From Aurantiochytrium sp. KH105 (lineage: Eukaryota > Sar > Bigyra > Thraustochytrida > Thraustochytriidae): a stretch of DNA of 64,000 nt. The stretch covers positions 62,001 through 126,000 of the forward strand of contig BGKB01000121.1 in the NCBI GenBank assembly GCA_003116975.1. Reading direction: 5' to 3'. The position numbers were made by a program, and so were the translations under genes. Of this stretch, positions 1 through 64,000 are shown piece after piece. The notes below the pieces were generated by a model. The model searched no databases, was not told the DNA's origin, and was given only the letters and a program-made list of their open reading frames with translations. Numbering within the stretch: position 1 is the first letter of the stretch; each line of letters begins with the position of its first letter.

Positions 1-354
1 ATTGTCGTCACTCGCCAAGCCCTGCACGCCGATCTTGCGCTCGCGACTCCAGAGCTTTTCGAGGAAAGCGAGATCAGACCCCGTCCCGCTTGCGCCTCCG
101 CCTGCGCCCGCACTCTTGCCGCCGCTGCTATTGCTGCTGCTGCTGCTGCTGCTGTCAATGCCGCTCCGGGTTGGCATGGCGGCTGTCTTGCCTTCACGTG
201 CCGATGCCGTGGCTGTTGACGACCTCGGCGACGACGACGCCATCGTCTCCCTTGACGCGGGTTGCCACCGCTGCTCACCACAGACACATCCGATCGAGCT
301 TAGGCGCCGCTGCCCGCACCCTTCGCACGTGGCGTCGTGGACAGCGAGGTCCAT
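1..354 (-). CDS. Partial unknown protein, N-terminal part only, runs off left edge
   Basis: A reading frame on the minus strand starts with ATG at 354 and stays open to base 1, giving about 118 residues of an incomplete protein. The first 30 residues hold a Cys cluster (C-x2-C, then C-x-C about ten residues later) that could bind a metal. A low-complexity stretch rich in Ser, Gly and Ala follows, including a run of seven Ser encoded by AGC repeats. The last 25 visible residues (FLEKLW, then KIGVQGL) look ordered and probably begin a domain outside the window. I do not recognise the family. A later ATG could be the true start. The plus-strand frame over the same DNA is compositionally biased and is taken as a shadow. 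Confidence 0.45.
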   Translation of the reverse strand, partial: MDLAVHDATCEGCGQRRLSSIGCVCGEQRWQPASRETMASSSPRSSTATASAREGKTAAMPTRSGIDSSSSSSSNSSGGKSAGAGGGASGTGSDLAFLEKLWSRERKIGVQGLASDDN

Positions 355-1819
355 CGTGACAGGTCGAGTTTGCAGTATACTTGGTCCCCCTTTTTGGCTC
401 AACAGACAAACAAACAAACGAACAACAAAACAAAGCACATCAAACAAACAAAGCACATCGACGAGTTGTGGAGTGTTAGAATGTAGGGCCCGTCTATCTA
501 TCCTGCTAGCGTCGTCATCGTCGTCAACTATAGTAGGATCACGTTGAGCAAGTCTTGGTGTTTCCTCCTGATTGTTTCCTCTTCTTTGTGAGCATGTATT
601 TTCGTAGGCGCAAGTCTAGATAGACTTTGTTGTGTTCGTGGACCAACAAGTTCATTGCTAGAAACAAAATTGGTGTCCTCTTGATTGTGCAAGCGGCAGC
701 GGCGTGAGTGAACCTGTGATCTTATTCACTGCGTCGGCGAAAAGGTTGTCTGCTTCGTCTCTGTCTCTGTCTCTGTTTCTGTCACTATTTCTGTCTCGAT
801 TTCCGTCTCTGTATACTTTGACAATCATTCCCTTGAAACAACGACTTCTGGCATCCAGAACGACCTATTCAAAAGAGGTCTTTTGCCTTTTATTTCACGC
901 CTTCCCACTACTTTTGCCGCCAACAAGGAGGACGCTGGTAGCGCTTTGGGTCCATTGCTTCGTTCACACCTCTTGGCTTTGACATGCTACTACTACTATG
1001 CTTCCTTGCGAATCCATTTACTTGCTCCTTCATTGGACACTATCCCAAGCGGACCTCAAGTGCTGAGTGATCAGTGATCAAAATTACACGATTGCATTCA
1101 GCCTTCCTTCCTGGGCCCATCTATAACACCTACCATTATTCCCCCGCGAGCTGGTCTTGCTACCGGTCGCTGTCTCGCTCTCACTGCTGCAGCTGCTGCT
1201 GCTGCGTCTCCCACTCGAGCGCGTCTGCCTCGTCGTCCTCCGCCTTGGCGCTGACAGGCGGCCAGGGTCCGCGACACTGACAGCCTCCGCAAACCAAACC
1301 TAACCTGCAGCCCCGAACCTAACCCGGCGTGGCGCGGAAGTCCACTTTAGAGGAGACCAGCACGTTGAGTGAACAGTCTGCGCCACTCGGGTGCGCAGTC
1401 CCGCGCCGGCGAGCAGCGTCTGCGCGCGGCAGCAGAGCGCCAAGCAAGCCCCCGGCGCGCCTCTCGCTGCTCTTTCCCGCGCCGCGCCCGCGCGACCCCG
1501 CCGCGATCCGCGCGCGGTCCCGGACGCGTAGGAGGAGATTCGAGGGGCGAAGAGGTCCCGAGACGACTTGCGAGCGCGCGCCCACGCCAGACGCCTGCCG
1601 CGCGGCGACGGCTGTGCTGCTGCTGCTGCTGCTGCAGGACGTGGAGGTGGACCTGAGTCTGGACTCGCACGCGAGCGCCAGCGCAGTCAAGACCTTGACC
1701 CGTGAGCGCTCGGGAAAAGGACAACAAGCGCCCGCGGACGGACCAACAGCTTCCGGGCTTGGGAGGAAAAGGTTGAGTTCTCGCTTGAGCGTGTCACCAC
1801 CACCACCACCACCACCACC
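355..1819. other. Intergenic region, left edge gene to CBL gene
   Basis: About 1.5 kb between a minus-strand gene and the CBL gene, so it should hold both promoters. It contains CTG-type trinucleotide runs near 1190-1205 and 1617-1636, a T/C-rich segment near 755-815 and a CAC trinucleotide run that ends on the CBL start codon. The open frames here in both strands are compositionally biased and I do not accept them as genes. Confidence 0.5.
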
Positions 1820-2593
1820 ATGGGTCAACGCGGATCGTCCATGGGCACGCTGAAGCGTAGACAACTCAAAGAGCTTCAAGTGCAAACCCACTGTAAGTTT
1901 TTCGTCAAGCCGGAGGATCTGTTTGCTTGCGGATGCCCCTTTTCACCTGATCATCAACTCGATTAGAGGTGTTCATTGACTGACGACTGCGAACGCGATG
2001 GCACAGTTGACTCAGAGGAGATCTTAGCGTTGTACTCGCACTTCAAGTCAATCGCGTCCAGCCAGACTGATGACGGCCAGATTGACCGCAACGAGTTCAG
2101 AGAGGCGATAGGTCTAACCGACAGTCTTTTTGTCGATCGACTGTTTTCTCTCTTTGACGAGAACGACGATGGCTACATCAACTTTCAGGAATTCATCTGC
2201 GGACTTTCAATTCTCTGCGTGCGCGGCACGCTGGATGAAAAGACCCACTTCTCGTTTCGCATCTACGACTTTGACAACGACAACAAAATCTCCAACGAGG
2301 AGCTGACCTCCATGCTCAAGACCAGTCTTGGGGAAAACGGCGTGGTCCTCACCCCAACGCAACTCGAGCTCATCATTCGAGCTACCTTCGAGGAGGCTGA
2401 TGTCAATCGCGACGGCTTTATCGATTTTGAAGAGTACAAGGCTTTGGTCGCCAAGCAGCCCTCCATTCTCAGCAACATGACGCTCGATTTTGCCCGTGTC
2501 ATTGAGCAGCGACTCGAGACGGCTCGCGCGACGGCTTCGGGTTCCAACCGGCGCTCTCGAGGCTCCACAGCACAGACCACCGAGGTCAAGTAA
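1820..2593 (+). CDS. Calcineurin B-like (CBL) EF-hand calcium sensor, two exons
   Basis: Predicted exons are 1820-1892 and 2007-2593, joined by a 114-base intron with donor GTAAGT and acceptor GCACAG. This gives a 219-residue protein in which exon 1 (ending THF) runs into DSEEILALYSHF, as expected for the family. EF-hand loops are visible at DENDDGYINFQE, DFDNDNKISNEE and DVNRDGFIDFEE; the first hand is degenerate. The C-terminal SNMTL resembles the plant CBL tail rather than metazoan calcineurin B. The N-terminus MGQRGS matches an N-myristoylation signal (Gly2, Ser6), so membrane attachment is likely. CBL proteins activate CIPK-type kinases; no such partner is seen here. A run of CAC repeats lies immediately before the ATG. 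Confidence 0.85.
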
Positions 2594-2784
2594 TCAGAGT
2601 GACTCCTGCCAAGGGCTCACGCTCACCGTGTTCATGATTTACGGCCAAGACATCTAATTTGGCTCTCGGAAACGCTACGCTAGCTCCACCAACAAAAACA
2701 ACCTCGAGGGCAAGCTTTTTTCCGCTCGCCCTGGTCCATAGTATACATAACCACAACAATTTCTCAATGTGTCGTTCATTCGTA

Positions 2785-2813
2785 GTCACTCACTCACTCA
2801 CTCACTCACTCAC
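2785..2813 (+). repeat. TCAC tetranucleotide microsatellite
   Basis: About seven uninterrupted copies of a TCAC unit lie in the 3' flank of the CBL gene. It is a simple repeat with no coding meaning. Confidence 0.85.
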
Positions 2814-2971
2814 AGCCATTGCGCTCGATCACAATGTGAATAGAGGCAAGAGAGCTCGAGCTAGATAGAATGTAAGGAAGACAAAGAAACCCTGTCATGA
2901 TCCTTGATGCTTTTATTCTTGAGGCATAAGCCGACATCTTCTGCTCAAGCAGCAAAAATTGGGAGAGACAA

Positions 2972-3066
2972 GAAGGACTTATTTGAATACTGAGGTCATT
3001 TATCGTTGCCACCATGGCGAAGGACTTATTTGAATACTGAGGTCATTTATCGTTGCCACCATGGCG
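2972..3066 (+). repeat. 47-bp perfect tandem duplication
   Basis: Bases 2972-3018 are repeated without change at 3019-3065. Each copy ends with GCCACCATGG, a sequence that matches a strong translation-start context, yet no long frame follows either copy. The perfect identity indicates a recent duplication. Confidence 0.9.
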
Positions 3067-3176
3067 CGAGCTTGTCCGACCGAAATGCTCATCGCGGGCA
3101 GGGAATCAAGAAACACAACAGAAAAAGAAGTCTGGGGGAAAATGGAAAAAAAAGGGGGAAAGAAGTCAATCACATA

Positions 3177-4739
3177 TCACAGATCGGCATACTGGCCGCG
3201 CGCATAGCCAGCAGCAGTCGCTGCATGCGCATGCGCTGCGTGACGAGAAGCCTTGGTTGTGGAAGATAAGCGCAAATCGTACAGCACTGGTGGGGGCATC
3301 GTCATCGCGAGCGCAGCGCCCTCGGCGATGCACGAACTGGACCGTCCCCGTCCTTTGCGCGGGGGACTGCCACTGTCAGGGCCGCTGCCGTCGGCGACAC
3401 TACCACAGCGATACGAAGACCTCGGAGAGACTTCCTCAAATTTGATGTAAGAAGAACTATCGCGGCGTGAAACGTCATTGTCCAACTGTACGAAAGAATC
3501 ATCAGCATAACCATTTGCCATATGTGAGTGAAAGGGTTCCGCGAAAATTTGCATAAAATCTGTCGTCGAAGCATCGCTGGTGCGACGTGAGTCTCCTGAG
3601 ACCCGCAAGGTATCCGTGTACGCTCCCGAAGAGTCGCGGCGACCATAAAGCGAATTACGCCGTGCTACGCTTGTGTCTGCATTCCACTTGTGCGTGTCGC
3701 CATACACTCCAACATCATACGATGCTGGAAGTGGCATGACCACGGGCGACGGCATTCCTGCGGCGGGCATGTGGGCTTCTTCGGGTGAGAATCCCTTGAT
3801 GTGAACATACGACCTGTGATGACGCGCGTCTGAAGGATGCGTGGAGAATTCCTTGATGGATGGCGGGGTACATGAGAGATCGGCCGCAGTCATGCCCTTC
3901 CGGGTATGCATCGTGCTCACGGTGCCGTCAGTGCTGACGCTGCTCATGCTGCTGCTGCCGGCTCTTCCAGTTCCTCGGGCCGTTTCGCGAAGGAGACCAT
4001 CGTCATCTGTGCTGGCGTCGGTATCGCCATGGTGCGTGTTCATGCTGAGCGAGGCCGGCATGGAGCCTGCAGGACCGAGATAGTCGGGCTCCTTGAGTTT
4101 TTTGATGGCGGCCGCGAGGACGTGAGTTTGGTCGAGCGCGGAATTGTCGCCCTTTTCCCGCAGCTTCAGCTCTACAGAGATGGCAAGGAACAAGTTGCGC
4201 ACCGCGGCTCGCCGCTCGCGCTCGCGCTCGGACTTGATGACCTTGCGAGAGGCGCCCGACTGTGATTCCTCGAGCTTCTGCTGTTGCTGTCGCTGTTGCT
4301 GCTGATGTTGCTGGAAGCGCCGCTGCTGTTGTTGTTTCTCTCGCAAGAGTTGCTGCTGTTGCTGGTGATGGTGCTGCTCTGCCTGAGAGGGAAAGAATCG
4401 TAGCTGCTGCGGATGGTGTTGCTGGTGCTGGTGCTGATGTTGGTGCTGGTGCGGCGGTGGCGGCGCTCCGTCGGACGTGGGTTGAGCCGGGCGCTTGCGC
4501 GGTTCGTCGTTGTTGCTGTTTGCGCGGGTGCGCGGACTATGCAGCGAGGGCCCCGAGACATCCTTCTTGCGCTTCTGCGAGCTCGCCCCGGAGGACGGCG
4601 AGTCGGTCTGGGTCGAGCTCGTCTCGGAGAGGTCAAGTCGCGGCGCCCGGCGCGAGCTGCGCGCTTTCGACCGCGAGGACTTGGGGCGCGCCGCCGCCGC
4701 CGCCGAGGCTGCTGTGCCTCCGTGCATGGGCGGCTGCAT
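3177..4739 (-). CDS. bHLH-type transcriptional regulator, Gln/His-rich
   Basis: A 520-residue protein with a low-complexity N-terminal third: Ala/Ser/Arg-rich, then His-Gln repeats at about residues 96-155. A basic helix-loop-helix-like block follows at about 169-218. The basic part SERERERRAAVRN carries the E-R-x-R-R pattern, helix 1 is LFLAISVEL, a loop rich in Lys and Gly follows, and helix 2 is QTHVLAAAIKKLK. The rest is Ser/Thr-rich and probably disordered, with phosphorylatable RRDSS-type segments. Such proteins dimerise and bind E-boxes (CANNTG). The gene is divergent from the PG-rich repeat gene across a 1.4-kb GC-rich spacer. The assignment rests on the bHLH pattern alone, so partner and target are unknown. 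Confidence 0.65.
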   Translation of the reverse strand: MQPPMHGGTAASAAAAARPKSSRSKARSSRRAPRLDLSETSSTQTDSPSSGASSQKRKKDVSGPSLHSPRTRANSNNDEPRKRPAQPTSDGAPPPPHQHQHQHQHQQHHPQQLRFFPSQAEQHHHQQQQQLLREKQQQQRRFQQHQQQQRQQQQKLEESQSGASRKVIKSERERERRAAVRNLFLAISVELKLREKGDNSALDQTHVLAAAIKKLKEPDYLGPAGSMPASLSMNTHHGDTDASTDDDGLLRETARGTGRAGSSSMSSVSTDGTVSTMHTRKGMTAADLSCTPPSIKEFSTHPSDARHHRSYVHIKGFSPEEAHMPAAGMPSPVVMPLPASYDVGVYGDTHKWNADTSVARRNSLYGRRDSSGAYTDTLRVSGDSRRTSDASTTDFMQIFAEPFHSHMANGYADDSFVQLDNDVSRRDSSSYIKFEEVSPRSSYRCGSVADGSGPDSGSPPRKGRGRSSSCIAEGAALAMTMPPPVLYDLRLSSTTKASRHAAHAHAATAAGYARGQYADL

Positions 4740-6178
4740 GTGTCTCGTCTCCGGCGGGGTCGACGAGCTCCAGGTCCAGGTCCTGCAGGTCCAGCTCTCG
4801 ACTAAATGGCCTCGCGATCGCTGATCGCTCGCTCAATCGCTCCCCGGTCTGCGCGACCGACGCGCGCGGCGCCTGTTTATGCGCGTCTGCCGCTCGCGCG
4901 CCCCGCGCTCCGCCGCGACCTCGCCTCCGCGCCGCCGCCAGCCCGGCTGCTCTCCCCCGCTCGCCGCGAGCGATGTGCAATCTCCGACTGCCTCTAAGAG
5001 CGCCTCGATGGCGAACTGGACTCGCGGCCTCCCCCGCTCGCCGCCCTGGCTCCGCTCTGCGCGGCTCTGCGCTGCGCTGCTCTGCGCTGCGCTCTGCGCG
5101 GCTCTGCGCGGCTGCGTCGCGCTCGCGGCGTGGCGTCGCGCGGCGTGCGTTCGCGCTTTGCAGTTTGCTCGCGAGCTTCTGCGCGCTCGGCGGGTCCCGC
5201 GTCCCCGCTCTCAGCCGCGAGAGAGAGTCGGTCTTGCGGGAAAGAAAGAAGGCCTCGCTGTTTGTTGGTTGAGCGGGTGATTGATTTATGCCTGCGTCTC
5301 TGCGAGACCCGGCGAGGACTGTCTCCGAGGCCGGCTGCCGCGCCTGCTCGCTCGGCCGAAGCGGCTCTGCCTGCGTGCGTGCCTGCGTGCCTGCCTGCCT
5401 GCGCTGCGCTGCCCGTCGGCCGGCCGGCCGCCGGCCTGCCTGCCTGCGCGCGAGCGCGGGAGCGCGGGCGAGCGAGGGCGAGGCGGCGTTTCGTCCCGAG
5501 CAGACTCGACAGAACCGCCGATCAGGCGCGCCTCGCCGGGGCTTGCTTGCTCGCTTGCTTGCTTTTGCTGCCTTGCGTGCTTGCGGCGTGGCCGATGGAG
5601 GGAGGGAGGGAGGGAGGGGGGGCGGAGGCGGAGGCGGGCGCCGCGCCGTGGAGAGGGCAGCCGGCAGGCGAGAAAGTGGACGCGCGGCGCAGCGGCAGCG
5701 TTCGAGGCCGAGTTCGGGACTCGCGCAGAGTCCAGTTCTTGGGGGCGCACACCTGAGAACGCGGACCCCCGCGCCGGACGACGGGGAACCTATAAGGTTA
5801 AGGGTACGAAGCGACTAGGACCGCGCTCGCGCCGGCCCAGCTCGAAAGGTGTGCACCTGAGAGCGCTTTTTCGCATTTCAAGCGGAAGCCCGAGGGAAGA
5901 AACGAAGTCGGAGGAAGAAAGAAAGAAAGAAAGAATGAATGAATGAATGGAAAGGAGAAAGGAAGGAAAGAGGAAGGTAGAGAAGCGGGGAGAAGTAAGC
6001 TCGCGACAGCATAGCATTGCTGACTGGCGCAGCGGTGCTGCGGATCCTTTCTTCCCTGCGCGGGGAGGAAACAAGGTCTCGCGACATTGCCAGTTTGGCG
6101 CGTCAGACTTGAGGTCGGTGCTGGCTGGCTTGGGCGCGTCTGCACTGCAGCGGTGCGCCGCGGGGAGCAGCAAGCACA
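4740..6178. other. GC-rich divergent promoter region
   Basis: This 1.4-kb spacer separates the bHLH gene (minus) from the PG-rich repeat gene (plus). It is very rich in CpG with imperfect CTGCG-type repeats around 5057-5120 and GCCT/GCGT tetranucleotide tracts around 5377-5450. A GAAA/GAAT tract lies at about 5918-5949. Long frames run through both strands because stop codons are rare in this composition; none shows a recognisable domain. Confidence 0.5.
5912..5949 (+). repeat. GAAA/GAAT tetranucleotide repeat
   Basis: A compound microsatellite of GAAA units followed by GAAT units, about 230 bases upstream of the PG-rich repeat gene. Confidence 0.8.
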
Positions 6179-7633
6179 ATGAGCGGCGGCGGCCCCGTCG
6201 TCAAGACCGTCAGGAGCAGACGGCGACAGCGACCAGGAAATGTCGAGATCGAGACGAGGCAGGCAAGCGAGCGTCGTCTGCAAGGGAAGCGCAATACACA
6301 AGCGAATCCGAGGCGCAACAAAAACGCAGAATCAAAGCGCAACAAGACGAAGACTCTGCGGCCACGTCAAGAACAGATATGGGACCGAGAAGGCGAAGAC
6401 GATGATAGCCGGGAGGATGTCGAGGAGAAGGACACCTTTGGTCGCGACGAAGTGCAGCGAGCCTACGATGCGGTCCTGCCTCTTTCACCCAAGGCAGTCA
6501 TTGGCAGGGCGCCCCGCGATGACGTTCTCCGAATGTACCAAGGTAAACCCGTTCCAGAGGTCCTTCCACTTGATACGCCAGGCCCGGCAAGGTATATGCC
6601 GCGACGTTCGCCGCAGCACCAAGACTTTAGTTTAGAGGATCACTCGTCTGCCTTTTCTGGTCAACGGTCTGACATTCGTGCAGGCTGTCTGGGTAGCGCT
6701 GGGGACCTGGGTCCAGGACATTATGAGCTCGCACTCGAAGCAGAAGCTTATCTTGCGCCATCATCGCCTTCCTTTCGCATCAGTACGACAAAAGCCGAGG
6801 ACTTCGACAAGCTTTATACGGGCAATTGGGCATCCTTGAATGGATATCGACAGAGCCCCGAACCAGGTTTCAAGTATTCTTCGGCTCAAAGCACGATGCT
6901 CGATCCATTAACGAGAGGACCTGCCTTCACAATTGGCAAGGCATCGCGGGAAAGCGCTCTTGTCGAAGAAAATGCGTCCAACACGCAGACGCTTGCGCGA
7001 CCACACACCGCTCCCGAAAAGGAGACAAGATCAAAACCAAGGCCTTATGAGTGGCTCGATCCAGAGCGCCAGACCAAAGCCAAGCGAGAGCAAGAGGCCG
7101 AGGCGTACAAGCGCGTGCCGCATAACTTGGGCAAAAATCTTGGACCGTCACCCAAGTCTTGCATGTTTGCGAAGGAAAGCATGCGTCCCGACATTCGGGA
7201 CTTTACGGACACTCCAGGACCTGTGTACAAGATTCCGGCTTGCTTTGGAGCGAACATTGCAGGATCGGCAAGTTTCTCGAAAGCCAAGCGCATGCCTTCG
7301 CCTCGAAGGCTCCCGTCCGAGATGCCGTGCTGTAAGCCAGCGCCAGTCTCTACGATCGGCGGAACTGGGGAGACGTGCAAGCCTATTCAGGCCGCCAAGT
7401 GCGGTGATGAAGAAGAGAACTCGAGATCTGACGACACCGCCGGCAGCTTGCCGCATGAGAAGACCACCACCACGCTGACCGAGGCCGACTTTGACGCGCT
7501 TGACCCCAAACACTCGCTTCTCGAGCTAGACAATGACATTGACAGCCTTTTACGCGGGCTCCGCCGTCGGCCGCCGTCGCGGATTCCCTCTGATACGGCC
7601 AGTCTGAACAGTTCGAACTCCAGGAACTCGTAG
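6179..7633 (+). CDS. Sperm-tail PG-rich repeat (STPGR/SHIPPO) axonemal protein
   Basis: A 484-residue single-exon protein starting at the ATG in a CACAATGAG context. The first 90 residues are Arg/Lys-rich. PG-rich repeats are visible as TPGPARY (133-139), LGPGHY (177-182), a degenerate SPEPGFKY (226-233), GPAFTIGKASRE (about 247-258) and TPGPVY (345-350) with FSKAKR downstream. GPAFTIG and SFSKAKR fit the part of the repeat that lies between PGP motifs in known family members. STPGR proteins are microtubule inner proteins or outer-sheath proteins of motile cilia, so this points to a flagellated life stage. The C-terminus is acidic and Ser-rich. The exact orthologue (CIMAP/ODF3 or STPG group) cannot be decided by eye. 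Confidence 0.8.
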   Translation: MSGGGPVVKTVRSRRRQRPGNVEIETRQASERRLQGKRNTQANPRRNKNAESKRNKTKTLRPRQEQIWDREGEDDDSREDVEEKDTFGRDEVQRAYDAVLPLSPKAVIGRAPRDDVLRMYQGKPVPEVLPLDTPGPARYMPRRSPQHQDFSLEDHSSAFSGQRSDIRAGCLGSAGDLGPGHYELALEAEAYLAPSSPSFRISTTKAEDFDKLYTGNWASLNGYRQSPEPGFKYSSAQSTMLDPLTRGPAFTIGKASRESALVEENASNTQTLARPHTAPEKETRSKPRPYEWLDPERQTKAKREQEAEAYKRVPHNLGKNLGPSPKSCMFAKESMRPDIRDFTDTPGPVYKIPACFGANIAGSASFSKAKRMPSPRRLPSEMPCCKPAPVSTIGGTGETCKPIQAAKCGDEEENSRSDDTAGSLPHEKTTTTLTEADFDALDPKHSLLELDNDIDSLLRGLRRRPPSRIPSDTASLNSSNSRNS

Positions 7634-7784
7634 GCCTAGCAGAAACCTAAGTATACTAACAGAAAGTCGTGAACTCGAGTAAACAAGGATTCTCCTTTTT
7701 TGCATGGTGTGTGACCTGCAGTGCAGCCGAAGCTGGCAAAGAGAATGAGAGAAAGAAAGAGTGAGAGAGAAAGAAAGAAAGAAA

Positions 7785-7930
7785 GAAAAGAAAAGAAAAG
7801 AAAAGAAAAGAAAAGAAAAGAAAAGAAAAGAAAAGAAAAGAAAAGAAAAGAAAAGAAAAGAAAAGAAAAGAAAAGAAAAGAAAAGAAAAGAAAAGAAAAG
7901 AAAAGAAAAGAAAAGAAAAGAAAAGAAAAG
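7785..7930 (+). repeat. AAAAG pentanucleotide microsatellite, about 29 units
   Basis: Nearly perfect AAAAG units over about 146 bases, preceded by a GAAA/GAGA tract from about 7740. It lies just downstream of the PG-rich repeat gene. Frames across it encode only Lys/Arg/Glu or Phe/Ser/Leu repeats and are not genes. Confidence 0.95.
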
Positions 7931-8696
7931 GGGGCAGGGCGAATGTCTTCCGCACCTTGACGCAAAGACGCCATGGCCAGGTCAAAATCCACATTCTTGC
8001 CTGGCTGAAAGACCCCAAGGCGAGAGTAGATCGCGGGATCGATGGCCAGGTCCATTCGGGCATTTATTCGAAGGATGAAAGAGGCAGAGACCGAGACGGC
8101 CTCAGCCTTGCTCACCGCGGGGCGGGGGGAGCCGTTGACACGACAATCCGAGCACAGGATGTTTTTCTTGACCAGATCGCGTCCTCAGCCTCAGCTATCT
8201 TTCTCGTCCGCAGAGGAAATAAGTGTCGCGGCCAAGGCCGTAAAGGAGGACGATGTTTGGTCGTGCCGCCGATCACACGATGCACTGTGGTGTTGAGGCC
8301 TCACGTGCTGCTTCCTCTTTGCTCGGCTCTACTACCTTCACCATCACGTCAATGCGGTGGGTGCTAGTGCACTGCAAGAGTCAGGCTAGGATTCCCTGGG
8401 GGGGAAAGGTCAACGTTTTACGCAGCAGAGATTCTTTCCTTTCGCCTTGCTAGATGGCTCGGCTGGCTGGCTGAGACATCGCGGCCATTCATCTGCAAAG
8501 GCTTCTTCTCTGTGTCCGCCGGCGCCTGGCTGGAAACATTTATCATTCTCATGAGACCCATAAGGATCACCGCGGGCCGCAAGCAAGAGCTCGACCTGCC
8601 CACAAGCTTTTGTAAGCGCAGCTTCGCGTTGAGACCCTGTGATCGGCTGGCGCGACGCAAATGGCGCCTCAATTATTTTTTCCCTCTTGTAGCAAG

Positions 8697-8710
8697 TAGG
8701 CCTAGGCCTA
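8697..8710. promoter_or_regulatory. TAGGCCTA palindrome, double copy
   Basis: Two overlapping TAGGCCTA copies (8697-8704 and 8703-8710). Other exact copies in the window start at 16746, 25687, 25755, 27424, 27813, 27819, 41395, 57847, 61397 and 61448. None lies in a gene I accept. Likely a promoter-associated element; function inferred only. Confidence 0.45.
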
Positions 8711-9573
8711 ATCTCGAGCGCTGGCGATCGATCGATCAATCCCTAGTCCAAATCACGGCGCGGAGGACGCTTGCGATGAAGCCGTCTCCCCGCGACCTCG
8801 CGAGGCGCGACGCACGTCGCCGTACGTACGCGTCGAGAGGTACGCGTTGCGAGACGTTGACGCCGCCGCGTGTTTCCTGCCTGCCTGCGCAACTGCCTGC
8901 GCGCTTGCCGATCAGAGATGCCCCACTCGCGCGAACAGACAGCGTGACCCACGTGACCCGATTCAGGACCGCACTAACGCGCACGTGGACGCTGGCGCAC
9001 GGCAGGCGCGCTTGATCGCGCGCAGGTGTCTCCCTCTCCCTCTCGCGGCCGCGGCCAAGCGACGCGACGCGACGCGACGCGCGCGAGCTCGAGTTCTGCG
9101 CGCAGCAGCGGCAGCTGCGTGAAAACATTTTCTATCCAAAAAAAATCTTCGTGCACGTGCCGGCCTCGTCTCGAACAAGCAGAACCACACAAGTTTTCAT
9201 TCGCTATCGCTTGCACCAGGACCATCCGTCAGAGCGTCAGAGCGGGCTGCACCTGCACCGGGCCGGCGACCGGAGTCATGGCCTCTGACACTCGTTCGCT
9301 CCACCGATCGACCGGGCTTCCGCCCTGCGGCCGAGATCCAGATCCTTGTTGGATTCTTGTTGCAGTTGTTGTTGTTGCTGTTGATAATTTTTCCCGTCGC
9401 GGATTCCGTGTCTTCTTCTGCTATAGCATCTCTGCATCGCGTACGCGCGCTGGGAAAGTCGCCGTTCTCGGCGGTTTATGCCCCGCCACCCCGCCACCAT
9501 GCCGGACTCGGCGCCGCGTCGCCGGGGCCGCGTGGTCGCTGGATCCGCTGGCCGTGGTTGGGCTCCTGCGCCC

Positions 9574-9601
9574 GTCGGTCGGTCGGTCGGTCGGTCGGTC
9601 G
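9574..9601 (+). repeat. CGGT tetranucleotide microsatellite
   Basis: About seven CGGT units in the gene-poor region; a GCGT run follows at about 9746-9769. Confidence 0.8.
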
Positions 9602-10630
9602 CTGGTGCGCCACGCGGTGCAGTGCGTGCCATCGCCATGGAAAAGTCGCGCCCCCGCCATCCTTCGCTCCTCGCTCGGGCCCGACGATGCTTCTGACACG
9701 CAAAGAACTCGACGCGAGCGCGAGCGATCGAGACGGCTTAGCCTGCGTGCGTGCGTGCGTGCGTGCGTCAAGTGGTCGCGCCAGGACCCATCGCGTGGAC
9801 GCGGCAGCAGCTGCAGCTCGCGACGCGGCTCCCGGCCCGTCCAGGCGTGCGTGCATCCATCCGTTCGTCCTCTCCGGGGCGCCCCAGCCCAGCCCGCAGA
9901 CGCCGCAGACGCCGTGCCATAGACGTTGACCCCGCTCGAATCGCGTGCGCGAGGAGCATCTTGCGCGGGCCGATCCGGCATTTCTGGGCTCACGTTGCTC
10001 GCGCTGCCGGAGTTTACGAGGAGCTCGATCCCTTCGATCCCTCCCTCCCTTCCTTCCTCTGCGCGCCATTGACAGACCCAGCAGAAAGAAAAAGAAAAAG
10101 AAAAAAGCGAAGTCTTTACCGAGACGCAAAACGGGATCACGCGCGCGGGCAGAGCTAGTTGACGGGAAGGCGGCGGTGGCGGTGGTCTAGCAGTCCCCAA
10201 ACGCACGCGAGCGCATCGTCGTCGTCGTCGTCGTCGTCGTCGTGGTTGGCGCCGTCCTCGTTGAGGTTGTTGTCGTTGTTGTTGTTGGGGTTGTTGGAGT
10301 TGTTGTGCACTCGCCCGCCTCGCTTGTGGCTCGCGCAGAATAAGGCAGCCGCGCAAGCAGGTCGACGACCGGAGTCGCCGGCGGCTGAAAGGAAAGCGCC
10401 TCCATTCATCCTTGGGCAGGGCTGACGCCGCGAACGGCAGCGTCATCGCGGAGCTCTCGCGCCATACCTTCTTCACCTCGCACCACACCGCACCGCACCG
10501 CATCGCGTGGCGCAGCGTTAATTCGACCAGGTCAGGGAGTCGAAAGAGAAGCAGCGGCGCAAGCGGGAGCCAAGAAAGCGCGAGGCGGCTGGCTGGCAGG
10601 CACGCCAAGCAGGCAGGCAAGCAGGCGGTG

Positions 10631-11265
10631 GGGTCTTTCAGCCTCACGTGCAGCCCGCATAAGCGCGGGCGTACCGGCTGCGGGGGCGGCAAAGCAGCTA
10701 GTCAGGCCCCGTGCACGGCCTGGTGGCGACGGTGGGGTAACTGCGGGGTACCGGGCCCTTTCCGGGGTCTTTCAGCGGCGAGGGCGCCTAGGTCTTTCGC
10801 GGGTCTTTCGCACTCGTTCCACGGGGCGGGGACCTCACGCGCGGGGGCGCGGGGCGGGTCTTTCACCGGTCGTTCCGCGGGTGTTCTCACAGACTCGTGC
10901 TTGGCGCGCGGAAGCGTTCTTGTGAACGGCGTCCGGTGATCACGCGCGGTGGCCTGCTCCTGCACTGGCTGCGGGGGCTCTGTGAGGAGGCAGTCGCAAG
11001 CGCTGCGGGAGATTCCGCGCCCGTTGCGCGCGCGCTACCGCGCACGGAAGGAAACCCCGCCTCGCCCTAGCACCCACCCGTCCCAGCGTCCCAGCCCAGC
11101 ACGCACGCACGCACGGCCGACCCGCCCCTCGCGCCGGCCGCCTCCGCGCCCAACCCGACGCCGGCCGGCCGGCCTGCTGAGCGGCCGGGTGAACGTGCGC
11201 ACGGTCTCGCGGCGGAGAGAAGAGGAGACACGAGGCGCGACGAGACCCCGCCGGGCGGGTCTTTC
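10631..11265 (+). promoter_or_regulatory. Array of six GGTCTTTC motifs upstream of the amidohydrolase-like gene
   Basis: GGTCTTTC occurs at about 10632, 10766, 10791, 10802, 10857 and 11258, always on the plus strand. Five of the six are extended to GGGTCTTTC. Spacing is irregular, so this is not a tandem repeat. All copies lie within 800 bases upstream of the ATG at 11,420. A regulatory role is inference from clustering and orientation. Confidence 0.4.
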
Positions 11266-11419
11266 GACGTGCCGGTCGGTGGTTGACTGATTGACCCGCG
11301 CTTCCTTGCGCGCTTTTCCTGCTTGTCTCCGGAAAAGGCGAGTGGGGCTGTCGTTGTGTTCCGGCGGCGTGTTTTTCCCGCGCGAGCGAGGAGCAAGGAG
11401 GAGAAAGGAGGACTCGACG

Positions 11420-14400
11420 ATGCTGCAAATCCGCGCCGAGGACGACGACCTCGGCGCCGCGACGCGCGCGTGGGCAGCCGTGGGCGCGATGCGGCGAGCG
11501 CCGCCGCGCGCGGACGCCGGCGCGTGCCGCAGCGTCTCTGCGGCGGACGCGGACGCGGAGATGGGCGTGAACGCGAGCGCGACCCCGGAGAGGAGCACGG
11601 GCAACCACCTGCCGCGCCGCCACCGCCGGCGCGGCTGCGCGGGGACGCGCGCGCAAGGCGAGGAGGACGGGGTCGAGGCGTGGGGCGCCCGGAGGAGAAA
11701 CGGACGTGCGTGCGAGCCCGAGGCCGATGAGGCCATGGGCGCCGGAGTGGAGAGGATTGGCGGCACGGCGAACGGTAGAAAACGCAGACTCAACGACAGC
11801 TGTCGCCTCGTGCAAGAGACGTCTGCGCGCGCAAGCTCGCACCAGCGCTTCGCCGTCATCAGCCGCAACGTACTTTTGCAAAAACCCGCAAACGCATACA
11901 GAAACGCAAACGCAAACGGAGACACAGCCACCACACGAGGGACCAGACGTTCTCGCTGGGCCCACGCCGTGCTTGTAATCAACGCCCAGACGGGCACCTT
12001 TGAGGCTGTCGTGGAGATACCCGAGAATCCAGAGCAGAACGATACTTCGTACTCAGTACAGGCCGTCCTCGATGAACACGACGTTGCACACGTCCAGGAC
12101 GCCGGCGATGCCATGATCATCCCGGGCATCGTCGATGTGGGATACCACTTTTTGCCCGCGCTCCGAAGCCAAGACGCTTGCGTCGAGGACGTCGACGCCG
12201 CGCTGGCGCAGGCCACGGCACTGGCCGCGAGCGGTGGCGTGACCACCATTGTAGACACCCCCCGCGAGGCGCTCCCCGCCGCGCTCGCACTTTCGCTCCT
12301 CGGCAAGCGCGCGACGCTCTTGCAAAAGTGCTCCCATCTTTACGTCGATGTCGGCATGCTGAGTCGAGTCGACATGCGCAGCAACCTCGAAATCGGACTG
12401 CTCTCACACATGCGTGATGGAGGCTGTCTCGGCGTCGCCGTGCACCTCAGCACGCTCGGTACCGACACGCTCAGCAACGCCATGTTGATAACCAAGACGG
12501 CTGCGCGGCGTGCGCACGGCCCTGGCGGAGTTCCTGCCGCATCGAAAAACAAACCAGGATCACCTCTTCGCGGCGCGTCCTCGACCTTTGCTTCTCCAGC
12601 CGCGCCAAGTACCGACAGCAGCGGAGTGCATGTGCGCCCCTCGCGCAGCGCGCTGCTTCTCAAGGCGCTTAGTCAGCTGAAAATGGTCTTTGTCGTTGAC
12701 ATTGGCAAAGTCGCTCGTCCCTTGGGCCACGACGCGGCGCCGGGCGATACCTCGAACGATTGCTCGCCGGCGTCCGTCGTGAGCACCTGTACTGCCGACA
12801 CTCCTTCGCGGCGCAAGGCCATGCGAGTTGCGGCATCCTCCTCGGCTGTCGAGAGCCCCAGCGTTCATGCTGTCTCGATCACTCAGGATCTTGCGCCCCG
12901 ACTTGGAAGGCTCGTCATGAACGACGAGGACGACGAGGACAATACCAGCCTGCGTCATGGTGAAAACACGGCGGCTGACGATGATGATAGTAACACGGAC
13001 ACACTGCACGAGGACTTGCGTGACCTTCGACGTCGCCACATGATGAACAGTCTTCGATCGAGCCCGGCCTTTAAACATGCTCAGAACGTAGAAACTGGGC
13101 ATGAGAATACACTTAGTAGTAGTGGCAACCGTCTCGCTGATACGCCCGACCGAGCCTCGATCGCCTCACAGTACTCGACGCCGACGCGAACACGCCCTGC
13201 TGTGCGTCGCGTGCCGCAATCCACGCGCTCCTGTGGGACGTTTACCATGGGTCAACGAGGGGGAAGTCCTTCGTCCGTAACCTCGAATTCTTCGCTTCGT
13301 TCTTTGCGGCGCCAGCGGCGGAGTTCCTCGTTCAACCTTCGCAGCTGGCGTCTCGACCGCGACGAATTCTGCTCCGAGGAAAGCGACACGCAGGCCTCTG
13401 CTAGTAGCCCGTCCTCTTTGCTCGCGAGCGACTCTGTGCAAGGCACTCCATCCCGACAGGATAGTGTGCGAAGTTCCGCGGACGCGACGCCGACGCCCCG
13501 TCAGACGCTTTGGGCGCGTCGTCGGCGCCACAACTCGAGATCCATGCAGCGTTTTCAAACAGACTCTCCCGAGAGCGCTGCAGGACGCGGGACCGAAGAC
13601 GCTGAGGACTATGGCCTGCATGCTGGAAACGAACAGCCTCACCGATTTCGCGATGCTCTCGGGCTTGCTGATGACGATGATGACGAACTCCCCGCCGGCG
13701 CGCTCGAGCTTTCTGATTCGGGTTTCTTCTCAAATGCGGCACATCTACAGCAGGACCAAGAGCGAGAGCAGCAGGCACAGCAGGCAGTCGCATCCGTATC
13801 AGCAGGTTCTCGCTCTGGGCCGCATGGACTGCCTCCCGTGGGTCAGCCGCCGTCGCACGCTTCGGCTCGTCGCCAGCGCTTCGCGAGCCGACGCTCTCTG
13901 GTGAGCACTACGCCCGAGCCGGGTGAGCCCGCGCATGAGTCGAGTGATGCAGAGGATGGTGTGCTCCTTGATGAGGAGGAAGAGGCTCCGGAAATTTCCT
14001 ACCCTGATGCCACGTCTAGCGCGGCACGCCGTCGTGCATTTGCTAAACACGCCAGCCCGCGCCTTAGTGTGAGCAGCTTTGCGAGCCTCGGTTCGAACAA
14101 GCCCTCGAGTGCGTCAATGCCGCCTTTGGCGCCTGCACCGCTGGGCCCGAACTCTACTCAATCCTGCTCTTCAGGAACCGGCTCCAGCGCCTTGCCCGCG
14201 CGTAGATACAGCGCATTTTCCTCGCCGGGAAGTGCCCGCTCGGGGTCTTCCCCTGCGCGCCGTGCAGCTGCTCATCACCATCACAATCATCATGAACATG
14301 GAGTGCCGCAGCAGTCTCGGCCGACCTTGCTGACGGGTAGTCTTGGTTCTCCTCAGTCTGTCCCCGGTGGCGAGGGCTCTTTTACGCGTGCGACAGCCTT

Positions 14401-15337
14401 TCAGCCCCGGGGCCGCCTCGCCTCGGGAGATCTTGCTCGCCTGCAGCATCGTTTTACTGCTCGGAATGCATCGAATGGGCCTTCTGTCGAAGATTCTGCA
14501 AATGTGGCAGGTCCTCGCGCAAGGTTTCAAAGTCCCATGGGTCCTGTCCGTCTTATCAACCAACGTCGTTCCGCCGAGGAAATTGTCCGATGCTCGCAAC
14601 AAGATGAAAACGAGGGCATCTTGGACCGCGACTGCACGCCCGCAGATATTATTGGCGCGGGCAGTGGCGGCGGCGGCGCTGCGTCCTTGTCGTCTTCGTC
14701 AAGTTTGAGCTCGTCTTCATGGTGCAACAACTCGAGTTCCTCATCAACCACGCTTTCGTCAGCAGCAGCCATCGTGCCATCTCGAAGCAATCAGGGCCGC
14801 TCGGGCCTCTTGTGCACGGGTGGACCCAAGTTGAATGCTTTGCAAGCTTTGGTGAAGCTTTTGGCCTCTGCGCAACGGACCCGTGGCGCCAGTGCAGTGT
14901 CCAAAGTGCGACTCACCCTTGGCGAAACGGACGCTCTCGTACTAGCCGAGGAGCGCCAGGTGGTTCAGAGTGCGCTGCGCGATGCCCATGTTCATGAGGA
15001 GGGCGTCGTTGTCTCCGCTCGAGCATTTGGCCCCATGCAGCACGTTCTCAAGGACTCATGGATGGGGTCGGAAGTAGAGGCCTTCGAGACAGCCATTGAT
15101 CGGGTCACGTGTGATGCAGCTGCAACACTCGGCTTCCAGGCCAGCAAGGGATGTCTTGCTCCCGGTTTTGATGCCGACTTTGTTGTTTTGCAATCTAACA
15201 CTTCCAGCGACGACTTTGTTGTGTGCAAGACGTTTTGTCGTGGTGTCCTCGTCTATTCACGAGCGGAGCCGCATGCATCCCCTACATTTCCGCCGGGCCG
15301 CCTCTTGCGCCCAGAGATGATGCATCCTGATCACTAA
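11420..15337 (+). CDS. Allantoinase/dihydropyrimidinase-like amidohydrolase with a huge disordered insertion, probably inactive
   Basis: From the ATG at 11,420 the product has 1,305 residues; the frame is open further upstream but without an ATG. After a GC-rich N-terminal tail, the amidohydrolase core starts near residue 190. It is marked by IIPGIVDVGYHF and ASGGVTTIVDTP, as at strand 1 of allantoinase, dihydroorotase and dihydropyrimidinase. The family metal motif H-x-H reads G241-Y-H243, so the first His is lost. The segment that usually carries the carbamylated Lys (GFK) reads GVAVHL. A Ser/Arg/Asp-rich insertion of about 800 residues follows. The C-terminal end of the barrel then resumes: TCDAAATLGF and KGCLAPGFDADFVVL (from residue 1243) match the conserved C-terminal strand. 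I infer a pseudoenzyme or scaffold. Family identity is fairly sure, function is not. Confidence 0.7.
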   Translation: MLQIRAEDDDLGAATRAWAAVGAMRRAPPRADAGACRSVSAADADAEMGVNASATPERSTGNHLPRRHRRRGCAGTRAQGEEDGVEAWGARRRNGRACEPEADEAMGAGVERIGGTANGRKRRLNDSCRLVQETSARASSHQRFAVISRNVLLQKPANAYRNANANGDTATTRGTRRSRWAHAVLVINAQTGTFEAVVEIPENPEQNDTSYSVQAVLDEHDVAHVQDAGDAMIIPGIVDVGYHFLPALRSQDACVEDVDAALAQATALAASGGVTTIVDTPREALPAALALSLLGKRATLLQKCSHLYVDVGMLSRVDMRSNLEIGLLSHMRDGGCLGVAVHLSTLGTDTLSNAMLITKTAARRAHGPGGVPAASKNKPGSPLRGASSTFASPAAPSTDSSGVHVRPSRSALLLKALSQLKMVFVVDIGKVARPLGHDAAPGDTSNDCSPASVVSTCTADTPSRRKAMRVAASSSAVESPSVHAVSITQDLAPRLGRLVMNDEDDEDNTSLRHGENTAADDDDSNTDTLHEDLRDLRRRHMMNSLRSSPAFKHAQNVETGHENTLSSSGNRLADTPDRASIASQYSTPTRTRPAVRRVPQSTRSCGTFTMGQRGGSPSSVTSNSSLRSLRRQRRSSSFNLRSWRLDRDEFCSEESDTQASASSPSSLLASDSVQGTPSRQDSVRSSADATPTPRQTLWARRRRHNSRSMQRFQTDSPESAAGRGTEDAEDYGLHAGNEQPHRFRDALGLADDDDDELPAGALELSDSGFFSNAAHLQQDQEREQQAQQAVASVSAGSRSGPHGLPPVGQPPSHASARRQRFASRRSLVSTTPEPGEPAHESSDAEDGVLLDEEEEAPEISYPDATSSAARRRAFAKHASPRLSVSSFASLGSNKPSSASMPPLAPAPLGPNSTQSCSSGTGSSALPARRYSAFSSPGSARSGSSPARRAAAHHHHNHHEHGVPQQSRPTLLTGSLGSPQSVPGGEGSFTRATAFQPRGRLASGDLARLQHRFTARNASNGPSVEDSANVAGPRARFQSPMGPVRLINQRRSAEEIVRCSQQDENEGILDRDCTPADIIGAGSGGGGAASLSSSSSLSSSSWCNNSSSSSTTLSSAAAIVPSRSNQGRSGLLCTGGPKLNALQALVKLLASAQRTRGASAVSKVRLTLGETDALVLAEERQVVQSALRDAHVHEEGVVVSARAFGPMQHVLKDSWMGSEVEAFETAIDRVTCDAAATLGFQASKGCLAPGFDADFVVLQSNTSSDDFVVCKTFCRGVLVYSRAEPHASPTFPPGRLLRPEMMHPDH

Positions 15338-15981
15338 GATTGGGCTCGCAACAGCATCATCATCAACAACATCATCATCACTACATACTACAAAAAGCGA
15401 AAACTCATTTTCTTCTTTACGTAAACTAGACGAGCGGTATTTATTGCGAAAGTCTGCCTGTAAAATGACGAACCAACGATCGAGATACAGGATTTGCCAT
15501 GCTGCAGTTCTCCTCACAAAAAGACGACTGTTTTTTATATGTCGAGGGGAGGATGACCAGATAAAAGTATGGCATGTCGGTATGCTCTTTCCTTCTTCAC
15601 GCAACAGCAAGTCATCAAGATGGCCGATGTGACCATGTGCCAGGGCATCTCGTTGTCACACATTCTGCCTAGAATTTATGGGTAATCGGCAGAGTGCGTG
15701 GTATCTTTTCTTGCACAGATCAAAACGAAGGCAGTCCGCATCAATCGAAGGTAAGCGCACGGCCGCTGATGCTCCAGAGCAGCGCGGCAGCGAAAGGGGG
15801 GGCAGGGAGGCAGGAAGCAGCCAGGAAGTGCTCGATCACGCGGCGCCGCGTGTGGGGCGTAGAGACCTTGAAGGAGGGCTAACGCTAGAAACGTGGCCAT
15901 GGACGATGGGTTCATCTTTTCGCGAAACGTAGCCAAAACATAAGCGAGAGTCACAGCGCGTACGTAGCGCAGGAGAGCATC
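15338..15981. other. Intergenic region before HINT1
   Basis: About 640 bases holding the 3' flank of the amidohydrolase-like gene (CAT/ATC-rich start near 15355-15385) and the HINT1 promoter. No gene is seen; the minus-strand frame over 15,676-16,422 lies opposite HINT1 and is a shadow. Confidence 0.5.
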
Positions 15982-16380
15982 ATGGGAGACGAGCAGGCTG
16001 CGGCCGCCGCTGCGGCCAAGGAGGAAATCCCTGAGTCGACGATCTTTGACAAGATCATCGCCAAGGAGATTCCCGCCGACATTGTCTACGAGGACGATGA
16101 GTGCCTCGCCTTCAATGACATCAGCCCGCAGGCGCCGACCCACATTCTTGTGATTCCGAAAAAGCGCGGAAACCTCGCCAAGCTTTCGCTCGCTCAGGAG
16201 TCTGACAAGGCGCTCCTCGGCCACCTCATGTACGCGTCCAAGCTCGTCGCGGAAAAGGCTGGCATTGCCGAGAGCGGCTACCGTGTCGTCGTTAATGATG
16301 GCAAGGAGGGTTGCCAGAGTGTCTACCATCTTCACTTGCACATCATCGGCGGTCGTCAGCTCACCTGGCCTCCTGGCTAA
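15982..16380 (+). CDS. HINT1: HIT-family purine nucleoside phosphoramidase (HINT1-like)
   Basis: A 132-residue single-exon protein, the usual length for HINT1. After an Ala/Glu-rich start it reads [20 protein letters not shown], then [18 protein letters not shown], both typical of HINT1. The histidine triad is HLHLHIIGG, with His at 116, 118 and 120, and the C-terminus ends in WPPG as in HINT1 proteins. The enzyme hydrolyses adenosine 5'-phosphoramidates and aminoacyl-adenylates in cytosol and nucleus. The ATG lies in a CATCATGGG context and no upstream in-frame start is needed. Confidence 0.95.
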
Positions 16381-16939
16381 GCGTAGGCGTAGCTCAAAAC
16401 TACCAGCATAAATCAAAGGCAATCTCTACTTTGACGTTCTTCTTGTGAAAAAGAACACTGCTTCCCACGTAGGCGATAAGCGGTGGATAAAAATCACTGC
16501 CTCCCACGTGGGCGATACCAGCCTGTCTGATTCCCTTGAACTTTATCACTTTATCGCACAACCTTTTTTATTGTTCTTGCTGCTGTTGCTGCTGCCGTCA
16601 TCTTTGATTAGCATAGCGACATATCCGGTATCCCCAGCTCGAGCGATGGTCGCCAGTCACCTTGGTTTTGGCTTGTATACAATGCTGCACGAGGCGAACT
16701 GATCCTTGTTTCACAGTCAAGACATGCCGGGGCGGATAGACAGAATAGGCCTACTGCACAGCAAAGATTATCAAGGTTCAAGCTTGACACTTGTAGCTGT
16801 TTCCCAAGTCCGTCACTCGTGTCAATCTCGCAAAAACCTATCGCCCACGCGCACGATCAGGCAAAGAGCAGCTGGCTCAGGAGGGGAAGACGAGGACGAA
16901 GACGAGGAGAAGGAAAAGAGAAGACCGCTAAGAATCAAG
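16381..16939. other. Intergenic region between HINT1 and the phosphatase gene
   Basis: About 560 bases. It contains two imperfect copies of a 23-bp element (16456-16478 and 16495-16517, 21 of 23 bases equal), the second with a CACGTG core. TAGGCCTA lies at 16746-16753. An open frame from about 16,706 joins the downstream gene but starts with TTG; I treat most of it as 5' leader. Confidence 0.5.
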
Positions 16940-17638
16940 ATGAGCGTCAACGAGGGCGATAAGCCGCGGCACGGAGATATCTTGCTGGTGCGCCATGGTG
17001 AGACGGATGGGAACAGAAGCAAGATCTTGCAGGTGCCAACGCTGCCCTTGAACGCGAACGGGCACGTGCAGGCTCGCAAGGCCGGCGAGAGGATCTCCAA
17101 GACCTTTCATGTGGGCAAGATTCTGTGCAGCGACCTGCAGCGTACCCAAGACACGGCAGCACCCATCGCCGAGTTGACCAAGGCGCCGCTGGAGCTCACT
17201 CCGCTCCTGCAGGAACGTAGCTTTGGCGACCTGCGAGGGCGACCTTTTGCGGAGCTGCAGGCCGAGGGCATTTCGGTCTTCTCGGAAGACTACGCGCCGC
17301 AAAACGGGGAGTCGCCGGCCATGTTCCGCGAAAGGGGTCACAAAGCCTGGGCTGCGGTCCTTGAGGCCGTGCGCGAGGTCCCTGCCGGTCAGGTCCTGGT
17401 CGTCGTCACGCACGGCCTCGTGTTGAATCATTTTGTCAAGCACTATGTGGAAATCGGGGCCGAAGATGCTTCGGCGGCCATCATTCCCTTCAAAAACACG
17501 AGCGTTTCGCTGCTGGACGCCAACGTGCCCGCAGGCTCGCGGCTTCGCATCATGAACATCTTCAACGACGATTCGCACCTTTCGGACGAGGAAAGAGATC
17601 CGACTTTTGGCAAGGTGCTGCGCGCGGCGCACATTTGA
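16940..17638 (+). CDS. Histidine phosphatase / phosphoglycerate mutase family protein
   Basis: A 232-residue protein from the ATG at 16,940. The catalytic RHGET motif is at the N-terminus (nucleophile His19 in LLVRHGETDGN). The second conserved His is in THGLV (His158), and the middle holds CSDLQRTQDTA and ERSFGDLRG, all typical of the cobC/PGAM branch. Members are broad phosphatases (fructose-2,6-bisphosphatase or TIGAR-like) or cofactor-dependent mutases; substrate cannot be read from sequence. The same frame is open to about 16,706, with an in-frame ATG at 16,724. The extra segment is acidic and low-complexity and contains the TAGGCCTA element, so I prefer 16,940. Confidence 0.85.
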   Translation: MSVNEGDKPRHGDILLVRHGETDGNRSKILQVPTLPLNANGHVQARKAGERISKTFHVGKILCSDLQRTQDTAAPIAELTKAPLELTPLLQERSFGDLRGRPFAELQAEGISVFSEDYAPQNGESPAMFRERGHKAWAAVLEAVREVPAGQVLVVVTHGLVLNHFVKHYVEIGAEDASAAIIPFKNTSVSLLDANVPAGSRLRIMNIFNDDSHLSDEERDPTFGKVLRAAHI

Positions 17639-17938
17639 TGCCGCTGTCCTGGACAAATTAGAATTCGATAATCACTGTTTGAGTTGATCATAGGTCTACT
17701 AGAGCAAGAAAGCGGAAGAGAGAGCGAACAAAAGAAAACGACAGCGAAAAAGGGAAATCAAGAAAAGATAAAAAGCTGGACGAAAAAAAAAAGTCTGGTG
17801 CTAGGCTGTTCAGGAGTCCGCTACAGTATTTTCTGCCCTGCAAAGACGAGAGAGCGAGCGAGGGCCCCGTCAGGAGCTAGCGGGTCACCAGACCACTCTA
17901 CTAGCTAGAGAGGACGAGCCAAGGAGAGTGAATGAAGC
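17639..17938. other. Convergent 3' flanks, no gene
   Basis: A-rich sequence with GAAAA tracts between the phosphatase gene and the minus-strand CHCHD gene. Nothing else is seen. Confidence 0.5.
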
Positions 17939-18769
17939 CTACTGGTACTGCTTGTTCTCCTGGCAAGCGCGGAGCGCCTGAAAGTAAAAGTCGCAGGCCG
18001 CAGCGTTGTTGTTCTGCTCCTGCAGGCACTGGTACAGCTGCTTCTGGTCCACGGCGCAGGCATCACCAGCGTCGAGGTTGTAGTTCTGAGCGGGCACCTG
18101 GGGGTAAGCCTGCTGGGGTGCGGCCTGCTGCTGGGGTGCGGCCTCCTTGTCGTCGCCAGAGCCAGAGAACATGTTCATGGCGCCGTTGACAGCGTGGTGG
18201 CCCATCGAGCTACCAACACCGAGGGCCATACCCTGGGCAACCATGCCGCCACTGTTCATCGTCCAATCGTCATCGTGCACACACAGTTTTACATGCGGTG
18301 AAGCGCGCACTCTCCGCGTTAGTTTCACTGCTTTCATTCATTCATTCATTCATTCATTCATTCATTTCTTCTTCATGGACTCGAGGCCAAGCGCGACGCG
18401 AAGAGCAGTGCACGGAGGGAGAGAGTACACGGGCTCCGAGGCGCGCCATGGCATCTCCCTCCGCGTTGCCGCAGTGGCCGTCGTCGATCCATGACCGAGG
18501 CGGGTTCGCGAAAGAACTTACAATCCAGACATCATGCCGCCGCCCGATGCAGGCGCGGCCGCCGGGGCAGCGGCGGGCGCCGGCGCGGGGGCGTGGTGCT
18601 GCGCCGGAGGAGGGGGCGCGTGGTGCTGCTGGGCAGCGGGCGCGGGCGCAGGCGCGCGCTGGGGCGCGGGCTGCGCGCGGGCAGGTGCGGGTGCGGCCTT
18701 GCGGCCAAACATGCCGCCGCCGCCGCTGCTGGAGCTGCCGCCACCACCGCCACCACGACGCCGGCCCAT
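17939..18769 (-). CDS. Twin CX9C mitochondrial protein, CHCHD2/CHCHD10 (Mix17) homologue, two exons
   Basis: Exon 1 is 18,769-18,522 and exon 2 is 18,251-17,939, giving 186 residues. The 270-base intron has donor GTAAGT and acceptor AACAG, and joining makes the hydrophobic stretch GFGGMVAQGMALGVGSSMGHH. Residues 1-80 are Arg/Gly/Ser-rich then Pro/Ala/His-rich, as in CHCHD10. The Gly-rich hydrophobic helix follows, then a Gln-rich linker, and a C-terminal CHCH domain with two exact C-x9-C motifs (starting CAVDQKQLYQC and CDFYFQALRAC). The family is imported by the Mia40 route into the intermembrane space and affects cristae and respiration. The upstream flank has a perfect 29-bp inverted repeat at 18,914-18,992. 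Without splicing neither half makes sense. Confidence 0.88.
18334..18366 (+). repeat. CATT tetranucleotide microsatellite inside the CHCHD intron
   Basis: Seven to eight CATT units lie within the inferred intron of the minus-strand CHCHD gene, supporting its non-coding status. Confidence 0.85.
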
Positions 18770-18913
18770 CTTGCTCGAGGGAGAGAGCGAGGTCCTTCCG
18801 CTGCCTGTGCTGCTGCTGCTGCTCGTGCTGCGCGTCGCGAGGTTCGTGTCTGCGCGCGGGGATCGATCGATCGGAGTCTGCACGCCGCCTTTTTTCGCCG
18901 CCTTTGTCGCGGC

Positions 18914-18992
18914 GCGCAAGTGAAAGATGCGCGGCGCGCAAGTGGAACTTTCGCGAAGGCGCCCTTGCGCGCCGCGCATCTTTCACTTGCGC
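18914..18992. promoter_or_regulatory. Perfect 29-bp inverted repeat with CGCAAGTG elements in a divergent promoter
   Basis: Bases 18,914-18,942 are the exact reverse complement of 18,964-18,992, with a 21-base loop. Each arm carries GCGCAAGTG or its complement, and the left side shows it twice. The element sits about 145 bases upstream of the CHCHD ATG and about 160 bases upstream of the divergent two-exon gene at 19,149. The same core recurs at two other promoters (25,038-25,112 and 49,131-49,217). It is probably a regulatory site; a structured RNA is less likely. Confidence 0.6.
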
Positions 18993-19148
18993 CGGGCTTT
19001 TCGAGAAGTCAATCCAGCGGCGCGGGGCTGGCGGGCGGGGACTAGCCCGCGACTAAGAGGGGGGCACGCGGCGCGGCTGCCCCCCTTACTGGTGTAGTTG
19101 GAGACTTGATTTCTTGGAGAGAGCGCTGAGTCACGAAATTCGACATGA

Positions 19149-19659
19149 ATGGCCTTCTTGCGAAAGATGATCCAGGGGCCAAGAAAGCAGCAGCCAGCTG
19201 CACTGGCCATGGTGGCTGCAACGACGACGGCAGTGACGACGAGCGGAGAAGTAAATGTCAGCAGCGCATGTCGAGATCAACATGGCTCACCAACGAGGGA
19301 ATGGAGAGCAGTTCTTTCTCTCTCGGTGGAAGCTGGCTCTCCTCTTCGGTGGAAAGCAATGACGCCTTGTGGGTTAGTTATACCTGGTCCGAATCGCATT
19401 TCCTTGTTCCCCTCGAGACGACATTCGCGAGACGGAGAACCGCGGCACGCGCTGCACGGACGAGGAAGAACCTGCTGCAGTGCAGCTGGCAGTGGCTGTG
19501 GCTGGTGAGGCAGCTGCAGCTCGCAAAGCTCGCAATGCACGGAGCCATGCTTGGATCGAGAGCTGCAGTTGCCAAGCTTGCCCGAGGCAGTCCAGCGACT
19601 GTCTTTACTGCCACCGAATGCTAGTCGAACTAGACCAGACTAGTTCTGAGACTAGATAA
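19149..19659 (+). CDS. Small Cys-rich protein, two exons, unrecognised
   Basis: Exon 1 (19,149-19,250) starts with ATG and gives 34 residues beginning MAFLRKMIQG. A 127-base intron with donor GTAAAT and acceptor GGGTTAG joins it in phase to exon 2 (19,378-19,659), for a total of 127 residues. Exon 2 has an acidic segment (TDEEEP), an Ala-rich helix with AGEAAAARKARNARS, and a Cys cluster C-x-C-x2-C-x6-C-x2-C-H near the C-terminus. The spacing recalls half of a CXXC-type zinc finger, but the match is weak. The stop lies 43 bases before the USE1 ATG. Single frames over this DNA look less protein-like than the spliced product. Function is unknown. Confidence 0.45.
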
Positions 19660-19702
19660 TGTGCTGTCGCGATTGGCGAACCCGGCGATCTCGTCAAGGC
19701 AC

Positions 19703-20189
19703 ATGGTGCGCGCGATGCAGTTGGCTGACTTGCGGAAAACGCAACGCGGCAAGCACGGAGCGAGGATGCGCGACGCGGTGAACGCGCGGCGCCTCGCGCG
19801 GGCGTGCGCGGCGATCGTGGGCACAGCGCAGCCCACAAGGCGAGATGCGAAACGACTGAAAAGCTACCTCGAAGTCCTGCGTGCCCACGTGGACACCCTT
19901 CAACGTGCCCAGAGCGCTGCGAACGAGGAGGGTCATGACGAGAGCGAGGCCGTCACTCTGAGCGGGATGGAGATTGACGAGTTGGCAGAGCTTACGCAGA
20001 AGCTGGCGCTCTTTGAGTCCTTTGTGCAGGACCACGTCCACGTGCTTCGTCGCGGAGAGGCCTTACCCGAGGCGCCTCCGTTGGAGCGCCAAGCTTCTCA
20101 AGAGCGCGAACGTCTCAGTCGCGCACGCACTGCTTCCCAAGAGGATACCCGCTTCGGGGATAAGGATCCGCAGAACAACATCATTAACA

Positions 20190-20224
<35 letters not shown>

Positions 20225-20752
20225 TATAATAGCGTAAAGCCACAGGATGCAACAGACTTGCACGAGAAGTCATTACATCCGCCGCCGCCTCCACCACCAC
20301 CGCCGCAGGCTGCTGGGCTCGATCCAGGCCCGAGCGCGCCACGTGATCACGAGCAAGAACTCGAAGAACTCCTCGGCAGGGCACCGCCGTCTAGCTTTGC
20401 AGACTTTATGGCCGGCAATGGCGCTGGCTCTCATGCAGTAGAGGACCAGCTGCGTCAGATGGAGGTTGAACAAGAAACGCTCAAGGATGATGTGAGCGAA
20501 ATGGTGGGCAGCATTCGACAGCGACTTTTGGGAATCAATGAAGATTTACAAACGGACAAGCAAAAGCTCGATATGGTCGAGGAGCGCGCAGACCGGAGCC
20601 TCGACATGCTGGGCACCATGTCGAAGCGATTGAATATTACCATGGCTTCGTCCTCGTACAATTGTAAAATGTGTGCGCTGGGCGTTATCATTGTGCTCGC
20701 TCTGTGGGTGTTTGCGTACTTGGTCATGCGGATCTTTCCCAAAGTCAAGTAG
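19703..20752 (+). CDS. USE1: USE1-type ER SNARE, tail-anchored
   Basis: From the ATG at 19,703 the product has 349 residues. The N-terminal half (about 1-130) is helical and basic to acidic. The middle is low-complexity with poly-Ser (from AGC repeats at about 20,191-20,222) and poly-Pro. The SNARE-like helix lies near residues 250-315 (ELEELLG, then DDVSEMVGSIRQRL, DKQKLDMVEERADRSLDML). It is followed by a single C-terminal membrane segment (LGVIIVLALWVFAYLV) and the short tail MRIFPKVK, which closely matches the RIMPKLK-type tail of USE1. USE1 acts with Sec22, Sec20 and syntaxin 18 in Golgi-to-ER fusion. The frame continues upstream without an ATG. Confidence 0.8.
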
Positions 20753-21011
20753 AGGTTGTCGAGCAAGGTGCCTGTGTACAAGCCATTTGTTTGTAGAAAC
20801 GGTATGGCGTGTGCCTCCCACCAGCACCAGCTAGCTAGTAAAGGTCCAGAGCGAGGCAGGCCAAAGCAAGCCAGGCCTCGCGTAAGTTGGCGCAAGAGGT
20901 CAAGCTTATGAAGCGTGGCGGCTTTCGTTTGTTTGTGTGAAAATGTAGATATGCAAAGAATCTTTCATTGTCTTGGATGTGGGCAGGAAGGAGAGAAAAA
21001 TAAACACTTGT
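20753..21011. other. Convergent 3' flanks of USE1 and the Ala-repeat gene
   Basis: Short spacer between two convergent genes with nothing else recognisable. Confidence 0.5.
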
Positions 21012-22939
21012 TCAGCGTCGTGACCGCTTGTGCTGCTTGCCGCCATGTTGCCTGGACTGCTTGCCCTGGTTTCGCAGTCGGGCCTTGTCGGCGCGCTTCT
21101 TGCCCTTGGCAAAGACGCCCACGCGAGTCTTTGTTCCTGGAATCACATTTTCTTTCTCGAAAAAGAGGCTCGCAGAAAGAGCCTCCTCGAAAACAGCTCG
21201 CTGCTTGGCCACGCGAGCGTCGAGCGAACGCCGCCGCTTGGCCTTGAAAGCCTCCTCGAACTGATTTGCTTCTGAATAAAGCTCGCTCTGCTCGCGCTTT
21301 CGCTTGCTGCGAATTGCTTCGAGGTTCGAGACCAGCGCCTTTTGCTTTGCCAAGGATGCCTGCGCCTTGGCCATGGCTTCGCGTGCTTTGTCGGAAAGTT
21401 CAACTTTGCGCGCGTCTTTGGAAGTCGTCGAAGATGACGATGACGATGACGAGGATGACACGGCCGCCAAGACAGCCTCCTCGACTTCCATGGCATCCTG
21501 TTCTTCATCACTTTCCTTCTTCTTCTCTACTTCTCTATTCTCTTCTTCTTCTTCATCTTCTTCGTCCTGTTCATCCTCTTCTTCATCATTGTCCTGTTCC
21601 TCGACTTCTTCCTTCTCTTCAACCTGAATGTCGTCACTTTGTACCATGTCTTCCGAAGCTGACTCTGCGGCGGCAGAGGCTGACTCTGCAACATCGGCCT
21701 CAAAAGTGTTCCCTGGCAGATCTTTCGCGACAACTTCCTTTTGGGCATGCGATTTTTCGGCTACGATCGCGGCCTCTGTAGCAACTTCAAAGCCAGCTTT
21801 GCGAACAGCCTGCGCTTCTTGAATGCGAGCAGTGTGCTTGAGAGCTTTGCTGGCAGCGTCAATGGCAACCTGGGTGCCGACACGTCGCACCGCCCGCTTT
21901 GAGGTCTGCTCCCGCGCTTCAGCAGCGGCTGCACTCGCAACCTTGCTGCCAATTTGGCGAACAGCCCGCGACTTTGCAGCGCGAGTCGAGCGCTTCAGTG
22001 CCTCATCTGCAGCTTCGGCGGCCACCTTGGCGCCAGCGTTGCGAACAGCACGAACTACAGACTGATCTCGTGCCTCAGCAGCAGCCGCTGCCGCTACTTT
22101 GCTGCCAAGTTTGCGGACATTGCGCGAGGTTTCTGCACGAGCAGACTGCACAAGACCCTCGGCAGCGGCCTCACGTGCTGCAGCTCGAACTGTACCGCGC
22201 TGTCTTGCGACCGCGGTTGCTGCCTTGAGAACAGGCGCAGCGGCATCTTCATGCGCACGTCGCGAGGCACGATTTTGCTCCCGAATGAAGCCCAGAACAG
22301 CACCTTTGTCCGCGGCCTCTTGAATGGCAATCTTACTCAGGTTACGCAGCTTTGTCTGCTGGAGCGATTGTTTGGCGAGTTCGACGGCGCTGAGCGTCCG
22401 TGGTGCATCCTGGGATTCCTTCATGGTGGCAGGGCTGCTCTGCACCTTGGCGGGCGAAGCGGCGTCGGCTTTCTTGAGCGCAGAGGGCTTCTTTGTGGTC
22501 TTCTTTGACTTCTTTGTCTTTGTCTTGATCGTCGTCGAGAGCAGCATCTCGGTCTCCGGCTGCTGGTCGCAATCCTGATCTTGGGTACGAGCAGCGGCGG
22601 GGGCGGCAGACTTACGCGTCCTGGGTTTTTTGACGGGTTCAGAAGAGTCCTCAGCAAGTTTGGCGCGCTTCTTTGTCTTGGAGACGGGAGCTTGCTGCTG
22701 CTGTAGCGTATTCGTGGCTTCCTTGAGCTGCGGCTTGAGCCCCGACTTTGAGGTCTTGGACAGGGCGCGAGGGTCAACGTTTTCACCGTCGTGAGGCTCC
22801 CATAGCTTGGCCTTGGCCTTTGACGACTGCGGCTTGGCCTTGGAGCGACGCCTCGGNCAAAAGGTGCCTGCGTAGAAACGCCGCCAGCCTTGGCGTTGCT
22901 CGCGACGTTGGTATCGCAGTACACGAGAAAGCTTGGCAT
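21012..22939 (-). CDS. Basic Ala-rich repeat protein, unrecognised; reading disturbed at an N
   Basis: The secure part is an open frame from base 22,856 down to the stop at 21,012, including an ATG at 22,547 (511 residues from there). Upstream of the N at 22,857 a frame starting at 22,939 (MPSFLVYCDTNV) reads naturally but is one base out of phase, so the N probably hides a small length error. The protein starts with Lys/Pro-rich sequence. It then has at least five repeats of 23-28 residues with consensus AVRxxGxxVAxxAAxEA at about residues 130-265 of the 511-residue version. A Glu/Asp-rich block, a Ser run, a basic coiled-coil segment (EAIRSKRKREQSE) and a Lys/Arg/His-rich tail follow. Composition suggests a nuclear or nucleolar protein. 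No family is recognised. Confidence 0.6.
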
Positions 22940-23843
22940 CTATTCTGGGTCCGGGGCCCGCTTTACAGACGCGCGCTCCGAGAACAGCTCTTTGTGGACC
23001 CTGAAAATGCCGTCACGCCACGTTCCCGCACCGTGCCGCGCCGCGCCGCGGGTTTCCGACTTGGGTTTGGCTTTTGCAAAAACAGGGGGACGCGGGCTCG
23101 CTTTTGCTCGAAAAAGGCTGAGACCTCGGCTTTGGATCAGGACCGAGAAGCGAAGCGCCGCGCCTTCAAGTCACGCGCGTTGCGTCGCGCGCGTAAAACG
23201 TTTGAGACCGCAGCCCCGGGCCTTGAGCGACGCTTCTCAAGGTCTGCGTGCTGTCTGTCTGTCTGTCTGCCTGTCTGCCGCGAGTCGAGGTCGAGTCTGA
23301 AGAAGCAAGCGTGCGTGCCCCAGAAAAAACCGTCCGTTTCATCGGGACAGAGACCATGAGTCCCTCGGTACGGGAATAAGCAGGGCTGGGCAAACCAGAG
23401 CGCAGCTGCAGCTTGCGCAAGAAAACAAGCAAAGGGGAGGAGATGAACACGGACTGCGCGGCGAGCATTGACTGTGAAAGCGAGTGAGATGAGAAGTGTC
23501 ACGAACGAAAACGGCAAGCCTGATGTTGAATGTGTATCAAGGAGCAGAAGGACTCTCTATGGAGAGACGAGCGAGAAAACAAAGGCTACTGACTGCGTGA
23601 CAGGCACGATGCGGCTGCAAATTGCTGGTACAACATACATCATGATGGTCGTACAATGATTCAGGAAATTGAAGATGATACTGAAGCTACTGATCATCAT
23701 CGATTGGCGAGACCTCCGAACCAAGCGTCCTACGTGAACGTGAACTCTTGCAAGACACGTCCTCGTCGATGCTTGTACAAGTAAGCAAGCGAGCAAGCAA
23801 GGAGTAAAGAAACGAATAGCAGATCCAAACAGTTCCTAAAAGA
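22940..23843. other. Intergenic region, Ala-repeat gene to RPS18
   Basis: About 900 bases containing the promoter of the Ala-repeat gene and the RPS18 3' flank. A CTGT repeat is present at about 23,251-23,278. The frames in this stretch are short and overlap one another; no gene is accepted. Confidence 0.5.
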
Positions 23844-24932
23844 TTAGCGGGGACCCACAGTGCGGCCACGGCGGCCAGTGGTCTTGGTGTGCTGGCCACG
23901 GACCTTGATGCCCCAGTAGTGGCGGATACCACGGTGGTTGCGGACCTTCTTGAGGCGCTCAATGTCCTCGCGAAGCTTCTGCTCAAGGGTGTTGGCAACG
24001 AGCTGCGAGTACTTGCCCGTCTTGTAGTCATGCTGACGGTTCAGAAACCACTTGGGGACGCGGAAGTGAAGAGGGTTGCTGATAAGAGCGACGAGACGCT
24101 CAATCTCGTCGGGCTTGAGCTCACCGGCGCGCTTGTCCATGCTGATTTCTGCCTTCTTGCAGATCAGGTTGGCAAAGCGGCGGCCAATACCCTTGATGGA
24201 GGTAAGGGAGTGCATCACCTTAACGCGACCATCGATGTTGGTGTTACTGTGAACGTTTGAAATAAAATCATGCGCAAGCGCCGTCATAAAGTTAGTCCAT
24301 CGTGATTCATGTACCCTTTTCTTTTCCTTTTGGACCTCCCCTCTACCAGGAAACGACACCAGCACGCGCGAGCGCGAGAGCGAGAGAGTGATCCGACGGA
24401 TGAAGGTGACGAGATCTATTTATTCATGCCGCAGAACAAAGACCAAGACTCTTCGTGCAGTGCGGTATCGCGAGAGAGAGAAAGTTGCCACGCATGGCAG
24501 CAGACTTTATCGATCGATGCAGCACCTCCTCGGAGGCTTTCCCGATCGATGATCTACCTAACTGGCTGGCTGACTGGCTGACTTGACTGGCCACGATTGC
24601 ATCATGACCCAAGCTCGCCTTTCCGCTGTTCCGATGCGAAAGCGTCTGCTGCGCGAATAAAATCCACGTAGCATGTGCTCCTTCGCCCGGCTCAGGCTCT
24701 CGCCATAGCCATTTCTCATCTCCCTCTCGTCGTCATCGTCGTCGTCGTCGTCCTCCGAGGCCCCGCGCTCGTGGGTGGCTGCATGGCAGCAGGCATCGTC
24801 GTTTCCAAGGTCTCGCGCGCGGGCGCCCCGCCAAGCGCCCGCGCGCGCGAGGGATGCCGGCGCGTCCTCCGCGGCAACGTACAGAATACGGAGAATGTGC
24901 TGGAAGTCGGAGCCCGCGATGAGAGCGCTCAT
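23844..24932 (-). CDS. RPS18: 40S ribosomal protein S18 (uS13), two exons
   Basis: Exon 1 is 24,932-24,883 ([16 protein letters not shown] plus two bases) and exon 2 is 24,246-23,844, for 150 residues. The 636-base intron has donor GTACGT and acceptor TTCACAG; joining restores HILRILNTNIDG, the normal start of eukaryotic S18. Conserved features include AIKGIGRR-like [41 protein letters not shown], and the C-terminal [19 protein letters not shown] with GRRGRTVG. The protein sits in the head of the small subunit and contacts the P-site tRNA and the large subunit. A CACTTGCG cluster lies 106-180 bases upstream of the ATG. Confidence 0.97.
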
Positions 24933-25915
24933 GGTGCCGTCGAGCGAGTCTTCGTGCCCGTGCTCGTGCGCGCTTCTTCAAGAGTCTGCTGCCTCTCGCG
25001 CCGCCTCGCCGCGCCTTGGGCCGCCCTCTCTTTGCCCCACTTGCGCCGCCCCGCTATAACCCACTTGCCGCCCCCGCCCCAAGTGCGCTATCGCCCCGCG
25101 CCCCACTTGCGCGCCGCGCCCTTTGCGCCCCCGCCACCACCGATTCGAAAGCGCCCCGCGTTCCCGGCGTTACCCGCGTTCCCAGGGCCAACGGGAGCTA
25201 GGGTTAGGGCTTGGCGCGGGGTCTGGTGGTCGGGGGTCGGGGTGGGGTCAGAGATACCGGAATGAGGGGCGGGGGGGGGGGATGTCGGCGAGGCGAGGCG
25301 AGGCGCAATGGGATGAGAGAGAGAGAGAGAGCAGAGTGTCTGATGGGAGAGACGAGCCGGAGAGGGGACAAAGGAGAAAGGAGAGAAAAAGGAGATCGTG
25401 GCAGTGTGCGCGACTGGTTTTCTTTTAACCTGTGTGACAACTTGTCTTGCTTGGCCTTGCTTGGCCTTGCTTTCTGCGTTTTGCCATAATTTGGCCATCC
25501 ATAGCTCTTCGCCATGGAAGATTTTTGCCATGCATGTTTTTTCGCCTCTATCCATGATTTTTTGCGATGCTTTTTGTCGAGCTCTTTCTAATAATAACTC
25601 ATGCTCTCGGCCACGATGCTTCTTGTCTTTGCTTCTTTCTTGTCTTGCTCCTTGCCCGGCCAGCCCATAGCGTTTCTTGTGTATAGTAGGCCTACCTGGC
25701 TAGAGAACTCAACTGTGACCGTGCGGAGTTCCACTTGCCTGGCCGGACGTGGCCTAGGCCTACTGTTTTACAGTCAGCTATAATAAAATGAAGTGACAAG
25801 CTGTCTCTCCGACTCAACACACAAGTGCTGGACCGCCTCGCTGAGGCGACTAGAATCGCGAGGCCGACCCCGGCAAGCCCGAACGCCGAGGCAGGGCGCA
25901 GCGACCCCGCGTGCC
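24933..25915. other. Divergent promoter region of RPS18 and the GT71 gene
   Basis: Just under 1 kb. The RPS18-proximal part is GC-rich with CACTTGCG elements. The middle has an AGGGTTAGGG pair near 25,200, a G run near 25,270 and a GA repeat near 25,318-25,332. The distal part is AT-richer with CTTGG repeats near 25,445-25,470. Two TAGGCCTA copies (25,687 and 25,755) lie 229 and 161 bases before the GT71 ATG. Confidence 0.5.
25038..25112. promoter_or_regulatory. CACTTGCG element cluster upstream of RPS18
   Basis: CACTTGCGC occurs at 25,038-25,046 and 25,104-25,112, CACTTGCCG at 25,062-25,070, and the reverse form CAAGTGCGC at 25,080-25,088. This is the same core as in the CHCHD promoter hairpin and upstream of the STK36-like gene. 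It is likely a promoter element; the core CACTTG is an E-box sequence. Confidence 0.5.
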
Positions 25916-27391
25916 ATGATGGCGCACATCGGCGTGAGCACACGGAAACAGACCTGGCTGGATGCCATCGGCCTGGGAGAAGAGTGCCCGCGAGGGCATC
26001 AGCGGCGCAAATATGCGTGCGTCTTTGGCGGCCTCTTCGTGCTCGTCTTCGGGCTCTGGGCTGTGCTGGGCAGGAGGGACAGCGCCAGCGAACTTCTCCG
26101 CTCGCAGCATCAAATTATTCACAGCTACTGCGATGGCGTGCCTTCCGGCGACCCTGTGGCCCCCCAAACCAGCGACAGCGACAATGCATACTTGGCCTGG
26201 CTCAAGCACCAGGATGCGCAGTACAAATCCAGCGTGTGCAACACGCAACCGCGCTTTGTAGAAAATCTCCGAGAACATGTTCCTTTTGAGCGGGACTTTA
26301 TTGAGATCAACATGCTTCAAACGCTCCCCAAGTTCGAGGAAGGGCCCTTTGAGGCTAATTCGCGAGGCTACGTCTTCACCACGCCACCCAAGCCAGAGAT
26401 GATGGACATGATTCTGCGTACGGTCAATGTCATCCTTGAGCTCGAACCTGAAGCTGGCATGGAGGTATGGTTCACCTATGATGATTATCCACGCGATCAT
26501 CCCCTGTGCAATGGCGAGCTCTTGCACGTAGATTGCAAAGTCTTTTACAGTGAGGAGACGGGCCTCACCCCGGACACATTGCCTCCCATTGGTTACGCAT
26601 TTTGCATCTATGCTATCGTTCTCAGCCGCTTTCAGCATGTCTTCTTTCTTGACCTCGATGCCGTGCCCATGGCGAGCACCAAGTACCTTTTCGATGAGCC
26701 AGCCTACAAGGAAACTGGCCAGCTCTTTTGGGCCGATCTCTGGGGTACAGATTCTCTTTTTGATGCTGGAATGACCGCGTGGACGGATAGCCAGCTATGG
26801 GGTTTTGTGCGTGTCAATCCGTACAACACTCGCGAGATGGAATCATCAATTCTGGTGATCGACAAGGCGCGCAATTGGAAGGAAGTGAATCTTGCTTTGC
26901 ACATGAGTCGCCACCAACAATTCATGTATCGCAAAGACACCAACGTAGGGCCTCGTGGCCAGCAACTCACTCTTCATGGAGACAAGGATGTCTGGCGTCT
27001 TGCCTTTCTCTACTTTCGCACGAAATTCCACATGGCCCATCCCGTCAGCTTGGGCCGCGTGTACGCTTTCTTGGCCTACCGTCGAAACAGCATCGGACAT
27101 ATTGGTCTCCGTGATACTGATCACGTTCTCTTTGTACACCAGCCAAAGGACATGGCGCTTCCCCGTGCCCCGTATCTGCGTGTCGCCCTCCTCGACACGC
27201 ACTGTAATGATCCGCATCGTGCTTTTTACCACATTGGCTTTTCCAACTACTGGCCTTGCTTGCAACCGTACGATTATCAGACAGGCCAGCTCCAACCGGA
27301 ATCCGTCCCGTCATGGCGCACACACAGCTGCGCATCTTCGGATCGTTCACGAATGATCACCTGCGATTCTGTCATCTTACGCACAACGTAA
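25916..27391 (+). CDS. Type II membrane mannosyltransferase, GT71 (MNN1-like)
   Basis: From the first of two adjacent ATG codons at 25,916 the product has 491 residues. A short cytoplasmic tail, rich in basic residues, precedes one membrane segment (CVFGGLFVLVFGLWAVL, about residues 35-55), as in Golgi type II enzymes. The luminal domain has GYVFTTPPKPEMMDMIL, then HVFFLDLDAVPM with the D-x-D nucleotide-sugar motif (DLD). LFDEPAYKETGQLFWADLW follows, matching the conserved block of MNN1/GT71 alpha-1,3-mannosyltransferases. QLWGF and SSILVIDK follow as usual. It probably transfers mannose from GDP-mannose to glycoprotein glycans; linkage is not readable from sequence. The same frame is open upstream but without an ATG. 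Confidence 0.82.
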   Translation: MMAHIGVSTRKQTWLDAIGLGEECPRGHQRRKYACVFGGLFVLVFGLWAVLGRRDSASELLRSQHQIIHSYCDGVPSGDPVAPQTSDSDNAYLAWLKHQDAQYKSSVCNTQPRFVENLREHVPFERDFIEINMLQTLPKFEEGPFEANSRGYVFTTPPKPEMMDMILRTVNVILELEPEAGMEVWFTYDDYPRDHPLCNGELLHVDCKVFYSEETGLTPDTLPPIGYAFCIYAIVLSRFQHVFFLDLDAVPMASTKYLFDEPAYKETGQLFWADLWGTDSLFDAGMTAWTDSQLWGFVRVNPYNTREMESSILVIDKARNWKEVNLALHMSRHQQFMYRKDTNVGPRGQQLTLHGDKDVWRLAFLYFRTKFHMAHPVSLGRVYAFLAYRRNSIGHIGLRDTDHVLFVHQPKDMALPRAPYLRVALLDTHCNDPHRAFYHIGFSNYWPCLQPYDYQTGQLQPESVPSWRTHSCASSDRSRMITCDSVILRTT

Positions 27392-27956
27392 TCATCCATT
27401 CAAAAAGAACGATTGAACCATGATAGGCCTAGCACTAGCCCCAGCACCATTAGTCTAAATAAGAAATGTGGATATACCCTTGAAGTAAGCTTCTATACAC
27501 CAAAATAAGAAACTCTCGACATTTTTCAAGAGGGAGCGTAAAACTCAACTCAAGAGCTCAAATCACTTTCTGGCTTTCACGTCAGCTGAGCGGCCCACAC
27601 GACGGCGCGGCGACTTTGAAATGATCTTATACTCTGCGTGACGCCTTGGCTGCTCCCTCTGCGATTATCGACGGCCCGGCCAGGTCACGGTGACCTTGAT
27701 CGACAATCCACCAAGTCTGGCGCCGGCCCAGGGTTCATAACACAGTCATCGCCGTTCCAACTTGGGACTCTCGTTCTGTTCTAGCCTCTACTGCCGGTAG
27801 TAGGCCTCGGCCTAGGCCTAGGCCTACCCCGAGTACAGCTTCCAGTTTGCGAGCGAGGGAATGGCGAAGCGAATCGAGGGATGAAGTGCGAAATGTCCAA
27901 GCGGGTCGAAAGCCAAAGCCAAGCGAGCTGCGTCCTTCACGAGAGAGCACTCTACG
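27392..27956. other. Intergenic promoter region of the actin-Roc-COR-TIR gene
   Basis: About 565 bases. TAGGCCTA is present at 27,424 and in overlapping form at 27,801-27,826 (two exact copies plus near copies), 130-156 bases before the ATG. A 15-bp palindrome AGGTCA-CGG-TGACCT lies at 27,682-27,696. No gene is seen. Confidence 0.5.
27801..27826. promoter_or_regulatory. TAGGCCTA cluster upstream of the actin-Roc-COR-TIR gene
   Basis: A 26-base run built from TAGGCCT and CCTAGG units with two exact TAGGCCTA copies, ending 131 bases before the start codon. It is the densest cluster of this motif in the window. Confidence 0.45.
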
Positions 27957-30900
27957 ATGGCAGAGGCCGAGGTCGTGACGAACGGGGACGACAGAGACGA
28001 GCCTGAGCACGAGGAGGAGGAGGAGGAGGAGACGTGGCCCGTGGTGGTCCACCTGTTTGAGGCAAAGGTGCAAGCCGGGTTTGCAGGATACGACGAACCT
28101 CAAGTCGTCTTTCCTCTTGTTGCATCCCTGACCGACGATGGCTTCGCTGTCGGCGATGCCGCAGCAGACGCAGCCGATCTCATCTGGCCTATTGAGAGAG
28201 GTATAGTCAATCACTGGGACGCGCTCGAGGCTGTCTTCGCTCAAATTTTCTCTGAGCTGATGATCAATCCAGAGAAACACAAGATTATCTTGGGCGAATT
28301 TGCCCCAGGGTCCAAGGAGCAACGCGAGCGTCTCATGACCATGCTCTTTCACTCTTTCGGGGTGCAAGGGATTGCATTCTTGCCAGTGTCGTCTCTCTTA
28401 TCCTCGGGGCGAGCCATTGGTGTCTTTGTCGACGTATCCTGGGACGTTACACAGATTATTCCAATGTCTGAAAGTGTGCCCATTCCCGGAGCCACAATTC
28501 GTGCAGAACTTGGAATGCGGGATGTTGTTCAAGCATTTCTGAATAATCTTAAAGCGCAAGACGGTATGCAGACTTGCCGTAACCTTTCGAAGCGATGATC
28601 CTTTTCGAGAAACTCGCTGATCGTCATGTTCTTCTTGGCGACCCTCTTTCCTGCAACGTGCTCCTCAAAGACTTGAGAGGGATCGGTGAAAATACTGTAT
28701 TGAACGAGTCATTGACTCTCTCGAGCGACGACCTGCAGCAAGCTGCTGCAACGCTCCTTACAGGTACCTCGACGGTCCCGGGGATTATGGACCTCATTCT
28801 GGAAGCCATCTCCAAACTTCCACTGGATGTTCGCGAGCTCTTGACCTCTAGCATCGTGCTCTCCGGGAGCGGCACGTTAGTGTCAGGGTTTGCGCAAGAA
28901 CTACAAGAGCGTCTAGCCAAGGCTGCGCCAAGTACTTTGCGAGTGAAAACCCTTGCAAATCCTGATCGTCTCTTCGCGTGGTGGGTATCTGGCTCGATTC
29001 TCGGATCTCTATCTGGCTTTGCCAACGAGTGTGTATCAAAGAATGACTTTGTACATGATCCAGCCATGGCTGCGTCTGGGACTAGCGTTCAGTGGCATTC
29101 GTTCCTCCTCTCCAGGCAGTACGTTGGCCATAGAGCTGTGGAGAGGCGCTTCATGCTGAGGCTTAGCCATCCCATTGCCACGATGAATGATCGATTCGCA
29201 GAAACTAACGAGGTGCCCAAGATGGAGGAAATATATGTTCGTCCTGATGTAGACGAGCTCCTCGAGTACCTTTTCCGCGTTGAACTTCAGGGTACGTCCA
29301 TCAAGGGGCCGCTGGTTCTGAGCACCGCGAATACGCATCCCGCTGCAATCTCGATGCTTATGCAGACTGCCTTCGCTCAGGGTTTCGACACGGTAACAAT
29401 GGTTGACGCCGCAAGCGCCGCTCTTGTCGCCTTAGGTCGGTCCACCGGACTCATTGTCGACGTCGGCCATCAATCAACTCGAATCACGCCCATCGTAGAC
29501 TCTACTGTCCTCGAAGCAGCACGCAAAATTGTCCCGTGGGGCGGTAGGAACGCTTCTGCTACGCTCCAAAAACTGCTTCGTACTCTTGATCACGGCGAGA
29601 GAGGTAGAGATGCTGCAAATGAGATCACTCTTGTCGACAACATCAAGGAAGAGGTTGGCTACGTACGCGCCGAAAGCAACGAGGAAGCTGATGTTGAAGT
29701 GATGTACGGGCTACCTGACAATCGCGGCATTGTGCTGCGTGAAGAACGATGGCGGATCTTTGAAGCTCTCTTTCAATCAAGCGAAGCGAGCGGATTCAAT
29801 CTTGATCTGTGGGTCCATAGAAATGGTCAACGATCTGGATCAGCGTCGAGAGCTTTACGCAAGCATCATTCTTGTCGGAGGAACTTCCATGTGCGAGGGT
29901 TTTTCGTCGCGACTTGAGACTCAGCTCCGCGCATGTGTTAATCATCAAGTGAACGTGATTGTTCCACCAGAACGAAGACATTTAGTCTGGCTCGGAGCGT
30001 CGATCCTCGCTGACTCCTCGACTTCATCACAAAGGTTTCACGCTCTTTCGTACAGTTGTGACAAAACTATCTTTGATGCGAGTGGGCCAGGGGACTGTGG
30101 CATGAAGCATCAAGAAGTCGTGATCAAGAGCTCGCCAGCGGCGGCAGTCGATCTCGGCTCGCACGTAATCAAAGTGGGCCAGGCGGGTGAAAAGACTCCA
30201 CGTCGAGAAGTGGCTTCCGTCGTCGGTCGTGAACGGAGTCCGTACTCTGCAGACTTCGAAGATCTGGTGAGATGGGCGACCGTATACCGCCAGGTAAGTG
30301 GCAGTGAGGTAAAGCAGTACCGTGCATTATATAATCTCGCATTGGACGGCGAGCTCTGTCCGCTCAATCGTAGTCGTCTCTTCCTAGTTGGGCAGAGCCA
30401 AGCGGGCAAATCGGCGCTATCGCGATCACTCCTCGGTGAATCTTTTGGAGAGCTACCACAAACTCTCGGTGTGGATATAGCAACAGTCACTGCCACAATT
30501 TCAGAAAAAGCGACCACATGGGAAGAGAAGGATTTGGCACACAGTGAGTTTGCCATCCATTCAGCACGTACCGTTGCTGCGGCAGCTGCAGGAACACGGT
30601 CCAAGCCTTCAGAGGGGTCAGCGTCTGCAGGACAAATGCGCAACCCCGAAAGCGCACGAGATCTTCAGGTATGCTCCTCTTTCTTGCCGCTTGAAGCTAT
30701 GGAAACGCTCCGTCGACCCGAAAGTATGGCAGGAGTGCCCTCGTCGCGGAGACGTGGTGTGGCAGACCTGGCTCGATCGCTTGCGCGAAACGTGTCAAGC
30801 CGGCTGTTCTCCACATTTCGTGGGGTGTTCCTCTTGGATCAAGACAGAATTCCTGTTGTTGATCCAGAGCCAATATCTCTTTCAGCAACGGAAGAAATCA

Positions 30901-33152
30901 TGAGCAAGCTGGACGATCAACTCGTGAAAAAGTTTGTACACGCCAAGGAAACGCTGGGACACGATCTCACACTCGCAATATCATCGTGGGAATTATGTGG
31001 ACAGCATGCCTTTTCCCCATTACAGCACATCCTGTTGAGTCGCAGTGCAGTATACTTGGTTGTCTTTGACATGCGCCACGTGCTTAGAATCGAAGACCGT
31101 CCCCAGGCGCTCGAAAATCTCCTCTACTGGCTTCAATGTATTGACTTTTCCACCTCGGGCGCTCGCGTGCTCCTTGTAGGGACGTATGGGGACCAAGTGC
31201 ATACATCTAATGAGCTAGCACTAATCGACTCGGTTTTGCGCACGGAGCTGAGACTGTCAGCCTATGCATCGACGTTTTTTCAAGAGTACGATCCAAAAGG
31301 TCTTTGCTTTTGTCCCGTGGACAACACACTGGATGACGAAGATGCAGGAGTACGATGGCTGCGAACTCTGGTAACGAGGATTAGCTTGATGAAACCGCAT
31401 GTTGCGCGCCCTATCCCCCTCGCGTGGTCCAGATTTTTTGACTTGCTAATCGAAAGAGGCGAAGAGCATCTAGCTCTCGAGGATGTCGAAGCGATTGCAG
31501 CTGAGGGCTGTAATATCTCGGACACGGAACAAGTGCAAGCCGCCCTGGCGCTATTCCACGAGCTTGGGATGCTCTTCTATTTTCGCGAGGTTGTTGGCCT
31601 TCGAGATTTCGTTGTGCTCGATCCTCAGTGGCTCATCCGCTGCTTTTCTATGGTGATACGTGACGTTGGTATGCACCCATATTGCTTGCCTGTGCGTAAA
31701 TTTCTTCAACATGCATGCCCGGAGGACGTTGTCCTTCTTCGCGTACAAGGCATTGCAACACGCAAGCTTCTCTACTCTTTGTGGGTGGACGAGGATCAAG
31801 ATTCTAATGATCAAGACTTTACGCGACGACGATTTCTCATTGCAATGCTAAGACACATGATGCTTGCCTGCTCGTTTGAGTCAGTCAACATGAAAATTCT
31901 TTATCCCTCCCAAACGTCCTCTTCGGACTGTCAACGAGCTTTTGTTCCTGCGGGTGGCGTCTTGCCCCAGCCAGATACGTTTCTAATTCCTTCGCTCCTA
32001 TGTCTGCAACGTCCGGGTGACAAGGACGTGGCGCAGCGGCTGCAACAAATCGAGGAGCACATGCCTTCGACAGCGTCGGGACAGGCATTAGTCTTCTACT
32101 TGACTGTCGAGGGGACTTTTTCTTTGCCCAAAGGTCTCTTTGAGCGTCTGGTCTGTCTGGCTGTGGAACACTCGCATGCTGCGGCCTTCTTGGGCGCCTC
32201 GCGGGCACCTTTGCCAGGACCAGGTGAAGTGCTCTTTTGGCTGGGCGAAGCCAGTTGCCGCATGACAGAGCAGGTCGAGGAAGGGCGCATTCGCTGCATT
32301 GTGGACGAGTCACGTGCGCAACTTGCATTTGTGGATGAACTCTTGTCAATGCTGGCTCGCCTCAACGAGGAAGTCATGCGCAATCAAGCAACCTTTGCTG
32401 CGCAGCTTCAAGTACCCGTGGGTCGCCTCGGCTCGGTTCAGGTGGACTACGATGAAGCCAAATATACTTGGTCCAAGAATCGCAAATACGCGCGCGGGTC
32501 CTGTCATCAGAAAGTCCCGCGAGCCTCTTTGGCAAGATGGATGAGTGCGCAAGACTTAGGCGATGTCTTTGATGCTTGGCGGGACGAGCTCCCAGGGTGT
32601 TTTGGTCTCTCGCGAGCACAGCACCAGAGCGATGTTGTCGGACATATAAGGACTGCAGCTAGCGTACCGCTGCCTTCCAAGGCGGACTCACACGTTTTCA
32701 TCAGCTATCGGCAGGCCAATGCAGGCGAAACCTGCACATATATCAGAGATATCCTTGAAGGTCTCGGGCTCGAGGTTTGTTTGCGCTCCAACACCGAGAA
32801 TGCACCCAGCACAGGCGGTGTGGTCGAAAATGTCCGCAATAGCATCGTACTTTTACTTTTGCTGTCTGACGGGGTTCTCCTCGAGTCATCAGTGCAAGAG
32901 GAAGTTCGCACCGCAATGGATTTCCGAATTCCGGTCATTGTGGCTCACGACGAGGAATCGGGCTACGAGTCGTTTCTGAAGATATACAATGCGAAAAGGC
33001 AGTCGCCTGAGGACTTGCGCGTACTCTTTGACGAGATCGAGTCTCTTCCTCTTCGACGTCGTCTTTTCGAGCGTCGTGCAATGGAGAGTGAGCTCTTTCG
33101 CCGCGTGCTCGTTGAAGTGAAGCGCCGCGTTTCCGGTGACGGTACCTTTTGA
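27957..33152 (+). CDS. Tandem actin-like / Roc-COR GTPase / TIR fusion protein
   Basis: Three overlapping frames (27,957-28,598; 28,595-29,917; 29,730-33,152) together encode one domain series. Actin-like module 1 starts VQAGFAGYDEP and contains WPIERGIVNHWD. Module 2 has LIVDVGHQSTRITPIVD, IILVGGTSMCEGF and PPERRHLVWLGASILA, and ends FDASGPGDCGMKHQ. Then comes only the start of a third actin (AAVDLGSHVIKVGQAGEK, about 30,138). The last frame continues with a Roc GTPase: P-loop GQSQAGKS, G3-like WELCGQ, G4-like VGTYGD, with a Ser-rich insertion before G3. COR follows (IPLAWSRFF, FHELGMLFYF, LRDFVVLDPQWL). A C-terminal TIR domain starts SHVFISYRQ (about 32,688), with Glu in VQEEVRTAM at the NADase position. 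The first frame change could be a small intron (GTATGC...AAG, 29 bases, or 107 bases to CAAAG). The second, near 29,800, lacks splice signals and may be an assembly error or real decay. It may be annotated elsewhere as two genes. Confidence 0.8.
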
Positions 33153-33225
33153 GAAGCTTTCAAAGCCTGTTCCGCTCAAACTTCTCTTCTCGTGCTTCCC
33201 TGGCACGGTTTTTAGTTTACTCGGT

Positions 33226-34449
33226 TTACTCAATTGTGTCGATCAGGATGGAACAAGCGTTTTCTTCTTCTTCCTCTTCAGCTTCTCCTTTTTCAAGATC
33301 TTTACGCAGGTGACTGTTTGATTTCTTGCGCATCCCCAAACCTCGCGAGACAAAGTGAGATCCGCGAGGTTCGATAGCAGACCTTGGGCGCACCCTTTTG
33401 GCGGCTGATGCGGGACGCGGTGGCACAGCTCTGGTTCTCGCAAACGTCCTTGACGTTTCTATTGCAGATGCAGGTCGCGCATACGTTGTACGCGAGTGAT
33501 GGATGGTTTTTCGGGGCTGGGTCTCATGAGCTGCGACACGGGATCGCCGATGTGATTTGGGTCGGCTCAATCGAGCGAAAATCGTTGTAAAAGCCTCTTC
33601 ACAATCCCTGCCGTTGTCTGGTCTTCGCGCAGGTGCTGTGCGAGGTCTTGTTTGTCGCCGTCTGTCGTGTTCCGCAGACCTTGCATTTGCAGTTTTTGGA
33701 CGCTGTCCATGGAGCGAGCGGGACTTCTCCACACCAAGGCCTCGGGTCTGCGTGGCTACAGAGACAGTATCATTGGCTTGTTGCTTACACTCTTGCAAAA
33801 ACGTTCGCTCAGAGGCTGCCTTCCATGCCGCAGCATCAGCAGCGAGAGCTTCCATCGTTTGCGCTTGCCGTTTGATTGTTCGCTCGTCGTCGAGCTTTTG
33901 TCGAGCATACTCGTCGAGCGCCTCGGTTGCCTTTGTGCGTGTGACTCGAAGCGAACGCTCCGCACGATCGCGCTTCTCACGTTCCATTTTCTCGGCTTGC
34001 GTTGAGGTAAACGCAGTCTTTGCGAGCTCATTCCGTTCAGCCTGCGCCTGGTCGTACTTGTGCAAAAAGACACCAGCTTGGTCAAGGTCATGTGCAAGTT
34101 TTGCATTTTCGCGCTCGAGAACAACGATTCGACCCTGCGCATCCAAAAGTCTGCTTCGATGACGAATCATAACTACCTCAACCGCGCGTCGCTTGATGAT
34201 AAAGCTTTGCTTTTCCCTCTGTGCGATAAGCAGCGCTTGTTCCAGGGCGGTCAAGAGCGCTTGCACACCGCCGGCAGCGACGAATTCATCATGAAAATCT
34301 GCAAATGTATGCAGCTTCTTTTGTTGGCCACGCACGATGTCGAGCTTTCGCTCAAGGCTCTCTGATGCATCACGCAAGACGCTGGCATCACCCTTTGGGT
34401 CAACCCCGAGGACACCGCGTAGTTCCTCGCTGCATGAATGTTGAAGCAT
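33226..34449 (-). CDS. Coiled-coil protein, unrecognised
   Basis: A 407-residue single-exon protein, convergent with the actin-Roc-COR-TIR gene (stops 74 bases apart) and divergent from the CCDC17-like gene. Residues about 20-230 are predicted coiled coil by heptad look (for example LERENAKLAHDLDQ and EKMEREKRDRAERSL). Residues 230-370 are Arg/Pro/Thr/Ala-rich and basic with several RP[KR]TA-like and ARPASA repeats, typical of microtubule-associated flagellar proteins. The tail is acidic (EAEEEEEEN). Head-to-head placement with a flagellar gene makes a ciliary role possible, but that is inference. No family name can be given. Confidence 0.65.
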   Translation of the reverse strand: MLQHSCSEELRGVLGVDPKGDASVLRDASESLERKLDIVRGQQKKLHTFADFHDEFVAAGGVQALLTALEQALLIAQREKQSFIIKRRAVEVVMIRHRSRLLDAQGRIVVLERENAKLAHDLDQAGVFLHKYDQAQAERNELAKTAFTSTQAEKMEREKRDRAERSLRVTRTKATEALDEYARQKLDDERTIKRQAQTMEALAADAAAWKAASERTFLQECKQQANDTVSVATQTRGLGVEKSRSLHGQRPKTANARSAEHDRRRQTRPRTAPARRPDNGRDCEEAFTTIFARLSRPKSHRRSRVAAHETQPRKTIHHSRTTYARPASAIETSRTFARTRAVPPRPASAAKRVRPRSAIEPRGSHFVSRGLGMRKKSNSHLRKDLEKGEAEEEEEENACSILIDTIE

Positions 34450-35113
34450 CGCAACGACGGAACCACTTTGGACGTTTGGGTAAATGCCACAGCACCTTTC
34501 CCAAAGCAGGATGGAGCGAAAAAAACGCGGCGCATACGCACGCGCCTACATTATTGACTTTGCCCCCGCAAAACAAAAGAGACAGGCAAAAGAGGCAAGT
34601 CGCTCGTTGGAAGACGAGCTCATGCAAAACATCTTCGTGACACCGTGCACGATACTAGACCGTAACGGCTAGCCAGTAAGTATTGCAGCGTGAAATACGT
34701 GCTATCGCTACCACTGCAAGAGGCAGGCAGATAGGCAGGCTGAGACAGCGAGTGTGACAAGCGGCAAGCCCATCTACCCACCCACTTACACACGCAAGCA
34801 CGCACGCACGTACGCACGCACGTACGCATGCAGTCAGGCAGGCAAGCAAGCAAGTAAGCAAGCACGCAAGCGAGCAAAGTAAGCAAGCACGCAAGCGAGC
34901 AAGCAAGCAAGCACTCAGACAGCTAAAACTTTCCTTATTGGGAGCCAAGGCCCCGACGGCCCATGGCGCGCAGCTGAGACTAATTTTGGGGGCGCACATT
35001 GTCCTAGACCGGTGAGGTTCTCGCCGCTGCTGCGTCTTGAAAACAAGCCATTGCACGCCGGCGCGAGCAACAAAGGCGCAAGCCCCAACTAGTCAGCCTC
35101 GAGGGAGACCCGA
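34450..35113. other. Divergent promoter between coiled-coil gene and CCDC17-like gene
   Basis: About 660 bases, of which 34,785-34,917 is a CAAG/CACG-type tetranucleotide repeat tract (listed separately). No gene is seen; frames through the repeat are Ala/Cys/Leu-biased shadows. Confidence 0.5.
34785..34917 (+). repeat. Degenerate GCAA/GCAC tetranucleotide repeat tract
   Basis: About 130 bases of GCAC, GTAC, GCAA and GCGA units. A longer direct repeat inside the tract (about 24 bases, GTAAGCAAGCAC and on) occurs twice near 34,855 and 34,880. It lies in the middle of a divergent promoter region. Confidence 0.8.
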
Positions 35114-38100
35114 ATGAGCGAGCCCAAAGAAGGCCTCTCCTTTGCAAATGTAGAAAGCTATGTTCGAGACGCCATCGGTTCGAACGCGCGAGCAAAGAGC
35201 CCAAAAGAAGACTATGTAGGCGGCCTGAACCTCACCCAGCTTCGCGAGCAGCTCACAGCAGCTGCTGCAGATCGAAAAGCCGATGTCTCAGCTACAGATT
35301 CCTTGCTGGATCTGGTTAAACAGAAACGCGAGCGGGAAAAACTGGAAGAGCTCCGTCAGGTCAAAATTCGACATCAAGAGCTTCGTGCGCGCAAACGCCA
35401 AGAATCAACAGAGATCTCCAAAGTCATGATGGAACTTGAAAAACGTAAGCAGCAGGAACTTGAGCTTCGTCTGCAAAAGGAACGTATTCAGCAGGGGCTG
35501 GAGCACGTGGATCGCACCCATCTTGGACAGCTGGAGGCAGAAAAGCGCAAAGAGCTAGAGTCTCTAACCAAGGAACGCCAATCCCTCCAAGACAAGGAAG
35601 AGGCCATCTTGCGGCAAGTCGAGGAGCTCGAGCAAAAGATAATTGAGCAAGAAGAGCTCAACGCAAAACGCAAGCAAGAGGTTGAAGACGCACTCGTGCG
35701 CAGGAAAGGCTCGCGTCTCGAGCACAAAAATGCCGAGCTTTTGCGCCTTGCGGCTGCCCACGGACAACGTACGTCTACACTCCTCGTAGAGCGAAACGAA
35801 CTTGAAAAGGAGCGGCAGCGCCTTCAAGACCAACTTGAAGAGCTTGCGGGCGACAAGGGGGCAGCGACGTTGCGTGAAGAAGGTGAAGAGCTTGATGCCT
35901 TTGTAGATGCTGTGCAAAATCGAATTTCGGAGCAGCAGGAGCGTGTGGCCCTGATGCGCATCGAGCACGAACGAGCACAAAAGGACTGGGTCGTGTCAAA
36001 AATTGCTGACGAAAGTGACACAAAGAGGCTTCGACCTGAAGGCCTCGACAATTCGCTTCCATTTACGGTGCAAGCAGAATCATTTCTGAATGAGTGGCTC
36101 AACGAAGATCCGAACCGCGCCCCGGCACTCGGCCAGGCGCGCGCCACGCTTGATGATGCCGTCGCTGACAACTCCGTGCACCGTCATCACCGGGCCTCTG
36201 ATATCAAAGGTCAATCCTCACCTGCCGCTTTGCCACACCCAGAGGTACACTTTGATTCTGCTGTGAATGTGGAAAGCGGAGAAGCCTCACTGGCGCACAA
36301 AGCGCGGCACACAAAGAGACATCGAGGCCGTCAGACCAAGACGTGGAACGAGTCACGGAGCAGATCAGCCCTCAAGAGCACATCGGAGACCTCGGAAGAG
36401 CTGACACCCGAGGCGCGCCGTCAACTCGAAGAAGAGGTGGACGTTCTCAAAGAGGAATATGCGAATCTGGGCATGGCTAGCCCCAGCCTTTGGCACCAGA
36501 TTCAGTTACTCGAGAAGCAGCTTGGATATCGCCCATCAAAACGGCCGCCGATTCGTATTCAAGTGCCAGCGCAACCAGCTGCTCCTTGGGCAGGCCCACA
36601 CACGTACCCGTCTCCAACTTCGCAGGCGGGGCTCGCCAGTCCTATGGTCGAATATCAGATCGAAAAGCAGCAGCGCATGCTCGATCGCCAGGCCAAAACC
36701 TTGCGCAAGATTGAACTGAAGCAGGAGAAAGCCAAAATCAAAGCTGACCTCGAAGAGCGCACGCGTGGCCGTCGATACGGGAGACGAGGAGATCCTTCTT
36801 CAAGACGCGACCGAAAAAGTTCGCGTCGCCATCGCCGCCACCGGTCTGGCGCCTCACAGTCATTGAGCACGTCGTCCGACTCTTCGTCGTCGTCACATAT
36901 CTCATCGGCGTCGTCTTCTGACCAAGACTCATCGTCCCTGTCGAGTACCTCACAGCATCGGTCGCGACGTCATCATCCACGACGAAGAGAACGTCGTCCT
37001 CGTCGTGATCGAGGCGTTCCGAATTGGCACGATAACGGGCAGTCTGTTTTAGATGAGGTCACCTTGGGTCCGGGAAGCGGCTTTCAGCAACAGCAACAGC
37101 AGCAAGTTGCTGGCGAAATGGTGCAGCTCGAACAGCAGCAGCGAGTCTTTACGCGCACCATGGAGTCGCTGACGCGCAAACTTCAGGCCCTCGGCGGGGC
37201 CGATCCCCTGCCTGGTGCAATGTTTGGGGCCACAGCTTCGACAGGACAACGCGGTGGCGATGGTGAAAAGAATAAACTTCTTGAAGAGCTCAGTACACTT
37301 GATATGATCCCGCGTGATTCGGAATTATACGATATTCAAGTCGAGCATCTCAAGATGATTACCCGTATGCGGATTGAAATGGAGGAGCTTCAGCAACAGC
37401 AGCGAGTGAGTGCCATGAAGGGAAATCTTGAGCGCGAGCAGCGAGAACTCGAAAAGAAAGCGGAATTTGAAGAGCGCAAACTGGACCAGGAACGCGAGCT
37501 CGAACTCGCCAAACTGCGCAGAGCACTCGCGCGTGAAAATGTGGACATGAATTGGAATGGACACAGCGGGCCAAGTGGCAAGTCCTACGACGCGCAAGCT
37601 GGATTTGCTTGCTACTTCGATTATGCAACAGGAATTCCCAAGCGTTTCCACATGGTGAGAGTTGTCTACTGTATATATGAAGACGAGACCGTGCGGTCGA
37701 GCGTCAAGGCTCTTTCAGCATGCGAGACCGAAGCTGACACGGCGACACGAAGCACAGCTGTCTTTGCAACGCGGAAAAAGTTCGCGCGGATTCCTGCTGT
37801 AGAGACCTTGCGCGTGGTCATGGAACTTCAGTGCGTGCAGGACGGCCCACAAGGGCGAGCGTACCAGAGCATTGGTTGGACCGTGCTCAGTCTTTTCCAG
37901 AACGGACGACCTGGAAGCGAAAGTCTGTGTCTAAACGAGGGCCCACATCAGCTCCGCTTCCATCGCCCCCCCTTCAAGGTGACAGATATTGCAGGAGCCA
38001 TCCAGCCCGGTGCCGATCCTGATGATGGCGCCGCGGGTGAGCCAATGCATTTGTTTTTACGCATGGTTCACATGGCGGATATAGACGTCTCTATGGATTT

Positions 38101-40894
38101 TGTGATTGACCCGTGCGTGACGCAGCACCTCTACAAGCGCTGGCCACCACGAAAGGAGACGAAAAAGGGCTCGAGTTCGCGGCGCAAGGAAAAGTCGACC
38201 TCGAGGCGCAAGGGGAACAAGTCGAGGCACTCTGCAAAACATGGCGACGACGGTGCCTCGGAACTGGGCTCCGTTGCGGACCGGTCTATCGTTTCAGCAG
38301 ATTCGGCTGGCGCACAGACGTTGACAAGTTCTGCTTCGCGGCGTAAAAAGTCCACATCCCTGAAGTTGAAAAAGAAGCGTCGCGTAAATCTGCAGCTTGA
38401 CCACGTCGCGTTCGCTCGCGAGAGTCCCGCGCATATGATTTTTGTTCGTGTTATTGCTCTTGGTGACGCATCATGTGTCAACGCGGCTGTCCGAGCAGAA
38501 GCGGAGGCACTCAAAGCTTTTCCCAGCACGAGTGCAGTCATTGACTACTCTGGACTTCCAGGAAATGCACGCGTCTGGGAATCTGAAGCTCGCGACATTC
38601 GTGTCAGCACGGGTCAAGTCTCGTGGACGCGAGCATACACAAATCCGACATTCTTTGACTCGATCAACATTGACGCCCAGGGGGTATTACTTGTCAAAAT
38701 TTTTGAGCGCCTGCCCGAAGGACTGGACGATTCGAGCGAAAATGCGGAGGCCGACGTGGCAGATGGCAGCGAAGCAAGCGCTTCGATGGTTAACAAAAGC
38801 CTCGATGGCGCGAGCGTGAGACTTGTAGGCTGGGCCGTAAAACCTTTGCTCAATGAGGAAGGGCGCGTTGAGAGCGGATCAGCTCCAATAGCTTTGGACC
38901 TGCTTCAACCTCCCGTTGTTGTCCCGGTCGACGATGGGCGCGCCGAGTCTCTTGATGCGCGCATCATTTTCTCCATGACAAAAACACCAAGTAGCAGCAG
39001 CAGCGTCGTGAGCGCTGCTTCATCCTCTGCAAGTCGACGAAATGGACGACGACGGCGAAGGTCGGTGGCGAGTATTGCCTCAATTGCCGAGGAAGACGAA
39101 GACGATATGATGAGCAGCGAGGAAGAAGATGACTTTGACGACGATGAAGCTGACGCAAGTGGAAGGAAGCGGCACGATGGCTCGAGCGTTGGCGATTCCA
39201 GGCGCAAGCGGTCTCCGCATGCCAAAGAAGACCCAGAGCCCGCTGTGGATGACCATGCGCCTTTTGTGGAGAACAAAGTCAAGCTTTCGCGCAATCCGCC
39301 TCTCTTTGAGCGGGGTGAGGATGGTTTTGACGTCTATATTGATGGGGCTCGTTGTCTTCCAGACTATGCGACGATTTCTGCGGTGCACGTGAAGCTGCTG
39401 GCTCCAAATTATGAGCTTATTGGCGAGGAGCACCGAGCCCATGCATCTTTGGGTGACAGTGCATACAACCCGAAATATAGGCTGCGAGCGGAGTTTCGGG
39501 GCGAAGCCGTTGCAAATCCGGCGGGAACTCTGCTCTTTCGCATCGACACGGTCGACCGTTTCACCAAGGCAACCAAGGCCATTGGGTACACGTGTCTAAA
39601 TCCCTTTTGCATGCCAAATGGCACTGATGAGCAGGCCTCCAAGTCAACGACGCAAGAGTACGCCTTGCTGCGTGGAAGCTTTCAGTTGCCCTTGTATCAG
39701 GAGCGACCTGACACCACGCAGACATTCTCCTCCAAGCTGTTTGAGAGCTCGCATCGCGTTCCCTGCGCAACCTTGCTCGTGCGCATCCTGCCAGCGAAGA
39801 AGAGCAAGGACAATGTGCACATTTTGCGTCTCGATGAATTTCCGCACGACGAATGGGAGCGGAGAGGTCTTGTAGTTTCAGCGCCACGCTACGGCCCGCG
39901 TGCTGGCTATGACACGAGCCGTTGCGAGCCGCTATCCTGTGAGCAAAAATTGTACGCGGTGCTGGCGGACCGCGAAGAGGTTCTGGTTGGAGAAATGGTA
40001 ACCCTTGCGCGACGACCGGGTGTCGCCGAAGACAAGCACGTCGATGTGATGGAGGACAAAGAATTGCAAGATTGGGTCGTTAAGAGGCTGAGCCAGCCTC
40101 AGGGCATGATGCCGCTCGACCATGCAGCACAGTATCAGCCAGAGACAGGGTTTGCGGTTGCCATCGAGGGCCTTACGGGTCTGCGCTCTCGTGATGTCGG
40201 CAAGAACAAACTGCACAAGGTAATCTTTTCCTTGAACCCGCCTGGCGCGTACTACGGCGATCCCCGACTCACTGACGTCGTAGCCTTTACAACGACGCAT
40301 GACTTTGATGCAGCAGTCGGGGCGCCGCGTTTTCTTGATGAGCTGCACGTGTTTCGAGACGTCCCTTACGACCCCAAGATGGTGTTGATTGTAGACGTGC
40401 GAACGGTTCGGACCGATCGGATGGATCAAGAGGTTTTTGCGTGGGCCATTGTTCCCATCTTTAGTCGCCACGGGCCGTACACGTGCAATGGGCGTCTTCA
40501 CGCGCCTCTATTCGAAGGCGGTGTGCAGGTCGATGTGCTCGCTGACTTGCAGAGCTCCGATCTCGATCCAGAGACCTTTATCTTGAACGAGATGAATAAG
40601 GGAAAACTCGCGCGATTGAAGCTTTCTAAAGCTCAGGCTTCGGTTGTCGTGCGCTTGGTGGACAGTCTTGTGCGTGACTGCATGCAATTTGATTCGACGC
40701 GGGAATGTGGCATGCCGGAAAAACTCGTTTCCAAGTTTGTGACGCAACTCGCGGCGAGTGAAGGTCCCGTGAAGAAGGGCAGCACGCTTGGGGCAGTTAT
40801 TCCCAAGACACATCGGCAGCAGCCCGAGGCTTTTGAGCGCGTTATTAACGAAGAGTTCGCCAAGCTCACCGGTATTAGCAATTACACATTTTGA
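35114..40894 (+). CDS. Large CCDC17-like coiled-coil protein with several C2-like modules
   Basis: A 1,926-residue single-exon protein. Residues about 60-310 are long coiled coil. A helical hairpin near 440-480 (LKEEYANLGMASPSLWHQIQ) resembles the human CCDC17 segment ALREAYIRDGG...VLGQIWQL. A Ser/Arg/His-rich linker and a second coiled coil (about 650-810) follow. Then comes the CCDC17 core (from about residue 825): AGFACYFDYATGIPK, VVMELQCVQ, and HLFLRMVHMADIDVS with the terminal HLYKRWPP. Three further beta-rich modules repeat this plan (near 38,390, 39,300 and 40,130 in DNA), each with a line like WAVKPLL, GYTCLNPF or WAIVPIFSRHG. CCDC17 is a poorly characterised protein linked to cilia. 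Human CCDC17 is about 620 residues, so this one is three times longer through added modules. Confidence 0.7.
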   Translation: MSEPKEGLSFANVESYVRDAIGSNARAKSPKEDYVGGLNLTQLREQLTAAAADRKADVSATDSLLDLVKQKREREKLEELRQVKIRHQELRARKRQESTEISKVMMELEKRKQQELELRLQKERIQQGLEHVDRTHLGQLEAEKRKELESLTKERQSLQDKEEAILRQVEELEQKIIEQEELNAKRKQEVEDALVRRKGSRLEHKNAELLRLAAAHGQRTSTLLVERNELEKERQRLQDQLEELAGDKGAATLREEGEELDAFVDAVQNRISEQQERVALMRIEHERAQKDWVVSKIADESDTKRLRPEGLDNSLPFTVQAESFLNEWLNEDPNRAPALGQARATLDDAVADNSVHRHHRASDIKGQSSPAALPHPEVHFDSAVNVESGEASLAHKARHTKRHRGRQTKTWNESRSRSALKSTSETSEELTPEARRQLEEEVDVLKEEYANLGMASPSLWHQIQLLEKQLGYRPSKRPPIRIQVPAQPAAPWAGPHTYPSPTSQAGLASPMVEYQIEKQQRMLDRQAKTLRKIELKQEKAKIKADLEERTRGRRYGRRGDPSSRRDRKSSRRHRRHRSGASQSLSTSSDSSSSSHISSASSSDQDSSSLSSTSQHRSRRHHPRRRERRPRRDRGVPNWHDNGQSVLDEVTLGPGSGFQQQQQQQVAGEMVQLEQQQRVFTRTMESLTRKLQALGGADPLPGAMFGATASTGQRGGDGEKNKLLEELSTLDMIPRDSELYDIQVEHLKMITRMRIEMEELQQQQRVSAMKGNLEREQRELEKKAEFEERKLDQERELELAKLRRALARENVDMNWNGHSGPSGKSYDAQAGFACYFDYATGIPKRFHMVRVVYCIYEDETVRSSVKALSACETEADTATRSTAVFATRKKFARIPAVETLRVVMELQCVQDGPQGRAYQSIGWTVLSLFQNGRPGSESLCLNEGPHQLRFHRPPFKVTDIAGAIQPGADPDDGAAGEPMHLFLRMVHMADIDVSMDFVIDPCVTQHLYKRWPPRKETKKGSSSRRKEKSTSRRKGNKSRHSAKHGDDGASELGSVADRSIVSADSAGAQTLTSSASRRKKSTSLKLKKKRRVNLQLDHVAFARESPAHMIFVRVIALGDASCVNAAVRAEAEALKAFPSTSAVIDYSGLPGNARVWESEARDIRVSTGQVSWTRAYTNPTFFDSINIDAQGVLLVKIFERLPEGLDDSSENAEADVADGSEASASMVNKSLDGASVRLVGWAVKPLLNEEGRVESGSAPIALDLLQPPVVVPVDDGRAESLDARIIFSMTKTPSSSSSVVSAASSSASRRNGRRRRRSVASIASIAEEDEDDMMSSEEEDDFDDDEADASGRKRHDGSSVGDSRRKRSPHAKEDPEPAVDDHAPFVENKVKLSRNPPLFERGEDGFDVYIDGARCLPDYATISAVHVKLLAPNYELIGEEHRAHASLGDSAYNPKYRLRAEFRGEAVANPAGTLLFRIDTVDRFTKATKAIGYTCLNPFCMPNGTDEQASKSTTQEYALLRGSFQLPLYQERPDTTQTFSSKLFESSHRVPCATLLVRILPAKKSKDNVHILRLDEFPHDEWERRGLVVSAPRYGPRAGYDTSRCEPLSCEQKLYAVLADREEVLVGEMVTLARRPGVAEDKHVDVMEDKELQDWVVKRLSQPQGMMPLDHAAQYQPETGFAVAIEGLTGLRSRDVGKNKLHKVIFSLNPPGAYYGDPRLTDVVAFTTTHDFDAAVGAPRFLDELHVFRDVPYDPKMVLIVDVRTVRTDRMDQEVFAWAIVPIFSRHGPYTCNGRLHAPLFEGGVQVDVLADLQSSDLDPETFILNEMNKGKLARLKLSKAQASVVVRLVDSLVRDCMQFDSTRECGMPEKLVSKFVTQLAASEGPVKKGSTLGAVIPKTHRQQPEAFERVINEEFAKLTGISNYTF

Positions 40895-42031
40895 AGTATG
40901 AGAACTCAAGAGATTGTTAGCGCAAGGGTGCGACAGGTGACTATTACCAACAGCAAACGTATCGCACGCCTGCGTGTTCAAAAAAAAAGGAGCAAAGCCG
41001 TCTTGCTGCCCCCATCTCTCCACGCACTCTTTTCGTGTGCAGGAAAGTACGCCCGAACTGCCTGCCGGCCCTTTCTCTCACGGCTGTGGCGCTCAACAAC
41101 CTGACAATACGCAAGCGCTCCGTCGCTCAGGCTGTCGCTCCCTACGTCTTCCTCTTTTCAGACGCAAGGTGTCTCGTGGCCCGCGACCCTCCTCCTGTCG
41201 CACGCGAAATGGGCCAATGGAAGTTACAAATCTTAGTTACAACGCGCCGCAAGGCGGCCTTGGTAAAAGAAGTTACGTAGTAGCACTTTGGATCTGCAAG
41301 CCAGTCCAGCGAGCGGGGGAAGGAACTCCGAAGGGGAACTCCGAGGGGAGGGCGAGTCCGAGATGACGCACCCGACAACTTGCTACACCATGGCTAGGCC
41401 TAGTGCTGTTGGTGCTGCTGGCGCAGCTGCGAGCGGAACGGAGCTGCACGAGAGATTTAAGGCACCCGACTCGGCTCGGACCTTGGCTCGTAATAAAACG
41501 TCTTACTTTAAAATTTCGGTGTATTTTCGCAGCCGGTCGCACAGCAGAACTTTCCTCAATCACATAAAAGCCTTTCGGAATGATTGCTGGACGGATCGAT
41601 TCGCGAGTTTACTTGCCGCCCACATGGCTGCAGATAGGCTGCTAGCAGCCGCGCACACGTATGTTCTGGCTGGCAATGTCCAGGCCATTGCGGAATCTGC
41701 GCGGTTTCTCGAATCTACTGCTGCAGCCCGAGGCTCTTTACGTTCCTCAAGCGGGGTGCCGCTCGTCGTTGTCCAAAGTGCGCGGGGTGTGCATGCGTGT
41801 GTGCGCGTGTGCGAGTGCGCGTGTGTGCGCTACGCGCAATTAGCGATTTGCAGTAGCGTTGTCAAGTTTCACGCGACCCGACAACCACCTTAAGGTGCAT
41901 CTCCCCCTTTCAAACCCCCGCTCGAAGCGAGGTCCATACTAGCAAGTAGATTCGAGTATACGTCCACGATGGCTTGGCATTTCAGAACCCGAACGTAAAG
42001 GCATTGGGCGACTCACATCAGACTCTAAAGT
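40895..42031. other. Intergenic region before the membrane-protein gene
   Basis: About 1.1 kb. A frame at 41,288-41,893 (201 residues) has mixed, partly ordinary composition, but no domain and a GTGTGC-repeat-encoded Cys/Val tail near 41,785-41,830; I do not accept it as a gene. TAGGCCTA is at 41,395-41,402. Confidence 0.45.
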
Positions 42032-43429
42032 ATGGCGAGGACCATTTGGGTACTGGCCACGATGATGGCCACAGCGGCCGCCGTGGCGCAGCAAGCGCGC
42101 GGTGACGTTGTTGTGGGGTGCGACCCGTACCAGAGCGTAGATGAAGCGCGAACGGCTTGTGGCGGGTCGTTCAGGATGTGGGGCCAAACGTACGAGAATT
42201 CTTCGCTGTCCTTCGGGGATGAAATTGGCGTCCTGACCGACGGACCGTACTATTGCAGCTCGTGTGGAGTTGGTTTTGTGTGCACGGCAGGAATTTCGAA
42301 TTGTCCCCCTTCATTATTGTCGGGCACGTGCCCGAAAATGCCCTCTAATTCAACCTGCTTTGAGTTGAACGAAGCATGCTCTTCGAATGGATTTGGTTGG
42401 CTCGAATATGCGGATATCGGCCCAGATATTACTGGGTATTACGACTGCGCCGGATGCTGGTTTGGCGAGACGTTCCTCAAAGATTCCGCATGGGAGCCGT
42501 TCAGCACACCCGAACTCGTCATTTTTTACCCCTGTGTTTGTGCATTCTTCATCCTTGCGACTGCACTCGAATTTTACTCATATGCCACGAAAGACAATTA
42601 CAAGGAATACTACATCCTGCGCGCGCTTGGGTACCTTGACAAAGACGGCCAAAGACAGCCTTTCCAGTTTCGGTGCCCTGGTCCCCCAAGGGCGATGGTA
42701 CTACCGATCCTTGGAGCAGTAGCGGGGAGCCTTGCAATCTCGGCATGCATTCAAAACCTCGCAAGCGGACATGACTTCGGGGAAGATGTTGAGGCTTCTT
42801 GCTCAATGAGAGCAATTCTTCGTCATCATATCGATTCAGACATGCAATCGGGCTTTGAAGACACCTACGACGCGTGGGACATCGAAAACGTTTTCGAACA
42901 GAGCGGCTCTGTAAATGACACAGTAACAAGCCTTGGGCGATCGTATTGGATCGAGATTTTTATTATCGGGGTTTTTGTACTTCTCTTCCAGCTCGGACTT
43001 ACATCTCTGGCGATCTCTCTCAGTAACTTTGGCCTTATTGGTGATTGTGGTGTGAACATGGTCAAAATCGCGATCCCTTTGATAGTCGTCATTGTTGTCA
43101 TGGTGACGCGCAAATTCACCGCAGGCGATACTGGAATGTTGATACTCGACTGGTTCATCTCGCTCTCGACCTATCTGTGTTGCACTGGGCCGGCTTCCTT
43201 TATTTTTATGAAGCTTTTAGCTGAATTCTTGGTTTCAAACCGATTTCTGAAGGCACCACCTCAGGTGCTAAATCCAGGAATAATGTGGCAGATGCCCGTT
43301 TCCCCTTCCGGATACCAAGTTCAGGTGATTGGCCAGGACACATCATACCCGGCTCAGGTAATCTTTATTGATCCGTCACTCAATACTGGACAAGTTCTTA
43401 GTCCCAATGAACGCTCTTCTGCTCGCTAA
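42032..43429 (+). CDS. Secretory-pathway multi-pass membrane protein, unrecognised
   Basis: A 465-residue protein with a clear signal peptide (residues 1-24, cleavage likely after the Ala/Gln-rich segment before DVVVGC). A Cys-rich extracellular domain of about 135 residues follows (at least a dozen Cys, several N-x-S/T sites such as NSSL and NSTC). Membrane segments are visible at VIFYPCVCAFFILATAL, VLPILGAVAGSLAIS, IEIFIIGVFVLLFQLGL, VKIAIPLIVVIVVMV and LSTYLCCTGPASFIFM. The short C-terminal tail contains VQVIGQDTSYPAQVIFID. The layout (Cys-rich ectodomain, then five segments) could be a sensor or transport-related protein. I do not recognise a family. Confidence 0.7.
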   Translation: MARTIWVLATMMATAAAVAQQARGDVVVGCDPYQSVDEARTACGGSFRMWGQTYENSSLSFGDEIGVLTDGPYYCSSCGVGFVCTAGISNCPPSLLSGTCPKMPSNSTCFELNEACSSNGFGWLEYADIGPDITGYYDCAGCWFGETFLKDSAWEPFSTPELVIFYPCVCAFFILATALEFYSYATKDNYKEYYILRALGYLDKDGQRQPFQFRCPGPPRAMVLPILGAVAGSLAISACIQNLASGHDFGEDVEASCSMRAILRHHIDSDMQSGFEDTYDAWDIENVFEQSGSVNDTVTSLGRSYWIEIFIIGVFVLLFQLGLTSLAISLSNFGLIGDCGVNMVKIAIPLIVVIVVMVTRKFTAGDTGMLILDWFISLSTYLCCTGPASFIFMKLLAEFLVSNRFLKAPPQVLNPGIMWQMPVSPSGYQVQVIGQDTSYPAQVIFIDPSLNTGQVLSPNERSSAR

Positions 43430-43658
43430 AGTGAGTGCATGCGTTGCGAGAGCTGTTGGATTCATTCCACCCATGAAAGTTTCCAAGGTCACGGAGAAGA
43501 GCATGCGACGAGGGTTGATGGAGTTAGTTGCCACAGATGTTCCGGAATTCGTTGGTTCTGGTATTGGCGCTACATTGTCAATCGCCGCGGCTGTCAGTGT
43601 CACCTTTGGACGCAAAGTTCGCCACAGCAACGTCCACACCCACGATTGCAATAGATGA
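43404..43658 (+). CDS. Doubtful small ORF overlapping the membrane-protein 3' end
   Basis: A frame that overlaps the last codons of the membrane-protein gene encodes about 84 residues from the ATG at 43,407. It reads like ordinary protein (KVTEKSMRRGLMEL, DVPEFVGSGIGATLS) with one hydrophobic stretch. A GTGAGT donor-like site lies at 43,430. It may be an alternative last exon, an upstream-truncated gene, or chance. The exact start is uncertain. Confidence 0.25.
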   Translation, partial: PMNALLLAKVSACVARAVGFIPPMKVSKVTEKSMRRGLMELVATDVPEFVGSGIGATLSIAAAVSVTFGRKVRHSNVHTHDCNR

Positions 43659-44401
43659 ATAAGTTTTTGGTTCTTTCCGGCATGGCATCCATCTTCTGAT
43701 CAATTTACTTGGCTACCTTTTGGCCGATTGGCGAGAACGGTGATTGCCGGGCTGAATTCTTGTACCCAAAGATCCAGTGATCGTCGCGCAACTTGCAATA
43801 AAAATGACTCTCCTCGAAAGCTCTGCGGCGAATGAACCGCGCGCAAGAGGCATTCAGAAGATGGCGAGGCCTGCCTACTCCCTTGTGAAAGTTTGCGGTG
43901 GGCTCCGAGGACTCAAGACTTGGTGCGCTCGAATATTGTTGAACATAGCTTTGGAGAGGCGCTCGCGTACTGACCCTTCGCAATCGACCCCGCGATGGCA
44001 CATCGGCTCGTCGGCTTTCAGACGCACCGAGAGCTTGTCTTCGCCGCAACAGCCCCGGCCTTCTGGACATGTGCAGATGAGCAACATTTTGGTCGGGCCA
44101 GACCCCGAAATTTCTTTTTTGCCAGGAATAAGAGGTCACAAGGATACGTTTCCGCTCCTTTCCCGCAACTTCTCTGTCTATTTTTCTCTTCTGCAAAGTA
44201 TCCAATGAGGCTGGAGAATTTCTTTGTGTACACAGAATTTATCCTTTTGCTTTAAGGAAGAAGAACAAAGCTTTCATTTCCAGCAGGAACACATGCAACG
44301 CGTACGCCAGCTCACACGCCAGTATACCGCAGACCGCATCATTGCATTTGCATTTTTGCCGAAAAGATTCCTTGATTTCTTGGGATGCCCTGTTCGTTGC
44401 A
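43659..44401. other. Intergenic region with unresolved coding-like minus-strand sequence
   Basis: Between the membrane-protein gene and RIOK1. On the minus strand, 44,087-43,875 encodes a Cys-bearing segment (CTCPEGRGCCGEDK, then RERLSKAMFNNI). About 43,840-43,705 encodes FIRRRAFEESHFYCKLRDD and HWIFGYKN in another frame. Both look like real protein but I could not find in-phase splice sites that join them. It may be a small spliced or degraded gene. Confidence 0.3.
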
Positions 44402-46093
44402 TCAAGCCTTGCCCTTTCGGTACCGTTTCTTGATGTGTTTGGGCACCTTGGTCTTGCGACGTTCCTGCTTTTCCTGCTTGACTTGCTTCTTGTGCGCCTT
44501 TCGGGCATCCTTGTCGGCTTCCTTTAGCGTGAAAGCGTCTCCGGTGGCGCCCTCGTCTTCTTCCTCTTCTTCCTGAGACCCACTGTCTGCATCTTCGTTG
44601 CTCTCGTGATCCTGGTCGTCATTCTCGTTATCATTACTGGGATCGGCCTCGGTGCCATTCTTTTCCGAGATTGATCCACCATGAACAACCGCGTCCGCTT
44701 GTGTATCGGCAGCCTCGGAAGTCTCGATTGGACCCTTATCGAGGCCCGTCATGATATGAACGAGAAGCCGATCTGTGTCAGAACCGGCGGCGACGAGCGC
44801 ATACTCGCGCTCGATATCGTGAACCTGGGACAGACTGGTGGGAATGAAACTGTTGAGAAACACGCGATTCGATACCTCGAGCTCATTCGACTCCTCTTGT
44901 GTGAGGGCGCTTGCCCCGTTCATGGTCTCTTGAATTTTGTCGAGGGCTGCGTCCATTTGCTCTTCGCTGCAGTCAAAGCTACGATCCACAATAAATTGGA
45001 ACGCGTGCACCAGATGCATCACTTGAAGGCCCTTCTTGCTAAAGAAAGCATTTGTGTTTTCGATATCAAGACGCAGGAATTCGAGGGCGCGAGGATGCTC
45101 CATTTCAACGGACTGCGACACGTCAATAACGTAGATCGTACGATCGAGGTAGAGAAGATTGTACTCACTGAAATCGCCGTGTACGAGCTTGGCCATCTGG
45201 TACATACGGCGCAAGATTTTGAGACACTGCACATAGGCGCTCTGGACGCGGCGGGTGCTGAGCGTTGCATCCTTGAGACGGGGGGCTGGCCAGCCATCGA
45301 CACCAATAAAGTCCATGACGAGAACATGAGAACGAAGCATGTGCGGCTCTGGACAGGGGATGCCGCAGGTGTGGAGGCGCTTGAGGTTACGAAGCTCCTT
45401 TTCGGCCCAGAGCTTGACCATTTTCCGAGGGTTGCTGCGACCATAGCCTCCGCGAAACCGGTGTTCGCCACTCACGTACTTGTCGCGGTCCTTGAAGACC
45501 AGAATGGATGTCTTGAAGACCTTGACGGCAAGATCCTTTGATTCCTTGGTGCGCGCGTGATACACATTGGCCTCCTTTCCGGTACTGATGCAGCCGTTGA
45601 TCTCCTCAAAGGTGCCACGACTGAGCATTTTGAAGAGGATAAGACGTGTGCGCGGATCCATGACTTGTTCCGTCGTACTACGGTCGTCCCGACCTTGATG
45701 CCGGTTCTGGCCTTGTTGTTTGCGTTCGCCGCGAAGTACATCGTTTTTGGCCGTCTGCGACAAGTTCATTTTGCCCAGATTCACGTGGCGGTCGATGCTT
45801 GCGAGACTGTGTTCACGGGGCTGCAGCGCGGTTGACGAAGCGCCGCTAAAGTCTCTGGATGTCTCGAAGCCGTCGTAGTACGCTGCCTCCTCTTCGGCGT
45901 TTGCCTCCGCGTCGTCGTCATCTTCATCGTAATCGCCGTTGCCGCCATTGTTGGCCCCGGAGCCGGAGCCGTACATGGCGTTCTCGGCCCACGCGTGTTT
46001 TTCGGCTTCCGCGCCCCCAACCCGTGGCGCCGGCGTGAAAAGAGCCGCATGGAGGTCTTTGGCCAGCTGCCTCTTGGCCGCCTCCGACGCCAT
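44402..46093 (-). CDS. RIOK1: RIO1 atypical protein kinase (RIOK1)
   Basis: A 563-residue single-exon protein. After an acidic low-complexity N-terminus, the RIO domain starts near residue 150. It shows the RIO1 P-loop STGKEANVYHA, the Lys motif LAVKVFKTSILVFKDRD, the RIO1-typical GEHRFRGGYGR, catalytic HGDFSEYN, and the metal-binding IDVSQSVEMEHP. The C-terminal third is acidic (DNENDDQDHESNED) and ends in a Lys/Arg-rich tail with KVPKHIKKRYRKGKA, as in RIOK1. The enzyme works in late maturation of the 40S subunit in the cytoplasm, as an ATPase/kinase. All catalytic motifs are intact. The plus-strand frames opposite it are shadows. Confidence 0.96.
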   Translation of the reverse strand: MASEAAKRQLAKDLHAALFTPAPRVGGAEAEKHAWAENAMYGSGSGANNGGNGDYDEDDDDAEANAEEEAAYYDGFETSRDFSGASSTALQPREHSLASIDRHVNLGKMNLSQTAKNDVLRGERKQQGQNRHQGRDDRSTTEQVMDPRTRLILFKMLSRGTFEEINGCISTGKEANVYHARTKESKDLAVKVFKTSILVFKDRDKYVSGEHRFRGGYGRSNPRKMVKLWAEKELRNLKRLHTCGIPCPEPHMLRSHVLVMDFIGVDGWPAPRLKDATLSTRRVQSAYVQCLKILRRMYQMAKLVHGDFSEYNLLYLDRTIYVIDVSQSVEMEHPRALEFLRLDIENTNAFFSKKGLQVMHLVHAFQFIVDRSFDCSEEQMDAALDKIQETMNGASALTQEESNELEVSNRVFLNSFIPTSLSQVHDIEREYALVAAGSDTDRLLVHIMTGLDKGPIETSEAADTQADAVVHGGSISEKNGTEADPSNDNENDDQDHESNEDADSGSQEEEEEDEGATGDAFTLKEADKDARKAHKKQVKQEKQERRKTKVPKHIKKRYRKGKA

Positions 46094-47120
46094 CGTACGT
46101 TGCGGCTTGCGCTGGACACTCCTCGCTTCGCGCCGTGTCTGGGTTCTGTGGCGCCGAGTTCTTCTGGCACGGCCGCCGGCAATGAAATGATCGCGTCAGC
46201 GAGGTCGCCGCACGCAGGCTTTCCCTTTCTCCTTGGCCCGTCCCTGTCCTGTTTCTGATCCTGTTCCCGGCGCTCCTCCGGCGCTCGCCGCGCAGCAGCA
46301 GCAGCAGCAGCGGCGGCGGCAGCGGCGCCAGCAGGTGGTCGTGGGTCTGTCTGTCTGGGCGTCCTCTCTCTCTCCCAGCGAGTGGCTGGCTGCCGGCCGT
46401 CGCCGCTCCGCATTTTGCGTTGCGCAAAGAGATCGTATGCAGAACGGATGCGGAACCACAGCTGGCTGGAGTTTCTTGCGCTTGTGGAGCTGCCTGCGGA
46501 GCTGCCTGCGGAGAGCCTTGTCCGTACAGCCTTCACAGTCAGTCAGTCAGTCGGTCACTCGCCGACGGCGCCTGCGAGAGCGAGGCTAGTCAGCGGTGGC
46601 GCTCACGCGACGGGGGGGGCCATCATCTCCCGTTGGAAGGCAGAAAATGTGAATGACTTTGGACGCGGGCGCTGCAGCTGGGTAGTAAGTACTAACTAGG
46701 CAACTAAGAAAGAAAGGTCGCCGCGCAACCCGAAAAATCCTTCATCTATGATAATATTAACCACCTTCAAACAGAGGATATACTGCGGTACCCCTTGCAC
46801 CGAGCTGGACGCGTGATCCCCCCTCGCCAATCTGCTAGAATATACTCTCTTATTGGTTATATAACCGCTGACTTTGCTCTCTAATAACAGTATATCCTTG
46901 CTCAAAGCACAAACTGCGTTGCGCGGCCTAGGATCCGGAGTGACAAGAGGATGGACGGCGCGTGTGTGCAGCACGTGCACGTGCTCCGCGTGCACGTGTA
47001 GCGGCACGGCGAGGGCGCGAGGGGCGCGAGGTGCAGCGGCATAAAAGCGCCGGAAGGAGGCCCGGGCGGACGCCGCTTCGCTCGGTCTCGGTCTCGGTCG
47101 GGGCGGTGGCCGGCGGTGGC
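46094..47120. other. Divergent promoter region of RIOK1 and the FAD oxidase gene
   Basis: About 1 kb. It contains a CAG/GCG trinucleotide run near 46,298-46,335, AGTC repeats near 46,539-46,556 and an AT-rich part (about 46,740-46,910) with TTATATAA-type sequence. Three CACGTG E-boxes are at 46,972-46,998 and a TATA-like ATAAAAG at 47,041. No gene is seen. Confidence 0.5.
46972..46998. promoter_or_regulatory. Triple CACGTG E-box array upstream of the FAD oxidase gene
   Basis: CACGTG occurs at 46,972-46,977, 46,978-46,983 and 46,993-46,998, about 125-150 bases before the ATG and 45-70 bases before an ATAAAAG element. Canonical E/G-boxes bind bHLH or bZIP factors; the role here is inferred. 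Confidence 0.45.
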
Positions 47121-48752
47121 ATGACGCCGGAGCAGTTCCAGCGCGCGAGGAAGGAGTCTGCGGCGAGGGAGAAGGCGGCACGCGAGCAGGCGCGCGCAGC
47201 CATGCAGAGACACGCGTACGAGCAGACGGCGCGCGGGCGCAGCTCGGCTCCGGTGGAGCCCAGGCCCAGGGCCGGCCTCCTCTCGCGGCTGTCGGTCCTG
47301 CGCAAGCGCGTGTCCAAGCGGAGGGCCGCGCGCAAGGCGCAGAGCCTGCTGGGGGAGAACGACTACGAGGTCGTTATCGTGGGCGGCGGGTTCTCCGGCG
47401 CCTACTGCGCGTACGAGCTGCGCAAGGAGTTCCCCGAGCTCAAGGTCGTCATCCTCGAGGGGGACAACGACCTCGGCGGTCGCCTCTTTAGCGACGACAA
47501 TGACGACAACCCATACAATATGGACGAGCTCGGCGGTATGCGTATCTTCCCCTCGGTGCAGCCTCGCGTGGCGGAGATGGTCACCGAAATGGGCTGCGAC
47601 CTGGTCCCGGTGAAACTCGAAGACAGCTCAAACCTTTTTTACTATGAGGGCAAGCGCGTGCGCAAGGGAGACTTTCGCCTCACCGACTGCGGCCTCACAC
47701 CCAAAGACTTTCTCCAGCGGTGCTACGACGCGTACGAGGAGGCCATGCCCGAGGACGCGGCGCGCCCGCCGCTCGAGCGCGAGGAGCTCTGCATGCTCAG
47801 CTTGCCAGCCTTTCTTGAAAAGTATGGCGCCTCGCGCGCAGACATCAAGGAGTTCTTCTCGTACAGCGGCTACGATATCTTTTCCGACGAGAGCGTGGCC
47901 GCCTCGGTCTTTGTGCAAGAGGGTATTCTCTACGGCCCCGAGCTGGACGAAGACCAGCATTACGTGCGGGAGGGCTTTGAGGAGGTGGTGAAGCGCATGG
48001 CGAAGGCAAGCGAAGCCGAGGTCCGCCTCAACGCCAAGGTCTCGGCCATCGCCGAGCCTGACGCCGAGGGTTTCTCTACTCTTTCCGTACGGGAAAATGG
48101 CGCGCCCGTCACACTTCGCGCCAAGCGTGTGATCATTGGTCTCCCGCAGGACGCCGCCATGAAACTCGCCAAGCGCTCGCCTGCGCTTACGGGCGAACGT
48201 CTCGACCTCATTTGCAACGCTGTCAAGCTTATCCCGCTCTTCAAGGTCTTTCTTGAATTCGACCTTCCCGATTCTTCCGATGTATGGTGGCGCGAGGCCG
48301 GATTCAAGTACGGAAAGTCCACTACCGATTTGGAGGTGCGCCAGATCCATTACTATGACCGCGAGGATCTTCTTTGCTATGCTTCGGGCAAGTACGCCGA
48401 GTACTGGGATCGCGAGTTCCGCGCGAACTGGCGCAACGCTGCGCATGAGGTTTACGATCAAATCAAGGACATGCACGGCGAGCATGCGGCCAAGGCGCCA
48501 GAGCCCATCTGGGACAACACCATTTTCCGCTTCTGGAACAATGGCAGCCACAAATGGCGTAAAGGCGTTGAGATTGGCGCTGCCCTTCACACCATTTGCC
48601 ACGGCGGCACGTCTGCGATGGAGCCATCTCAATCGCCCATTCTGCTCGTGGGCGATGCCTTTTCTACGCAGCAAGGCTGGGTGGCTGGCGCCATCGAGAC
48701 CAGTGATTTGGCTCTCGTGCATGTGAAAGCTGGGCTCCGCGTCATGCAGTAG
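47121..48752 (+). CDS. FAD-dependent amine oxidase-like flavoprotein
   Basis: From the ATG at 47,121 the product has 543 residues (the frame is open upstream without an ATG). A basic, helical N-terminus of about 80 residues precedes the Rossmann dinucleotide site VVIVGGGFSGAYCAYELR, ending in the ribose-binding acidic residue of VVILEGD, followed by NDLGGRLF. This GxGxxG...E plus GGR layout is typical of flavin monoamine oxidase and L-amino-acid oxidase relatives. The conserved C-terminal FAD motif is ILLVGDAFSTQQGWVAGAIET. NMDELGGMRIFP matches the substrate-side motif of this superfamily. Substrate cannot be inferred. No signal peptide or membrane anchor is obvious. Confidence 0.82.
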   Translation: MTPEQFQRARKESAAREKAAREQARAAMQRHAYEQTARGRSSAPVEPRPRAGLLSRLSVLRKRVSKRRAARKAQSLLGENDYEVVIVGGGFSGAYCAYELRKEFPELKVVILEGDNDLGGRLFSDDNDDNPYNMDELGGMRIFPSVQPRVAEMVTEMGCDLVPVKLEDSSNLFYYEGKRVRKGDFRLTDCGLTPKDFLQRCYDAYEEAMPEDAARPPLEREELCMLSLPAFLEKYGASRADIKEFFSYSGYDIFSDESVAASVFVQEGILYGPELDEDQHYVREGFEEVVKRMAKASEAEVRLNAKVSAIAEPDAEGFSTLSVRENGAPVTLRAKRVIIGLPQDAAMKLAKRSPALTGERLDLICNAVKLIPLFKVFLEFDLPDSSDVWWREAGFKYGKSTTDLEVRQIHYYDREDLLCYASGKYAEYWDREFRANWRNAAHEVYDQIKDMHGEHAAKAPEPIWDNTIFRFWNNGSHKWRKGVEIGAALHTICHGGTSAMEPSQSPILLVGDAFSTQQGWVAGAIETSDLALVHVKAGLRVMQ

Positions 48753-49325
48753 CTACATTCTTCCTGCGCACGCACTTTTTGCCAGCGAGTCAGCCAGCAA
48801 GTCCAGGATCTCCTCTTCTTTGTTTCTCCATTGCAGATTCTAATCGATGATAATTCTCTCACTCTTTCTTGTTCTCTTTCTTTTGCATTGCATTGCATTG
48901 CACTGCATTGCATACCATACCAAGCCCCTCGAGCTGGCCAGCCGTGGAGAGCAAGTCGCGGAATCTCCGGAACCCTCATCAATCAGCCTCCGTCGTCAAC
49001 CTCCGCGCGCCAGGGATGATGATGCTTCCGGCAATCAACAGCAACTCCCACTCGTGGCTCTCCCATCGCCGATGGTCACTCGTCCCCCCTCCCCGACGGT
49101 GCGCGCCCGGGGGGGGAAAAATCGCGCGCCGACTTGGCGCGCCCATTGTCGACTTGCGCGGCGCGAATACCCGACTTGGCGCGGGCGGCGGCAAGTGCGC
49201 CCCGCGCGGCGCAAGTGGGCGGCCGGTGGTTAGTTAAAATTGGTGCGGAAGCAGAGTCAATGACCGTCTGTCTCTCTCTGTCTCTCTCTCTGTCTCTCTG
49301 TCTGTCTGTCTGAATGAATGAATGA
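48753..49325. other. Promoter region of the STK36-like gene
   Basis: About 570 bases. TGCAT repeats lie near 48,886-48,915, a GC-rich cluster of CGCAAGTG-like elements is at 49,131-49,217, and a TCTG/TCTC then GAAT repeat runs up to the start codon. No gene is seen. Confidence 0.5.
49131..49217. promoter_or_regulatory. Cluster of ACTTGCGC / GCGCAAGT elements
   Basis: Within 87 bases there are GACTTGGCGC (two copies), GACTTGCGCG, GCAAGTGCGC and GCGCAAGTGG. These share the core seen in the CHCHD hairpin and upstream of RPS18. Placement about 110-200 bases before the STK36-like start fits a promoter element. Confidence 0.5.
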
Positions 49326-49330
49326 ATGAA
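49260..49330 (+). repeat. TCTG/TCTC and GAAT microsatellites at the gene start
   Basis: A TCTG/TCTC tract (about 49,266-49,312) followed by GAAT units that run into the predicted first ATG at 49,326. The repeat makes the exact translation start uncertain. Confidence 0.8.
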
Positions 49331-52300
49331 AGAACGTCTCCGTCGTCGAGATCGCGCCCGAAAACCCGAACCTGCGACGGTCGCGGCGCGGCGCCGCGCG
49401 CTGCGTGGGCGCGGCGCGATGGCGAGGCGGCGCGCGGAGGAGGAGGAGGCCGAGGGCGGCGAGGCCCAGGCCGAGGGCGGCGGCGGCGCGATGAGCAGGA
49501 GCGGCGAGGCGGCCGGCGAGGATGATGGAGATGAAACCTCGAGGCGCCACCGCGAGCGCGAGCTTGAGCGCGAGCTTGAGCGCGAAGCGAGGCGGCGGCG
49601 GGGGCAGCGACGGGACGCGGAGGAGGGCGAGGCCCACGCGCAGGTCCAGGCCGAAGACCTCGACGAGATCGCGAGCCCGCGCAAACATCGCGAGCGCGAA
49701 GCGGACGCGGAGTCCGGCCAGCGCGAACCTGGCCAGGTCGAAGTCGACAACGACGAGGAGCAGCGCAGCGACCCGGAGCACTCCGAGCCAGACGCAAAAG
49801 AGGCGTCTGCAGCCGCCGACGCCCCCTCGCTTTCAAAAAGGAATGGCGACGATCGTGCGCAAGAAACATGGCACGATGGCGACAGCCAAATGGAACCGAA
49901 TGGGCAGAACTCAACGCGCAGGCACAGGCAGTGGACGCCGCGCCGCGGACGGAGGAGACCCGAAGAGGTGATTGTGCCCGCGACAGACGCGGAAAACCCA
50001 ATGGACAACTACGTCGTGCTCGATATTATTGGCGAGGGGTCTTTCGGCAAGGTGCACAAGGGAAGGAGGAGATTCACAGGTCACATACTTGCGCTCAAAT
50101 TCATCAGCAAACACGGAAAGTCCGAAGCAGAGCTCGCCAAGTTACGAAGCGAAATTGAAATCCTTCGACCGCTCGACCACGCGAACATTGTGCTCTTGCT
50201 CGACGCTTTCGAAACGCGGCGAGAGTTTTGCGTCGTCACAGAGTTTGCCCAAGGTGATCTCTTTCAGCTTCTCGAGGATGACCGTCGTGTGGCCGAGCCG
50301 CAGGTACAAAACATTGCCAAACAGCTCGTCCAAGCTCTTTATTATCTCCACTCGCACCGCATCATCCATCGAGACATGAAACCACAAAATATTCTTATTA
50401 GCAGCGAAGGCCGCGTCAAACTGTGCGACTTTGGCTTTGCGCGTGCGCTCTCTGCAAAGACCATCATGGTCACCTCCATCAAAGGAACGCCTCTTTATAT
50501 GGCCCCGGAGCTCGTTCGCGAGCAGCCGTACAATCATACGGCCGACCTATGGTCGCTGGGCGTGATTCTCTACGAGCTCTTTGTGGGCCAACCTCCATTT
50601 TTCACCAACAACATTTACACGCTCATCAATCTCATTGTCAAAAATGAGGTGCGCTACCCTTCGGAAATGTCGCAGCTCTTCAGAAGCTTTTTAGCGGGTT
50701 TGCTTACCAAGGACAGTCGGCACCGGCTGCAGTGGCCCAAACTCTTTGACCACCCATTCGTGCGCGAGACCCCAGAAGAGGTCCAGGCCCGAGAAGTCGT
50801 GGAAGCGAATCATCTCAATAACCCTCGCTACCGTCTCGAGCAGTTTCTTGGTACACGACAGCCTACCGTGCCACCAACACCAACCATGACCTCGCCTGTG
50901 CGCATGAGCGAGCCACGTAGCCCGCGTTGGCCAAATCCCTCGAGCGCCGAACGGCAGCGCCAGCGCCAGCTTCAGCAGCGGCTCGACGTCTCCGATCAGC
51001 ACGATCTCCTATCCATCGCCTCATCTCGAGACGAGGCGCCCTCGCCGCGACTTCGCAGGCGTAATTCTATTGCAAATGTCGACCAAGACTCTCGCACAGC
51101 ACCCGAACGCCCCCCCGTTGATGGGGAACTCATTCCTTATGAGCGCGGCGTTCCGAGCCCGGCCGCTCGTCTCCCCAAACGCACGCAACGTGGCCATCGT
51201 CGCTCCTCGAGCTCCAATGCTGCGCTTCTGCGCCCAACAGAAGAGCATCCTCACGATGTGGTTTCATCGAATGGTGGCACAACCCGTTATAAGCAAGCCT
51301 CAGATGTGCGTCGCCGCGCAACTGCTTCGTCACCTTCGTCCTCTTCGCCAACAGCATCATCATCATCATTGCCATCATCGCCATCATCATCACCAGGTGG
51401 CGCTGGGATCCAGGAAAGCGAAGACGCTGACGCATCAAGACACCCAAGGAAAGATGCCGCGCAACCCACACCTGGAATCTTTGGAGCAAAGATGACAAAT
51501 GTGGAGCCTGGCAAAGATGAGCACGACTCAAATAGTACCAGTAGCAATACCTCAGATCCCCAACACGATCTGGCTCGACTTGCGGCTCGAGCCGCGGGCA
51601 CCGGAGAGTCCTCGTTGGCGATGCGGCACGATGTTCGCGTGTTGGAGCAAATTTGCGCCACGCTCGCAAACGAGCGCGCTGGTGCCGAAATGGTACGCAA
51701 CGCGCTAAAAACGATCATCTTGCTCGCAGCCAAGCCTGTGGAGCGCCTTGGCGCCTCGGCGCGAGGCGATGTCCTGCTCGACAGCGACCTCTTCGCAGTG
51801 CTCGTGCGCTTTTGCAAACAGGAACTTCGACGACGCTCGCGTCGCACAGCACCACTCCTTGCCGATGCTCTCCACGCACTTCGTTGCCTTTTGCGCGAGC
51901 ACATGCGTGAGCAAGAGCCTCTACGCGTAGACAAACGTATCGGCGAACTCTGCGTCCGTGCCCTCTCTCCTGCCGTTGAGGCATTTCAGACTGTGCAGGG
52001 CGCCCAGACAGACGCCATCAAGTGTGTGCTTCTCATTTGTAGCTTTTGCACCGTGTATTCGCCTCGTCTATGGATCAGTGTACACAAAGAGGTCTCATCA
52101 GAGGACTTTTGCAATGCGCTCGTTGTCGTCCTGCAGCACAGCAATGTGAAGCGACGCGGGTCTGTCGATCAGCGCAACAAGGAGGCGCGCCTTGCACTTC
52201 GTGCCATGGCACTCCTCGTGCATCCGGCGGCGAGCAACGGCGGCGAGGTCGCTTTGGAGCATTTTCCCTTGTTCGCGCCCTTTGACGAACGCGACGAGTT

Positions 52301-54926
52301 CGAGGTTGATCCTTCCGACTGGTTCGGGGGGATCTTTCAGACGGATCGACCAGCCAAACTTGAGGATCGTGCACGTCAGGCCGACGCTATTCTCGCTTCG
52401 GGAGAGCGTTTGCGCCAGCGAATCGTGACAGCTATCGAGTCTGCCGGCGCTGTTTTCGACATTCTCGTCGCCGCAGCCGTTTCCTTTGACGGCGGCAACA
52501 CCTCGCCGGCACCCTTGAGTGGCGTTGCAGGTGCTTTGCATGCCAAGGATGCCTTGCGCGTACTCCTGCACGCCTGTTCTTTCTCTGTTGATGTGGCGTA
52601 TCGACTCGCAAAAGACGCCCAGGCCTTGCAGGGCATCATGACGTTGGCTCGCCAGTCAAAGGAGGAAGGCCAGCTCGCATGCGTGCTACTCTCTGTATTG
52701 AGCCGCCGTCGCCTACTCACAGTGGCCATGAGCTCGGCGAGTATCGAGCTCTGCATCAACGTTCTCTCGGACACACGCACCCCGAACGAGGCGCTCCCTG
52801 CCAAGGCATCGCTTCTCGCTGCAGTGCTCAATCGCTTTTCTCTCGAATTCAAGGCCTTTGAAGGCTCGCTAATCTCTGAAACCTCGCAGCGCTCGCGCGC
52901 AGGAAGTCTCTCCAAGCTGCATCACGTCACAACAAAGCTACTAGAGCATCTCATTCGGTCGCAAGATCTGCGTCGAGGGATTCATGCGCTCATGGCCGCT
53001 TGCGAAGGTTCGGCGCACGCGCGGGTTGTGCACCCAATGCAGGGTGTTGGCTTTGTATTCCAAGAGTTTAGCGCGCACGACCTGCCATCCACCCTGCTCC
53101 TTGCCTTCCTCAAGCTCGCGCGCCGCTCTGCGCTTCCAGATTACGCGGCGCGTGTCTCGCAGAGTATCCTCGAGTCGGGGCTCTGGCATCATCTCATGGA
53201 GCTTGTAGTTCCGCAAACAAGCGTGGCCGATCGCGAGTTTGGCACGGCAACGACGGGCCGTGCTGCTGCCAATCTTTCCACGCGAGGGGTTCTCTCTGTC
53301 TTGCAACTCACTACCGAGCTCGTCAGTGCCGATCCGCCTTCCAATGCGAGCGTTCTTTTTGGCAGCGATGGGGCGCTCTATTGGGTCGTGGACCTTTTGC
53401 ACAGTACTCATTTGCAGCGTCTCTTAGTGTGGCCAGCTACTCTTGGAGGCGGGGCTCACGGGATCGTTGCAGTCTTAGATCATGTCTTTGACGTACTTGC
53501 GCTGGTCTTTGCGTGTGAACTTCAGGCCCCGGAACAGCGCCAGTTGCAAATGGTGCTTTCTAACTGTGGATTCATGCGCAAGTCGATGCGGGCGCTGGCA
53601 CTCGTGGAGCGCCTCGGGCTCGCAGCCGATCGTCCTGAATTCTCTTTGGCTCCACTGAAGCTGCACGCGATTCTTGTCTCCGAGTCAGAGCTCTTTGCTC
53701 GCCAATTTGTCGAATTTGGCGGACTGCAGCAAGTCAAGGAGCTTGGTTTGCTTGACCTGGCGCGTTACGTACGCATGTATAGGAACTCTACAACCGCTTC
53801 GACTTCGGCATTGAAAGATACCAACGAGCAAGAGCATGACAAAGATGAGAGCTCGTTGGCTCTGCAAACTTCAAATCCACGCGGGCCGCTCTCGCCGCGC
53901 AAGGGCGAACCCGGATCAGTTATGCCCGAGTCCAAAACATCTGCGAGCATCGACTCCAGCAATGGGACGGGTGTGATTTTGCAGGTGCGCATGGACATGA
54001 CAATTCACGCACTCTTGCTTTTGAACCAGCTCGCGAGCCAGGGCGACGCGTACCACCAAGCCATCCTCGCGGCAGACTATAGCGCGGACCTACACTACCT
54101 TCTTGGATATCCGAATGCCATTGTGCGCTCAGAAACATGCAGACTCTTTGGGAAACTTTGCAAGAACTCGTCTCTCTTTTACCCGGCACTTGCGCGGAGC
54201 TTTTCGTCTGGTCCGACATTGGCCAAGAATAATCCCTCGGGGTCCAAGGCGGAAAAGGGAGACAACAATGATGTTGACCAAACGGAGTTATTGGCAGCAT
54301 CTTCGTCGTCCTTTTCACCACCAGCAGCAAGTTCTCCGCCTCAAGCAACGAGTTCTTCTACTTCTTCTGCTTCTACTTCTTCTTCGACACCCGCGACTAC
54401 CCTTTTGGGTCGACTCGTGGCCTGTTGCCAAGACGAGGACCCAGAAACACGGAAGCTTGCGTGCTTTGCCGTGGGCAATGCTGCGTATCACTCGGACTAT
54501 CTGTACAAGCTTTTGGCGCCGGCCGTCCCTCTTTTGGTTCATCTTCTGAGCGACCGAGAAAAGAAAACACGTGCGAACGCTGCGGGAGCGCTCGGAAATC
54601 TCGTGCGCAATTCAAGTGTTTTGAGCGCTGCACTTTTGGACGCTGACGCCCATGTTAATCTTTTATGGCTGGTTGCAAGAGACCCCGCCATTCAGCCCCA
54701 GCGCATGGCGCTCTTTTCCATGGGCAATCTTTTGGCCCACAAGGACTGTCGCGAGGCGCTTCTGGCAGCATGTGCAAAAGATGCTGTCCCTCTGGAAGAG
54801 TGGCTGGAAGATCTCGAAAAGTCGGCCTCAGACCAAATTCTGTGCTCATACGCCTCGCGAGCACTCGCCAAGCTCCGTGCTGCACCTCGTTCACCACCAA
54901 CGCGACCTGCTTCCATCTCTGCATGA
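49326..54926 (+). CDS. Fused/STK36-type protein kinase with C-terminal helical repeats
   Basis: The longest reading is 1,866 residues from 49,326; ATG codons at 49,419 and 50,001 are alternatives. Residues 1-225 are Glu/Arg-rich low complexity. The kinase domain (about 226-480) begins [21 protein letters not shown], with Lys in LALKFISK, catalytic [11 protein letters not shown] in CDFGFARA and the APE motif APELV. This order and sequence closely match STK36/Fused. A Ser-rich linker follows. Then comes a long helical region of ARM/HEAT type, clearest at the C-terminus ([51 protein letters not shown]). STK36 works in ciliary central-pair assembly and in some animals in Hedgehog signalling; only the ciliary role is relevant here. 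All kinase motifs are intact. Confidence 0.88.
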
Positions 54927-55453
54927 CCACAAGTACAGCATACTTGCCATGAACTTTTTTACCTTTTTTCTTTCTCTCTTTCTTACTTGCTTTTTTTGCG
55001 ATTATTTGTTGTCTTGATGGCATGGCGGGCAGGGACGATGGAGAAAGGGTTTTTTGCGGGCTGGGTGTCTGGCTGGCTGATGAGACGTTGCCGGAACAGC
55101 CAGCAATCTATGGCCACCTCAAGCCGCCTCACAAACAACTTTTAACCAACAGTGGACAATGTCCCGGAACAGAACTCGAACGGAAAGAGAACGATCCGGA
55201 TGCGTTCCAAGAAAAAAAATTCACGATGATTTCCTTTTTCTTTTCTTTTTTTGGAGCGCAGCGGCGCTTGCAAAGCTCGAGCAAAAACGAATCGCAAGCG
55301 AACGAACGTAGAAAAGCGAACAAGTCGAAGGTTAGCAGCAGCGCACGCACCAAGACCAAGACAGAGAGACACCCATCTACGCACGCGCGCAAAGTCTTTA
55401 GGAAAGTCGGCTCAGGTCGACGTTGTCAAGCTTCAAGTTGGTCGCGAAGGGTG
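54927..55453. other. Spacer and probable 5' leader of the EEP gene
   Basis: About 530 bases with T-rich then GAA/ACA-rich sequence. The frame of the next gene is open through it from an ATG at 55,022, but the encoded segment is Lys/Ser/Arg-biased with no domain. I read it as leader. Confidence 0.5.
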
Positions 55454-56773
55454 ATGGAAACCCCCATGGAAACCCCGACGAGGCCACCGGCACCACCACA
55501 ACCCAAACTTTTCAACAGGGAGCATCTCGCGCAAACAACTGAGAACATGCGAGAGGAACTCGGACAAAATGCTACGACAGATCTTGTTTCGATCTTTTCG
55601 TGGAATATTCTTGCAAACTCTATGGCCCTGACACGGCACGGCAGAATAATCTACTCCAACTGCGCTGCAGAAACAGTCCCGTGGGCGTGGCGCATGCCAC
55701 GGATTCTTACAGAGTTAGCGTCGGTAAAGGCCGACATCATCATGCTCCAAGAGGTCGAGCCTGAGTTCTATGCAGACCAGCTTGCGCCGCTCATGCAGGC
55801 ATGTGGCTATGAGGGCGAGTACGAGATACGAAACAAGACAACAGCGAATGAAGTCATCGCCACGATCCCGTCGTGCGCGACATTCTATCAAAGCGAGCGC
55901 TTTGCACTCGCGTGGAAAGAATTGCCCTTTCGCGGCCTTGTTCTCGGGCTGCAACTAAAGCAAGGTCCGCACAAGAATGCAATTCTCGCCATCGCAAATA
56001 GCCACCTCGAAGGGCATCCAGAACGGACGACACATCGCCATAATCAGATTCGATCCGTGTGGAAACGCATCGACAAGCGCCAGCCAGAGTTTATGGTTCT
56101 CGGGGGGGACTACAATGATGGGGCTGGAAGCGAGCTCTGTCGAGAGCACATGCGCGGACTTCGAAATGCATACAATGGATCTGTAGCGCGCGATGCGACC
56201 TGTGTTGTTGGCGTCAATCCCGACGCCCACAAGGATTATACGCGCGTCGATCATCTTTTTGTTGACGAGAAATCGATTGTGCTGCGCGGACTTCAAAACG
56301 TAATGCACTCGTCTTGGGATCGTGATGCCGTGCTCGCCGCTGGACTTCCAGGTCACGTATGTCCCTCAGATCATCTTAGCATTGCCGTGGTTGCCGAACT
56401 TGTTGCATTTACGAAGCACGCGAGTGCCGCGAGAACGGAAGTGAGCGCAGACGAACCTTGCGCTGCGGAATTGCTTGCTTCTTCGCCACTTTCAGAGGAC
56501 CAGATGGAAGTTTGGAAAGCGCTTCGTGAAGCAAGTTCAAGACCATCGTTGTCGGAGATAAAAGGTCTCTCGGCCGAAGAAAAGCGCGAATTGACGAAAC
56601 GAATGGGTATGGAGCGCAAGGAGCAGCGTCAGGCGTTTCTTGCTTCACTTGAATCGGATGATGCTCGTGCGTTTGTGAAGCAGGTTGAATCAAAGCTAAA
56701 GCAGGAGGCCAAGGCCCAGGCCAAGATGGCTAAGCAGGCTGCGGCTGAGCGCCAGCAAACCGATACTAAATAG
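55454..56773 (+). CDS. Endonuclease/exonuclease/phosphatase (EEP) superfamily protein
   Basis: From the ATG at 55,454 the product has 439 residues; an upstream in-frame ATG at 55,022 would add 144. The EEP motifs appear in order: SWNILA, LQEVEPE (catalytic Glu), NSHLEG, LGGDYND (Asp/Asn), YTRVDHLFV and SDHLSI (catalytic His). This pattern is shared by CCR4/Angel/nocturnin-type deadenylases, 2'-phosphodiesterases and related enzymes; SWNILA and LQEVE favour the CCR4-like branch. The C-terminal 100 residues are a helical, Lys/Glu/Gln-rich tail. Substrate is not readable. The gene lies 527 bases after the STK36-like gene on the same strand. Confidence 0.8.
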   Translation: METPMETPTRPPAPPQPKLFNREHLAQTTENMREELGQNATTDLVSIFSWNILANSMALTRHGRIIYSNCAAETVPWAWRMPRILTELASVKADIIMLQEVEPEFYADQLAPLMQACGYEGEYEIRNKTTANEVIATIPSCATFYQSERFALAWKELPFRGLVLGLQLKQGPHKNAILAIANSHLEGHPERTTHRHNQIRSVWKRIDKRQPEFMVLGGDYNDGAGSELCREHMRGLRNAYNGSVARDATCVVGVNPDAHKDYTRVDHLFVDEKSIVLRGLQNVMHSSWDRDAVLAAGLPGHVCPSDHLSIAVVAELVAFTKHASAARTEVSADEPCAAELLASSPLSEDQMEVWKALREASSRPSLSEIKGLSAEEKRELTKRMGMERKEQRQAFLASLESDDARAFVKQVESKLKQEAKAQAKMAKQAAAERQQTDTK

Positions 56774-56856
56774 TTACTTGATGTGAGTAGATTACACAAA
56801 ATGATCTTTCTCTCTCTCTCTCTCTCTCCTTCTTCCGTTCTCTCATTCTGGCCGCA

Positions 56857-57840
56857 TCAACTTCGTTCTCGATACGTCTGTTGACGAGAGCGCGATGTTT
56901 CGATGACTTCCCGTTGCAAATCAAAGTTCAGATTGTACTGGTCGCGAAACTTGGTCTCTAGACGCTCACGCTCCCGGGCCCAAAGACGTTTGTCCTCTTC
57001 TCTTCGCTTGCGCTCGCTCTCTAGAGCCCGCTGTAGCCTCTTGCTCTCGGATTGCAACTTTGAGGCGCCATCACTTGCTGCTCGTAGACGTTGCGCCGTA
57101 GCTACAGCATCATCAGCACGTTTGGTTTCTCGTGTGACGACGCCACGAAGCTCGCGAATTTCGTTCTGCAAGCTCAATATTGTGTCGTCACGCTCGCGAA
57201 GGTCGTCCTCCACTGACTCAAGCGCAGCGCGATACTCGTCACCTGATCGCCGAGCGAGGAAATACCTTTTCTCGAGCTCGCGAAGCTTTTCCAAGTCCTC
57301 GTCAAGCTCTGGCGCATCTTGGTCTGTTTCAAGCAAGTCTGCAACTCGAAACTTGCCCCGCATGCGTGCTCTGCGTGCCTCGGAGTCCCCAAGCACGCGT
57401 ATGCTTAGCGCATCACCGATTTTGCGCGCAAGATCAATTGGCCGCTGTCCTCGTCTATTTAGTGCATCACGATCAGCGCCGACAGCCACGAGCATTTGCA
57501 CAGCGCGAGCGAGGCCTCTAGCTGCTGCTTTATGCAGTGCAGTCTCGCCCAGTAAGCCATCTTTGAGGTCGGGGTCGGCGCCTTTGCGTAGGATGAATCC
57601 GACAATACTTTCCTTGCGCTGCGCACATGCTAGGTGAAGAATGCTCTGACCCGACACGGGGTGGAAATCGTCGACGTGATGCAGGTCGAGGCGCAGCAGC
57701 TCTCGCAGACGCGCTTCGTCCCCGCGCAGAGTCGCCGACCACGCGTCCATCCTGTTCTTCGGTTCTGCTGTCTCAAACTTTGGTAGAGTACACACCATTT
57801 TTTCCGCGCCGAGCAACGCCGAGGACACCTTCTTGGCCAA
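56857..57840 (-). CDS. Ankyrin-repeat coiled-coil protein
   Basis: A 327-residue single-exon protein, convergent with the EEP gene. Three ankyrin repeats are visible at about residues 32-130, including SGQSILHLACAQRKESIVGFIL with KGADPDLKD, and GETALHKAAARGLARAVQMLVAVGAD. A long coiled coil fills residues about 180-320 (LEKLRELEKRYFLARR, DTILSLQNEIREL, LERERER-like segments). Such proteins act as scaffolds; no specific orthologue is evident. TAGGCCTA lies only 7 bases upstream of the start codon, at 57,847-57,854. Confidence 0.75.
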   Translation of the reverse strand: MAKKVSSALLGAEKMVCTLPKFETAEPKNRMDAWSATLRGDEARLRELLRLDLHHVDDFHPVSGQSILHLACAQRKESIVGFILRKGADPDLKDGLLGETALHKAAARGLARAVQMLVAVGADRDALNRRGQRPIDLARKIGDALSIRVLGDSEARRARMRGKFRVADLLETDQDAPELDEDLEKLRELEKRYFLARRSGDEYRAALESVEDDLRERDDTILSLQNEIRELRGVVTRETKRADDAVATAQRLRAASDGASKLQSESKRLQRALESERKRREEDKRLWARERERLETKFRDQYNLNFDLQREVIETSRSRQQTYRERS

Positions 57841-58316
57841 CTAGGCTAGGCCTAGGAAATACCCGAACTTCGTCGACGTTTATTCATCTTCAGGGCCACA
57901 CGAGAGACCCAGAGCGAGCGCCCTCGCGCAAGCCACTTGAAGACGGGCAAGAGAGTCCGCACGAGAGTTCTTCTTGGTGCCTGCCTGGAGAGAAAGAATG
58001 TCTATCTCAGCAGTTGAAACATGCGAGTCGCCAAAAAACGAAGGAAAGATGCTAATTAGAGCTTCTTGGAGTGCCATGGGGATTCCGCCACTCCCGCCCG
58101 CATGTTGCAAATAATTTCCTTTCCAAATAGGCCAGCCCAACAATGTGTCGTGCTAGCAAAGTTTTCACAAGTGGGGCAGATCATGGCCAAGATGGGAAAA
58201 GTGCGCTCTAGAACCTTTGCGTATCGTATCGAGAACTTGCTGCGCTGTGCTACCTCGTATAGCATGCGTGCGCGCGGGACGAGTAATGACTAGCAAACGG
58301 GATTGGTGAGAGAGAA
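57841..58316. other. Spacer with a possible small minus-strand gene
   Basis: Two overlapping minus-strand frames, 58,265-58,056 (69 residues, with CPTC) and 58,143-57,880 (87 residues, containing LQEALISIFPSFFGD), read like protein but are in different frames and have no obvious intron between them. They may be one disturbed small gene divergent from the phosphatase gene 52 bases away. No family is recognised. Confidence 0.3.
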
Positions 58317-58898
58317 ATGACTCGCCGCGGCAAAAGAAATAGCGCGAAGCGCAATGCATCGACAAGCGGACGCATGTCCGAAGTCGTCCCTGGCGTTTGG
58401 GTGGGCAATCGTAGTGCAGCCGGTGATCGAGCGGCGTTAGATGCTGCGGGCATCAAAGGCATTATCAGCATCGGCGGAGGACCTGTACAGCAACCAGACT
58501 TGATCTTTTTCAAGTATGGTATCAAGGACAATACAAGGGACGCAAGCATTCCTGGTCTCATGGTTGATGCCTCAATGCGAATCGCAGCAATTCGAAGCGA
58601 GTCTGGCGGAGCAGTCTTGGTCCACTGCATGGCCGGGATGTCCAGATCACCGGCCTTTGTCGTTGCTTTTTGCGTACTCGTCCTCGTGATGTCCAAGGAG
58701 CAGGCTTTTTCTGTCATGCGCGAGGCACGACCCATCGTTCGCATCCAAAGGCCCTTGCTTGAAGCACTTGATACAGTATGTGCTCGTGAAAAACTATTCA
58801 CTGATTCGCAAAGCTTGCAGAATCATCACGTCGACGAGATTCAGGATAAAGTTCACGAATGTAATTCACCTGACAGGAAAGTAAAAGACAGCAGTTAA
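58317..58898 (+). CDS. Dual-specificity protein phosphatase
   Basis: A 193-residue protein. The catalytic loop is VHCMAGMSRSPA, a complete HC-x5-R motif with Ser after Arg and the SPA tail typical of DUSPs. The general-acid Asp is in GIKDNT. The N-terminal part VVPGVWVGNRSAA and the line GIKGIISIGGG correspond to the usual DUSP start. The helix after the P-loop has AFSVMREARPIVRIQRPLLEAL, close to the family AxxxVRxxRPxxxPN pattern. No CH2 or other extra domain is seen, so it is an atypical DUSP. The first ATG is used; one at 58,374 is an alternative. Confidence 0.88.
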   Translation: MTRRGKRNSAKRNASTSGRMSEVVPGVWVGNRSAAGDRAALDAAGIKGIISIGGGPVQQPDLIFFKYGIKDNTRDASIPGLMVDASMRIAAIRSESGGAVLVHCMAGMSRSPAFVVAFCVLVLVMSKEQAFSVMREARPIVRIQRPLLEALDTVCAREKLFTDSQSLQNHHVDEIQDKVHECNSPDRKVKDSS

Positions 58899-58910
58899 GC
58901 CCCAGCCTGG

Positions 58911-59171
58911 TCATTGGCGTTCCAAAAACTCTGCACAACAAGTCGAAGCCCGTGCGCTTCTTCGAAAAAATAGATTGCCAGCCGCACATGCGACCACCGC
59001 AAATGCTATCAGAATGTTCCTTTTTCCTGCATCAAGTAGCTCGGCAACGGCTATCCTTTGCTCGCAAGGCAGGTGCGAAGTCGCGAAGGACTCCTGAAAT
59101 GAATGCAAACGCGCTTTGACGAGCGGCTCGGGCCCTTCCATTCCTTTCCCTTCTCTTCGACAAAGTTGCAA
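58911..59171 (-). CDS. Possible small single-pass membrane protein
   Basis: An 86-residue frame between the ends of the DUSP and UXS1 genes. The C-terminal half has a membrane-like segment (NILIAFAVVACAAGNLFF) flanked by Lys/Arg. The N-terminal half is ordinary in composition. There is only 59 bases between it and the UXS1 stop on the same strand. No family is recognised and it may be chance. Confidence 0.3.
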   Translation of the reverse strand: MQLCRREGKGMEGPEPLVKARLHSFQESFATSHLPCEQRIAVAELLDAGKRNILIAFAVVACAAGNLFFRRSARASTCCAEFLERQ

Positions 59172-59229
59172 GTATTATTGCTTCACAATCAACCTATCGA
59201 ACGGCCCCATTGCCGAACATGAAAGTCAT

Positions 59230-60558
59230 TCAGTTACCCTTCCCACTCTTCTTGGCAACAAAGCCCTTGAGCTCATCTGGTTTGATGGGAGAAAATTTGC
59301 CCGTTCTCTCGAGCTCGTGACGAAAGTACTCAATGGTCCTTTCCAGACCTGTCCGTACGTGCACCTTGGGCTCCCAGCCGAGAACCCGTTTTGCCAGCGA
59401 GATGTCTGGCTTGCGACGAGACGGATCGTCCTGGGTTGATGGCAAATGCACAATTTTGCTCTTGGTGCCTACCATTTGCACAATCATCTCTGCAAACTCG
59501 CGAATGGTGTACTCGTCAGGGTTGCCGAGGTTCACCGGACCGTCGTAGTCGGAGTTCATGAGCTTGACGAGACCAGAAACAAGATCTTCGACATATTGAA
59601 ACGAGCGTGTTTGCTTGCCGTCACCGTAAATGGTAATGTCCTTGCCTTGCAGGGCTTGTATGATAAAGTTCGAGACAACGCGACCGTCATCCGGGTGCAT
59701 ATTTTCTCCAAAGGTATTGAAGATGCGAGCCACGCGAATGTCGACGCCGTCTTGTTTCTTGTAAGCGTACATCATGGTCTCGGCCACGCGTTTGCCCTCG
59801 TCATAGCAGGCCCGTGGGCCAGTGATGCTCACCCGGCCGTGATATGTCTCACTTTGTGGGTGAACTTCTGGATCACCGTAAACTTCGCTCGTGGAAGTCA
59901 GGAGAACGCGTGCCTTTGTTCGCTTGGCTAGACCGAGCATGTTGAGCGTCCCTTCAACAGAGGTTTTGATCGTCTTGACGGGGTTGTACTGATAATGGGG
60001 CGGCGAGGCTGGGCACGCGAGATTGTAAATTTGATCGACTTCGATCATGTACGGATTCACAACATCATGGTGGATCAGCTCAAAGTTTGGGTGACCGATC
60101 CAGGCCTCGACGTTCTCCTTTCGGCCCGTGAAAAAGTTGTCGAGCGCGTAGACGATGTGGCCCTGGCGCATCAATCTGTCAACGAGGTGCGAGCCCACAA
60201 AGCCGGCACCGCCCGTCACAAGAATGCGTTTTTGCTGCGTTGTCAGAAGCTTTTCCGTCGGCGGGAATTGCTTGACCACGCCAGGCTGCGCGTTGATTGT
60301 AGTGATGACTCGGGTCACCTCACGATCTACCATTGAGCGCACGTGGTTCTCGAGCGCTTCGCTATTGGAGATCTCCGCGGCGATATCAATGGGCCCATGG
60401 TGAGAATCTCTTGGCAAGGGGTTGATTCTCCACAGTGCCACGGCGAGCACGGCCAAGAGCGCCATCGAGGCCTGTGCCCAAAAGGGGATTTTGCGTCCTC
60501 GTATGCTCGTCGCGGACCCAAGTCTGGCGCGAGGCCGCGACTGGTTCGGGAGCACCAT
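59230..60558 (-). CDS. UXS1: UDP-glucuronate decarboxylase (UDP-xylose synthase), type II membrane form
   Basis: A 442-residue single-exon enzyme. A short basic tail and one membrane segment ([18 protein letters not shown], about residues 25-45) give the Golgi type II topology known for UXS1. The extended SDR core starts [20 protein letters not shown] (NAD-binding TGxxGxxG). It continues with [45 protein letters not shown] and the catalytic Tyr-Lys pair in [27 protein letters not shown] and FQYVEDLV follow. These are all diagnostic of UXS1. It converts UDP-glucuronate to UDP-xylose. Length and motifs are complete. Confidence 0.96.
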
Positions 60559-62241
60559 GATCGCTATGTGGATATTCTACTACGTTTATGCGCGGTGTCT
60601 CCACCCGCCGCTCCGCACGCCTACCTTGCCAAAGCGCGCGCGCGTCTTGCCGCTTTCTCGCGACCCCGTCTCGCCCGTCGAGCCGGTCAAGCTGCCGCGT
60701 CGTGCCGTGTAAGATGGCCGGCACACCACCACACCAGCACGCCGCCGCCGCCGTCGACGACAACGCCGCTGCACGAGCCTCTGCGCGGTCGGGCTGCCGA
60801 CCAGGCGCACGAGAGAAGTCCCGCGCTCCAGCGGCGGAGAAGAGGCGCCCGCGATGCGTCTTTGGTGACGACGGTCTGGCTGCGCTGCGCTGCTCTGCTC
60901 TGCTCTGCACTGCACTGCCGACTGTGAGTTGATATGCGCAAGCAGGGCCGAGGTCGCCAGGACGGTGTCCGGTGACCACTGAGAGCACGACTCCCGCCGA
61001 TCTCGTGGTCTGCACCGGCCTTGCTTCGGGAGGCGGAGATGGCCGCCTCCAGCGATCGGCCGCCCGGCAGGCCAGCGGCCTTGACAATCTGCGCGATGAT
61101 CGATCGTTGCAGAGAAGCTGGCATGCGATGGTTGAAGGCGCGCCATAATCGGCGAAGCACCGCGCACCATGCACGCTGCAGCTGCACTGAGGGAGCGATC
61201 TTGAATGACCAGGAGGATAACGCGAGGCTTGCCATTTGCTGTGAGGGCTGTGGCTTGCGAATGGCGTCCGTCATGGTTCGGACTGCTGGTTCTCTTCTCC
61301 GAAAGCTGGCTGGCTTTTGCGGGACAACGCGACGAGGAAAGAGATAGGCTGAGGCCAGTCATCAACTTTCCTCTCCCTTCACTTCTAGCCTAGACCTAGG
61401 CCTAGCAAAGACGATGACGACGACGATGAGAATGACGTGGCAGCAAGTAGGCCTACATCATCATTTCTTCGCCATCTATCTCGTCTTTCCCATCAAGATC
61501 CCCAAGTCACCCTCGTCGTTTCGACGGCGACACATCCAGCCAGCATTCACTCCACCACGGCATGCACGCACGCCTTCTCCTTCCCTGCACTTCGTCCAGG
61601 CGCCAAACAGGACCTCCCGCCATCAGCGCCCAGCCACCCCAGAGGCAGCTGCAGCAATGACGCCTTCCTCCTCCTCGGCTCCGAGTCCCCGAGAGAGTCC
61701 CTGTCGGAGCGAGTCCCCTTCCTCGCCTCTCCTCGCGTGGGCCTACTACTGCCTAGGTACTGCCTAGGTCTTAAGTACTCCACGCAGAGAGCGATAGATA
61801 GAACCAGAACAGACCAGGCGCGGTCCCGGCGCGGCACCCCTCGCTCCGGCGCCGGAGAGCGGCAAGGCTCGCAGACGGGGCCGAGCCCGCGCAGGCGCGA
61901 GGCGGCGGCAGTCCCCCTCGCTCGCTCGCAGGCGCGGCGGAGCGCGCGGAGCAGCGCAGAGCAGCGGAGAAGCGGCGCATTGCGCATTTTCGCAGCCCAT
62001 CGCAACTCCGCCGCGGGTCCTCGCGGCGCCGGCCGCGCGCAGCGCCGGCCGCGCGCAGCGCCGCGCGGGGCGCGAGCGCGAGCGCGAGCGAGCCCGGGCC
62101 GCGCGCCGGCCGCGCGCCCGCGCGGCGAGGGTCGAGGGTCGAGGCCGGATTTGAAATTTTCCGCGGCGCGAGCGGCCTCGAACGACCCCGGCCAGACGCA
62201 CGAACGACCACGGGCACGCCGCGACGCCTGCGCTTGGCGGG
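60559..62241. other. Divergent promoter region of UXS1 and the CHAT-STAND gene
   Basis: About 1.7 kb. It holds TAGGCCTA at 61,397 and 61,448, a tandem pair of ACTGCCTAGGT at 61,748-61,769, CTGCT repeats near 60,880-60,920 and a CpG-rich tract after 61,800. The tract includes two copies of a GCCGGCCGCGCGCA unit near 62,028-62,060. The overlapping frames on both strands are GC-driven; no gene is accepted. Confidence 0.5.
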
Positions 62242-62368
62242 ATGCACGCGCACGCAGACGCGGAGGCGCACGCGGAGGCGGTCGCGGAGGCGGTCGCCGC
62301 GGTGCCGTCGACGCCGACGCTGGCGCCGATGGCGATGTCGTCGTGGATGGCGGCCGACAAGAAGGAGG

Positions 62369-62400
<32 letters not shown>

Positions 62401-64000
62401 GACGAGGAGGGCCCGCCGCAGCTGTTTGCGTTTCTGTACGCGTCGCCGCTGACGCAGCGGGGCCAGGACGGGAGCTCGGAGGAGACCGCTGAGGAGGAGG
62501 AGGAAGTCGAGGGCCTCGATGTGATCCGCGAGGCCGAAGACCTCAAGCACATGTTCGAGGACAAAGGCCAGGCGCTCTCGATCAGGGTCGAGGCCGCGAC
62601 GCGAGAGTCCCTGCGACGCACGCTGCAAGCCAAGGGCGTAAAGTGTGCCGCCGAGGTCCTCCACTTTACGTGTCACGGACTCCCCGACGGCTTCCTTGCA
62701 CTCGAAGACAGCGCCGGTCAGCTCGACAGGCTGAGCGCCTCGGACCTCGAGGCCATGCTGGACAGAGACCGCATGCCCGATGTTGTCTTTGTGAGCGCCT
62801 GCTTTTCGCATCCCATTGGTGACATATTTGTTCAGGCTGGCGTCAAGCACGTTGTGGCCGTGCGAAGAGACTCGAGAGTTGCGGATCAGGTGGGCAGAGA
62901 CTTTGCCAAATTCTTCTATGACCGTCTCGTGACTGGAGATACGGTGCAAGATGCCTTCGATTACGCCCAACAGTGTATTCAGCTCACGCCCGGAAAAGAC
63001 GACGCGTGGCGGACACGTCAAGAGAAAAAGTTTCTTCTCTTACCAAAGCAGGGCGTCGACCACGCGGTTCCCGTCTTTGACCCGGGGCGAGTCGGAGAGG
63101 TCCGGGACGAGACGCCGCCGCCGACTATTAATTCGTGTCGTCGCATCACAAGTCGTGCCATCGGGCGCAAGGTGATTACGCAGCGTATCGTGCAAGTCTT
63201 GGCAGCACAGTCGTTGCCATCTGCGCAGCCGCGCCAAGCTGCGCCCTCGCGCTGGCTCACCATTTGCGGCGCCGAGGGCATTGGCAAGACGACTTGCGCT
63301 ATCGCGGCGTGCAATTTTCTTAGCAAACGAAGACATTGCAAGGGCGTCTGCTATGTGCCTCTTGTAAGAGATTCTGGTGCAAGAGGCGTGCTACGGGGCG
63401 GCAGTGAAGCGCGGGCGACCTTGGTCGAGGCCTTTTGCACGAGCGGCCCAAGAGCTCTCTGCGCCGCAGATTCAGAACCTACTCTTTTTGCAGGTCTCAA
63501 TGCCGTCACCAGTGAATACGAAGCGTACCCAGGCAATCTCATCGTCCTTCTCGACGGTTGTGAGCAGTGGGCAGGGAGGGATCGCTCAGCGGCATCGTGG
63601 ACGGCGCTCGCGGGATTCATACGCGACCTTTTGGTCGCGTGTCCGCACGTGGCAGTACTATGTACGAGTCGCAATGCAATCAGTTCCGAGAGTTCTTCTG
63701 CGGGCGCGTCTGCGTCATCTTCGTTTCCTAGCGCAAGTGTTTGGAATGCGAGTGCTCAGGGAGTTGCAGGGAGCTTGGCCGATGCTGCTCTTGAGGAATC
63801 TGTTTTGGAAGTGAGTGAGCTCAGCGCACAACACGCTGCGCAGCTTCTTTTGCATCTGAGCCCTCGATCGCTGACTGAGGTTGAGGTAATGGATGGAGTG
63901 GCGGGCGGACACTTTGCAAAACTCAGCAGTCGTCAACGACTCCAGGTGCTCGCCAGTCATCGCGTCGTGCGTGAATGTCGAGGCCATCCCATTGTAATTG
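62242..64000 (+). CDS. CHAT protease-STAND NTPase fusion, partial at right edge
   Basis: The frame starts with ATG at 62,242 and is open to the end of the window, giving 586 residues of an incomplete protein. An Ala-rich then acidic N-terminus is followed by a CHAT domain (about residues 60-265). It has catalytic His145 in LHFTCHG and Cys187 in VFVSACFS, then GVKHVVAV, FAKFFYDRL and VQDAFDYA as in CHAT peptidases. A STAND-type NTPase follows: Walker A GAEGIGKTT (343-351), Walker B LIVLLDG (Asp438), sensor-like VLCTSRN, and CRGHPI at the edge, which fits the GxP motif. The part beyond, probably repeats or an effector, lies outside the window. CHAT-STAND proteins act in bacterial and fungal programmed cell death. 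The His-Cys dyad is intact. Confidence 0.85.

What the first reader, a model, noticed from the sequence alone, without database searches (positions are those of the whole stretch)
27957..33152. Tandem actin-like modules fused to a Roc-COR GTPase and a TIR domain
The sequence shows two nearly complete actin-fold modules, the first strand-loop of a third, then a ROCO GTPase (P-loop GQSQAGKS, WELCGQ, COR block LRDFVVLDPQWL) and a C-terminal TIR with a Glu at the NADase position. Actin-fold, ROCO and TIR families are each well known, and TIR plus signalling NTPases are typical of immune or cell-death proteins. Actin domains as the N-terminal sensor or oligomerisation part of such a protein are, to my knowledge, undescribed. 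A possible model is an NTPase that monitors actin state, or polymerises through actin-like contacts, and then triggers NAD+ loss. That model is inference.
Basis: partly seen in the sequence, partly recalled or inferred. Interest (0 to 1): 0.95.

Follow-up and report, generated by a model that had tools for sequence, protein, structure and literature searches.

The report
Actin-headed ROCO-TIR receptor with permuted actin
A single-celled eukaryote carries a gene that joins two modified actin copies to a signalling switch (ROCO GTPase) and a probable NAD-destroying TIR domain, in a genome rich in related, immune-receptor-like genes, so it may be a receptor that uses an actin look-alike as its sensor.

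Summary
The window copy (27957-33152) lies in three open frames, separated by a 1-nt and an 8-nt deletion. The matching copy on contig C20 is one uninterrupted 1735-codon frame (dN/dS between copies 0.29), so the fusion is real and was kept by selection. Order: acidic N-terminus, actin module 1, actin module 2, a short actin N-terminal piece, Roc, COR, TIR. The "third actin strand-loop" is best read as the missing N-terminus of module 2, moved to its C-terminal end: a circularly permuted actin opened in the D-loop. Rotating it gives one continuous actin match (158.8 versus 132.5 bits in Pfam), and most nucleotide-site residues survive only in module 2 plus this piece. AlphaFold was inconclusive (pLDDT 47.6). 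The genome has 124 COR matches, at least 91 followed by TIR. The 11 long paralogues read carry an N-terminal WD40 propeller with periodic hypervariable sites (dN/dS 1.05, against 0.14-0.33 elsewhere), much as in fungal HNWD receptors. Best reading: an NLR-like receptor whose sensor slot holds an actin mimic controlling a Roc-COR switch and a TIR NADase. Polymerisation is unlikely, since D-loop and hydrophobic plug are altered in both modules. Sensing and NADase activity are inferred.

The parts
27957..33152 (+). actin-actin-Roc-COR-TIR gene, window copy, interrupted by two small deletions; intact copy on contig C20 (L009:3429-8636, P0001)
27957..28031 (+). acidic N-terminus (P0001 residues 1-26)
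28032..29068 (+). actin module 1 (P0001 27-372): full length but P1 loop and K213/E214 lost, plug and D-loop shortened
   Evidence: Pfam; HMM; residue table
28588..28588 (+). site of the 1-nt deletion relative to the C20 copy (frame changes)
29120..30122 (+). actin module 2 body (P0001 about 390-726): begins at actin residue about 53 and runs to the actin C-terminus
29805..29805 (+). site of the 8-nt deletion relative to the C20 copy (frame restored)
30321..31415 (+). Roc GTPase (P0001 about 793-1157) with an insert of about 140 aa; P-loop 30390-30413; G3 WELCGQ 30987-31004
31416..31883 (+). COR-A (P0001 1158-1313)
32673..33149 (+). TIR domain (P0001 about 1577-1735)
32901..32903 (+). Glu codon aligned with the catalytic Glu of SARM1-type TIR domains (P0001 E1653); invariant in 14 of 14 aligned rows

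Best explanation
An NLR-like intracellular receptor of the Roc-COR-TIR family in which two actin-fold modules occupy the N-terminal sensor position that a WD40 propeller occupies in its long paralogues. Shown by sequence: one protein; module 1 is a degenerate actin; module 2 has its first 40 or so residues at its C-terminal end (read as a circular permutation opened in the D-loop) and keeps most nucleotide-contact residues but not the hydrolysis residues; a Roc-COR switch; a TIR domain with the catalytic Glu. Inferred: the two modules act as an actin mimic (integrated decoy or bait) that is bound or modified by molecules aimed at the cell's actin, most likely effectors or toxins of a parasite. 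That changes the nucleotide-stabilised actin pair, releases the Roc-COR dimer switch through the actin N-terminal strand that lies just before Roc, and brings TIR domains together to consume NAD+ and kill or arrest the infected cell.
For: Single 1735-codon frame on C20. dN/dS between the two copies 0.287 over 1730 codons; actin 1 0.24, actin 2 0.21, TIR 0.19. Permutation: tail plus body gives one domain, 172.7 bits for the sequence against 145.6 for the body alone; 2000 shuffled tails reach at most 156.1 and 301 other windows at most 148.2; Pfam 158.8 against 132.5. D11, G13, S14, K18, D154, G156, K213, E214, G301, G302 are all kept in module 2 plus tail; module 1 keeps two of these ten, D154 and G301. 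Family: 124 COR-A matches, 91 with a TIR within 2.5 kb downstream. In 11 WD40-Roc-COR-TIR paralogues WD40 dN/dS is 1.05 against 0.33, 0.18 and 0.14 for Roc, COR and TIR, with 29 of 284 hypervariable columns in WD40 against 9 of 780 elsewhere (Fisher p 1.1e-10; 47 pairs of sites at spacing 38-44, maximum 35 in 20000 random scatters). TIR family profile matches tir-1/SARM1 NAD+ hydrolases. Model of Roc-COR-TIR matches LRRK1, Roco2 and, more weakly, TIR structures.
Against: No expression, binding or enzyme data. The window copy is broken. The actin modules show purifying selection, not the diversification seen in the WD40 sensors (two copies only). The gene is a deeply divergent branch (length 3.34, with a long-branch warning), so 'actin replaced WD40' is positional, not a shown event. 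Its Roc G3 Asp is Glu and its TIR lacks the W and D that the WD40 paralogues have after strand B. TIR_2 is below the Pfam cut-off on its own. The HMM gain does not say which module the tail folds into: set before a module 1 stripped of its own N-terminus it raises 135.5 to 151.0 bits (own N-terminus: 153.3). The AlphaFold model of module 2 plus tail left the tail unplaced (pLDDT 21-31).
Confidence: 0.5

Rival explanations
1. Cytoskeleton-state sensor: the actin pair binds the cell's own actin-binding proteins (profilin, cofilin, capping proteins) or senses adenine nucleotide, and reports actin collapse or energy stress to the Roc-COR-TIR part, without any parasite molecule touching it.
For: Module 2 plus tail keeps most ATP-contact residues; purifying selection on both actin modules suits binding to conserved own partners.
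Against: Family context is of hypervariable sensors, which suits foreign or polymorphic ligands; no partner known.
Confidence: 0.22
2. Oligomerisation head: the actin modules polymerise, or join F-actin, and so cluster the TIR domains.
For: Actin folds often assemble filaments and TIR NADases need clustering (established knowledge, recalled).
Against: D-loop 11 columns short in module 1 and opened in module 2; plug 3-4 columns short in both; module 1 lost its P1 loop.
Confidence: 0.09
3. The tail piece is a vestige of a lost third actin module and does not fold into module 2. (A rival to the permutation only; it can hold together with any of the sensor models.)
For: Tandem duplication followed by deletion is a usual route to a permutation, so a vestige is an expected intermediate; AlphaFold did not place the tail; the HMM test cannot tell which module it would complete.
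Against: The tail supplies just the residues that module 2 lacks (actin about 4-42 against a start at about 53), while module 1 has its own N-terminus; the nucleotide loop is conserved in the tail and not in module 1.
Confidence: 0.2
4. Dying gene: the locus is a decaying receptor relic and the fusion has no present function.
For: Two frame-breaking deletions in the window copy; divergent Roc G3 and TIR motifs.
Against: C20 copy intact over 1735 codons; dN/dS 0.287, with 0.19-0.34 in the actin, tail, Roc, COR and TIR parts and 0.83 only in the COR-TIR linker.
Confidence: 0.12

Closest known systems
WD40-Roc-COR-TIR and Roc-COR-TIR proteins of the same genome (L020-L029, L034-L044)
   Same: Roc-COR-TIR core in the same order, TIR Glu invariant, 24-28% identity over the core in the 12 of 21 loci aligned
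   Different: N-terminus is WD40 or short, not actin; of 40 actin matches and 124 COR-A matches only those on C20 and C121 lie within 30 kb of each other
Fungal HNWD NLRs (HET-NACHT-WD40)
   Same: WD40 sensors with hypervariable sites under diversifying selection at like positions, in the wider family of this gene (PMC12222747, PMC4986451: start of abstract and passages seen)
   Different: NACHT and HET in fungi, Roc-COR and TIR here; domain order reversed
Plant NLRs with integrated domains (NLR-IDs)
   Same: a copy of a likely host target fused to an immune receptor (PMC9528084: start of abstract and passages seen)
   Different: NB-ARC/LRR scaffold; the word actin does not occur in the main text of that review
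TPR-ROCO-TIR of the red alga Chondrus crispus; LRR-ROCOs of brown algae
   Same: a ROCO with a TIR exists elsewhere; ROCOs proposed as immune receptors (PMC11378527: abstract, section 14 and passages seen)
   Different: TPR or LRR instead of actin; that paper counts four or fewer ROCOs in unicellular SAR species
SARM1 / tir-1 and AbTIR NAD+ hydrolases
   Same: TIR profile match and catalytic Glu
   Different: ARM-SAM or bacterial scaffolds (recalled)

Membership tests
ROCO (Roc-COR) | tandem Roc and COR domains | tested here: met
   Pfam Roc 36.9 and COR-A 47.8 bits, both over cut-off; family profile hits to 4wnr, 3dpu and LRRK2 (3dpu as C. tepidum Roco is recalled); Foldseek LRRK1, M. barkeri Roco2
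ROCO (Roc-COR) | GTPase motifs G1 and G3 | tested here: inconclusive
   P-loop GQSQAGKS intact; G3 is WELCGQ, with Glu where the aligned paralogues have WDY(A/G)GQ
TIR NADase | TIR fold | tested here: met
   matches paralogue TIRs (for example E 3e-17); family profile to tir-1/SARM1, best E 1.2e-7; model strand-helix order of a TIR; Foldseek SARM1, RPP1, RUN1, TLR1 at E 3e-4 to 1e-2. Alone TIR_2 scores 20.5, below cut-off 28
TIR NADase | catalytic Glu in helix C | tested here: met
   invariant in 14 of 14 rows, two of them copies of this gene; aligned with the SARM1 Glu (its catalytic role recalled)
TIR NADase | NAD+ cleavage | not testable with these tools
   needs an enzyme assay
NLR (STAND receptor) | NB-ARC or NACHT ATPase | tested here: not met
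   Pfam lists Roc-COR and no NB-ARC or NACHT; so NLR-like in working, not an NLR
Actin, module 1 | full actin fold by sequence | tested here: met
   153.3 bits, profile positions 3-197 and 274-365; one stretch 4-366 of 142.2 bits in the whole protein
Actin, module 1 | nucleotide-binding residues | tested here: not met
   P1 loop lost, K213/E214 deleted; D154 and G301 kept
Actin, module 2 with tail | full actin sequence after rotation | tested here: met
   one stretch, Pfam positions 4-389, 158.8 bits; by sequence only
Actin, module 2 with tail | three-dimensional placement of the tail | tested here: inconclusive
   AlphaFold mean pLDDT 47.6, tail 21-31; undisputed actin sequence next to it was as poor
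Actin, module 2 with tail | ATP hydrolysis residues Q137, H161 | tested here: not met
   Ser and Arg
Polymerising actin | intact D-loop and hydrophobic plug | tested here: not met
   both modules altered
Integrated-decoy receptor | fused domain resembles a host target | tested here: met
   best match of module 2 outside the gene is the genome's own actin, 35%
Integrated-decoy receptor | effector binding or modification | not testable with these tools
   needs binding or modification assays

The most novel reading that the evidence does not exclude
A naturally circularly permuted actin, able to bind ATP but not to hydrolyse it and unable to polymerise, serves with a dead actin partner as the sensor of an immune receptor. 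An actin look-alike baits actin-directed attack and, through the actin strand that lies before the Roc linker, fires a Roc-COR-gated TIR NADase. The host genome uses Roc-COR-TIR proteins with hypervariable WD40 sensors as a large immune repertoire that evolved independently of NLRs.
Probability: 0.35. Interest if true: 0.93.

Novelty: new variant of a known kind. Interest (0 to 1): 0.82.

Why it matters
If true, it would be the first natural circular permutant of actin and the first actin used as a sensor in a TIR receptor, as far as the searches named in the report show. It would tie attack on the cytoskeleton to NAD+ loss in a protist. The wider family would show a non-NLR, GTPase-based receptor repertoire with hypervariable propellers where one study found few ROCO genes (PMC11378527), making the question of how unicellular eukaryotes run NLR-like immunity directly testable.

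Tried and rejected
Rejected: prediction artefact of neighbouring genes (single frame on C20). Rejected as the main reading: filament-forming head. Considered: independent third actin module; less economical than permutation, kept as a rival. Considered: recent internal duplication of the two actins; modules 1 and 2 match each other weakly (23%, E 5e-5) and a tree of 16 rows puts them apart on long branches with weak support, so origin is open.

Led nowhere: viral-contig scans with P0001 (49 pattern matches, none a relative) and with the family alignment (46, none); genome-contig scan with the family alignment (40 pattern matches, none a relative). All three depend on short peptide patterns and are weak negatives. 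Alignments of both actin modules together ran single actins across the two modules and were not folded. AlphaFold of module 2 plus tail was too uncertain to test the permutation. Papers: no paper held 'Roc-COR' with TIR and actin-like, 'circularly permuted' with 'actin fold', or any of six phrases. Searches (14 papers; 20 of 38 listed; 3 of 4; 1; 15 of 9,787; 4) listed no paper whose title or abstract start tells of such a fusion or of thraustochytrid ROCO-TIR genes; I did not read those papers beyond the ones named. Passages of PMC7159879 and PMC8195603 did not mention it. Only open-licence PMC papers were searched.
Full report
WHAT IS THERE. The window is contig C121:62001-126000 of a 76 Mb, 367-contig assembly. 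Many loci appear as near-identical pairs on two contigs, as in a diploid assembly (inference). I did not prove this; a PfaA-like PUFA synthase frame on C72 and C155 (930 bits, below the model cut-off of 1010; the same search also rings below the cut-off in 11 of 14 control genomes) is only consistent with it. In the window, 27885-28598 and 29703-33152 are open in one frame and 28583-29917 in another. The matching locus on C20 is 96.65% identical over 6.6 kb, including the 3' flank, and 96.5% over the upstream gene; it holds one frame of 1735 codons from ATG to stop. Relative to it the window has a 1-nt and an 8-nt deletion inside the gene, plus an in-frame 3-nt difference in the acidic N-terminus. 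Between copies dS is 0.072 and dN 0.021, ratio 0.287 over 1730 codons; 5 codons with gaps were dropped. By part: actin 1 0.24, actin 2 0.21, tail 0.34 (two changes of each kind), Roc 0.29, COR 0.33, COR-TIR linker 0.83, TIR 0.19. So the fusion is a protein under constraint, broken in, or misassembled in, the window copy.

THE ACTIN PART. Module 1 spans P0001 27-372 and is colinear with actin. Module 2 begins, after a linker, at the equivalent of actin residue 53 (QYVGHRA against DAYVGDEA) and runs to the actin C-terminus. Actin residues about 4-42 then follow at P0001 727-778, before a short linker to Roc. Against an HMM of 12 actin-family proteins of the same genome, the module 2 body scores 145.6 bits, tail placed in front 172.7 (one domain), tail left behind 163.8 (two domains), tail alone 23.0. 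Of 2000 shuffled tails placed in front the best reached 156.1; of 301 other 54-residue windows, 148.2. For shuffled tails alone, 1222 of 2000 received a score, the best 5.9. An earlier version with a tail cut too short gave 162.3 against 145.4. Pfam, an independent model, gives 132.5 for the body (positions 75-389), 24.6 for the tail (positions 4-39; cut-off 27) and 158.8 for the rotated sequence (positions 4-389). A control that limits this test: the tail also helps a module 1 stripped of its own N-terminus (135.5 to 151.0; with its own N-terminus 153.3), so the score shows that the tail is an actin N-terminus, not which module it folds into. What points to module 2 is that module 2 alone lacks this part, and the residues. 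By alignment to the genome's own actin (rabbit numbering and roles recalled), module 2 with tail keeps D11, G13, S14, K18, D154, G156, T160, G182, K213, E214, G301 and G302, but has S137 and R161; module 1 keeps D154, T160 and G301 of these and has lost the P1 loop and K213/E214. The D-loop is 11 columns short in module 1 and opened in module 2; the plug is 3 and 4 columns short. Entries of actin cut by proteases are listed (3ue5, 2q31: titles only; that the cuts lie in the D-loop is partly recalled), so a backbone break there can be borne. AlphaFold on module 2 with tail, given an alignment in which no row but the window copy covered the tail (apart from four stray residues of one row), gave mean pLDDT 47.6 and left the tail unstructured, like the undisputed actin sequence before it; Foldseek still matched the body to actins. 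The structure test is therefore inconclusive, and the permutation rests on sequence.

THE SIGNALLING PART. Roc-COR is met over Pfam cut-offs and by profile and fold. The P-loop is intact, G3 has Glu for Asp, and there is a Roc insert of about 140 residues. TIR_2 alone is sub-threshold (20.5 against 28), but the region matches paralogue TIRs (E down to 3e-17 for TIR-only stretches), the aligned family matches tir-1/SARM1 NAD+ hydrolases (best E 1.2e-7), the model (mean pLDDT 60.7) shows the TIR order of strands and helices, and the catalytic Glu is invariant in 14 of 14 rows, made of two copies of this gene and 12 of the 21 paralogue loci held. The Trp and Asp after strand B in the WD40 paralogues are missing here.

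THE FAMILY. The same genome has 124 COR-A matches (8 under the cut-off), both haplotypes counted together. In a search with P0001 the actin part was matched only on C20 and C121; other matches begin at residue 784 or later, but only 27 of 232 candidates were scored. Setting the 40 actin matches against the 124 COR-A matches, only C20 and C121 have the two within 30 kb (2.2 and 1.6 kb; the next is 30.5 kb). In a tree of 23 rows the actin gene is a long separate branch (3.34), with a warning about long branches. The 11 long paralogues read (L034-L044; two rows trimmed at the start; some look like allele pairs, such as L035 and L040) carry WD40 repeats before Roc (alignment of all 11; Pfam run on L038 only). 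Mean pairwise dN/dS is 1.05 in WD40 (dS 0.116), 0.33 in Roc, 0.18 in COR and 0.14 in TIR (dS 0.39-0.66). Columns with five or more residues: 29 of 284 in WD40, 9 of 780 elsewhere (Fisher p 1.1e-10). They recur in blades at {a, a+1, a+3} and {a+17, a+19}, most clearly in the later blades. The spacing test scatters sites singly at random and ignores their clustering. In Podospora HNWD repeats the positions used for their high dN/dS are 10, 11, 12, 14, 30, 32 and 39 (PMC12222747, passages): 11, 12, 14 have the same spacing as the first set, 30 and 32 the same inner spacing shifted by two. Low dS in the propeller suggests concerted evolution, as reported for HNWD. This is the main reason to read the family as immune or non-self receptors. 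PMC11378527 (abstract, section 14 and passages) reports four or fewer ROCOs in unicellular SAR species and a TPR-ROCO-TIR in Chondrus.

HOW IT MOST LIKELY WORKS. Shown: domain order, constraint, residue states, family pattern. Inferred: an actin mimic in the sensor slot, altered or bound by actin-directed molecules, releases the Roc-COR switch and clusters TIR domains for NAD+ cleavage. The relocated actin strand lies just before Roc, so a change in module 2 could be passed on mechanically; this is a proposal. A sensor of own actin-binding proteins or nucleotide is the nearest rival. Filament formation is disfavoured.

LIMITS. No transcript, no reads, no second species, a weak structure model, and negative scans that depend on short patterns. 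Literature was searched only in open-licence PMC.

Noticed in passing
whole genome G000; examples L034-L044: Large Roc-COR-TIR repertoire (124 COR-A matches over both haplotypes); the 11 long members read have WD40 sensors with periodic hypervariable sites; looks like an NLR-like immune repertoire.
   Followed up: partly
L057 (C36) and L058 (C17): CH-SAM-actin fusion protein, one open frame on both contigs (Pfam CH, SAM_1, Actin run on L057).
   Followed up: partly
L008, L045, L046, L047 (C2 and C194): Clustered actins whose open frames extend far upstream (654-967 aa frames).
   Followed up: no
L014/L017 and L010/L012: Ankyrin-TIR proteins (Pfam on L014) and a second TIR type with a long N-terminus without Pfam match (Pfam on L010).
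   Followed up: no
window about 27726-27826 against L009:1990-3298: C20 carries about 1.2 kb more DNA just upstream of the gene, including a run of N; the two copies differ in their likely promoter region.
   Followed up: partly
window 25787-27391 (+), 33226-34545 (-), 35093-40894 (+): Neighbours: a putative mannosyltransferase (PF11051, 59 bits), and two long frames without a Pfam match.
   Followed up: partly
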